From contig DUUI01000031.1 of assembly GCA_012841625.1 (NCBI GenBank), positions 1 through 42,643 on the forward strand: 42,643 nucleotides of DNA. Direction: 5' to 3'. This DNA is from Erysipelothrix sp. Lineage in GTDB: Bacteria; Bacillota_I; Bacilli_A; Erysipelotrichales; Erysipelotrichaceae. Within the stretch, counting starts at the first letter, position 1; every line of letters begins with the position of its first letter. A program made the position numbers and the translations under genes. The notes under the pieces were generated by a model. That model had not been told where the DNA came from. It did no database searches and saw nothing but the letters and a program-made list of their open reading frames with translations. Below, one piece after another: positions 1 to 42,643 of this stretch.

Positions 1-1415
1 ACCAAACGATCAATACCCAAACCAAGACCACCCGTAGGCGGCAAACCATATTCCAAAGCCTCAACAAAGTCTGTATCAAACTCAGTTGCCTCAACATTAC
101 CCAATTCTTTTTCTCTTAACTGTGCTTCAAAACGTTCTCTTTGATCAATCGGATCATTTAACTCTGAAAACGCATTACAATATTCATGTCCTGAGATAAA
201 TAATTCGAAACGATCCGTAAATCTGTCATCCTCATCATTACCCTTAGACAAAGGCGAGATTTCCTTAGGATAAGAATAAACAAAAGTAGGCTGAACAATC
301 TTAGGCTCACAATATTTATCAAAAAATTCAGCCATAATATGACCATAAGATTTTTGATGTTTATCAAGTTCTATTCCGTGTTCCTTAGCTAAGTTAATCG
401 CAGCATCTGTATCAATTTCTAAGAAATCAATCCCAGTCTCTTCCTTAATTAACTCTGCCATCGTGACACGCTTAAACGGAGCCTTCAGTGAAATTTGTTG
501 ATTCTTATATTCAACATCAGTCGTCCCAAGTGTTTCATTCGCAACTGACTCAATAAGACCCTCAGTCAGCTCCATCATGCCCTCCATATCAGAATAGGCA
601 ACATACGCTTCAACCGTAGTAAATTCAGGATTATGAGTTGAATCCATACCCTCATTTCTAAAGAGTCGTCCAATCTCATAAACACCCTCCATACCACCAA
701 CAATTAAACGCTTTAAAGGTAGTTCAGTCGCAATTCTCAAATAGAAATCCATATCCAGTGCATTATGATGTGTCACAAAAGGACGAGCCGCAGCCCCACC
801 AAGAATAGCCTGTAAGATAGGAGTCTCAACCTCAACTAAGCCCTTAGAATCAAAATAATGTTGAATCGCACGAATAACCCTAGGTCTAAAGAAAGCAATA
901 TGGCGCGCCTCTTCATTCGCAATTAAATCTAAATAACGACGACGATAACGCTCTTCCTTATCCACTAAACCATGAAATTTATCCGGAAGAACTCTAAGCG
1001 ATTTAGTTAGATGAGTAATCTTCTCTGCCTTTACAGATAATTCACCATGATTCGTTCTAAACATAGTACCCTCAATTCCTACAATATCACCTAAATCAGT
1101 TATTTTGTAGTAATCAAAGGCATCATCCCCAACTGTATCCTTACGAATATATACTTGGATCTGCCCATCACGATCTTGGAGATGTAAAAAACCAGCCTTC
1201 CCCATCACACGCTTTGTCATAATACGACCAGCAATAATCACTCGCTCATTAACTTCATTTAATTCTTCTTTGGTCGAATTCTCAAATTTTTCTAATAATT
1301 CTTTAGAATGGTGAGTCCGCTTAAAAGCCTTACCAAAAGGGTCAATCCCCATATCTCGTAATTCTTGTAGCTTCTCACGCCTAACTAATTCTTGTTCCCC
1401 TAAGTGTTCACTCAT
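1..1415 (-). CDS. lysS: Lysyl-tRNA synthetase, class II (3' end outside window)
   Basis: Charges tRNA-Lys with lysine in the cytoplasm. My translation of the minus strand starts [20 protein letters not shown] and runs 471 codons to the window edge. An N-terminal OB-fold anticodon-binding region lies at about residues 55-150. Class II motif 2 is seen around [15 protein letters not shown], and motif 3 ([10 protein letters not shown]) is at the edge, so only about 20 C-terminal residues are missing. The ATG at 1413-1415 has an AAAGGA SD 8-9 bases upstream and lies inside the end of dusB (8-base overlap), which suggests translational coupling. The dusB-lysS adjacency is usual in Bacillota. Confidence 0.95.
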
Positions 1416-2385
1416 AATATTCACGTCCTTTATATTCATTTAGTATTGTAACAAATTCATCATATGATTTCATCAGTACTAGTTCTTGTTTTATCTGTCT
1501 GCTATTAGGTAAGCCAGCAAAACCCCACGCAGCATGACTCCGCATTTGTTTCATTCCATGCTCCTCACCCATTAAACGAATCAGTTTCAAAGCATGGTTC
1601 TTCATCATATTAAAACGATCATCAAGGGTAATCGTAAAAGTTTTCTCCCTATGGTTAAGTGCATCCTTACACTCCTGGATAAGCCATGGTTGACCCATTA
1701 AGCCACGACCAATCATAATTCCATCACAACCAGTCTGCTCCATCATATCCAATGCATCCTGACCACTCTTAATGTCACCATTACCAATCACCGGAATCGA
1801 CACAGCCTCTTTCACTCTTCGAATAATATCCCAATCACTATGACCCTCATACATTTGAGAGCGAGTTCTAGGATGAACAAATAATGCACTCACACCCACA
1901 GACTCTAAACCCTTAGCCAACTCAACAGCATTGATACTCTGATTATCCCAACCACTCCGAATCTTAATTGTCAGTGGTTTTTTAATCGCAAGTTTGACTA
2001 AACGAGCCAATTCAACCGCCTTATCAATATCCTTCATTAAAGCAGAACCAGACCCTTGTTTAACAATCTTATGAACCGGACACCCCATATTAATATCAAT
2101 GATGTCACAATCAGTAAACTCATCCAAATACTGTGCCGCACTAACCATATGCTCAGGATCATTACCAAACAATTGAAAGACAATCGGATGCTCATGAGGA
2201 ATCGTCTTCAACATTTTAAGTGTTTTTTCATTACGATAATTAATCGCCTGATCACTCACCATCTCATTAAAGTAAAGACCCGGCTCATACTCAACACAAA
2301 TTTGCCTAAACGCTAAGTTAGTCACACCAGCCATCGGCGCAAGAATAACTTTATTCTTTAACTCAATATGATCAATTTTTAGCAT
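1408..2385 (-). CDS. dusB: tRNA-dihydrouridine synthase B
   Basis: FMN-dependent reductase that makes dihydrouridine in tRNA D-loops. 325 aa, normal for the family. Seen: the N-terminal APMAGVTN flavin-binding stretch (residues 16-23), the catalytic cysteine in NMGCP (C102) and IKIRSGW in the TIM barrel, then VIGNGDI and GIMIGRG phosphate-binding loops and a C-terminal helical domain. It overlaps hslO upstream by 14 bases and lysS downstream by 8, so the three genes form one translationally coupled unit. Which Dus subfamily it belongs to is inferred from its Bacillota context. Confidence 0.93.
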
Positions 2386-3253
2386 GATACTTCTCAGTAA
2401 TAAACTCTGTTATATCATCAGTACTAAAATGGTAGTGTTCATTACAATATTGACACTCCATGTTAACACCCTGTTCTTCTTGTTGTAAACCAACTAAATC
2501 CTCAACCGATAAAGTCTTTAAAGCACGCTCCATCTGTTGGCGACTACAATGACACACAAACTGAACCGGTTGCCCATCAACAAGTTCAACCTCATCAAAA
2601 AGAGACTCAACAAGTTCTTGAGCCGTCATACCCTCATTTAATATTTGAGAGATTGGCTTTAAATATTTAACCACATGCTCAGCCATTAAAATATCAGTCT
2701 CAGTATGTCCTGGCAGCATCTGAATCAGCAAACCACCAGCACTCAAAACAGAGCCCGTCTCATCCACTAAAACACCCAATGAAACAGCCGAAGGAAGTTG
2801 TTCAGACTGTGTAAAATAAAACGCAAAATCCTCAGCAATTTCACCTGACACTAAATCAACCGAACTCGTAAATTCATGCTTTAAGTTATAGTTTCTAGAA
2901 ACAGACAGCTGGCCTTTACCAATCGCTGCCCCAACATCTAGCTTATGTGATTCTTCATTAATTAAATTAACCGACGGATTTCCAACAAACCCAACCGTAT
3001 TCCCATTCTTCTGTGCATCCACACGAATCAATTCTAAAGGTCCATCTCCAGCAATTCGAATCGATACCATTTCTTCATCATTTTTAAGCTGAAAAGCCAT
3101 GATACTCGCAATTGCCATGGTCCGACCCAAAGCTGCTGTAGCCGTTGGAAATAATTGATGACGAACCTGAGCCGTCTTAACCAACTCAGTAACATCCGCC
3201 ACCATAACTCTAATATTTTTATTATTAGCCAAAGCACTAATAATTTGATCCAT
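2372..3253 (-). CDS. hslO: Redox-regulated chaperone Hsp33
   Basis: Holdase chaperone activated by oxidation. 293 aa, full length. The C-terminal zinc switch is intact: CxC at residues 234/236 (VCHCS) and CxxC at 267/270 (CQYC). In the reduced protein these four cysteines hold zinc; oxidative unfolding releases it and activates the chaperone. A strong SD (GGAGG, 3261-3265 on the complementary strand) precedes the ATG. The gene sits directly after ftsH as in other Bacillota, but an intrinsic terminator separates them here (3272-3294). Confidence 0.95.
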   Translation of the reverse strand: MDQIISALANNKNIRVMVADVTELVKTAQVRHQLFPTATAALGRTMAIASIMAFQLKNDEEMVSIRIAGDGPLELIRVDAQKNGNTVGFVGNPSVNLINEESHKLDVGAAIGKGQLSVSRNYNLKHEFTSSVDLVSGEIAEDFAFYFTQSEQLPSAVSLGVLVDETGSVLSAGGLLIQMLPGHTETDILMAEHVVKYLKPISQILNEGMTAQELVESLFDEVELVDGQPVQFVCHCSRQQMERALKTLSVEDLVGLQQEEQGVNMECQYCNEHYHFSTDDITEFITEKYHAKN

Positions 3254-3271
3254 AAATTTTCCTCCTTGAGA

Positions 3272-3294
3272 TAAAAAAGCACCACGAGGTGCTT
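3272..3294 (-). terminator. Intrinsic terminator between ftsH and hslO
   Basis: Read on the minus strand, a 7-bp stem AAGCACC/GGTGCTT with a 4-base loop is followed directly by six Ts. It begins 5 bases after the ftsH stop codon, and its T-run ends about 6 bases before the hslO SD. There is no room for a separate hslO promoter in the 45-base gap. Confidence 0.85.
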
Positions 3295-3298
3295 AGTC

Positions 3299-5131
3299 TT
3301 ATTGATTTAAAACTTGTTGCTGTGACAAGGTCATATCCTGATTAGAAGCCAATTCTTCAATTTGTTCTTTCGTTAATGTTTCATATTCCATCAGAGTTTC
3401 AGCAATCTTATCTAGTAAATCACGATTCTCTGTTATTATGCGCTTCGCATTTTCATATGCTTCATCAATAATCTTACGAATTTCTCTATCAATTTCATAA
3501 GCAACTTCACCAGAATAACTCATATTCGAACCATAGTCACGCCCTAAGAAGACATTGTTACCAGCATCTTCATATTGGATTGTCCCTAAAGCACTCATCC
3601 CATATGACATAACCATATTACGAGCAATCTTTGTCGCTCTCTCAATATCATTATAAGCACCTGTACTAATTTCATCAAAAACAATTTCTTCAGCAACACG
3701 ACCACCAAGTAAACCAGTAATCATTCCAATTAAGTCTGACTTAGTCTGGAAATATGTTTCCTCCTTAGGCGTCATCAAGTTGTAACCACCCGCTTGACCC
3801 CTAGGAATAATTGTAACTTTCTGAACTTCAGAAGCTGACTCAAGTTTAAGCCCAATAATCGTATGTCCCGTTTCATGATAAGCAACCAGTTTCTTTTCTT
3901 TGTCAGAATAAGTTCTAGATTTCTTAGCCGGACCAGCCATAACTCTATCCACCGCTTCATCTAAGTGATGCATGCGAACCTTTGTATCAGATTCACGAAC
4001 CGCCAATATAGCAGCCTCATTAAGAACATTCTCTAAATCAGCCCCAGAGAAACCTGGTGTACGACTCGCCAAATTACCAAGTGACACTGTTTCATCCAAT
4101 ACCTTATTACGAGCATGAACATGAAGAATCGCTTCACGACCCTTCTTATCAGGTAAAGACACTTGGATCGTTCTATCAAAACGCCCAGGACGAAGTAATG
4201 CCGGGTCTAAGATATCGCCACGGTTTGTCGCCGCTATAATTAGGACACCTGAGTTATCATCAATCCCATCCATCTCAACAAGTAATTGGTTAAGTGTTTG
4301 TTCACGCTCATCATGTCCACCACCTAAACCAGCTCCACGCTGACGACCAACAGCATCAATCTCATCAATAAAGATGATACAAGGAGCTGTTTTCTTAGCC
4401 TGTTTAAACATGTCACGAACACGACTCGCCCCAACCCCAACAAACATTTCAACAAAGTCTGAACCAGAGATTGAGTAATATGGAACATTCGCTTCCCCAG
4501 CCGCTGCTTTAGCTAACAAGGTTTTACCAGTTCCAGGAGGGCCCACTAATAATATTCCCTTAGGAATACGAGCACCCATTTTTTCAAATTTCTTAGGTGA
4601 TTTCAAATATTCAATTAATTCTTGCATTTCTTCTTTTTCTTCTTCAGCCCCAGCCACATCATCAAATTTTACATTAATGTTCTCTTGACGATTAGCCGGA
4701 CTCTTAGAAAAATCAAACGCTTGTTTATTGCCCCCACCCATACGTGAGAACATAAAGAAGATTAACCCCATCATAATAATATAAGGTACAATACCCGCCA
4801 GTATTGAAATCCAAGTATTGTTCTCATAAGGATCGACAACATTTAAATTGCCAAATTCTTCTTGTAAGAATTGTGAGTTTTCATCAGTATTCGCAATTCT
4901 CGCTCTGAATAATTTTGTTTCGCCACCCTCACGATACTCACCATCAACATCGATGACTAAGTTCGTATAATTGGCACTCACATTCTCAATTGTTTGTGTT
5001 TCTGATAATTCTACTAATTCTGTGTAATTTAATAATCTTACTTCTTGTTGATTCTGTAATTGCATTAATAATGAAATAAACAAAATGACAACAATATATG
5101 GAATGAAATTAGATAATCTTGTTTTCTTCAT
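3299..5131 (-). CDS. ftsH: ATP-dependent zinc metalloprotease FtsH
   Basis: Membrane-anchored AAA+ protease for quality control of membrane and regulatory proteins. 610 aa. Order of parts: transmembrane helix about 8-26, extracytoplasmic domain about 27-105, second helix about 108-128, then the AAA+ module with Walker A GPPGTGKT (197-204), Walker B IIFIDEID (252-259) and the arginine-finger region [10 protein letters not shown] (about 311-320), then the zinc site HETGH (419-423). All key residues are present. The short Q-rich tail is typical. SD AGGAGG is upstream of the start. It lies 14 bases after hpt, in the conserved tilS-hpt-ftsH order. Confidence 0.97.
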
Positions 5132-5145
5132 TTATCCTCCTTTTT

Positions 5146-5682
5146 CTAGAGATAAAGCTCATCCTTCAATACTCCTACATATGGAAGGTTTCGATATTTC
5201 TCGTTATAATCTAAACCAAAGCCAACAACAAATTCATTTGGAATAACAAAGCCAATATAATCAGCCTTAACATCCACGAGTCGTCTCTCTGGTTTGTCTA
5301 ATAATGTAACAATCTCAACTGAGTTTGCGCCTTTGTTATAAAGCATTTTAGATACTTGTTTTAATGTTTTACCAGTATCAACAATATCTTCTACTAATAA
5401 AATATTGTCTCCCTTAACTGATTGGTCTAAGTCTTTAAGAATACGAACATCCCCAATCGACTCAGTCCCTTCATACGATGATACGTCCATAAAATCAACT
5501 TCAATATCCATGTTTAAATGTTTCATAAACTCCGCTAAAAAAGGAATCGACCCTTTCAATAAAGCAACCAATAATGGGGCTTTTCTATCCTTATACGCCA
5601 GGGTAATTTCTTTAGCCAATTCTTTAGATCTTTCTACAATTTGGTCATGTGTAACCAATATTTTATTAATATCTGTATGCAT
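5146..5682 (-). CDS. hpt: Hypoxanthine-guanine phosphoribosyltransferase
   Basis: Purine salvage enzyme converting hypoxanthine or guanine plus PRPP to IMP or GMP. 178 aa, typical length. The PRPP-binding loop is clear (ILLVEDIVDTGKTL, about residues 94-107), and a downstream VDVKADYIGFVIPNEFVVGFG region matches the base-recognition segment of the family. SD AAGGAGT precedes the ATG. A strong terminator at 5736-5759 separates it from the AlkD-like gene, so hpt-ftsH may start a new transcript; no clear promoter was found in the short gap. Confidence 0.94.
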   Translation of the reverse strand: MHTDINKILVTHDQIVERSKELAKEITLAYKDRKAPLLVALLKGSIPFLAEFMKHLNMDIEVDFMDVSSYEGTESIGDVRILKDLDQSVKGDNILLVEDIVDTGKTLKQVSKMLYNKGANSVEIVTLLDKPERRLVDVKADYIGFVIPNEFVVGFGLDYNEKYRNLPYVGVLKDELYL

Positions 5683-5735
5683 CGTTACTCCTTATAGGTA
5701 AAAAATAACCTTTCATTATTTTACCATACTTACCG

Positions 5736-5759
5736 CAAAAAACCATCATTGATGATGGT
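5736..5759 (-). terminator. Intrinsic terminator after the AlkD-like gene
   Basis: The sequence ACCATCATTGATGATGGT (5742-5759) is an 8-bp stem with a 2-base loop as drawn. On the minus strand it is followed by six Ts. It lies between the AlkD-like gene and hpt and should end the msrB-tilS-AlkD transcript. Confidence 0.85.
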
Positions 5760-5792
5760 AAGCACATAAATTAACATAATTAACGCTATTTA

Positions 5793-6419
5793 TCAAATTT
5801 TCAACCCTTTTAAAACCTCTTTAGTTTCATCACTCACTCTAAAACTTTCAACCGCTTTCTGAATACTTTTGTTATGCACCCAAGGATCAAGACTTTGTTC
5901 ATGTAATATCTTAACAGCTTTATCATACTCTTTAATAAAGCCATCACACATTAGCCAAGCCTGCATCATCCTGACATAATAACCCTCATGTTTAATCGTC
6001 GTCACCAACTCTAAACCTTCATCCAGGTAATAGATTCTTAAATAATTTAAACCAAATCTAACACTATACTCATGCTCACTAACAAGACACTCTTCAATTA
6101 AGCTCAATGTTCTATCCTTATCTTTAAGTAACACTTTTGGATAAAAAGCATCAACCACAGCCCAATTATCCAAATAAGGTACAAACTCAGACGTTCTCAT
6201 TAAACACTCATCATAATCCTTCATCTGATTGATTAATAAAACATGTAAAATGTTTTCCTCATGATAAGCATGTGGCAATGAATCCAAATAAGTAAGATCC
6301 GTCTCTTTCGCTAATTTACGCAAGATAGGCATGCGAATGCCAAGAATTCTATCCTTATCTAATGTTGGAATTAATTTAGCACTAAATTCCTTATACTTTA
6401 AATCTATATGTTCTTTCAT
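5793..6419 (-). CDS. AlkD-like DNA alkylation repair protein
   Basis: Probable HEAT-like-repeat DNA glycosylase for alkylated bases. 208 aa, somewhat shorter than the roughly 230 aa of AlkD. The N-terminal signature around KDRILGIRMPILRKLAKE is characteristic, followed by alpha-helical repeats with NWAVVDAF (about residues 85-92) and a WLMCDGFIKEY segment. Known AlkD enzymes use helical repeats and an Asp/Trp surface; exact catalytic residues cannot be assigned without alignment. Its ATG overlaps the tilS stop by 4 bases (6416-6419). An unusual insertion between tilS and hpt, which are normally adjacent. Confidence 0.8.
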   Translation of the reverse strand: MKEHIDLKYKEFSAKLIPTLDKDRILGIRMPILRKLAKETDLTYLDSLPHAYHEENILHVLLINQMKDYDECLMRTSEFVPYLDNWAVVDAFYPKVLLKDKDRTLSLIEECLVSEHEYSVRFGLNYLRIYYLDEGLELVTTIKHEGYYVRMMQAWLMCDGFIKEYDKAVKILHEQSLDPWVHNKSIQKAVESFRVSDETKEVLKGLKI

Positions 6420-7651
6420 GCTACCTTCCTTTGTAAATACAAGTTGTACACTTCATTGTAATGATCTACATCACACCCAAGTTCAGCAACACAAATAACA
6501 TCCCCACCTTTATTTTCAATGACTGGCCAAACTAATCTATCTTTACTCAAAATTTTCCGATCAATAAAGAAGCGATTTAATTTCTTTGTCCCAAATCTCA
6601 TATTAATAGTATCACCCGCTCTAACATTTCTAATTGTAAGTGGGAAATCAGATTCCCTCACATATAACCCAGTTCCACTTCTAGTACTAAGTCTAAAATG
6701 TTCATTGCCAACCGTTTTAATTGTGTGAACTATAATCTCATAATCATAATCCCTATTTTCTAAGAGATAGACAACCCCATACTCAATAATAAAGAGTTTA
6801 TTATCAGTAAGTTTAATTTGTTGATGAACTTGACTCAATACCCTAGAATCTAAATCCATTAAATGCTTCTTCGTCACCTTAGATGTGTTTAACTTATGTG
6901 AATCCATAAATTCTCTTAAGATTGATAAACGCACTGACAAGTCTTCTTTAGAGTAATCCGAAATCTTAATCTGTTCCTTATTCACTCTTATAAATGACTT
7001 TGTCTTTCGATAAAGTGCTTGTTTACGCTTCTTATAGAGTTTCTGATAATCAATTAATAACTCTTTATCTTCATCGCTCATCGTCTCCAGCTTTTGCCTA
7101 ATGATATTACGCGTGTAAAGTGGCTCCGCATTTGTTTTGTCAATAGCAAATTCAATCTCATTCTTTTGACAATATTCAATTAATTCTTCTTTTGTTAGTT
7201 TTAATAATGGACGATTAACAAGCATACCATTCACTTTAGAATACTGAGAAATACCAAGAGTCTTAGGCTCTCGATGACTTAATAACTCAAAGAGTATTGT
7301 CTCCAAATTATCATCTTTATGATGTCCTAACCAAAGAGATACAGCCCCATATCCATCATACACTTCTTTAAACGCATTAAAACGATAATCTCTAGCATTT
7401 TTTTGAAAATTACCAGTAGACAAATCAGGCGCATGATAAACAATGCAAACAATTCCTTTATTCTGACAATATGCTTCAACCAGAGTTTGATCAATATGAG
7501 CATCATCTCTTAGACCATAATTTACATGAACAACAACAATATTGTATTTTTTCTTGCTGAGCATGTCTAAAAGAGCCATAGAATCTGGCCCACCTGAAAC
7601 ACCCACAACAATCCAGTTTAAACGATTAGAAAAGTTTACTGTATTCACCAT
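6416..7651 (-). CDS. tilS: tRNA(Ile)-lysidine synthetase
   Basis: Converts C34 of the CAU-anticodon tRNA-Ile to lysidine so that it reads AUA. 411 aa. The PP-loop ATP-binding motif SGGPDS is at residues 19-24, followed by HHKDDNLET typical of TilS, and a C-terminal domain containing [19 protein letters not shown]. The gene overlaps msrB by 26 bases. The start is uncertain: the ATG at 7651 lies only 2-3 bases from an AGAAGG SD, and the next codon, GTG at 7648, has better spacing. Confidence 0.92.
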
Positions 7652-8051
7652 AACCTTCTTCTTCTAATTGTTCTTTAGGAATAAAACGAAGTGCTGCTGA
7701 GTTTATACAGTAGCGCAAACCACCTTTGTCAACTGGTCCATCATTAAATACATGACCCAGATGTGAATCAGCATCTTTTGATCTAACTTCAATGCGATGC
7801 ATTCCATAAGATATATCCTTATGTTGAGTCACTTGTCTTTGAGATATCGGTTGAGTAAATGATGGCCATCCACAACCTGCATCATATTTGTCTTGAGAGC
7901 TAAATAATGCTTCTCCACTAACTATATCTACATAAATTCCATCATCAAAATGGGCATCAAACTCATTGTTAAATGGAGGTTCCGTTCCATTCTCTTGGGT
8001 GACATGATAAGCCATTGGGCTTAATGTTTTCTTTAAATAATCTTTCTTCAT
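7626..8051 (-). CDS. msrB: Methionine-R-sulfoxide reductase B
   Basis: Reduces the R-isomer of methionine sulfoxide in proteins. 141 aa, full length for a stand-alone MsrB. Seen: [12 protein letters not shown] (residues 16-27), GCGWPSF with C60, SHLGHVF, and the catalytic cysteine C115 in RYCINSAAL. The usual zinc CxxC pairs are not evident, as in several Bacillota MsrBs. No SD is visible; a TATAAT sits 6 bases before the ATG (see the promoter entry and the leaderless finding). Overlaps tilS. Confidence 0.95.
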
Positions 8052-8057
8052 ACTCTT

Positions 8058-8063
8058 ATTATA
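8058..8063 (-). promoter_or_regulatory. Candidate -10 box directly upstream of msrB
   Basis: On the minus strand, TATAAT is followed by AAGAGT and then the msrB ATG. Transcription would begin at or next to the start codon. No good -35 is present, because that region is the T-run of the cspA terminator. Confidence 0.45.
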
Positions 8064-8068
8064 CCATT

Positions 8069-8098
8069 AAAAAAAGCTCACCTTTTTAGATGAGCTTT
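8069..8098 (-). terminator. Intrinsic terminator after cspA
   Basis: Minus-strand hairpin AAAGCTCA/TGAGCTTT with a 10-base loop, followed by a run of seven Ts. It lies between the cspA stop (8114) and the msrB start (8051). Confidence 0.85.
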
Positions 8099-8113
8099 AT
8101 TTTGTCGTTTTAT

Positions 8114-8320
8114 TTATTCACTTACGACTTGTACTTCAGTTGCTTTGTCTCCACGCTCTTCAGTTTTAATCACGAAATTGACAGTATCACCATCATTTAG
8201 TGTTTTGAAGCCCTCAGTTAGAATATCTGAGTAATGCACAAAGATGTCTTTACCATTTTCCATAGTGATAAATCCAAATCCTTTTTCAGCGTTGAAAAAT
8301 TTAACTTTACCTGTTTCCAT
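8114..8320 (-). CDS. csp: Cold-shock protein, CspA/CspB family
   Basis: Single OB-fold protein of 68 aa that binds single-stranded [24 protein letters not shown] contains RNP1 (KGFGFI), and DIFVHYSDI contains RNP2 (FVHY). The start at 8320 is preferred over upstream in-frame codons because GGAGGT lies 7 bases before this ATG and the protein then begins as family members do. It has its own promoter (8404-8432) and terminator, so it is probably monocistronic with a leader of about 75 nt. Confidence 0.95.
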
Positions 8321-8403
8321 TAACACACCTCCAGTTCTAGAAAATAAGAAGGTCCCTTGATGTCCACAGGACAAAATCGTAAGCCTAATCTTATTACATT
8401 AAT

Positions 8404-8432
8404 AGAATACCCTTTTAAGAGATTAAAGTCAA
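8404..8432 (-). promoter_or_regulatory. cspA promoter
   Basis: On the minus strand, TTGACT (8427-8432) and TATTCT (8404-8409) are separated by 17 bases. Transcription would start near 8397, giving a leader of about 77 nt before the cspA ATG. Confidence 0.65.
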
Positions 8433-8461
8433 CCAAATAGACAATTAATGAACAATTTATA

Positions 8462-8549
8462 TTTTATGAATTAAGTTTTGTCATGTATTCACTCTACAAG
8501 CATCCAATTATGGATTAAGTTTTGTCATGTATTCACCATACAAGTATCC
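8462..8549. repeat. 44-bp tandem duplication of the lipoprotein gene's 3' end
   Basis: Two adjacent 44-base copies, 8462-8505 and 8506-8549, differ at 6 positions. The second copy holds the last codons and stop of the lipoprotein gene (GEYMTKLNP then stop). The first is a non-translated copy just after the stop that would also encode EYMTKLNS followed by a stop. Confidence 0.9.
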
Positions 8550-9935
8550 AAGTGTTCCATCATATTCAAATTCAATCCAATCACCCTGAACTTTTCCACA
8601 TACTTTTTGTTGATAATTAAATAATCCAAGGTAACCAGAGTCTAAATCAGCACCCTCTCGAATATATAAACCTGTATCTGAATTAACCTCATATAAATCA
8701 AACCCAACATCACACACATCACCTGATGCATACTTTTGTTCTAAGGCGAGTACTTCATTCTTCTCATTTTCAAACTGAGCTACAATCTCCCTTTGTTGGT
8801 ACCCAATATCTTTACCAATCTCAATGAGTGACCATGTGTCATCTCTTAAGACCCATGCCCTATTAGTACTAGCAATTAGCGCATTTTCAAAATAGAATGT
8901 GTCTAATTCTTGACCTGATTCATCTAAGAATCCAACAACGCCCTCTTTTCTAACCGGTCTAAACCCTGTCGCATTTGAAGAGGTCGAAATAAAATGTGTA
9001 TTGTTTCGATAATCATTAATAAAACTAACAGTGACTAAGTTTGACACTTGAGGTCCTTTTTGTTCAATTCTAAAACTGTCAGAATAAATCTGGTTATTGG
9101 TTGGTACAACGGGTTCATACTTCATCTCAACTACAATATTTCCCGATCTATCAGCCAGTCCCAACTTACCATCTTTAATAACAGATACTAAACCATCATT
9201 TGTTGATGTATCAATTCCAACACCATCAAATTGTAAAGAATCTAGTATATCAGAGCGAGTTGATTCACCAGTCACAATACCCACAACACCCGTTAAATCA
9301 AAACTCAAAACATTATCAATTAATGTTGGTTCTTCATTGAGTTCATAGACTGGGTAGATTCCATCTGCTGAAAAAGCAACATACTCTTTAATCATTAGAG
9401 GATCATTTGATTCCCTATATAAATAAGAATTAACATCAATCTCTTTTACAATTGGTGAATTCTTTGTAATATAAATCATTTTGGTCGCATTAAGTAAACC
9501 AACCGGATAATCTGGTTCAACAGTCCCAACATCATAGATTAGTTTATGATCTGGACCATAAGCAAATAGAGTTCTCACTCCATCACAAGTTAGTGTTAAA
9601 TTACTAGGATCAGCCGGACTAAAATATTCTTGATGAAAATTCCTCAAATTGGTTGAACATATTTGATTTTCACCAATAAGATTTTCGCCTTGAGGTGTAT
9701 AGAAACTAATGAGTTCACCACTCTTATAGAGTGCTAGAGAATTTGAGTAATAATCTTGAAGAATTTCATCATAGTCGCCAAAGCGAATACCTTCTTTTAA
9801 TATAACAAAATCATTGTAGTCACCAGCAACAATCTCTTCTTCTTCGTCTGGATTGACTACTTCTTCTTCAATAACTTCTTCATCTTTAACAGCACAACTA
9901 CTTAATAGTAGAAGTAGTAATAGAAAAATTTTCAC
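8508..9935 (-). CDS. Lipoprotein with WG-like repeats and C-terminal SH3-like domain
   Basis: 475 aa, function unknown. It starts MKIFLLLLLLLSSCAVK, a lipoprotein signal with lipobox LSSC, so the mature protein should be anchored outside the membrane. An acidic linker (EEEVVNPDEEEEIV) follows. Two segments resemble WG/beta-strand repeats: KDGKLGLADRSGNIVVEMKY and KEGVVGFLDESGQELDTFYF. The last 70 residues look like a bacterial SH3 domain (LYIREGADLDSGYLGLF and WIEFEYDGTLGYLYGEYM), a fold that often binds cell wall. The 3' end is duplicated downstream. An envelope-stress or wall-binding role is a guess. Confidence 0.75.
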   Translation of the reverse strand: MKIFLLLLLLLSSCAVKDEEVIEEEVVNPDEEEEIVAGDYNDFVILKEGIRFGDYDEILQDYYSNSLALYKSGELISFYTPQGENLIGENQICSTNLRNFHQEYFSPADPSNLTLTCDGVRTLFAYGPDHKLIYDVGTVEPDYPVGLLNATKMIYITKNSPIVKEIDVNSYLYRESNDPLMIKEYVAFSADGIYPVYELNEEPTLIDNVLSFDLTGVVGIVTGESTRSDILDSLQFDGVGIDTSTNDGLVSVIKDGKLGLADRSGNIVVEMKYEPVVPTNNQIYSDSFRIEQKGPQVSNLVTVSFINDYRNNTHFISTSSNATGFRPVRKEGVVGFLDESGQELDTFYFENALIASTNRAWVLRDDTWSLIEIGKDIGYQQREIVAQFENEKNEVLALEQKYASGDVCDVGFDLYEVNSDTGLYIREGADLDSGYLGLFNYQQKVCGKVQGDWIEFEYDGTLGYLYGEYMTKLNP

Positions 9936-9955
9936 AGGAATCCCTCCTATATCAA

Positions 9956-10504
9956 TTATACCGTAAAGAGGTCTTGATAGCTTTGTATTATCTGCTTAAA
10001 AAGTGGTGAATCAACATTTAAATATGATTTCACTTCAATGATTCTCGCCGTATTAATAAATTTAGCATCATTTAGAAAAAGAACTGATGGTCGATTTAAT
10101 CCCTTAGGCATCCCAATATAAAACAAGTGGTCTTTATAATCGATTCGATTAGGATGATTCTGGGCCTTTTGAACTGTTTGTCTGTTTGAACTCATCGGAA
10201 CAACAAACGCTTTATAATTAAAGATCTTTAGCACTAGCCCAAAATGCTGAAAGCCTGCCTCATTTAAATAAGCTTGCCCAAAATCACAAAAGACAATATC
10301 CCCTACGTTAATCCTTAAATTAAAATCTAAGGATGAAATACATTTTGACCGAATGAACCGATTGTATCCGCTTATCACTTCTCGTCTAATTTCATGGTAT
10401 GGCATTGAGATTAAATACTTTTTTAGCTCTTCTATATAATCATCAACAATATAATGATTTGGTTTTTCTTGAATTACAAGTTCTTTTAATTTACTATGTG
10501 TCAT
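9956..10504 (-). CDS. PemK/MazF-like protein with N-terminal helical extension
   Basis: 182 aa. The segment from about residue 67 (VGDIVFCDFGQAYLNEAGFQ) through LVLKIFNYKAFVVPMSSN and a later RPSVLFLNDAKFI resembles the MazF/PemK endoribonuclease beta-barrel, where GDI starts strand 1. About 65 extra N-terminal residues are mostly helical and charged. No antitoxin ORF is adjacent; the next gene upstream is a Fe-S protein. A GGGGGAT SD lies 4 bases before the ATG. It could be a toxin with a fused inhibitory domain or a diverged non-toxic relative; conservation of MazF catalytic residues was not tested. Confidence 0.6.
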   Translation of the reverse strand: MTHSKLKELVIQEKPNHYIVDDYIEELKKYLISMPYHEIRREVISGYNRFIRSKCISSLDFNLRINVGDIVFCDFGQAYLNEAGFQHFGLVLKIFNYKAFVVPMSSNRQTVQKAQNHPNRIDYKDHLFYIGMPKGLNRPSVLFLNDAKFINTARIIEVKSYLNVDSPLFKQIIQSYQDLFTV

Positions 10505-10535
10505 TTCTTATCCCCCTATTACATGTATATGAGAT

Positions 10536-10561
10536 AAGAAAAAGAAGTCCTAAGACTTCTT
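10536..10561 (-). terminator. Intrinsic terminator after the Fe-S gene
   Basis: 8-bp stem AAGAAGTC/GACTTCTT with loop CTAA (10542-10561), followed on the minus strand by a T-rich tail. The stem includes two bases of the upstream gene's stop codon. Confidence 0.8.
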
Positions 10562-10793
10562 ACTTAAAAATATATTGCAAAGCACCACTTGGACATTTTT
10601 TGATTAACTCAGCAACATCCTGAGGACTTTCATTATCTGGCAGGATCCATGGTTTTCTTTTTAGCTCAAAGACAGCTGGCAATCCAGTCGTACAGACTCC
10701 TGAATGCTGACAAATCTTAAGATTAAAATAAACATCTATTTTATCTCCAGTGTATCTTCGGTAGCCTTTCTCAATTAATTCTTCATGAGTCAT
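10560..10793 (-). CDS. Small (4Fe-4S) mono-cluster protein, YjdI/Fer4_19 type
   Basis: 77 aa. It shows the family pattern of the divergent 4Fe-4S mono-cluster proteins: cysteines at 28 (ICQHSG) and 34 (GVCTTG), the KRKPWILPD segment, and C67 in CPSGALQY near the end. Exact physiological role is unknown for the family. Strong SD (GAGGAGG). Own terminator at 10536-10561 and a candidate -10 (TATAAT) at 10837-10842, so it is probably transcribed alone. Confidence 0.85.
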   Translation of the reverse strand: MTHEELIEKGYRRYTGDKIDVYFNLKICQHSGVCTTGLPAVFELKRKPWILPDNESPQDVAELIKKCPSGALQYIFK

Positions 10794-10836
10794 TTTACCT
10801 TCCTCCTCTTCTGGTTTAATTTGTTTTGGTAATTCA

Positions 10837-10842
10837 ATTATA
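10837..10842 (-). promoter_or_regulatory. Candidate -10 for the Fe-S gene
   Basis: Minus-strand TATAAT about 44 bases upstream of the ATG. The -35 region is weak (ATTTTA at 17 bases). It lies in the 252-base gap between divergent genes. Confidence 0.4.
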
Positions 10843-10990
10843 TCTTTTGCTTATTGATATAAAATCATTGTAGACCAGTTTTCATTTAGCTTCAAGTCCA
10901 TATAAAATATCTTGACACATTGAAACCATTGCCAACAATTACTAGATTGAAACTTTTTTTTATAGTTTATAGTGTTTTATTTAAATTTCT

Positions 10991-11019
10991 TTTCTTTCAT
11001 GATATGGTTACTGTATACT
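10991..11019 (+). promoter_or_regulatory. Candidate rpiR promoter
   Basis: TATACT at 11014-11019 with a weak TTTCTT 17 bases upstream. The downstream SD is GAGGAGG. A TTGACA at 10912-10917 also exists but has only a poor -10 (ACAATT) at 17 bases. Confidence 0.4.
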
Positions 11020-11045
11020 AAAGAAAAAGTTGAGGAGGATTACTT

Positions 11046-11888
11046 ATGTCTTGTGTCTCAAAAATTAAACATGCTTATACCAGTTTTAATACTAATCAGA
11101 AAAAAATAGCAGACTACATCATCACAAATCCCGATAAAGTCGTTCGCATGAGTGTCCAAGAGTTGGCTTTAAAAACTGATACCTCTCCTGCTGCTATAGT
11201 TCGTTTTTCTAAAAAAGTAGGCTATGATGGATACCCTACTTTGAAGCTTGAGTTAGTTCTTGATGTAAGTGCTGAACTTGAACAAATAATTGAAGACCAA
11301 CCAGTAGAAACAGATTCTTTTTATAGCTTTCTACGTCAGGAACAAAAAGGATATTTAGATACAATCAATCAAACCTTTGTTTTAATTAACGCTGATTCCT
11401 TAGAAAAAGTTATCGGTTATTGCTTGGAGGCACGCCGTATTTATATTACAGGTCTTGGTGGTTCATCAAGTGTAGCCCGTGATTTTCACAATAAATTGAC
11501 TCGCATAGATGCGCCAGCCGTCTTCAATTTGGATGCGCATATTCAATTAGGAAATAGCATCCACTTAACACCTGAAGACTTAGTCATTGCGATTAGTTAT
11601 CGCGGACGAACAAATACGGTTAACTTAATTGTTCAAAGAGCACGCAAACGCAATATAAGAACAGTCGCAATTACCCAAAATAATGGGTCGCCACTATCAA
11701 AATATGCTGAAATTATTTTACCTGTTTATTCTAATGACAATGACCTAAGATTTGGCTCTATTACTTCTCGAAACTCATCTCAGGTTGTTACCGACTTAAT
11801 CTACTTAGGTATGATAAAAAATCAAGCCGAAAAATCAAGTCATAAAATATCTAAGACTCGAGAAGCAATTGGTGACTTACAAAAATAA
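11046..11888 (+). CDS. RpiR/MurR-family transcriptional regulator
   Basis: 280 aa. An N-terminal RpiR helix-turn-helix (residues 1-77, with LALKTDTSPAAIVRFSKKVGYDGY as the recognition region) is followed by a SIS sugar-phosphate-binding domain (about 120-255, with ITGLGGSSSVARDFHNKL and ISYRGRTNTV). Such regulators sense phosphosugars. Its position next to a beta-glucoside PTS locus suggests it senses a sugar phosphate from that pathway, but no operator was identified. It is convergent with the EIIA gene and shares an intergenic hairpin. Confidence 0.88.
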   Translation: MSCVSKIKHAYTSFNTNQKKIADYIITNPDKVVRMSVQELALKTDTSPAAIVRFSKKVGYDGYPTLKLELVLDVSAELEQIIEDQPVETDSFYSFLRQEQKGYLDTINQTFVLINADSLEKVIGYCLEARRIYITGLGGSSSVARDFHNKLTRIDAPAVFNLDAHIQLGNSIHLTPEDLVIAISYRGRTNTVNLIVQRARKRNIRTVAITQNNGSPLSKYAEIILPVYSNDNDLRFGSITSRNSSQVVTDLIYLGMIKNQAEKSSHKISKTREAIGDLQK

Positions 11889-11893
11889 TTAAT

Positions 11894-11919
11894 AAAAAAC
11901 GGTTATTAACTAACCGTTT
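11894..11919. terminator. Shared terminator between rpiR and the EIIA gene
   Basis: 9-bp stem AAACGGTTA/TAACCGTTT with a 5-base loop. A run of Ts follows on the minus strand (strong for the EIIA gene); the plus side has only TTTACTT, so it may act weakly for rpiR. Confidence 0.8.
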
Positions 11920-12412
11920 ACTTAAATTCAAATAAATCTGTCTCGCCAGAAACTATATCCTGGTTCGCTTTCTTAAGTTCAATTTGTTGACCAGAAGTGA
12001 AAATTAATGGGCTCACTACCAATTTACCAGCAGCTCTGATTTTTTCAAGGTCCATAATTGTTAAGACATCACCTGCTTTAACTTTATCACCTTGTTTTAC
12101 TTGTCCAACAAATCCTTCGCCATTTAATTCAACTGTATCAATCCCTAAATGTAATAGGATTTCAACGCCATCCTCTGTCTTAAGACCAAAGGCATGACCT
12201 GTTGGAAAGACAAGGATTACTTCACCATCAACTGGTGAAACAATCGTATTTTCAGTTAACTCAATCGCATATCCATCACCCATCATTCTTTGAGCAAAGA
12301 CTTGGTCAGGAACATCCTCAAGTGGAACTAATTTCCCGGCTCCAAAGGCATGGTACGTAACTTCTTTAATTTCTGTTTTTGGTTCTTGTTTCTTTTTAAA
12401 AATATTAAACAT
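11918..12412 (-). CDS. Stand-alone PTS EIIA, glucose/beta-glucoside type
   Basis: 164 aa. Phosphocarrier of the Crr-like EIIA family. The phosphorylated histidine is H88 in ILLHLGIDTV, and its partner is H73 in PTGHAFG. It has a short N-terminal extension (FNIFKKKQEPK) like soluble EIIA-Glc proteins. The beta-glucoside permease nearby carries its own EIIA domain, so this protein may serve other EIIBC permeases or inducer exclusion. SD GAAAGGA; a TACAAT -10 with a TTAGAA -35 at 17 bases is seen upstream (12440-12470 region). Confidence 0.92.
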   Translation of the reverse strand: MFNIFKKKQEPKTEIKEVTYHAFGAGKLVPLEDVPDQVFAQRMMGDGYAIELTENTIVSPVDGEVILVFPTGHAFGLKTEDGVEILLHLGIDTVELNGEGFVGQVKQGDKVKAGDVLTIMDLEKIRAAGKLVVSPLIFTSGQQIELKKANQDIVSGETDLFEFK

Positions 12413-12517
12413 AAATTGTTTCCTTTCATTCTTTCCTCAATTGTAGCAGATTTATAAGCACTTTCTAATTCAGATAATTCTTTTTTAGTCAAAAACTAAT
12501 TATTTTGAGTTTCAGTG

Positions 12518-12546
12518 TTGACAACGCTTACATAATCATTTATCAT
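12518..12546 (+). promoter_or_regulatory. bgl operon promoter overlapped by a cre site
   Basis: -35 TTGACA (12518-12523) and -10 TATCAT (12541-12546) with 17-base spacing. TTGACAACGCTTACAT (12518-12533) fits the CcpA cre consensus WTGNNARCGNWWWCAW at every position. CcpA binding there would block RNA polymerase, giving glucose repression of the bgl genes. Confidence 0.88.
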
Positions 12547-12581
12547 ACTGATAGATTTAGAAAATAGAAGAAACAGCAAAC

Positions 12582-12610
12582 AGATTGTTACTTTTAGCAG
12601 GCAAGACTGT
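12582..12610 (+). promoter_or_regulatory. RAT antiterminator target for LicT/BglG
   Basis: Contains GATTGTTAC and GCAGGCAAGAC in the order and spacing of ribonucleic antiterminator (RAT) sequences bound by BglG/LicT proteins. Its 3' part (from 12603) is also the 5' arm of the following terminator, so the two structures exclude each other. The licT-like gene that would bind it is at 16220-17053. Confidence 0.85.
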
Positions 12611-12672
12611 ATTGTACTTCAATAAGATCCTCTTTGGAGGTCTTGAAAAGGAAAGTATGATGCGGTTTTTTT
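12603..12672 (+). terminator. Terminator 1 of the bgl leader
   Basis: The outer stem pairs 12606-12619 with 12653-12666 over 14 bp including several G-U pairs. It encloses an inner hairpin (AAGA-T-CCTC / GAGG-TCTT, 12624-12644) and runs directly into seven Ts at 12666-12672. It overlaps the RAT. Confidence 0.75.
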
Positions 12673-12688
12673 ATTAAAAAACTTAATT

Positions 12689-12762
12689 GGGAGTTACATT
12701 GAGTTGGCTTGACCTTGGAATCAAATGGTGCGCACATTTGTATTTACAAGGTCTTTTATTTT
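12689..12762 (+). terminator. Second RAT-like sequence and terminator-like hairpin
   Basis: 12689-12714 repeats the RAT framework TTAC-N8-GGC-NN-GAC with the same spacing as the first RAT. It runs into a hairpin with stem GACCTTG/CAAGGTC (12711-12717 / 12747-12753) and inner stem CAAATG/CATTTG, followed by TTTTATTTT. It ends about 30 bases before the permease start codon. The RAT resemblance is partial; the hairpin itself is clear. Confidence 0.55.
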
Positions 12763-12792
12763 CTAAAGTTTAAAAATAAGGAGGATTAAAAA

Positions 12793-16160
<3,368 letters not shown>

Positions 16161-16190
16161 AAATGTGCCCAAAATAAGTCTCTTTTCTTG

Positions 16191-16196
16191 TATAAT
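16191..16196 (+). promoter_or_regulatory. Candidate internal -10 before licT
   Basis: TATAAT in the 59-base gap between the glycosidase and the antiterminator gene, 24 bases before the ATG. No good -35 at 17 bases. It could give low constitutive antiterminator expression. Confidence 0.35.
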
Positions 16197-16219
16197 ATAT
16201 TTGTAAATGGAGTGATTGA

Positions 16220-17053
16220 ATGAAGATATCTAAGGTTTTAAATAACAATGCGGTTAGTACTCTTGATGAGAGTAATCAAGAAATCATCCTTTTAGGGAAA
16301 GGTCTAGGGTTTCAAAAGAAAATCGGTGATGATGTTGATGAATCTAATATTGAACAAGTTTTTAAAAATCACACAGAACATCAAAACCAACTTGAGAAAC
16401 TGATCAAAGAGATTCCTTATGAGATTCTTGGATATGCAGAACACATCATTTCAGATGCATCAAAACGATTAAACAAGAAACTCAATGAGTACATCTATGT
16501 CACCCTTACTGATCACTTAAACTATGCCATAGAGCGAGCTAAAGACGGTATACATATCAAAAATACCTTAATGTGGGAGATTCAAAAATACTACAAAGAT
16601 GAGTATCAGATAGGCCTCGATGCAACACAGTTCATTAATGAAAAAGAAGGATTAGCACTCCCTGATGATGAAGCAGGTTTCATAGCTCTTCATATTGTCA
16701 ATGCTGAAATGGAAGATATGGATTCAAATCAATCGCTAGAAATGACAACAATGATTAAAGACATTCTCAACATTGTTCGCTATACCTTCGACATTGAATA
16801 TAATAAAGAAAGCATTGCCTATGACAGATTCGTCAGACATGTTAAATTCTTCGTTCAAAGAGGAATTAATAATCAACTTGAAAACCAAGGGGACCCGGAG
16901 TTCTTCCATGATTTCAATGAGAAATACCCACGTGAATACAGTGTCGCAATGAAAATCAAAAAGTATATGGAATCGAAAACAAACATTCCAATCCTTGAAG
17001 AGGAACTGATGTACTTGACATTACACATTCTAATTATTACACGCAATAAGTAA
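16220..17053 (+). CDS. licT: LicT/BglG-family transcription antiterminator
   Basis: 277 aa. The N-terminal CAT RNA-binding domain (1-56: KVLNNNAVSTLDESNQEIILLGKGLGFQ) is followed by two PRD domains (about 65-170 and 172-277). PRD histidines phosphorylated by the PTS are seen in TDHLNYA and LHIVNAE. In the absence of sugar, EIIB-type phosphorylation inactivates such proteins; with substrate they bind the RAT and allow read-through. The RAT in the bglP leader is the expected target. It ends at a strong terminator. Confidence 0.95.
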   Translation: MKISKVLNNNAVSTLDESNQEIILLGKGLGFQKKIGDDVDESNIEQVFKNHTEHQNQLEKLIKEIPYEILGYAEHIISDASKRLNKKLNEYIYVTLTDHLNYAIERAKDGIHIKNTLMWEIQKYYKDEYQIGLDATQFINEKEGLALPDDEAGFIALHIVNAEMEDMDSNQSLEMTTMIKDILNIVRYTFDIEYNKESIAYDRFVRHVKFFVQRGINNQLENQGDPEFFHDFNEKYPREYSVAMKIKKYMESKTNIPILEEELMYLTLHILIITRNK

Positions 17054-17061
17054 CACCTATT

Positions 17062-17099
17062 AACCACCATGGACAAGAGTCTTGACATGGTGGTTTTTA
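17062..17099 (+). terminator. Terminator of the bgl operon
   Basis: 10-bp stem AACCACCATG/CATGGTGGTT with an inner stem CAAGA/TCTTG, followed by TTTTTATTT. Confidence 0.9.
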
Positions 17100-17171
17100 T
17101 TTACACTCTATAAACAACAAAAGTGAACTCGTAATCATCAAAACCCTTCGTTTCTTTGGTTTAAAAGACAT

Positions 17172-17204
17172 AAGAAAAGCCCATCTATAATAGAAGATGG
17201 GCTT
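17172..17204 (-). terminator. Terminator of mreB
   Basis: Minus-strand stem AAGCCCATCT/AGATGGGCTT (10 bp, 8-base loop) followed by TTTCTTA, about 30 bases after the mreB stop. Confidence 0.85.
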
Positions 17205-17235
17205 AAAGTTGAATCAGTCTCATTAATATTGAAAA

Positions 17236-18225
17236 CTAGTTATCGTTACGTAAGTTTTCTAACATAATTCCAGTTCCCTCAGCAACACATGTTAAAGCAT
17301 TCTGAGCCACAAAAACAGGAATCGATAATTCATTCATAAGTAATTGGTCTAAACCATGAAGTAGCGCACCACCACCAGTTAAAACTATTCCACGAGTTAC
17401 AATATCAGCCGATAGTTCAGGTGGTGTTTGTTCTAAAACAGTTCTACAAGCACGAACAATATCCGCTAACGACTCGCGCATTGCTTCCTCAGTTTCTGAG
17501 GAACGGATTGTGATTGTATGAGGCAATCCAGTGACTAAGTCACGACCTGAGATATCAATAGATTCCTCACGGCCATCACGCCACACTGTTCCCACTTTCA
17601 TTTTAACTTCTTCTGCAGTTCGATCACCAATGAGTAATTTATACTCATCTTTTACATATTTAATAATATCTTTATCTAAAGAGTCACCAGCAATCTTAAG
17701 TGATGTTGATGTAACAATTTCACCCAATGATAAAACAGCCACATCAGTTGTTCCACCACCAATGTCTAAAACCATGTTTCCACTCGGTTTAGAGATATCA
17801 AGTCCAGCTCCCACAGCCGCAACCTTTGGTTCTTCTTCAATATAAACTCTCTTGGCTCCAGCACGGTATGCTGAATCACGAATCGCATTACGCTCAACAG
17901 AGGTAATGTTGCTCGGACAACAAATAAGGATTGTCGGTCTAGAGAATAATCCTTTTAAATTTAATTTATTAATAAAATAAGACAGCATGATTTCAGTGAC
18001 TTCAAAATCAGCAATAACTCCATCTTTTAATGGTCTAATCGCAAGTACTCTTCCAGGTGTTCGCCCTAGCATGTTCTTCGCTTCATGACCTACGGCTAGA
18101 ACTCTTTTAGTCTCCGCATCAATGGCAACAACAGATGGTTCGTCAATAACAATTCCGTCGCCCTTAATATAAATAAGCATATTGGCAGTTCCTAAATCAA
18201 TTCCTACCGCTTTTGAAAATAACAT
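17236..18225 (-). CDS. mreB: Rod-shape determining protein MreB/Mbl
   Basis: 329 aa. Actin-like ATPase that guides lateral wall synthesis. Phosphate-1 motif GIDLGTAN (8-15), phosphate-2 region LDIGGGTTD and adenosine motif GIVLTGGGALLHG are all intact. The N-terminal MLFSKAVGIDLGT resembles Mbl/MreB of Bacillota. It is not followed by mreCD; the adjacent DUF1146 gene upstream is the neighbour of mbl in Bacilli. A TATAAT (18256-18261, minus) precedes it. Confidence 0.95.
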   Translation of the reverse strand: MLFSKAVGIDLGTANMLIYIKGDGIVIDEPSVVAIDAETKRVLAVGHEAKNMLGRTPGRVLAIRPLKDGVIADFEVTEIMLSYFINKLNLKGLFSRPTILICCPSNITSVERNAIRDSAYRAGAKRVYIEEEPKVAAVGAGLDISKPSGNMVLDIGGGTTDVAVLSLGEIVTSTSLKIAGDSLDKDIIKYVKDEYKLLIGDRTAEEVKMKVGTVWRDGREESIDISGRDLVTGLPHTITIRSSETEEAMRESLADIVRACRTVLEQTPPELSADIVTRGIVLTGGGALLHGLDQLLMNELSIPVFVAQNALTCVAEGTGIMLENLRNDN

Positions 18226-18255
18226 ATTTTAAATTTCCTTTCGTATAGCCCAGTA

Positions 18256-18284
18256 ATTATAACAGAGTCAAGACTAACTTAAAA
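18256..18284 (-). promoter_or_regulatory. Candidate mreB promoter
   Basis: Minus-strand TATAAT (18256-18261) with a weak TTTTAA 17 bases upstream (18279-18284). The promoter lies partly inside the dyad at 18266-18310. Confidence 0.45.
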
Positions 18285-18310
18285 GTGTTCTCAATACTTT
18301 TAGGTTGACT
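18266..18310. repeat. Nested dyad between the DUF1146 gene and mreB
   Basis: Outer arms AGTCAA (18266-18271) and TTGACT (18305-18310) enclose inner arms AAAAGT (18281-18286) and ACTTTT (18296-18301). No T-run follows on the minus strand, so it is a poor intrinsic terminator. It overlaps the mreB -35 area and could be an operator or RNA processing site. Confidence 0.5.
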
Positions 18311-18323
18311 CCTTAGATCTAAC

Positions 18324-18524
18324 TCAAATAAACAACTGTAAACTAAGAATAAACTGCATTACCAAGTAGGCCATCGCCATGGCCAATAAGACTGCCAGTA
18401 TCTGAGCTTGAGATGTTTTGCCTTTTCGAATAAAGCGCTCAAAATCAATCCCCAGGATAGCCCAATAGCTGGCAAAAAAGCTTAGAAACAATAGAGCTAT
18501 TCTAATTATTTCAGCTTGATTCAT
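18324..18524 (-). CDS. DUF1146 family small membrane protein (YwzB-like)
   Basis: 66 aa from the ATG at 18524, or 68 aa from a GTG at 18530. Two hydrophobic helices (ALLFLSFFASYWAILGI and ILAVLLAMAMAYLVMQFILSL) flank a basic loop, FERFIRKGKTSQAQ, which is the DUF1146 signature. The ATG start gives an ATGA overlap with pncA, as for the other genes in this run. Function unknown. In Bacilli the family member lies near mbl, as here. Confidence 0.8.
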   Translation of the reverse strand: MNQAEIIRIALLFLSFFASYWAILGIDFERFIRKGKTSQAQILAVLLAMAMAYLVMQFILSLQLFI

Positions 18525-19075
18525 GCCCACTGCACACCTAGTGATTCATACTCTTGTAAAGCTTTTTGATGAGTTTCTTCATCAACATAGCCTAAACCAT
18601 CCTTTAAAACAGTCACAGTATGTCCCGCTTTGATTAATTCTTTGGTTGTTTCTAAAACACAGTACTCGCTCGCAATCCCTGCAATCACAACCTCTTTTTC
18701 AAGCTGTTCAAATAAGATTTGGCCATCTTTATTGGTCGCATAAAAAGCTGAATATTCTTCAACATCATCATCTTGACCTTTCATGTATTTATTTGAAACA
18801 TCTGGTTGATGATGATTATTTTTAAGGTGTTTAGAAAACTCATCAGACAATGCTGATCCACTCTGATTGGCCACACAATGGACTGGCCAAATGCCTCCAT
18901 TCTCAGTAAATGATTTATTGGATTCAGAATGCCAATCCTGTGAATAGAAGACTCTTGTATCATCATTTTCATTTAAATACTCAATAATAGTTGACACCGC
19001 TTCTTTAGCATGATGACAGGCTAGTGATCCACTAATAAAATCGTTTTGACAATCGATTACAATTAATTGTTTCAT
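18521..19075 (-). CDS. pncA: Nicotinamidase / isochorismatase family
   Basis: 184 aa. Converts nicotinamide to nicotinate for NAD salvage. The Asp-Lys-Cys triad is D8 (VIDCQND), K99 (YMKGQ) and C139 (ASEYCV). Metal ligands fit D47, H49 (QDWHS) and H66 (WPVHCV). The YSAF motif after the lysine is also typical. It overlaps the histidine kinase gene by 4 bases upstream and the DUF1146 gene downstream, an unusual place for a NAD salvage enzyme. Confidence 0.9.
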   Translation of the reverse strand: MKQLIVIDCQNDFISGSLACHHAKEAVSTIIEYLNENDDTRVFYSQDWHSESNKSFTENGGIWPVHCVANQSGSALSDEFSKHLKNNHHQPDVSNKYMKGQDDDVEEYSAFYATNKDGQILFEQLEKEVVIAGIASEYCVLETTKELIKAGHTVTVLKDGLGYVDEETHQKALQEYESLGVQWA

Positions 19076-20055
19076 TGTTCTTCCTCTTTTCTAGGCTTGT
19101 GATAAAACTCAATCTTAAATCGAGTAAACTCGCCCTCTTTTGATTCAACAGAGATTTTCCCCTGTTGTTGGACAATAATACGCTCAGTTAAACTTAAACC
19201 TATTCCAACACTATCAGTACTGCTGTTCTTACCACGATAGAACCTCTCAAATAAATGGTCAATATCATCCTGACTCATCCCTTTACCTGAGTCTTCAATC
19301 GTAATTTTCCAATACAGTGGATTAATTTCTGACACAATTGATAATGGTTCATCTTTTTGAGAATACTCAATTGCGTTTTTAACTAAATTACCTAAGGCTT
19401 CAACCATCCAATCAACATCAATATACACTTCTTCATCAGTATATTTTTCGATGAGTGGAATTTCCTTGAGTTCTAGAATAACTTGGAATGGCTCTAAGAC
19501 AATCTCAAATAACTCTTTATCAGAAATCCAAGATGGATTGTATTTTATGACTTGGGCATCCAGTTTAGACAACGTCAGCAAATTAGTGACTAATAGTTTT
19601 AATCGTTCAAGTTGTTTTTGCATGGAGCCAACAAATTCTTTTTGTTTCTCATATGGCAGCTCTGTCTCACCCATTAAGTCAATCATGACCATCATCGATG
19701 TTAATGGTGTTTTAATTTGATGGGCAATATCATTTAAAGAGTCTTGGATAAACTTATGATTCTCTTTAAATTGTTCATTTTGATGTGTTAATGTAACGCT
19801 CAATTTATACAGTTCAGATTGTAAAACAGATAATTCTCCTTCTGAGTAATTAGCAAAGTGAGATACTTGTTGACCAAGATTTAAAGAACTTAAATAGTTA
19901 TTAAGCTTGTTTACTTTCTTCTTGCGATCATATCTTTCTTTAAAGTAAAAAACGGCATTTACAAGTAAAATTCCAAGCGCAGCTAGGGCTGGATGGATGT
20001 CTATAAATATTAAGAAGATCAGAATTACAATATTTGTTACAATCCATTTAATCAT
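19072..20055 (-). CDS. Sensor histidine kinase with short sensor loop
   Basis: 327 aa. Two closely spaced N-terminal transmembrane helices (about 4-19 and 22-38) have almost no external loop, which is the intramembrane-sensing layout of BceS-like kinases. The phospho-acceptor is H112 in DIAHQIKTPLTS. The N box (NLVKNAIEYS), G1 (DSGKGMS), F (FERFYRG) and G2 (GIGLSLT) motifs are intact. Overlaps the response regulator by 4 bases and pncA by 4. With the adjacent ABC exporter it resembles peptide-antibiotic sensing modules. Confidence 0.9.
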   Translation of the reverse strand: MIKWIVTNIVILIFLIFIDIHPALAALGILLVNAVFYFKERYDRKKKVNKLNNYLSSLNLGQQVSHFANYSEGELSVLQSELYKLSVTLTHQNEQFKENHKFIQDSLNDIAHQIKTPLTSMMVMIDLMGETELPYEKQKEFVGSMQKQLERLKLLVTNLLTLSKLDAQVIKYNPSWISDKELFEIVLEPFQVILELKEIPLIEKYTDEEVYIDVDWMVEALGNLVKNAIEYSQKDEPLSIVSEINPLYWKITIEDSGKGMSQDDIDHLFERFYRGKNSSTDSVGIGLSLTERIIVQQQGKISVESKEGEFTRFKIEFYHKPRKEEEQ

Positions 20056-20729
20056 CTGTTTTTAAGTTTATATCCTTTCCCTCTGATCGTTTCAATTAAC
20101 TTAGGCTCAGAAGGATTATCTTCAATCTTTTCTCTTAATCGTTTTAAGTAAACGGATAGTGTATTATCACTGACATATTCACTTCCAAATTCAAAGAGTG
20201 AACGAACTAATTCTTCACGTGTGACTAATTCATTCATGTTTTGAGCTAAGATTAATAATAATCGATATTCAATGACTGTTAAAATGACTTCTTCGCCCCC
20301 TTTATGGACGGTCGCATTTTGTAGATTAATTTCTAAGTCATGGACATGGACAACTTTTAATTGATTCCCTTCATAGCGTCTTAATACAGCTTTGACACGG
20401 CCTAAAAGCTCTCTTAATCTAAATGGTTTTGTAATATAATCATCTGCTCCTAACTCTAAGCCTATGACTATATTGTTTTCTGTTTCTGAAGCTGTTAAGA
20501 AGATGACTGGTGTATTCATTTGGAGTCGAATTTGTTGGCATAGATCTAATCCATTGCCATCGGGTAAATTAATGTCCAAGATAAATAAATCAAATTCTTG
20601 GTTTTCAATAAATTTTTGAGCCTCTCTAAAAGTTGTTGCGACTTCTACATCATAGCCATCAACTTCTAGAGCATATCGCAGTCCTGAGACAATTGTTAAA
20701 TCATCTTCAACAAGTAAAATCTTTTTCAT
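20052..20729 (-). CDS. OmpR-family response regulator
   Basis: 225 aa. Receiver domain with acidic residues E8/D9/D10, phospho-acceptor D52 (FILDINLPDGNG), T79-like LTASE and K101-region TKPF. The C-terminal winged helix contains VIEYRLLLIL and the TIRGKGYKL ending. Partner of the downstream kinase. The SD GAGGG lies 5-6 bases before the ATG, and TATAAT at 20750-20755 (minus) is a candidate internal promoter in the 32-base gap after the permease gene. Confidence 0.95.
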   Translation of the reverse strand: MKKILLVEDDLTIVSGLRYALEVDGYDVEVATTFREAQKFIENQEFDLFILDINLPDGNGLDLCQQIRLQMNTPVIFLTASETENNIVIGLELGADDYITKPFRLRELLGRVKAVLRRYEGNQLKVVHVHDLEINLQNATVHKGGEEVILTVIEYRLLLILAQNMNELVTREELVRSLFEFGSEYVSDNTLSVYLKRLREKIEDNPSEPKLIETIRGKGYKLKNR

Positions 20730-20749
20730 ACAATCCCTCGCTTGTTTCT

Positions 20750-20755
20750 ATTATA
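20750..20755 (-). promoter_or_regulatory. Candidate internal -10 before the response regulator
   Basis: Minus-strand TATAAT, 20 bases before the start codon. No recognisable -35 (AGCTCA at 17 bases). Confidence 0.35.
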
Positions 20756-20761
20756 TCAATT

Positions 20762-23290
20762 TTATTCATGTGTGAGCTCAGTAATGGTGTGATTTCTTAT
20801 GGTTATGACATTAAGTGTGATTGCTAGTGCCATCATGATGATGACTAATAACACGCTAATGCCAATCAATAATAACCATTGGCTAAGATATGATGCAACT
20901 TGAACGCTTAATACACTAGAAACAACATAGCTTAATACCATCGCAACTGGTATTCCTATTAACATTGCGACACCTCCAAACATGAGAGATTCCATCACTA
21001 TAATCTTGACAAATGAGCTCATCGTTAACCCGTTGGAAATTAAAATGGATGTTTCTTTGGCTCGTACATTTAAACTGTGATTGACTGAGTTAACAACATT
21101 ACTAATGGCAATGATGACAATGAGTGCGACTAGGGAAAAACTAAGAATTCCTATAAAGCGTGATAGCTGGACGATTAAAAAGTTTGTGTTTTTAACATTA
21201 ACAATATTTTGGAGGTCTTCAATTCCATTTTGTGAGAGCGTCGTTCTGAATAAAGTAAGTGCTTCTGTATTACTTTCTGAATTGATGAAGATTTCATTTG
21301 TGTTATTGATGGTTGTTCCACCTGCTATTTTTAAATGGTTAATAAATGGAGAGCTGACTCTGTTAAACATACTTCTTGAAAAATAAATAGTGGGCACAAC
21401 TTCAGCTTTATCACTTCCATAAACAAATGAAGTATCGTCAAAGTTTAAACTGAATTGAGTATCGTGAAGACTGACTATTATTTCCTTTATTCCAGCATCA
21501 TAAAGTGCGCCTTCTATTCTTTGGACTTCATTGTTTTCACCTAGATAGGTGGTTATAAAATAGTCATTAAAGAGTCCTGATTCAGTACAGTCAAAACCTT
21601 CAAACTCATTTTGTAGAACGTTTAGACAGTAGTCATCATCCACCACATTGACTGTTAGGTGGTGGGTCTCTGATAGGAGCACATCACTTAGTTCTTGATT
21701 AACTGAGGGGGTAATATTTTCGAGAGTTAAATAATAACTACTCCAAAGCCCGGCATGGGTGGTGTAGGTTGATTGTTTTAATTGAGTGACAATTTCATTT
21801 AATCGACCATCTTCGATTACTTGATTATCATATTGATAAATAATGTCTTTTCGCGAGTACTCTTGACTTCTTTGGTTTGAATTGACCATGATGACACTGG
21901 TTCCGATTAACACAATACTTATGATTAATGAGAGTGTTAAGGAGCGATAATAAACTCTGCCTCGTCGATAATTGATAAAGGCTAATCTTGATTCAATCTT
22001 TTTTAAAAATGGGGGTGGCATCACAAAACCATGTTTTTCTATTTCACGATCATAGTATTTGATTGATTCAATCGATGATAGGCTTGAGATTTTTAAGGCT
22101 GGAACAATTGATGTAAAGAGGATCACAATCAAACAGAGAGTGATAATAAATAAGATGAGCTGAAAATCAAAATAAATGATGACGCGAGAGTAAAAGACAA
22201 CTTCACTTAGTGCGTTTCTAAAATACATGAGTAAGAGAGTGGCACTCATATATCCAATCATTAATCCTAATGGAATACAGATGATGCTAAAAATGAGTGA
22301 TTGAGTAATTAACAAGGCAAGCTTTTGAATTTGTGTTGCGCCTATGGCATCAAGATATCCTAATTGTCTGACTATGTAGCGTTGATTAATTGCGTAGGCA
22401 TTTCGGATGACTAAAATACTGGCGATTAAAATAAGAAATCCTAATAAAAGTCCCCCAAAGACCATGAAATATAATGGTGAATCTTTAAATGCGTCAGCTC
22501 CCGTATAGAATGTTGTCATTAATGTTGTCTTTTCGTAATCGATGCTTTCTTTGTTTAAGAAATTTTCAATTGTAAGAAGCGACCTTTGATTGGGGGCATC
22601 CAATTGAATCATGATTATGTTTTGGTCATCTTTAGTTTTTTCAGGACTGACTATAGATATAAAGCCAGCATCTTTAAAGTCCCCTATTTCGATATTTTGA
22701 GTAATCAAGAATCCTGTGATTGTAAATTCTTTACTTTCACTCATTTCGAATTCTTCGTATTCCATGTTATAGATGCGTGATTTGTTTTCTTGATTATCAA
22801 CTATTCGTGTACCATAGTCTAATCTTATCTTATCGCCTACTTTTAAATCTAAATCCGTAAAGTACAAAAAGGCTTCATTTAGGGCGATTTCGTTTTCAAG
22901 CATAGGATATGAACCATCGACTAATCTAAAGGAATGTTGATGGAAACTCTCTTGGTCCATATGCATTAGTTTGGCGTAGGGAGATTGTGTATTTAGAATT
23001 GTGTAGTTTGTTATTTTAGCATAGGAAACGACTGGGAAAACATCCAGCGCTCTGACATCTTCAGATGAGTATAACTCTTCGATTTGATTTTGTTCCATAT
23101 TAAAAGCGATCAGATGGCTGGGACCTTCTGCTTCAATGATAGCTTGTTGTGAACTCATTAAATAGGTTGAGACAACGGTGCCTAAGCCACTCAATAAGGA
23201 CACCGTGATTAAAATTGCGATGCCTGTCGGAATTGACCATCGCTTATTTCTTACTAGATTTCTAAAAGCAATTTTGAGTAGTGCTTTCAT
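20762..23290 (-). CDS. ABC transporter permease, FtsX/MacB type, two FtsX domains
   Basis: 842 aa. An N-terminal helix (18-38) is followed by a large extracytoplasmic domain (about 40-270), a three-helix FtsX block (about 275-405), another helix (about 450), a second external domain (about 470-715) and a final three-helix block (about 720-835, with NVRAKETSILISNG). This is the double-FtsX layout of exporters or mechanotransmission permeases for peptides and lipoproteins. Overlaps the ATPase gene by 4 bases. The substrate is unknown; BceB is shorter (about 650 aa), so it is not a simple BceB. Confidence 0.88.
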   Translation of the reverse strand: MKALLKIAFRNLVRNKRWSIPTGIAILITVSLLSGLGTVVSTYLMSSQQAIIEAEGPSHLIAFNMEQNQIEELYSSEDVRALDVFPVVSYAKITNYTILNTQSPYAKLMHMDQESFHQHSFRLVDGSYPMLENEIALNEAFLYFTDLDLKVGDKIRLDYGTRIVDNQENKSRIYNMEYEEFEMSESKEFTITGFLITQNIEIGDFKDAGFISIVSPEKTKDDQNIIMIQLDAPNQRSLLTIENFLNKESIDYEKTTLMTTFYTGADAFKDSPLYFMVFGGLLLGFLILIASILVIRNAYAINQRYIVRQLGYLDAIGATQIQKLALLITQSLIFSIICIPLGLMIGYMSATLLLMYFRNALSEVVFYSRVIIYFDFQLILFIITLCLIVILFTSIVPALKISSLSSIESIKYYDREIEKHGFVMPPPFLKKIESRLAFINYRRGRVYYRSLTLSLIISIVLIGTSVIMVNSNQRSQEYSRKDIIYQYDNQVIEDGRLNEIVTQLKQSTYTTHAGLWSSYYLTLENITPSVNQELSDVLLSETHHLTVNVVDDDYCLNVLQNEFEGFDCTESGLFNDYFITTYLGENNEVQRIEGALYDAGIKEIIVSLHDTQFSLNFDDTSFVYGSDKAEVVPTIYFSRSMFNRVSSPFINHLKIAGGTTINNTNEIFINSESNTEALTLFRTTLSQNGIEDLQNIVNVKNTNFLIVQLSRFIGILSFSLVALIVIIAISNVVNSVNHSLNVRAKETSILISNGLTMSSFVKIIVMESLMFGGVAMLIGIPVAMVLSYVVSSVLSVQVASYLSQWLLLIGISVLLVIIMMALAITLNVITIRNHTITELTHE

Positions 23291-23958
23291 CGATCATCAA
23301 CAATCCTTCCATCTTCTAGACGAATTATTCGTTTTGCTTTTAGGGCTATGTCCATATTATGTGTAATTAAGATGACTGTTTGTTGGTGTTCTTTATTTGA
23401 TTGGACTAATAAATCAATGATGTTATCACTGTTTTTAGTATCAAGATTTCCGGTTGGTTCGTCTGCTAATAGAATTGTGGGTTGGCTCATTAAGGCTCGC
23501 CCTATTGAGACGCGTTGTTGTTGACCACCTGATAGTTGTGATGGAAAGAAGTGTTTTCGATCTTCTAGGTCAATGACTTTTAAGATTCGGTCAACTTCTT
23601 TTGGATCTGGTTCACGGTGGTCTAATTCTAGTGGTAGGGTTATATTTTCTGCGACATTTAAGACTGGAATTAAATTAAAGAATTGATAGATTAACCCAAT
23701 TTGGCGACGCCTAAAGATGGCTAATTGAGTCTCTGTTAATTCGTTGATATTAACATTGTCGATAATGACATGACCACTGGTTGGATAATCGACGCATCCC
23801 AATATATGCATTAGGGTCGATTTGCCTGATCCACTGGGTCCAACAATCGCGATGAATTCACCCTTCTTTACACTAAAACTGACATTGTCTAATGCCATGA
23901 CTTCGGTTGATTTTTCCCCATAGATTTTAGTGAGATTTGAAACTTCGAGTATCTTCAT
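23287..23958 (-). CDS. ABC transporter ATP-binding protein (LolD/MacB type)
   Basis: 223 aa. Walker A GPSGSGKST (about 39-47), Q-loop YQFFNLIPVL, signature LSGGQQQRVSIGRAL, Walker B TILLADEPTGNLD, and H-loop ILITHNMDIA. Together these match the ATPase partner of FtsX-type permeases. First gene of a probable run with the permease, response regulator, kinase, pncA and DUF1146 gene. SD GGAGC before the ATG. A terminator from the gene upstream (23993-24018) lies just before it. Confidence 0.95.
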   Translation of the reverse strand: MKILEVSNLTKIYGEKSTEVMALDNVSFSVKKGEFIAIVGPSGSGKSTLMHILGCVDYPTSGHVIIDNVNINELTETQLAIFRRRQIGLIYQFFNLIPVLNVAENITLPLELDHREPDPKEVDRILKVIDLEDRKHFFPSQLSGGQQQRVSIGRALMSQPTILLADEPTGNLDTKNSDNIIDLLVQSNKEHQQTVILITHNMDIALKAKRIIRLEDGRIVDDR

Positions 23959-23992
23959 TATTGGCTCCTTTAATATCTAGTGTCATTTTATC

Positions 23993-24018
23993 AAAAAAGA
24001 GTGAATTAATCACTCTTT
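23993..24018 (-). terminator. Terminator of the small membrane-protein gene
   Basis: 9-bp stem AAAGAGTGA/TCACTCTTT with loop ATTAA, followed on the minus strand by six Ts. The stem includes the gene's last codons and stop. Confidence 0.8.
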
Positions 24019-24360
24019 GCTTATATAATGTCCAACACCATATAGAATCACAACGACGACTAACATTGGTATTAGTTGTAGATTAAACAATATATGACGA
24101 CCAAAGATTAATCGTGTAGACATAATTCCAATAAAATAAATAGTGAAACTTAGTATGAATAGTTTAAGTCCATCAAGGACCTTATCTTTATCATCATTAG
24201 TCGACCAAAAGAAATAAAAACCAAAGTAGAGTGTTAAGAGGATTAAATCCACTATCTCTATTGGGATATCATTACCCATTCCATTATTAAAAAATCGCTT
24301 GGTTAGAGTGAGTATAAGTAGTATTGCTGATGTCCCTTTTAATCGTTTTGATGTTAACAT
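24010..24360 (-). CDS. Hypothetical membrane protein, four helices
   Basis: 116 aa. Not recognised. Hydrophobic stretches at about 10-22, 34-52, 66-84 and 90-110 suggest four membrane segments. One charged loop (STNDDKDKVLDGLK) lies in the middle. SD AAGGAC before the ATG and its own terminator indicate a separate small transcript between the ABC exporter run and the M20 peptidase. The 182-base region upstream (24361-24542) shows no further gene. Confidence 0.6.
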   Translation of the reverse strand: MLTSKRLKGTSAILLILTLTKRFFNNGMGNDIPIEIVDLILLTLYFGFYFFWSTNDDKDKVLDGLKLFILSFTIYFIGIMSTRLIFGRHILFNLQLIPMLVVVVILYGVGHYISKE

Positions 24361-24542
24361 ATCTCGTCCTTTTCACTGTTGATTGGTATTATCTTATCAT
24401 CTAAGCGGATGTTTATAAAGAAAATTGTAGGCTTGAAACAATAATACCCATCACTTAAGATAAATTACCCTAATTAAAGGGGCTCTTATAAATATGTTGT
24501 ATCAAATATTTAAATTTAAAGGAGAATCAGATTTTTTTAATC

Positions 24543-25721
24543 CTAATGACCATTTAGAAAATCATAAGCATACTGAGCATATAAGGCGGTTCCATCTTTA
24601 AAGACTGCCTCATCGACCATAAAATAATCAGAGTGATGAGGTTTATCCGCTAAGACTTCAGGGTTACGGCATCCAACAAATGCGAAGCATCCAGGTTTGT
24701 GTTTTAAGAATTCTGAGAAGTCTTCACCACCTGTCGTTTTTTCATAATTCTGATTTGCGTCTTCACCAAAGAGTTTAGTGACCGTCTTTTGAGCATGGGC
24801 ACTTGAGGCTTCATCATTAATGACTGGGTAAGTATAGAAACGATAATCAAGTGTTGCTTTTGCGCGATACATCGAGGCTGTGTTTTGAACAATTCGTTCC
24901 ATCATCTCTTTAATGTTTTGATTTAGTTCTGGTGTAAAATAACGAACAGTTCCCTCCATGGAGGCTGAGCCACTAATAATATTGAAGCGGGTGCCTGAAT
25001 TAACTTGACCCACTGTTACAACTAATGAATCAGTTGGTGCTACTTCTCGTGAGACTAACGGTTGAAAGTTAGTAATCATATGGGCTGCAACAACAGTTGC
25101 ATCCACTGTTTGTTCAGGTTGTGCTCCATGACCACTGACGCCTTCAATGTCTACTTTAAAGTAGTCAGCTGCTGCCATACGTGGTCCTGCTTCAACGGAG
25201 ATTTTACCTGAGTCCATATTGGTCCAAATATGCATTCCAAAGACATTGTCGACTTCCTTGAACCATTCATCATTTTCTAATGTGGCTTTGGCTCCTTGAG
25301 CAACTTCTTCACCGGGTTGAAAGATATGTATAACAGTGCCATGAAGTTCACCTCTTAGGTCGTGAAGTATCTTGGCTGCTCCTAAGTTCATAGTTAGATG
25401 AGTGTCATGACCACAGGCATGCATCATCCCTTCTATTTCAGACTTATAATCGATGTCATTTTTCTCTAAGACTGTTAGTGCATCAATATCAGATCTCAGT
25501 GCAACGGTTTGGCCTGGATGTGCTCCTCTGATATAGGCTAAGCAGCCTGTACAGTTTTCAAAGCGATGGACTTCAATGCCCCATTCTTCTAATATTTTGA
25601 CAATCTCATCGGTAGTCCAATATTCTTCCATACTCGGTTCTGGATGTCGATGGAAATGTCGTCTGGTTTCTATTAGCCAATCTTCCATTTGATAGGCCAT
25701 GTCTTTAATTTTTGTGCTCAT
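24543..25721 (-). CDS. M20 family amidohydrolase (M20D-like)
   Basis: 392 aa. Metal-dependent hydrolase of N-acyl amino acids or peptides. The motif MHACGHDTH (100-108) is the M20D metal site with C103/H105; PGEEVAQGAKATLE is the catalytic Glu region; HGAQPEQTVDATV lies in the dimerisation lid; and the final metal histidine may be in KPHHSDYF. The family includes N-acetyl-diaminopimelate deacetylase, IAA-amino-acid hydrolases and aminobenzoyl-glutamate hydrolase; the substrate cannot be set. Pairs with the upstream transporter, 15 bases apart. Confidence 0.9.
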   Translation of the reverse strand: MSTKIKDMAYQMEDWLIETRRHFHRHPEPSMEEYWTTDEIVKILEEWGIEVHRFENCTGCLAYIRGAHPGQTVALRSDIDALTVLEKNDIDYKSEIEGMMHACGHDTHLTMNLGAAKILHDLRGELHGTVIHIFQPGEEVAQGAKATLENDEWFKEVDNVFGMHIWTNMDSGKISVEAGPRMAAADYFKVDIEGVSGHGAQPEQTVDATVVAAHMITNFQPLVSREVAPTDSLVVTVGQVNSGTRFNIISGSASMEGTVRYFTPELNQNIKEMMERIVQNTASMYRAKATLDYRFYTYPVINDEASSAHAQKTVTKLFGEDANQNYEKTTGGEDFSEFLKHKPGCFAFVGCRNPEVLADKPHHSDYFMVDEAVFKDGTALYAQYAYDFLNGH

Positions 25722-25736
25722 CTTTCCTCCCTTTTT

Positions 25737-26924
25737 CTATATAAATGCTGCGACGATACTCGCTAAGAATACCGATGCAATGGAGACAGTTACAAATCCT
25801 CCAACTAACATCTTTGGTAGAATTGCATCTAGTATAATTTCTTTTTCTTCTTCTGTTTCACCTATGACCTTACTGACTTCTTTACTGATAACATACGTCC
25901 CTGGAAAACCATAGTTTGCTGTTGAGCCAATCGCAATCGATAAGTATGGGGACACTTTTAATAATTTTCCAACGATTAATGAAAAGATTACATATCCTAA
26001 AACTCCTAATATTTGAGAGATTATGATTGCTGGTAAAATTTCCAATAAGACGTCTGGTGTGGCATTGGCTAATGAAGCAAAGACTACCGTCATTAATGCT
26101 GCCATGCCTAAGCCTAACGCATTTCCTTTTACTAAGATTCCTGATTCTAAGAAACCTAGTTCATGAGCTATGATTCCAAATAATAAACTCATAATGTTTT
26201 TATCAATAATATTTACTCCAGTTAGTTTTTCAAGACCTGCAGCAGCGAGTGTTGCTAGTAGCGCAACGATGGCTGTTTTTGCTAGATAGAAGTTTTCTGA
26301 GTCAATTTCTTCTTTAGGTGCTGGAATTAATCTCTTTGTTTCTGCTTCTTCCTTAACTTCTTCTGGTACATAAGTTCCAGCATCGAGTTCTTTTTTAATA
26401 CGCTTAGCTTCTTTTCTGAGCATAAAGGATGCCACAGGATAGCCAACAAATCCTTCCATCACCATTAAAACAGTCGCAAAGACTGCGAGTGCTTCAGCAT
26501 TTGAGACACCACTGGCCATCATGCTTTCTTGCATTTTCAGAGCAGCAATGACACCTCCTGAGATAACTGGTGCAGCGACTAGCGATTCATTTTGTCCCAT
26601 TAACATTGGACCTATTAATAATACTAATGCAGCGATTCCAACGACTGCTCCACTGGCAATTAAAACCGTTTTCCACTGAGCCTTTAATTGTTTGAGTGAA
26701 ATCATTGTTCCCATATGAACGAGTAAGCTTGTGATTAACATGGCTCCAATTACGTAGAGTGATGAATCACTAAATAATGTTTGCGGTATTCCTAACCAAA
26801 AACCGATAATAAAAACGACTGAACAAGTGAACATTGAGCTCACAATACTCTTCGTTTTAATGGCGATTATATCAGCAATCGCGAATGTCACTAAAACAAA
26901 TGTAAACGATAAAATACCTTGCAT
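25737..26924 (-). CDS. Putative multi-pass membrane transporter paired with M20 hydrolase
   Basis: 395 aa, about ten hydrophobic segments, family not recognised with confidence. A charged cytoplasmic loop (about 175-215: KEAKRIKKELDAGTYVPEEV) divides two halves. Glycine-rich membrane motifs (SGGVIAALKMQES in the first half, GSTANYGFPGTYVIS in the second) may form a re-entrant substrate site as in GltS/2HCT-like carriers. Has a clear promoter (26955-26983), and the hydrolase gene follows directly, so it may import the hydrolase's substrate. Confidence 0.65.
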   Translation of the reverse strand: MQGILSFTFVLVTFAIADIIAIKTKSIVSSMFTCSVVFIIGFWLGIPQTLFSDSSLYVIGAMLITSLLVHMGTMISLKQLKAQWKTVLIASGAVVGIAALVLLIGPMLMGQNESLVAAPVISGGVIAALKMQESMMASGVSNAEALAVFATVLMVMEGFVGYPVASFMLRKEAKRIKKELDAGTYVPEEVKEEAETKRLIPAPKEEIDSENFYLAKTAIVALLATLAAAGLEKLTGVNIIDKNIMSLLFGIIAHELGFLESGILVKGNALGLGMAALMTVVFASLANATPDVLLEILPAIIISQILGVLGYVIFSLIVGKLLKVSPYLSIAIGSTANYGFPGTYVISKEVSKVIGETEEEKEIILDAILPKMLVGGFVTVSIASVFLASIVAAFI

Positions 26925-26954
26925 ATGTCCTTCTCCCTTTTGAATATGTCTTCA

Positions 26955-26983
26955 ATCATATGTCTTTATTTTCATAAAGTCAA
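26955..26983 (-). promoter_or_regulatory. Promoter of the transporter-amidohydrolase pair
   Basis: Minus-strand TTGACT (26978-26983) and TATGAT (26955-26960) with 17-base spacing, 30 bases before the transporter ATG, which has an AGAAGGA SD. Confidence 0.8.
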
Positions 26984-27065
26984 CCTTTATTTTCATTTCT
27001 TTACAATTTCTTACATAGATTACATTAATAACAAGGGGGGATTGTTATGTCTGTTTTTTCAAATG

Positions 27066-27100
27066 GACAAAATAAAGGCCCCTCATTTATGAAGGACCTT
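27066..27100 (-). terminator. Terminator of the ABC-F/sua5/glyA/upp operon
   Basis: 12-bp stem (27075-27086 with 27089-27100, including G-U pairs) followed on the minus strand by TTATTTTG. It lies 30 bases after the upp stop codon. Confidence 0.8.
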
Positions 27101-27129
27101 TGTGTGAATAGTTTTTTGTAGAATTTCTT

Positions 27130-27750
27130 CTACTTAGTTCCGTAGATTCTATCGCCAGCATCACCAAGACCTGGAACGATATATCCTTGTTCATCTAATT
27201 TTTCATCGAGTGCTGCTAAGTAAATACCAACATCTGGATGTGCTTCTTGAATTACTTTTACACCTTCTGGAGCAGCAACTAAGCAGACTAATTTAATTTG
27301 TGTGGCTCCTCGTTGTTTTAATAATGTGATGGCTGCTTCAGCACTGCCACCTGTTGCCAGCATTGGATCTAAAACCATGACGACTGATTCCGGCATATTA
27401 CTTGGGAATTTAGCGAAATATTCGTGTGGCATTAATGTTTCTTCATCGCGATATAAACCAACATGTCCAACTTTAGCGGTTGGAATGAGTGAGCGTATAC
27501 CATCAACCATCCCTAGACCTGCTCTAAGAATTGGAACCAACACAACTTCTTTAGCGAGTTGTACTGTTTTGCATTCTGAGACAGGGGTCATTATTGTGAC
27601 TTCCTCGACTGGTAAATCTCTAGTGATTTCATAAGCCATGAGACCTGCGATTTCATCTAGATTTTGCCTAAAGTCTTTGGTTCCTGTGTCTTCTTTTCTC
27701 ATTTGAGTTAATTTGTGTGTAATGAGTGGATGATCGATGACTGTTAACAT
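27130..27750 (-). CDS. upp: Uracil phosphoribosyltransferase
   Basis: 206 aa. Converts uracil plus PRPP to UMP. The PRPP loop [14 protein letters not shown] is clear, and the C-terminal uracil-recognition segment [17 protein letters not shown] is intact. The gene starts 2 bases after glyA, the conserved glyA-upp order, and ends at a terminator. Confidence 0.97.
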
Positions 27751-27752
27751 AC

Positions 27753-28979
27753 TTATTCTCCTTCTACTAAGCCATAATGACTACATAATTCTTTAACTTC
27801 CATTAATACTTGAGCCTTTTTTTCTGTGTTATCTGGGTCTTTACAAACAGCATCAATCCATCGCGCAACTTGTTTAAACTGTTCTTGTTTAAACCCACGA
27901 GTTGTCATAGCTGCTGTGCCTATGCGAATTCCAGAAGTAACACGTGGACTCTGTGTATCAAAAGGAATCATATTCTTATTGGTCGTTAAGCCTGCTTCAT
28001 TTAATGCGTCTTCAGCTTTTTGACCACTAATATTATAACTGCTTAGTACATCAATCATCAAGAGGTGATTGACAGAACCTTTCGAAACCATCCGAACACC
28101 TAAGTTTTCAAACTCTTTCACCAAGGCTTGTGTGTTATCAATGACTTGTTTTTGATATGTTTTAAATTCTGGCTCTAAGGCTTCCGAAAAACAAATTGCT
28201 TTTGCTCCAATTGCATGTTCAAGTGGTCCACCCTGGGTTCCAGGGAAGATTGCTTTATCGGTTTTCTTGGCCCATTCATTTTTGCATAAAATCAATCCAG
28301 CTCTTGGTCCTCTTAATGTTTTATGAGTTGTTGATGTCACAAAATCAGCATAAGGAACTGGGTTTTGGTGATATCCAGCCGCAACTAAGCCTGCTATATG
28401 AGCCATATCTACCAATAATAGTGCGTTGACTTCATCAGCAATTTCTCTGAATGCTTTGAAGTCGATGGCTTGAGAATAGGCGCTTGCTCCGGCTACAATT
28501 AGCTTTGGTTTTACATCGAGTGCTCTTTGTCTTACGTGGTTCATATCGAGTTTTTCAGTCTCTTTATCGACACCATATGATTCAAAATTATATAATTGAC
28601 CAGAAAAATTAACTGGTGAGCCATGTGTTAAATGACCTCCGCTGTTTAAATCCATGCCTAAGACAGTGTCCCCCGGTTTTAAACAAGCCATGTATACCCC
28701 CATATTGGCTTGAGATCCTGAATGTGGTTGCACATTTGCGTGCTCAGCTCCGAATAATTGTTTGGCTAGATCGATTGCTTTTTGTTCAATAATATCGATG
28801 ACTTCACAGCCTCCATAATATCGAGCATTCGGATATCCTTCAGCATATTTATTAGTTAAGACTGAGCCTAATGCCTTAAGAACATCTTTTGAGACAAAAT
28901 TTTCTGAAGCGATTAGTTCAATATGTTGTAATTGGCGTTGATGTTCTTGTTCAATTAAATCAAAAATTTCATTCTTCAT
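27753..28979 (-). CDS. glyA: Serine hydroxymethyltransferase
   Basis: 408 aa. Interconverts serine and glycine with tetrahydrofolate to supply one-carbon units. The PLP lysine is K220 in [24 protein letters not shown] (21-30) and [13 protein letters not shown] (45-57) are family marks. It overlaps the sua5-like gene by 11 bases. Supplies one-carbon units for purine and dTMP synthesis alongside upp salvage. Confidence 0.98.
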
Positions 28980-29574
28980 AGTTTCTCCATGTGAAAGGGA
29001 TTGGCCCTTCTCTTAATATTTTTAATTCATCGCTTGTGCAATCGACGATTGTACTGCTTACTCCATTAAAGGCATGTCCCATAACAATTCCGTCAATCTT
29101 ATGGTCAAATAATTCTCCAACTTCACGTGATGTGATGGCTGGTGTTTGACTTGAGATATTTGCGCTTGGAACATATAGACCAGTATCCATTAGAGAAATG
29201 ACTTCTAAAATAAATGGATGGTCTGGAATTCTGATGGCGAGAGTTTCTAAGTTTGACTCGTTGACTAAATTAAAATCCTTCTTTTTATTAAAGATAAATG
29301 TAAAAGGCCCGGGTAAGTAGCGTTTAATGATTAATTTATCTCGCTCACTTAACTCACAGACCTGTTCAATCTTGTTTAAAGAATCGACCATATACGCAAA
29401 TGCTTTTTCCTCTGGACGATTTTTTATCTTTTTTAAAAGATTAATAGATTTTTCATTATTAGCAATGACACCTAAACCATAAACAGTGTCTGTTGGCAGA
29501 GCGACAATGCCGCCCTTTTTCAGAAGCTCACTGACTTCTTTGGTTTGTTCTTGACTATAGTATTTTGTTTCCAT
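28969..29574 (-). CDS. Threonylcarbamoyl-AMP synthase (TsaC/Sua5/YwlC)
   Basis: 201 aa. Makes threonylcarbamoyl-AMP for the t6A modification of ANN-decoding tRNAs. YrdC-domain motifs are seen: [15 protein letters not shown] (N-terminal), the KxR-type [17 protein letters not shown], and [11 protein letters not shown]. There is no C-terminal Sua5 domain, so it is the short TsaC form. It starts 4 bases after the ABC-F gene; its AGAGG SD is only 1 base from the ATG, so coupling to the upstream gene is likely. Confidence 0.95.
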
Positions 29575-29578
29575 GCCT

Positions 29579-31063
29579 CTATTTTAACACAGACACTAGT
29601 CCATTTTTATCTAAGTTTAAAACTTTATCACAAACTTCTTTTAGATACTTTCGATCATGGGACACTGAAATGATGCATCCATTAAATTCTTTGAGCGCTT
29701 TTCGTATTTCAGGATTGGACAATGGACTAAAATTACGAGTTGGCTCATCTAAGACTAGGACGTCATTTTTATCATAGACCATCTTCAAGAATAAGATTTT
29801 AGCTTGTTGTCCGCCTGATAAATTTCCGATTGGACTTTCCATTTCTTGGTGTGTAAATTTCATGGCTCCTAGAAACTTTCGGATGAGTGTTTTGTCTTGA
29901 TATGGATGTATAAATGATACTGCATCCAAGTTCATATCCAAGGTTTCTTGGTAGTTTTGTGGCATATAGCCGACAGAATCACTGATGATATTGTCTTTAA
30001 TAATTCTTAGGAGCGTGCTTTTTCCTGAGCCATTTTGTCCAATGATACCAATCTTTGTTGGGCCTTTGATTAACAGTTCAATGTCGTTGCTTAGAACTTT
30101 ATTTCCAATGGTTAACTTGTCTAGTTTTAAGTCTAAGAGTGTTTTACCTTGTGGAACATTAACTGATGCTTCAAACTTAGCTATGATACTTTCTTCTTGG
30201 TCTGGGATTTCGAGGAAGTCTTCTTTTTCTCTTTCAAATCGTTTACCTGTTGAAATTACTGACCTCATTTTCTTTTTAAGTAGTCTGCCTGTTGATGGGT
30301 CTTGTCGTGTAATAGTTGATTGAGCGTGATGAACTTTTTGAAGAATTTGAGTGTATTTTTCCATCTTTTCTTTGTAATCTTCTCGTTGTTTACTGGCAAT
30401 CATCATATTACGATCGTACAGTTCTTGTCGTTTTAAGACATAGGATTTGTAGTCAAGTTTATGGATACTGTGTTTTGGTTTTGTTTTCTTGATGAGTTGT
30501 TCTATGTGAATAATACCGTTGGCACAGTTTTCTAAAAGAACTTCATCGTGTGAGACAAACAGAATTCCTCCTTCAAAAGAATTGATGAATGATTCTAACC
30601 ATTCTAAGGTTTCAATGTCTAAGTCATTGCTGGGTTCATCGAGTAGTAGAAAGTCTGGATCTTTTAAGAGTAGTTTGATGATTTGTAGCTTGATTTTTTC
30701 TCCGCCTGATAATGAGTTTAGGGGGCGGTTATAATCCATGATGTCAATCTTAAATTCATTAAAGTATTTGATAAATTCATAGTCTTGATAGTTTTTAAAA
30801 TAGGTTTGAATACTTTGTTCTTGGTTTTCTAAGAATTGTGGTAGGTAGCCAACTATGTGGCTGGTTGTGATGTCGCCTGTGACAATTAAGTAGTCATCGA
30901 CCGCTTCTTTATTTATGATTGTTTTGAGCAGACTGCTTTTGCCGTTACCTTCTTCTGAGATGAGGGCTATTTTATCGCCTTTATTTAGGGCGAATGAAAA
31001 GTCTTGTAGTAATATTTGGTTGGTGCCTCTTTTAATGAGGTTTAGATTATTTATTTGTAGCAT
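29579..31063 (-). CDS. ABC-F family ATPase (ribosome-associated)
   Basis: 494 aa from the ATG at 31063, chosen because GGAGG lies 7 bases upstream and the protein then starts MLQINNLNLI. Two ABC domains without membrane segments: the first has P-loop EEGNGKSS (with S36 where glycine is usual), signature LSGGEKIKL and LLLDEPSNDLD; the second has GQNGSGKST, LSGGQQAKI and LVLDEPTRNF. The linker (about 195-270) is helical and charged, as in ABC-F proteins that act in the ribosomal E site. It may give drug protection. A leader peptide and hairpins precede it. Confidence 0.92.
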   Translation of the reverse strand: MLQINNLNLIKRGTNQILLQDFSFALNKGDKIALISEEGNGKSSLLKTIINKEAVDDYLIVTGDITTSHIVGYLPQFLENQEQSIQTYFKNYQDYEFIKYFNEFKIDIMDYNRPLNSLSGGEKIKLQIIKLLLKDPDFLLLDEPSNDLDIETLEWLESFINSFEGGILFVSHDEVLLENCANGIIHIEQLIKKTKPKHSIHKLDYKSYVLKRQELYDRNMMIASKQREDYKEKMEKYTQILQKVHHAQSTITRQDPSTGRLLKKKMRSVISTGKRFEREKEDFLEIPDQEESIIAKFEASVNVPQGKTLLDLKLDKLTIGNKVLSNDIELLIKGPTKIGIIGQNGSGKSTLLRIIKDNIISDSVGYMPQNYQETLDMNLDAVSFIHPYQDKTLIRKFLGAMKFTHQEMESPIGNLSGGQQAKILFLKMVYDKNDVLVLDEPTRNFSPLSNPEIRKALKEFNGCIISVSHDRKYLKEVCDKVLNLDKNGLVSVLK

Positions 31064-31080
31064 ATATTTTCCTCCATTAT

Positions 31081-31148
31081 AAAAAAAGTTCTTGCCATCC
31101 ATAACAAAAACAAAGTGAGAAAATTGTTTGCTAGTTAAGATGGACTGT
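31081..31148 (-). promoter_or_regulatory. Attenuator region between leader ORF and ABC-F gene
   Basis: Minus strand: ACAGTCCATCTT (31137-31148) can pair with the leader's start region (31172-31183; 10 of 12 positions pair). Alternatively, its CCATC can pair with GATGG (31095-31099), 7 bases before a run of seven Ts at 31081-31087. This gives two mutually exclusive structures, one terminator-like. The stems are short and the model is an inference. Confidence 0.5.
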
Positions 31149-31180
31149 TATCTAGTAGTACTATTTACTGAACTGTTCAT
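31148..31180 (-). CDS. Leader peptide upstream of ABC-F gene
   Basis: A 10-codon ORF encoding MNSSVNSTTR with a TAA stop. It has a near-ideal SD (GGAGGTG, 6 bases before ATG), better placed than in many full genes here. It is followed by alternative hairpins and a T-run before the ABC-F start. This is the layout of attenuation leaders of drug-resistance ABC-F and Erm genes, where a drug-stalled ribosome allows read-through. Too short for family evidence. Confidence 0.65.
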   Translation of the reverse strand: MNSSVNSTTR

Positions 31181-31204
31181 CTTGCACCTCCGCTTGTTAA
31201 GCAT

Positions 31205-31210
31205 ATTATA
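31205..31210 (-). promoter_or_regulatory. -10 box of the ABC-F operon
   Basis: Minus-strand TATAAT with a weak upstream element. Transcription would begin near 31198, just before the leader ORF's SD. Confidence 0.55.
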
Positions 31211-31250
31211 CCTTAACTTATGATAAAATAGAACAAAGGAAAATGATATT

Positions 31251-32192
31251 ATGGAAATTCAACCGCAGAAGTTTCAACAATTAGCTTTAGCTATTAAGAA
31301 TAATATTAACCAGGTTATTGTTGGGAAGAGTGAGGCTATTAATCAATTGATTATCGCGTTGAGTAGTAATGGTCATGTATTGATTGAGGATGTGCCTGGA
31401 ATTGGTAAAACGACATTGGTGTCTGCTTTGGCCAGGAGTCTTGATTTAAGTTTTAAGCGGATTCAGTTTACGCCTGATTTAATGCCAAGTGATATCACTG
31501 GTTTTAATTACTATAATCCTCAGATAGGTGAGTTCATTTTCCAGGAGGGTTTAATTATGAGCCACTTAGTGTTGGCGGATGAGATTAATAGAACGTCTCC
31601 TAAAACCCAGTCTGCTTTACTTGAAGTGATGCAGGAGGGCCAGGTTTCGATTGATGGTCAGACGATGGTTTTGCCTGTGCCGTTTATGGTTTTGGCGACT
31701 CAGAATCCGATTGAGAATGTTGGAACTTATCCTTTGCCTGAGGCTCAACTAGATCGGTTCATGCTTCGTTTACATCTTAATTATCCGTCTGCCCAGGAAG
31801 AATTATCGATTTTAGATATTGAGGATGCAGGCCTTGAGCTTAATAAACTTGAGCCGATTGCGACCAAGAATGATGTGATGTGGATGAGGCGTCAAGTATC
31901 TTTGGTTTATGTTGATGAGAAGGTTAAGAAATATATTGTTGATTTTATGAATGCGACGCGTAATCATCCCGATTTAGTGATTGGAGCTTCGCCTAGGGCG
32001 GCTCAGTCTTTGTTGAAGGCGAGTAAGGCTCAAGCGCTTATTTCTGGTCGTGATTATGTCATTCCGGATGATGTGATGCGTTTAATTCCTAGTTTGTTGG
32101 GGCATCGTTTAAATATTAAACCAGAGAAGAAAATTCAGGCACATTCAGTTAAACAAGTCTTAGATGATTTAATAAAAAACGTTAAAGTATGA
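31251..32192 (+). CDS. MoxR-family AAA+ ATPase
   Basis: 313 aa. Walker A DVPGIGKTT (47-55), Walker B VLADEINR, sensor region ATQNPIE, and the C-terminal lid with GASPRAAQSLLKASKA. MoxR proteins act as chaperone-like ATPases, usually encoded beside DUF58 and TgpA-like transglutaminase genes, exactly as here. The 3' end overlaps the DUF58 gene by 4 bases (ATGA). Divergent from the ABC-F operon; -10 candidates are TATGAT (31219) or TAAAAT (31224). Confidence 0.93.
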   Translation: MEIQPQKFQQLALAIKNNINQVIVGKSEAINQLIIALSSNGHVLIEDVPGIGKTTLVSALARSLDLSFKRIQFTPDLMPSDITGFNYYNPQIGEFIFQEGLIMSHLVLADEINRTSPKTQSALLEVMQEGQVSIDGQTMVLPVPFMVLATQNPIENVGTYPLPEAQLDRFMLRLHLNYPSAQEELSILDIEDAGLELNKLEPIATKNDVMWMRRQVSLVYVDEKVKKYIVDFMNATRNHPDLVIGASPRAAQSLLKASKAQALISGRDYVIPDDVMRLIPSLLGHRLNIKPEKKIQAHSVKQVLDDLIKNVKV

Positions 32193-33253
32193 TTACTCTT
32201 CGGTTTCTGATGTGGCTAGTGATGCTTATCCTAGCGATTATAACGGCCCATTTTAAACTTAGACTTTTTCCGCATGTACTTATTATCTTTTTACTGGCAA
32301 TTCCCATTGTTAGTTTTATTTTCTTACATTTCTTTAAGAAGAAATTAAAAGTATCGATTAACCCAAAGACAAGAATGATTGATAAAGAAGAGATGGGTGA
32401 GTGGGTTTTAACGATTTATAACAATTCTAAAACACAGCCAGCGATGACTCAAATCAAACAAGAGAATGAGAGGATGATGAATCTGTTCACGAATCCTTAT
32501 GAATCTTTAAATCTAAGTTTGACTAAAAAGAGTGAACATATTGGGGTGTTGAGTCCGCCTTTGTTTAGTTTGAAGGTTTTGGATTCATTTCGCTTGATGA
32601 AGAGTAATTATAAACATATTGTGACTGATTCAATTATTGTTTTGCCTCGATTAGAGAGTCCCCTTTTAAACTTAAAGATTACTGATCAATTATTAGTAAG
32701 AGCACAGTCAGCATTGATGACTTCGTTGTTAAGGCTTGAGGATTTAGAGATGGTTCGTCCGATGGAGCCTGGGGATTCGATGAAGCGGATGCATTGGAAA
32801 TTGTCGGCGCGGTTGGGGGATTGGTTTGTTCGGACTGAGGAGAGTGGTCCTCAGCCTAAGATTGAATTGATTGTTTATCCAAACAAGGGTTCGTCTGATT
32901 TGGATCATCGTGATGATTTTTTAGAGGTCGTGGTGAGTCAGATTGCTTATTTCTTGAATAAGAAATTATCACTTGTGTTTATGGGAACAGATTATACGGA
33001 CATCACTCAGATAAATCAAGCTCGTTTAAGTTTTGCTCTGATTGAGATTGATCATTCGATTGAATTGAGACCGGAGTCTGATCAATCGGTTGTGCTTGTT
33101 TTTATTGAGAGTTTGTCTGAACAAATTATTTCGCAGCTTATCTTATTAAGGAATGAGCCTATTATTTACTTATTTAATAAAAATGAAGATCCAGCTCTTT
33201 TAGAGCTTGCCACTTATAACAATTTACTAATTATACAAGATGAAGAAATTTAA
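32189..33253 (+). CDS. DUF58 domain protein
   Basis: 354 aa. Two N-terminal transmembrane helices (about 5-22 and 28-47) are followed by a domain with the DUF58 core around MEPGDSMKRMHWKLSARLGD, where RxxxPGD...IHWK is the family pattern, and a vWA-like fold at the C-terminal half. Function not known, but constantly linked with MoxR and transglutaminase genes. Overlaps tgpA by 14 bases. Confidence 0.9.
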   Translation: MITLRFLMWLVMLILAIITAHFKLRLFPHVLIIFLLAIPIVSFIFLHFFKKKLKVSINPKTRMIDKEEMGEWVLTIYNNSKTQPAMTQIKQENERMMNLFTNPYESLNLSLTKKSEHIGVLSPPLFSLKVLDSFRLMKSNYKHIVTDSIIVLPRLESPLLNLKITDQLLVRAQSALMTSLLRLEDLEMVRPMEPGDSMKRMHWKLSARLGDWFVRTEESGPQPKIELIVYPNKGSSDLDHRDDFLEVVVSQIAYFLNKKLSLVFMGTDYTDITQINQARLSFALIEIDHSIELRPESDQSVVLVFIESLSEQIISQLILLRNEPIIYLFNKNEDPALLELATYNNLLIIQDEEI

Positions 33254-35495
33254 ACTCCCTTTAAAATTACTAGCTGCTATTGCGTTTAGTTATTCCTTAT
33301 CAGTGATTGTGTCGCAGTTGACACTATCACCTTTTGCGCTTGGTGATGTAGCTTTTCTTATAATTATGAGTTTGTTTTGGATTGGTTTGTTTGAACTGGT
33401 GGACCACTTTCCTAAACACACACTTATTGTTTTATTGGTGCTGTTGGTTTTTGGTTTTATTTTTAGAGATGCTGTGATTGATTGGTTGTATAGTGATTTG
33501 GCTAATGAAATTGGTAGTTCAGTTCGTTGGGCTTTGATGCTGCCTGAGTTTAAATTTGAAATGCCTGAGATTTATATGATTGTGTATGTTGCTGTTTTAT
33601 CTCTATTTTCAGTTTTTATTATTTGGTTTAATCCTTTGAAATTATTGGCATCTGTTGTATTGGTTTTACCTTTGTTTTTTATTGATGACTTAACGACATT
33701 TAATTGGTTTGTACCTTTGATTATTGGTTTGGGTGCGGTGCTTTTCTTTTATAATGATCATGACTACTTACTACCTAATACGCCTTTGTTGTTAACGATT
33801 TTGGTAGTGGTGGGTGTCTTGGGGGCAGTGGTTCAGCCGCGCACTTTCTTTTATCGACCTTTGAATCATTATATTAATCGCGACCAGTTGGGAAATTCCT
33901 TTGGGCAGTTTAATTTAAGACAGGTTGGTTATGATACTGGGTCGACTCAAATTGGGGGGCCGGTGACTATTAATGATGATCCGTTTATGGTGGTGAGTGG
34001 TCCGCCGATGTCTTTTTATTTAAGAGGTAATGCGTTTAGTGAGTTTGAGGATGAAACTTGGTTAGCTCAGTCGAATAAGGAGCGTTTCTTGTTTAATAAT
34101 CAGCTTCCGTCTAGAAGACAGAGAGAGGCTTTTTATATTAATTTGAGTGTTCCTGAGGATATGGTTGTTGACGAGCTTAATTATCTAGCTATGGATAATT
34201 ATTTTGAGTCTTATGTTGAGCCAGTTGTGGCGCCTGTTAGGTCACTGTTTGTGAGTGGGAAGCCGTTTAGTATAATTGTGTCGGATGATGTTGATGTGTT
34301 TTTTGATTTGGATGGGATGATTACTTCTGAGCCGACCAATAGTGCCCCGTATCGGATGATTTCGACGATTGAGCCTGTGTCTAATAATACATTTTCTAAC
34401 TTGATACTGACTGATTCTACTTATCGTCTTCCTAGAGTTGAGGCTGGTTATGAGTTTAGGGATAGTGGGACCTTGAGTGCTGATGATGAACTTTTTACTT
34501 TGGTGTATGAACAGTTTGATAATAATCCGTCGATTGAGAATCTGGCGTTGATTGTTGATCATTTTAAGAGTACTTATGATTATGAGTTAGAGGTTGAGTC
34601 ACCACGAAATTATAGGATTAATAATCCTTCGTTTAGTAATACACTTCGTACTTTCTTTGAGGATAAGGAGGGTTATTGTGTTTACTTTGGGAGTGCTTTA
34701 GCTCTTTTACTTCAGGATGTTGGGGTAAAGGCTAGGTATGTTGAGGGCTTTGTTGTTGAGAGTTCTCAATCGGATGATATTACTTCAATAGATCAGCGTG
34801 TTGTTAGAAATAATCATGCGCATGCATGGACTGAGGTTCTTATTCCTCAACTTGGTTGGGTGATTGTTGATGCGACTCCTTCTGCACATATTTCTGATTT
34901 AGTTGAGCCTGCTCCTGACGTGTCTAACCCAGATGATTTTGAGGAGCCTGATTTACCTGATGAGCCTGAGATCGATGAGCCTGAGATCGATGAGCCTGAA
35001 GAGGTTATTGAGCCTGAGGTGGAAGAGCCTATTGTTGAGGACCCTGAGTCGCCTGAAGAGGAATCAAGTTTTATTAACTCACTGTTGATTGTTGCTGTGA
35101 TTTTAGGGTTAATTATCTTTATTCAACAGCGTCGTTTCAATAATCGTCATGATCCAGATTATTTAGCTAAGCGTTTTAGTGAGAATGAAAAACAGACTAT
35201 TATAGAAATCTATAAAGACTTACAGAAGATTTATGGGTTGAATCATCAATATCGTCTTAATACAAATTCTGTTTCTCAGAGTATTTACCAGATAACTAAG
35301 GCTCATAATATCCTTGATAATAAGCAAATGAGGTTTGCCATTCTGGCGATTAATGATGCGCTTTATAGTGATAAGCCGTCTCATCCATTATCGATTAATG
35401 CTTTGACACAGCTTTATTTTAGAGTTGAGAAGGCATCGTCTGTGCAGAGTAATTCGGTGAAGTATTTCTTGTATCGAGTGTTGTTTAATATTTAA
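33240..35495 (+). CDS. TgpA-like transmembrane transglutaminase-family protein
   Basis: 751 aa. About six N-terminal membrane helices (about 8-205) precede an extracytoplasmic region with a transglutaminase core: C480 in EGYCVYFG, H528 in HAHAWTEV and D544 in VIVDATPS, so the triad is complete. After it comes an acidic Pro/Glu-rich linker (about 560-612), one membrane helix (about 615-632) and a DUF4129-like cytoplasmic tail. With MoxR and DUF58 it probably acts on envelope proteins. No good SD is visible, so translation may be coupled to the DUF58 gene. Confidence 0.9.
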   Translation: MKKFKLPLKLLAAIAFSYSLSVIVSQLTLSPFALGDVAFLIIMSLFWIGLFELVDHFPKHTLIVLLVLLVFGFIFRDAVIDWLYSDLANEIGSSVRWALMLPEFKFEMPEIYMIVYVAVLSLFSVFIIWFNPLKLLASVVLVLPLFFIDDLTTFNWFVPLIIGLGAVLFFYNDHDYLLPNTPLLLTILVVVGVLGAVVQPRTFFYRPLNHYINRDQLGNSFGQFNLRQVGYDTGSTQIGGPVTINDDPFMVVSGPPMSFYLRGNAFSEFEDETWLAQSNKERFLFNNQLPSRRQREAFYINLSVPEDMVVDELNYLAMDNYFESYVEPVVAPVRSLFVSGKPFSIIVSDDVDVFFDLDGMITSEPTNSAPYRMISTIEPVSNNTFSNLILTDSTYRLPRVEAGYEFRDSGTLSADDELFTLVYEQFDNNPSIENLALIVDHFKSTYDYELEVESPRNYRINNPSFSNTLRTFFEDKEGYCVYFGSALALLLQDVGVKARYVEGFVVESSQSDDITSIDQRVVRNNHAHAWTEVLIPQLGWVIVDATPSAHISDLVEPAPDVSNPDDFEEPDLPDEPEIDEPEIDEPEEVIEPEVEEPIVEDPESPEEESSFINSLLIVAVILGLIIFIQQRRFNNRHDPDYLAKRFSENEKQTIIEIYKDLQKIYGLNHQYRLNTNSVSQSIYQITKAHNILDNKQMRFAILAINDALYSDKPSHPLSINALTQLYFRVEKASSVQSNSVKYFLYRVLFNI
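34962..35000 (+). repeat. 15-bp tandem repeat in the tgpA-like linker
   Basis: GAGCCTGAGATCGAT occurs twice perfectly (34962-34976, 34977-34991) and starts a third time, encoding EPEID EPEID EPE. It keeps the reading frame and lengthens the acidic linker. Confidence 0.9.
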
Positions 35496-35502
35496 GTCAT
35501 AA

Positions 35503-35532
35503 AAAAAACATCAAACTTAATTGATGTTTTTT
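35503..35532. terminator. Bidirectional terminator, tgpA / FMN lipoprotein
   Basis: 12-bp stem AAAAAACATCAA/TTGATGTTTTTT with loop ACTTAA between convergent genes, with A and T runs on both sides. Confidence 0.85.
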
Positions 35533-35548
35533 GTTAATGATTTGTTAT

Positions 35549-35896
35549 TTACTCAGCTTTTGATAGAGCGTCTTCGACAGCTTCCATAATTCCGTTGGAA
35601 GTTGCGGTGGCTCCGGAAGTAATATCTACTTCAGCACTATTGCTTTCAACGATTCTAGCAGGTACTTCTTCTAAAGCAAGTGGTACTTGTTCAATATCGT
35701 TAACAGACTCGTTGTGATCTTTCACTTCAACGTTTGTTATCGTACCTTCTTCATCTAAAGTAACTTCAACTGTAATTTCGCCGCCGAAACCTTGACCTAC
35801 ACCTTCGTATGTGCCAGCTTTTGAGCCAGGTTCTCCGGTATCAGATGAACATGCTACAAGTAAAATAGTTACTAAGATTAATAATAATTTTTTCAT
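35549..35896 (-). CDS. FMN-binding domain lipoprotein
   Basis: 115 aa. Start at 35896 because GGAGG lies 6 bases before this ATG; upstream in-frame codons run through the SD. Signal peptide with lipobox LVAC (C16), then a single FMN-binding domain (PF04205 type) ending in SGATATS (94-100). In this family FMN is attached covalently to the last Thr of SGAT (T97 here) by ApbE-type transferase. Probably an extracytoplasmic electron carrier. Neither apbE nor a membrane redox partner is in this window. Confidence 0.88.
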   Translation of the reverse strand: MKKLLLILVTILLVACSSDTGEPGSKAGTYEGVGQGFGGEITVEVTLDEEGTITNVEVKDHNESVNDIEQVPLALEEVPARIVESNSAEVDITSGATATSNGIMEAVEDALSKAE

Positions 35897-35984
35897 AAGG
35901 TCCTCCTTGTTCAAATATTATACCAAAATTAAATATGGAAGTGAATTAAGATTTTTAGTTAACAATAGGTGGCTTATGGTTGAT

Positions 35985-36015
35985 TAAAAAAAGGAACGTA
36001 TTTTGCGTTCCTTTT
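35985..36015 (-). terminator. Terminator of the CHAP hydrolase gene
   Basis: Stem AAAAGGAACG/CGTTCCTTTT (10 bp, 7-base loop) followed on the minus strand by As-to-Ts giving a T-run of seven; also symmetrical enough to work on the plus strand. Confidence 0.8.
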
Positions 36016-36021
36016 GTGTTT

Positions 36022-37149
36022 TTAATAAATGAACATTGCTCCAGAAGTGGACATTGTGCGGCGTTGGAAGCCCCATGCTTGCCATCCAATTCCCATTTCA
36101 GAGATTGTTACTGTGCCATCGCCGTGAACTGCTTCTACGTATGCTACGTGGTTTTGTCCTGGCCATGTCATGATTGATCCAACTGTTGGTGTTGAGCCTG
36201 TTGCCATGCCGGCACCTTGTGCTCTTCCTAACCAGTTAATAGCGTCTCCCCAGCCATGTGGTACATATCGTTGGGTTGCGACCCACCATGTACACCATCC
36301 TGGTGAATAACTATTGTATACAGGGTTTGGATCATAGGTTGATGATGTTGTGCTTGCGACTGGTGCTGGTGGTACATAATAGTAATCTTCAACACGGTCT
36401 AGTTTTGCATTTAGTTCTGAGTATAAATTTGTTAATTCAACTTGATAGTCAGAGTCTAAATCTTTTGCGTCGTATACGCGGTATAACATATCTTCAACTT
36501 CTGATACGCTTGTATCTTCTAATAGTGTGTTTATTAAGTTTTGTGCATCGACCACTAAGACTGAGTATTCAGCATTGCGTTCTCTGCGGGCGACAACTTC
36601 TGGATCTTCACTAATAATTACAGTGATGTCTTTTGTTGTTGTATTGTCAGATGAGTCCGTTGCTTGAACTTGAACCGCATACTCACCAGGAGTTGAGCGA
36701 TCAACGTCTCCTACTAGAACTACTTCTACTTCGCCGTCGACTTCATCGATTGCGACATAGTCTGATTCAATTACAAATTCTGATTCAAAGGATAAGACTT
36801 GTTCATCGTCTCCTTCGATTACTGGTCCATAGATATCTACTACTCGAACAATCTTACTTAGCTTAATTGTTTCTTGACCTTTAGTTGCTACGTAGACTAC
36901 TAACTGTGGTCCTACTTCTGATGTATCAATAATCGAGTAGTCGATTGAGTCAAATGTTCCTGATACAACATAGTTCATAGGATCTACATTGTCGTCTTGT
37001 TTTACTCTAATATCAGCACTAGTTAAAACTAATTCGACTTTTTCTGGTTCTACTGGGTCAATTGCTTGAACATCCTGAGTTGGTATTACCCATCCACCAG
37101 TCGATATCATAACTGCTAGTAAAAGCAGAATGAGTTTGTGTGTTTTCAT
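36022..37149 (-). CDS. Secreted CHAP-domain peptidoglycan hydrolase
   Basis: 375 aa. Signal peptide 1-29 (cut near VQA|ID). Two Ig-like segments follow: about 35-110 and about 110-185, the latter with DGEVEVVLVGDVDRSTPGEYAVQVQATDSSDN in the style of bacterial Ig-like/HYR domains. Next is a helical segment (about 190-260), a low-complexity linker, and a C-terminal CHAP domain (about 282-375) with C286 (GWCTWWVA), H334 (QNHVAYVE) and E351 (ISEMG). CHAP enzymes are amidases or endopeptidases cutting wall peptides. Its own promoter is at 37188-37215. Confidence 0.9.
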   Translation of the reverse strand: MKTHKLILLLLAVMISTGGWVIPTQDVQAIDPVEPEKVELVLTSADIRVKQDDNVDPMNYVVSGTFDSIDYSIIDTSEVGPQLVVYVATKGQETIKLSKIVRVVDIYGPVIEGDDEQVLSFESEFVIESDYVAIDEVDGEVEVVLVGDVDRSTPGEYAVQVQATDSSDNTTTKDITVIISEDPEVVARRERNAEYSVLVVDAQNLINTLLEDTSVSEVEDMLYRVYDAKDLDSDYQVELTNLYSELNAKLDRVEDYYYVPPAPVASTTSSTYDPNPVYNSYSPGWCTWWVATQRYVPHGWGDAINWLGRAQGAGMATGSTPTVGSIMTWPGQNHVAYVEAVHGDGTVTISEMGIGWQAWGFQRRTMSTSGAMFIY

Positions 37150-37187
37150 ATAAACCTCGTACTTTCAATTCTTACGAATACATAGTG

Positions 37188-37215
37188 ATTATACTAAGTT
37201 ACAAAATTAATTCAA
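37188..37215 (-). promoter_or_regulatory. Promoter of the CHAP hydrolase gene
   Basis: Minus-strand TTGAAT (37210-37215) and TATAAT (37188-37193) with 16-base spacing. A CTTTCGAAAG palindrome (37216-37225) lies just upstream of the -35. Confidence 0.65.
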
Positions 37216-37363
37216 CTTTCGAAAGAGTCAAACCCACAACTTCACACATTCTTAACACATTCTTCCTTATAATCCATAGTTTTTAATTTACAAACTGTAT
37301 CGGTCCAAAATTTCACACAAAGTTAAATGACAATTTAGTCACTTTTTGTTAGTTTACATTGTT

Positions 37364-37392
37364 TCTACATGTGTACTATTTTGAGGTATAAT
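37364..37392 (+). promoter_or_regulatory. Promoter of murF-ddl-alr
   Basis: TCTACA (37364-37369) and TATAAT (37387-37392) with 17-base spacing. The SD AGAGGA precedes the ATG at 37421. About 150 bases separate it from the divergent CHAP promoter. Confidence 0.65.
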
Positions 37393-37420
37393 ACTTATAG
37401 AAAAGAGAAAAGAGGACAAA

Positions 37421-39829
37421 ATGATTCAAACCACTTTAAATGAACTTGCTAGAATGTGTAAGGGGCAATTGATTAATACTGAGGAAGATTTTAGCGTGAG
37501 CAAGGTTAGCATTGATACTCGTAATATGGATGGTGCTCAAATATTTATTCCTATTATTGGAGAAAACTTTGATGGACATTCCTTTATTGATTTGGCTTTT
37601 CGTCATGGAGCTCTTGTTTCTTTATTTCAGAAAGATTATGATTATTCAATGTTTAAGTCTCCCCTTATCTTAGTTGATGATACGACTGAGGCTTTGGGGC
37701 AGTTGGCTAAGAGTTATCTGGAGCTTATTGGTGCTAAGGTTGTTGGGGTTACTGGTAGTAATGGTAAGACTTCGACTAAGGATATTATCGCAAGTCTTTT
37801 GTCGGTTCATTACAGAGTTCAGAAGACACTGGGTAATTTCAATAATGAGATTGGTTTACCGTTAACTATTTTGAGAATGCCGCAGGATACTCAGGTTGCT
37901 GTTTTGGAAATGGGGATGTCGGCTCTTGGTGAGATTTCTAAATTGGCTCATATTGCACCTTGTGATGTTGCGGTTATTACTTCTATTGGGAGTGCGCATT
38001 TAATGGATTTAGGGTCTGTTGAGAATGTTGTTAAGGCGAAGCTTGAGATTACTGAGACCTTAAAAGAGGATGGTGTTTTGATTATTAATGGAGACCATCC
38101 TGATCTTATGAGGCAGGTAAGGGAATTGAGTCCTGAATTTCCTGTTTTGACGTATGGATCGAGGTCGCATAATCAGTATCAGATTTCGAGTGTGTCTCAG
38201 TTTATTGATAGCATTGTCTTTACGTGTGAGGGGTTGACTGAGGATATTATTGAGGTGAATCTTCTTGGGCGTTTTCAGGCGCAGAATGTGGTTGCGGCTT
38301 GTATCACTGCCAACTTATTTGATATTGAGATGGAGGAGCTGTTTGAGCCTTTGAAGCATTTAGAGATTACTGGTAAGCGTAATGAGATTCATTTTGTGAA
38401 TGAATCTGTTGTTATTGATGATTCGTATAAATCAAATCCTGAGGCACTAAAGAGTGCTTTGGATCTTCTGTCGTCTTATCAATATGATGCACCTAAGATT
38501 GCGGTATTGGGCGATATGTTGGAGCTTGGTGATAATGAGGTAAGGTTTCATCAGGAGATAAGCATGTTGTTGAATGACTTAAATATTAATCGAATTTACA
38601 CGATTGGGCATTTGTCGAGGCATTTCCATGATTACACTAATATTATTGGGGAGCATTTTGATTCGCAGGATGAATTATTTAATAGTTTGAAGCCTTGGAT
38701 TAATCAACCTTCGACGATATTGGTTAAAGCGTCTAATTCCATTAGATTATATGATGTGGTTGATAGACTTAGAAAAGAGGTTAAGAAAATGAAGGTTGCT
38801 ATTATGTTTGGCGGAAAGAGCAGTGAATATACAGTTTCGCTGTCTTCGGCTTATTCGACTTTACAGAATTTCCCACATGAGGATTATGAATTAATTCAGA
38901 TTATTGGATCGCAGGATGGTCATTTTTATCGTGGTGATTTTTCTTTGGATGAAATTGAATCAGATACATGGATGAATAATCCAACTACTAGAGAGGTTTA
39001 TGTTAAGCCTGGGAATAATTCTCAGTTTTTCTATTTAGATAATTTACAGAGTTTTAAGGTTGATGTTGTTTTTAATATGATTCATGGCAAAATGGGTGAG
39101 GATGGTGTTCTTCAGGCTTTGCTTGAGACGGGTGGTATTAAATATACTGGGTGCGATCAAGAATCGTCTATCTTGTGTTATGACAAGGATATTACGTATC
39201 GCTTGTTGGATTTAACTGATATTAAAAAACCTAAGTATAGAACGCTTACTTCTTTAATTAAGGAGGCTGATTACTATAAACTTGTTGAGGAGCTTGGGCA
39301 GAAAGTTGTTGTTAAGCCGGCTCGTGAGGGAAGTTCTTATGGTATTTCGATTGTTGATAACTATTCCGATTTCTTTGATGGTGTTCAGAAAGCACTGAGG
39401 TATGATTCTAAGGTTGTTGTTGAGGAATATATTAAAGGGATTGAGATTGGGTGTGCTGTTTTAGAGAAAGATGGCGAGCTGATGGTTGGCGAGGTTGATG
39501 AAGTTGAGCTTCAGTCTGGGTTCTTTGACTTTGAGGCTAAGTATGAACATAAAGGGTCTCAGATCCATTGTCCGGCTCGTATTTCTGATGAAATTTCGGA
39601 TTTAACGAAGGAAACTTCGCTTCGTGTTTTTAAATTATTAGGATGTCGTGATTTCTCGCGTATTGATTTCTTTATTACTGATGATAATGTTTTATATTTT
39701 AATGAAATTAATACAATTCCTGGGTTTACTTCGACATCACGTTATCCTGGAATGATGCAGGAGGTTGGTGTGTCTTTTAAAGAGGTGATTTCTACCCTTA
39801 TTGAGAATGCGGTGAATCGTAATGATTGA
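37421..39829 (+). CDS. murF-ddl: MurF-Ddl fusion (D-Ala-D-Ala adding enzyme / D-Ala-D-Ala ligase)
   Basis: 802 aa. Residues 1-456 are a full MurF (P-loop GVTGSNGKTST at 109-119, NNEIGLPLT, DDSYKSNPEA), the ligase that adds D-Ala-D-Ala to UDP-MurNAc-tripeptide. Residues 457-802 are a full Ddl (MKVAIMFGGKSSEYTVSLSS; ATP-grasp with VVKPAREGSSYG; FEAKY with the Tyr that favours D-Ala over D-lactate; FNEINTIPGFTSTS). There is no linker. The Ddl part begins at an ATG (38789) that keeps its own AAAAGAGG SD, and overlaps a TGA in the next frame (ATGA). Overlaps alr by 8 bases. Confidence 0.92.
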   Translation: MIQTTLNELARMCKGQLINTEEDFSVSKVSIDTRNMDGAQIFIPIIGENFDGHSFIDLAFRHGALVSLFQKDYDYSMFKSPLILVDDTTEALGQLAKSYLELIGAKVVGVTGSNGKTSTKDIIASLLSVHYRVQKTLGNFNNEIGLPLTILRMPQDTQVAVLEMGMSALGEISKLAHIAPCDVAVITSIGSAHLMDLGSVENVVKAKLEITETLKEDGVLIINGDHPDLMRQVRELSPEFPVLTYGSRSHNQYQISSVSQFIDSIVFTCEGLTEDIIEVNLLGRFQAQNVVAACITANLFDIEMEELFEPLKHLEITGKRNEIHFVNESVVIDDSYKSNPEALKSALDLLSSYQYDAPKIAVLGDMLELGDNEVRFHQEISMLLNDLNINRIYTIGHLSRHFHDYTNIIGEHFDSQDELFNSLKPWINQPSTILVKASNSIRLYDVVDRLRKEVKKMKVAIMFGGKSSEYTVSLSSAYSTLQNFPHEDYELIQIIGSQDGHFYRGDFSLDEIESDTWMNNPTTREVYVKPGNNSQFFYLDNLQSFKVDVVFNMIHGKMGEDGVLQALLETGGIKYTGCDQESSILCYDKDITYRLLDLTDIKKPKYRTLTSLIKEADYYKLVEELGQKVVVKPAREGSSYGISIVDNYSDFFDGVQKALRYDSKVVVEEYIKGIEIGCAVLEKDGELMVGEVDEVELQSGFFDFEAKYEHKGSQIHCPARISDEISDLTKETSLRVFKLLGCRDFSRIDFFITDDNVLYFNEINTIPGFTSTSRYPGMMQEVGVSFKEVISTLIENAVNRND

Positions 39830-40901
39830 TCGCGCTTGGTTGGAGATTGATGCGCAGGCACTTTTGAATAATTATCAACAAATCCAAAATCGTGTGGGTC
39901 GTTCGAAAGTAATGGCTGTGGTTAAGGATGTATTTTATGGACTGGGAGTTGATTCTGTTTTAACACTTCAGGAGCATGGTGTTGATTTTTTTGCGACTGC
40001 GACGATTAGTGAGGCTTTGGAATTGCGTCATGCTGGGATTGATAAAAATATTTTAGTTTTGGGGTATACGCACCCTTCTCGTTTTATTGAGCTGGTTCAG
40101 AATGATTTACATCAAACGATTATTTCTTATGATTATGGTTTGAAAATTGAAACTTTTCATGAGAGGATTAAAACTCATTTGAAAATTAATACTGGTATGA
40201 ATCGTCTAGGTGTTAATTATAAGGAGAGGGAAAAGATTTTAGATTTATATAATCGTTTAGAAATTTCTGGTGTCTTTTCTCATCTTTTAGCGAGTGATGA
40301 ATTGACTGAAAAAGGTAGAGATGTGACTAAGCTGCAAATTCAGCGAATGGATGAAGTGATTGATTTTTTAGAGTCCCATAATGTTGGTGTGGGGTTTGCT
40401 CATCTTCATAATTCGTATGGGTGTTTAAATTATGGAGAGTATCAATATGATTATGTTCGTCCTGGTTTAATCTTTGTTGGGTGTCCTGATGCTGAGAACT
40501 TCCAAAATGCTTTGACACTGAAGGCTCGTGTGGCGATGGTTAAGGATATTAAAAAGAATGAGCAGATTGGTTATGGTGCAGAGAACACTGTGCCTAGAGA
40601 TATGAGGGTTGCGACTGTAACCATTGGTTATGGTGATGGGTTGGAGAGGCGTTTGGCTGAAACTGACTTTACGCCTAGCATTGGTGGTGTTGCGTGTCCT
40701 TTTGTTGGGCGTATGTCGATGGATCAATGTGTTGTTGATGTGTCTAATGTCGATAATGTTAAAGAGGGGGATGTTATTGAGTTTTTAAATAACGAGCATG
40801 ATGTCTTTAAAATGGCTGAAGCATTGAATACGATTCCGTATGAGATCTTGACCCATATGATGAGTCGGCTGCCTAGGAGTAATATTAATGAAGAACTATA
40901 A
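39822..40901 (+). CDS. alr: Alanine racemase with divergent PLP-lysine motif
   Basis: 359 aa. PLP enzyme making D-alanine. The lysine is kept in VMAVVKDVFYGLG, where most Alr proteins have KANAYGHG; Tyr and Gly of the motif are kept but the ANA and H are changed. The second catalytic tyrosine is in TIGYGDGLERRL, the substrate-binding motif GRMSMDQ is intact, and the PLP-contacting Arg is in LKARV. Overlaps murF-ddl by 8 bases, so Alr, Ddl and MurF are made from one message. Ends at a terminator. Confidence 0.9.
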   Translation: MIDRAWLEIDAQALLNNYQQIQNRVGRSKVMAVVKDVFYGLGVDSVLTLQEHGVDFFATATISEALELRHAGIDKNILVLGYTHPSRFIELVQNDLHQTIISYDYGLKIETFHERIKTHLKINTGMNRLGVNYKEREKILDLYNRLEISGVFSHLLASDELTEKGRDVTKLQIQRMDEVIDFLESHNVGVGFAHLHNSYGCLNYGEYQYDYVRPGLIFVGCPDAENFQNALTLKARVAMVKDIKKNEQIGYGAENTVPRDMRVATVTIGYGDGLERRLAETDFTPSIGGVACPFVGRMSMDQCVVDVSNVDNVKEGDVIEFLNNEHDVFKMAEALNTIPYEILTHMMSRLPRSNINEEL

Positions 40902-40904
40902 TTT

Positions 40905-40930
40905 GCGGGTTGATAAACTCGCTTTTTTCT
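40905..40930 (+). terminator. Terminator of murF-ddl-alr
   Basis: GCGGGTT/AACTCGC stem (7 bp including one G-U pair, loop GATA) followed by TTTTTTCT, 4 bases after the alr stop. Confidence 0.9.
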
Positions 40931-40979
40931 AGTTAAATCGGTTGTTGTTCTGGCTGAAATTGAGATTGGGTGGTTATAG

Positions 40980-41361
40980 ATTACATCAAGATATTCAAAA
41001 TCTGATACACCAGATAACGTTGTTAATAGTTATATCAATAAATTGATTAGTATACATATTTTGGCGTTGATTATTGTTGGTTTGGTGTGTTCTTTCAAAA
41101 CGGTTTTGTCAATTTAATACAGTTTATATTTGATGTTGTATTGGGGAGTTTTTTGAGAGTTATCGAGACTTCGTAATCGGAACTTGTCTGATGTGGGATA
41201 TTATTCTTTATATTATTGGGCTGACTTTGTTTTTAAAACCTATGATGATTTCTAGCCTTGAGTATGTCTTGGATAGTGATAAAACACATTCAAATTTTGT
41301 TTTTTATTTTCTACTTTTGGCTTTATACTTTCTTAATCTTATTATTAGTATATGTGGTTGA
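40980..41361 (+). pseudogene. Possible remnant of a small membrane protein gene
   Basis: The 583-base gap between alr and fabG holds two open pieces in different frames. 40980-41117 lacks an obvious start and encodes a piece with a hydrophobic run (ISIHILALIIVGLVC). 41191-41361 encodes MWDIILYIIGLTLFLKPMM and a second hydrophobic run (VFYFLLLALYFLNLIIS). Stops and frame changes separate them. It could be a decayed membrane gene; alternatively 41191-41361 is a real 56-aa two-helix protein, although its SD is poor. No RNA gene was seen here. Confidence 0.3.
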
Positions 41362-41431
41362 TTGTTAATTTTTAACAAAGTTTTTTGCAAAACAAAGGTG
41401 AATGGGTATTCATATTTGTCGTTTTTTGTAG

Positions 41432-41465
41432 TATACTATGAATGGGCTTACAGTACCCTTGTAAG
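41432..41465 (+). promoter_or_regulatory. fabG -10 and leader hairpin
   Basis: TATACT (41432-41437) is a candidate -10 with no clear -35. CTTACA (41447-41452) and TGTAAG (41460-41465) form a 6-bp inverted repeat with 7-base loop directly before the GAAAGGA SD. Confidence 0.45.
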
Positions 41466-41484
41466 AGAAAGGAAAATTTATAAT

Positions 41485-42204
41485 ATGAGATTAGAAGGAA
41501 AAGTAGCATTAGTAACCGGCGGAGCAAAAGGTTTAGGTCAAGCAATGGCAGAAACTTTTGCTAGAGAAGGCGCAAAAGTAATCGCAGCAGATATGTCAGA
41601 TTTAACTTATAGCAATGAAAATGTAGAGGGCGTTAAATTAGATGTGACAAATGTTGAGAATGTACAAGAAGTATATGATTATGTTATCGAGAAATATGGT
41701 CGCATCGATATTCTGGTAAATAATGCTGGAGTGACTAAAGATGCACTTACTCGCAAAATGACTGAGGAAGCTTGGGATTTTGTAATTGATGTTAACCTTA
41801 AGGGTGTTTTCAATTTAACAAAACTTGTTGGACCTCAAATGCAGGCTAATGGTGGAGGTTCAATTATTAACATCTCTTCCGTAGTTGGTGTTTATGGAAA
41901 CATTGGTCAGGCTAACTATGCAGCCACTAAGGCTGGTGTGATCGGCTTAACTAAGACATGGGCGAAGGAATTCGCTATGAAGGGTGGCAATGTTCGTGTA
42001 AACGCAATTGCACCTGGTTATATCATGACTGATATTCTTAAGACTGTTCCACAAGATTTATTAGATAAATTCGCAGCATTAACAATGCTAGGAAGGTTGG
42101 GGGAACCACACGAAATTGCTAATGGTGCATTATTCTTAGCATCTGATGATGCTTCGTACCTAACCGGTCAAGTTATTGAAATCAATGGTGGGATGAGACT
42201 TTAG
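41485..42204 (+). CDS. fabG: 3-oxoacyl-ACP reductase (FabG-like SDR)
   Basis: 239 aa from the ATG at 41485; the longer in-frame reading from 41362 is rejected because MRLEGKVALVTGG starts as the family does and GAAAGGA lies upstream. NADPH motif TGGAKGLG (11-18), NNAG (79-82), and the tetrad N104, S132, Y145, K149 (YAATK) are all present. It reduces 3-oxoacyl-ACP in fatty acid elongation; acetoacetyl-CoA reductase is an alternative. It stands alone, not in a fab cluster. Ends at a terminator. Confidence 0.9.
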   Translation: MRLEGKVALVTGGAKGLGQAMAETFAREGAKVIAADMSDLTYSNENVEGVKLDVTNVENVQEVYDYVIEKYGRIDILVNNAGVTKDALTRKMTEEAWDFVIDVNLKGVFNLTKLVGPQMQANGGGSIINISSVVGVYGNIGQANYAATKAGVIGLTKTWAKEFAMKGGNVRVNAIAPGYIMTDILKTVPQDLLDKFAALTMLGRLGEPHEIANGALFLASDDASYLTGQVIEINGGMRL

Positions 42205-42212
42205 AGATTTAT

Positions 42213-42235
42213 GAAGCTGAGAAGCTTCTTTTTTC
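42213..42235 (+). terminator. Terminator of fabG
   Basis: GAAGCT/AGCTTC stem (6 bp, loop GAGA) followed by six Ts, 9 bases after the stop codon. Confidence 0.85.
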
Positions 42236-42283
42236 TATAGCTCTGACCACGAAACAAACCTAACCACAAGCCATAAATTTCTT

Positions 42284-42450
42284 GGGAACTAAGCATACTT
42301 GTTAGCGTATGTTTTTACTAACAGCGGTTACTTATATTTACCAAGCTATCCCCGTACACCCTACGGTTCTTTATTATTCTTTGTTAGTCTAAGCGATTTG
42401 TCTTTGTCTTAAACCTTCTTTTAAAATGTTTATACTAGCATTTACGTCTC
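42284..42450 (-). ncRNA. Probable omega-RNA (reRNA) of TnpB
   Basis: TnpB guide RNAs are made from the 3' end of tnpB and the right end, with the guide taken from flanking DNA. The minus strand here contains the expected structured right end, including a hairpin at 42294-42311 and GC-rich CCGTAGGGTGTACGGGG (CCGTA/TACGG hairpin near 42348-42365). The 5' limit is a guess. The guide would be the 20 bases left of 42284 (42264-42283, complementary strand). Confidence 0.5.
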
Positions 42451-42643
42451 GATCATGATGTGCATGGCAAACAGCACAAGTCCATGCTCTGACATCAAGA
42501 TGTTTTTTAGTGTCTTTGTACCCACATCTTGAACAGATTTGACTTGATGGAAACCATCTATTTACTTTAATCAGCTCACGACCAGTCCATCTAGCTTTGT
42601 ATTCTAGTTTTTCAACAAAGCTTGACCATGAAACATCTGAAAT
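42389..42643 (-). CDS. tnpB: TnpB RNA-guided nuclease, C-terminal part
   Basis: 84 residues up to the stop; the 5' end is outside the window. The zinc ribbon is complete (CSRC...CAVC), spaced 19 residues apart, and is followed by HHDRDVNASINIL, which holds the last RuvC-type catalytic Asp (DRDxNAS). WTGRELIKVNRWFPSSQIC precedes the zinc site as in TnpB/OrfB proteins. TnpB is an RNA-guided DNA nuclease and ancestor of Cas12. The visible catalytic part looks intact. Confidence 0.92.
   Translation of the reverse strand: MSDVSWSSFVEKLEYKARWTGRELIKVNRWFPSSQICSRCGYKDTKKHLDVRAWTCAVCHAHHDRDVNASINILKEGLRQRQIA

Follow-up and report, generated by a model that had tools for sequence, protein, structure and literature searches.

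Introduction

Several fusions between enzymes of the Mur pathway have been reported, namely MurC-Ddl in Chlamydia, MurE-MurF in Bordetella, MurB-MurC, MurG-MurC and MraY-MurG (PMC6420597, PMC4803751, PMC4929429), and such fusions are commonly interpreted as a sign that the Mur enzymes form a complex in the cytoplasm. A MurF-Alr fusion is known as the NCBIfam model PRK11930 (NF008897). We found no description of a MurF-Ddl fusion in a full-text search of 5.39 million open papers, and a recent study of Erysipelotrichia peptidoglycan genes mentions no fusion (PMC12786226). A protein that joins the enzyme making D-Ala-D-Ala to the enzyme using it, and that has originated repeatedly, thus seems to be undescribed in this literature. 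Here, we analyse such a fusion in a contig of Erysipelothrix sp.; "the window" refers to the whole stretch of DNA that was analysed, with a length of 42,643 nucleotides.

A single reading frame encodes MurF and Ddl

The first-pass annotation of this DNA had described an 802-codon frame that joins a complete MurF (residues 1-456) to a complete Ddl (residues 457-802) with no linker, and the open reading frame and profile matches bear this out. The frame runs from ATG to TGA with zero internal stops and has two parts:

37421..39829, forward strand: fused murF-ddl gene, 802 aa, with the TGA stop at 39827-39829
37421..38788, forward strand: MurF part, residues 1-456, UDP-MurNAc-tripeptide--D-Ala-D-Ala ligase (TIGR01143 and conserved residues)
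38789..39826, forward strand: Ddl part, residues 457-802, placed in a VanG-like Ddl clade, omega loop EAKY (TIGR01205, NF002528)

The MurF model TIGR01143 matches residues 31-450 over its entire length (profile positions 1-418 of 418) with 384.5 bits against a cut-off of 288.6, and the Ddl model TIGR01205 matches residues 458-797 with 287.8 bits (cut-off 245.65). The Ddl half also matches NF002528 above threshold and in full length (311.9, cut-off 262), as well as Pfam PF01820 and PF07478. In the MurF half, the Mur-ligase P-loop TGSNGKTSTKD (111-121), the EMGM motif (163-166), H193 and K207 are conserved in an alignment of relatives; we take residues 112-121 (GSNGKTSTKD), E163, H193 and K207 to have the functional roles known for this family. 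The Ddl half contains E469, S638/S639, Y708, R747, D749, E762 and N764 with a spacing that matches E. coli DdlB, whose ATP-grasp catalytic residues are E15, S150, Y216, R255, D257, E270 and N272. Judged by these residues, both active sites are intact in the fused protein. The source genome (1.37 Mb, 97% complete) was searched for a second MurF or a second Ddl and none was found. The fused gene is therefore its sole murF and sole ddl, and the fused protein must perform both jobs. Both pathway enzymes are complete within a single open frame, which relatives conserve as described below, and in this respect the gene belongs with the Mur-pathway fusions.

The following features flank the fused gene:

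37364..37392, forward strand: promoter-like TCTACA-17-TATAAT 5' of murF, a weak candidate, as promoter matches are at least as frequent in shuffles
37408..37415, forward strand: Shine-Dalgarno AAAAGAGG of murF, duplex -9.8 kcal/mol
39822..40901, forward strand: alr, alanine racemase of a VanT-like clade, sharing its first 8 bases with the end of murF-ddl; no second alr in the genome
40905..40922, forward strand: terminator-like stem-loop followed by a T-run, a consensus match only and a plausible end of a murF-ddl-alr operon

The alr protein exceeds the cut-off of TIGR00492 (274.3, cut-off 168), and no other alanine racemase was found in the source genome. With its 8-base overlap, alr would complete an operon for the D-alanine branch (racemase, Ddl and MurF). 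In the fused clade, the PLP-lysine motif of this racemase is altered and reads KDxxYGLG for KADAYGHG. Further upstream, the window encodes a ribosome-protection-type ABC-F protein (29579-31102, reverse strand), which scores below all named resistance cut-offs (294.9, with the general model requiring 380), and a three-gene operon for a MoxR ATPase, a DUF58-like protein and a transglutaminase-core membrane protein (31251-35495, forward strand), which is adjoined by a gene for a secreted CHAP-domain protein (36022-37149, reverse strand).

The fusion is conserved in relatives and arose at least four times

All 316 genomes of an order-wide survey were searched with the fused protein as query, and fused genes were found in nine of them. 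The first-pass annotation had suggested a search of related genomes, and close relatives, far from all having separate murF and ddl genes, carry the same fusion: a genome of the same genus (G001, 64% identity) and two genomes of the sister genus (G009 and G221, 56%), on the MAG contigs JAAYEW010000148, JAAZEC010000112 and JAAZEF010000094. Together with the source genome (G000), these form the window's clade. Within this clade, dN is 0.16-0.49 in both halves, while dS is at least 1.3 where computable, or saturated; near-saturated synonymous sites with a low dN indicate that the fused frame has long been kept under purifying selection. The first-pass annotation had also offered a real two-enzyme protein as one of two readings, which agrees with the conservation in four genomes of two genera, the near-saturation of synonymous sites and the status of the gene as sole MurF and Ddl source. 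As the same fusion is present in a congener and in two sister-genus genomes, all of them separate MAGs, we conclude from this comparison that the two-enzyme MurF-Ddl protein is real and was not created by faulty sequencing or assembly.

The remaining fused genes are those of G028, G062 and G064, G048, and G302. In the G064 copy (L038), a premature stop interrupts Ddl at residue 314, and this copy is consequently either broken or misassembled. In 46 other pairs that were inspected at the DNA level, one of which (G421) comes from outside the order, murF and ddl are unfused neighbours, with a spacing that ranges from -11 to +15 bases. A profile built from six fused proteins was run against wider samples of 395 class and 392 phylum genomes, which overlap each other and the order, and gave zero fusions beyond the order (for the phylum, among the matches listed, under 1e-130). 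No MurF-Ddl fusion was found in viral contigs. Around 120 of the 316 order genomes also contain a parallel pair, sometimes beside the ordinary murF-ddl, in which a MurF-like ligase (~520 aa) that carries membrane helices at its N-terminus precedes a Ddl of a different type (loci including L123, L124 and L135-L138). This membrane-anchored pair was unfused in every full-length match seen in these genomes, and apparent long open reading frames each proved to be two frames.

A maximum-likelihood tree, computed by a quick method from the concatenated MurF and Ddl sequences (55 rows, junction residues excluded), requires five changes between the fused and separate states, and the well-supported branches by themselves force five. 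The fusions of G028, G062 and G064, G048, and G302 are placed apart from each other and from the window's clade, and a tree constraining all fused genes to one clade was rejected (p-AU 2e-41). As G028 and G062/G064 possibly share one gain that was followed by a loss (G004), the safe count is at least four gains. The MurF-Ddl fusion has thus arisen independently at least four times in this order.

Loss of a stop codon is the simplest origin

Sixteen of the 46 separate pairs already share a frame, and nine have a stop codon (TAA or TAG) immediately before the ddl ATG, with zero spacing; these zero-spaced in-frame pairs include those of the group that branches as sister to the window's clade. An alignment with relatives identifies the corresponding codon of the fused gene:

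38786..38788, forward strand: codon AAA (Lys456) at the site of TAA/TAG in nine separate pairs

Directly before this ATG, the four genomes of the window's clade and G302 have the codon AAA, and G028 has GAA, each one substitution away from TAA. Because relatives possess an in-frame, zero-spaced murF-stop-ATG-ddl arrangement, a single substitution from TAA to AAA suffices, and the loss of a stop codon (murF-TAA-ATG-ddl to murF-AAA-ATG-ddl) would be the simplest origin, rather than an A-run indel. The one-base indel that had been put forward in the first-pass annotation is unneeded and unsupported, as relatives are already in frame with zero spacing, but since the sister group pointing to stop loss lies on a very long branch, an indel would be unlikely rather than impossible in the window's clade. 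The MurF tail past the conserved K-x-S motif measures 20-21 residues in fused and 14-24 in separate genes; the tails are equally long, so no linker was added and nothing was lost. The ddl ATG does overlap a TGA in the +1 frame, which had been taken as ATGA coupling. However, ATGA is present at 45 of the 55 ddl starts, fused or separate, because ddl codon 2 frequently begins with A, and it is uninformative on the frame. The idea that the overlap is left over from a gene in the +1 frame was therefore rejected.

The start signals of ddl are retained within the fused gene

Two further features lie at the junction:

38773..38780, forward strand: internal Shine-Dalgarno AAAAGAGG, 8 bases 5' of the ddl start codon, duplex -10.8 kcal/mol
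38789..38791, forward strand: retained internal ATG (Met457), the former ddl start, kept in 9/9 fused genes

The internal Shine-Dalgarno was located where the first-pass annotation had placed it, 8 bases before ATG 38789, and is letter-for-letter identical to murF's own (37408-37415). Its duplex is the strongest found for any of the gene's 66 ATGs, whatever their frame. Across the nine fused genes, pairing of the junction Shine-Dalgarno with the 16S tail ranges from -7.4 to -12.7 kcal/mol (-9.3 to -10.8 in the four genes of the window's clade) and is the best among the internal in-frame ATGs in every case. The median is -9.3 kcal/mol for fused junctions, -9.1 for separate ddl genes and -2.5 for other in-frame murF ATGs, just 2% of which reach -7.4 kcal/mol, the weakest fused value. 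Folding predictions show the junction mRNA to be no more structured than shuffles, so the Shine-Dalgarno is not predicted to be masked. A properly spaced Shine-Dalgarno before an in-frame start codon, both conserved, is the arrangement expected for in-frame internal initiation. The internal start most likely still works, with free Ddl as a second product, a possibility that the first-pass annotation had raised and that is supported at the sequence level by the retention of Shine-Dalgarno and ATG in nine of nine fused genes from at least four origins.

We consider it likely that the gene encodes a genuine bifunctional MurF-Ddl enzyme, formed by stop loss and acting as the sole source of MurF and Ddl, and that free Ddl is additionally made from the retained internal start. 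In this scenario, loss of the stop codon between the in-frame, zero-spaced genes would have created the bifunctional enzyme. Ribosomes starting at the murF ATG would synthesize a MurF-Ddl protein of ~90 kDa and those starting at the retained internal Shine-Dalgarno and ATG a free Ddl of ~38 kDa. Ddl could consequently be made in excess over MurF, which the two-gene arrangement had also allowed.

The best-surviving alternative, which we nevertheless regard as unlikely, is that the fusion is real but yields the full-length protein alone. The internal Shine-Dalgarno and ATG would then be a silent relic of the two-gene state, overrun by ribosomes that arrive from murF; an internal start can be occluded by ribosomes translating through it. 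The strength of the junction Shine-Dalgarno is partly forced by the encoded, conserved amino acids (K-E), and we therefore assessed it by resampling synonymous codons: with one gene per fused lineage there is a modest excess in strength (Fisher p 0.013), the four genes of the window's clade are only suggestive (p 0.08), and for the window copy by itself codon choice is uninformative (p 0.55). Some fusions outside the window's clade may also be young enough to hold relics, so that their retained Shine-Dalgarno and ATG could reflect a lack of time. In the window's clade, by contrast, synonymous sites are near-saturated and yet four of four genes hold a strong junction Shine-Dalgarno, and across at least four origins neither the ATG nor the Shine-Dalgarno was ever lost.

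For the order as a whole, we lean towards a recurrent route from operon to fusion, taken at least four times, in which the ribosome-binding site of the second cistron is kept inside the fused gene and a bifunctional MurF-Ddl would be made alongside surplus Ddl. Intermediates exist for every step, from overlapping genes to zero-spaced genes with one stop codon to fused genes. This natural series could be used to ask whether the fusion brings a kinetic gain or is the neutral result of stop loss, in which case the enzyme ratio would be rescued by the retained internal start.

Channelling and assembly errors as alternative explanations

AlphaFold2, run with a 27-row alignment, predicts both halves to be well folded (mean pLDDT 88.7). 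A five-residue connector lies between the last MurF helix, which reaches to residue 451, and the first Ddl strand, which starts at residue 457, and the pTM of 0.62 gives no confident mutual orientation of the halves. One might speculate that selection favoured the multi-enzyme protein because it channels D-Ala-D-Ala from the active site of Ddl to that of MurF, as the two enzymes act in succession, MurF adding the product of Ddl, the fusion recurs in the order and channelling has been suggested for MurE-MurF (PMC4929429, PMC6420597). We think this improbable, as there is no confidently predicted interface, the active sites of Bordetella MurE-MurF are ~35 A apart (PMC6420597) and the kept start for free Ddl argues against an obligatory coupling. 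As a third of the pairs are in frame, stop loss between zero-spaced genes could also recur by chance. The nearness of D-Ala-D-Ala maker and user may nonetheless help. That a sequencing or assembly error, such as an A-run indel, joined genes truly overlapping in the genome has a negligible chance of being correct, for although the sequence around the junction is rich in A and murF and ddl commonly overlap in the order (-4, -8, -11), an artefact is ruled out by four independent assemblies from two genera, which share the frame at 36-44% amino-acid divergence, and other lineages are fused too, including the single-contig genome G062.

Comparison with known systems

The best matches of the Ddl half and of the alr protein are VanG and VanT, and we considered a van-like, D-Ala-D-Ser reading of the locus. 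This was rejected: the Ddl half scores 380 with NF000091 (VanG-type D-Ala-D-Ser ligase, cut-off 495), the alr protein scores 332.9 with NF033131 (VanT serine racemase, cut-off 460), and in an alignment to 4fu0 the omega loop reads EAKY in the window versus TEKY in VanG. Position 354 of Alr is Tyr in the window copy and Asn in the congener and most relatives, as in VanT of the vanG cluster; as Asn also occurs in relatives with a single racemase, this position does not separate the activities here. Complete genomes of 1.7-1.9 Mb from one genus (G191, G196, G202 and G195; loci L040-L043), which is probably Erysipelothrix proper, have murF and ddl in frame with one stop between them. Their Ddl, in which the omega loop reads FDFQEKY (VanG: FDYTEKY), occupies a very long branch, and an extra Alr-like racemase is encoded directly behind it. 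E. rhusiopathiae is intrinsically resistant to vancomycin for unexplained reasons (PMC9637936), and it would be worth checking whether its precursors end in D-Ser.

Among the described fusions, Chlamydia MurC-Ddl is similar in that Ddl and a Mur ligase are present in one chain with Ddl activity, as summarized in PMC4803751 (citing McCoy and Maurelli 2005). However, the MurC step is not next to that of Ddl, whereas in the protein described here the partner, MurF, uses the product of Ddl. Bordetella MurE-MurF (NF008896/PRK11929) likewise combines two consecutive pathway enzymes in one chain (PMC6420597), but the partner differs and the enzymes are connected by a linker of ~20 residues (PMC4929429), which MurF-Ddl does not have; the PRK11929 model scores 348 with the window's fusion, far below its cut-off of 1023. 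In MurF-Alr (NF008897/PRK11930), MurF is also joined to another enzyme of the D-alanine branch, whereas alr of the window is a separate, overlapping gene, the protein of which scores only 253.6 against a cut-off of 804. Bacterial genes with in-frame internal starts that give N-terminal proteoforms (a field that includes PMC11005335) share a second Shine-Dalgarno and ATG from which a shorter product is expected, but the shorter product of MurF-Ddl would be a complete, separate enzyme. The separate murF-ddl(-alr) pairs of the order have the same gene order, the ddl Shine-Dalgarno and start, and orthologous proteins, and differ from the fused gene in that a stop codon is present and only two proteins are made.
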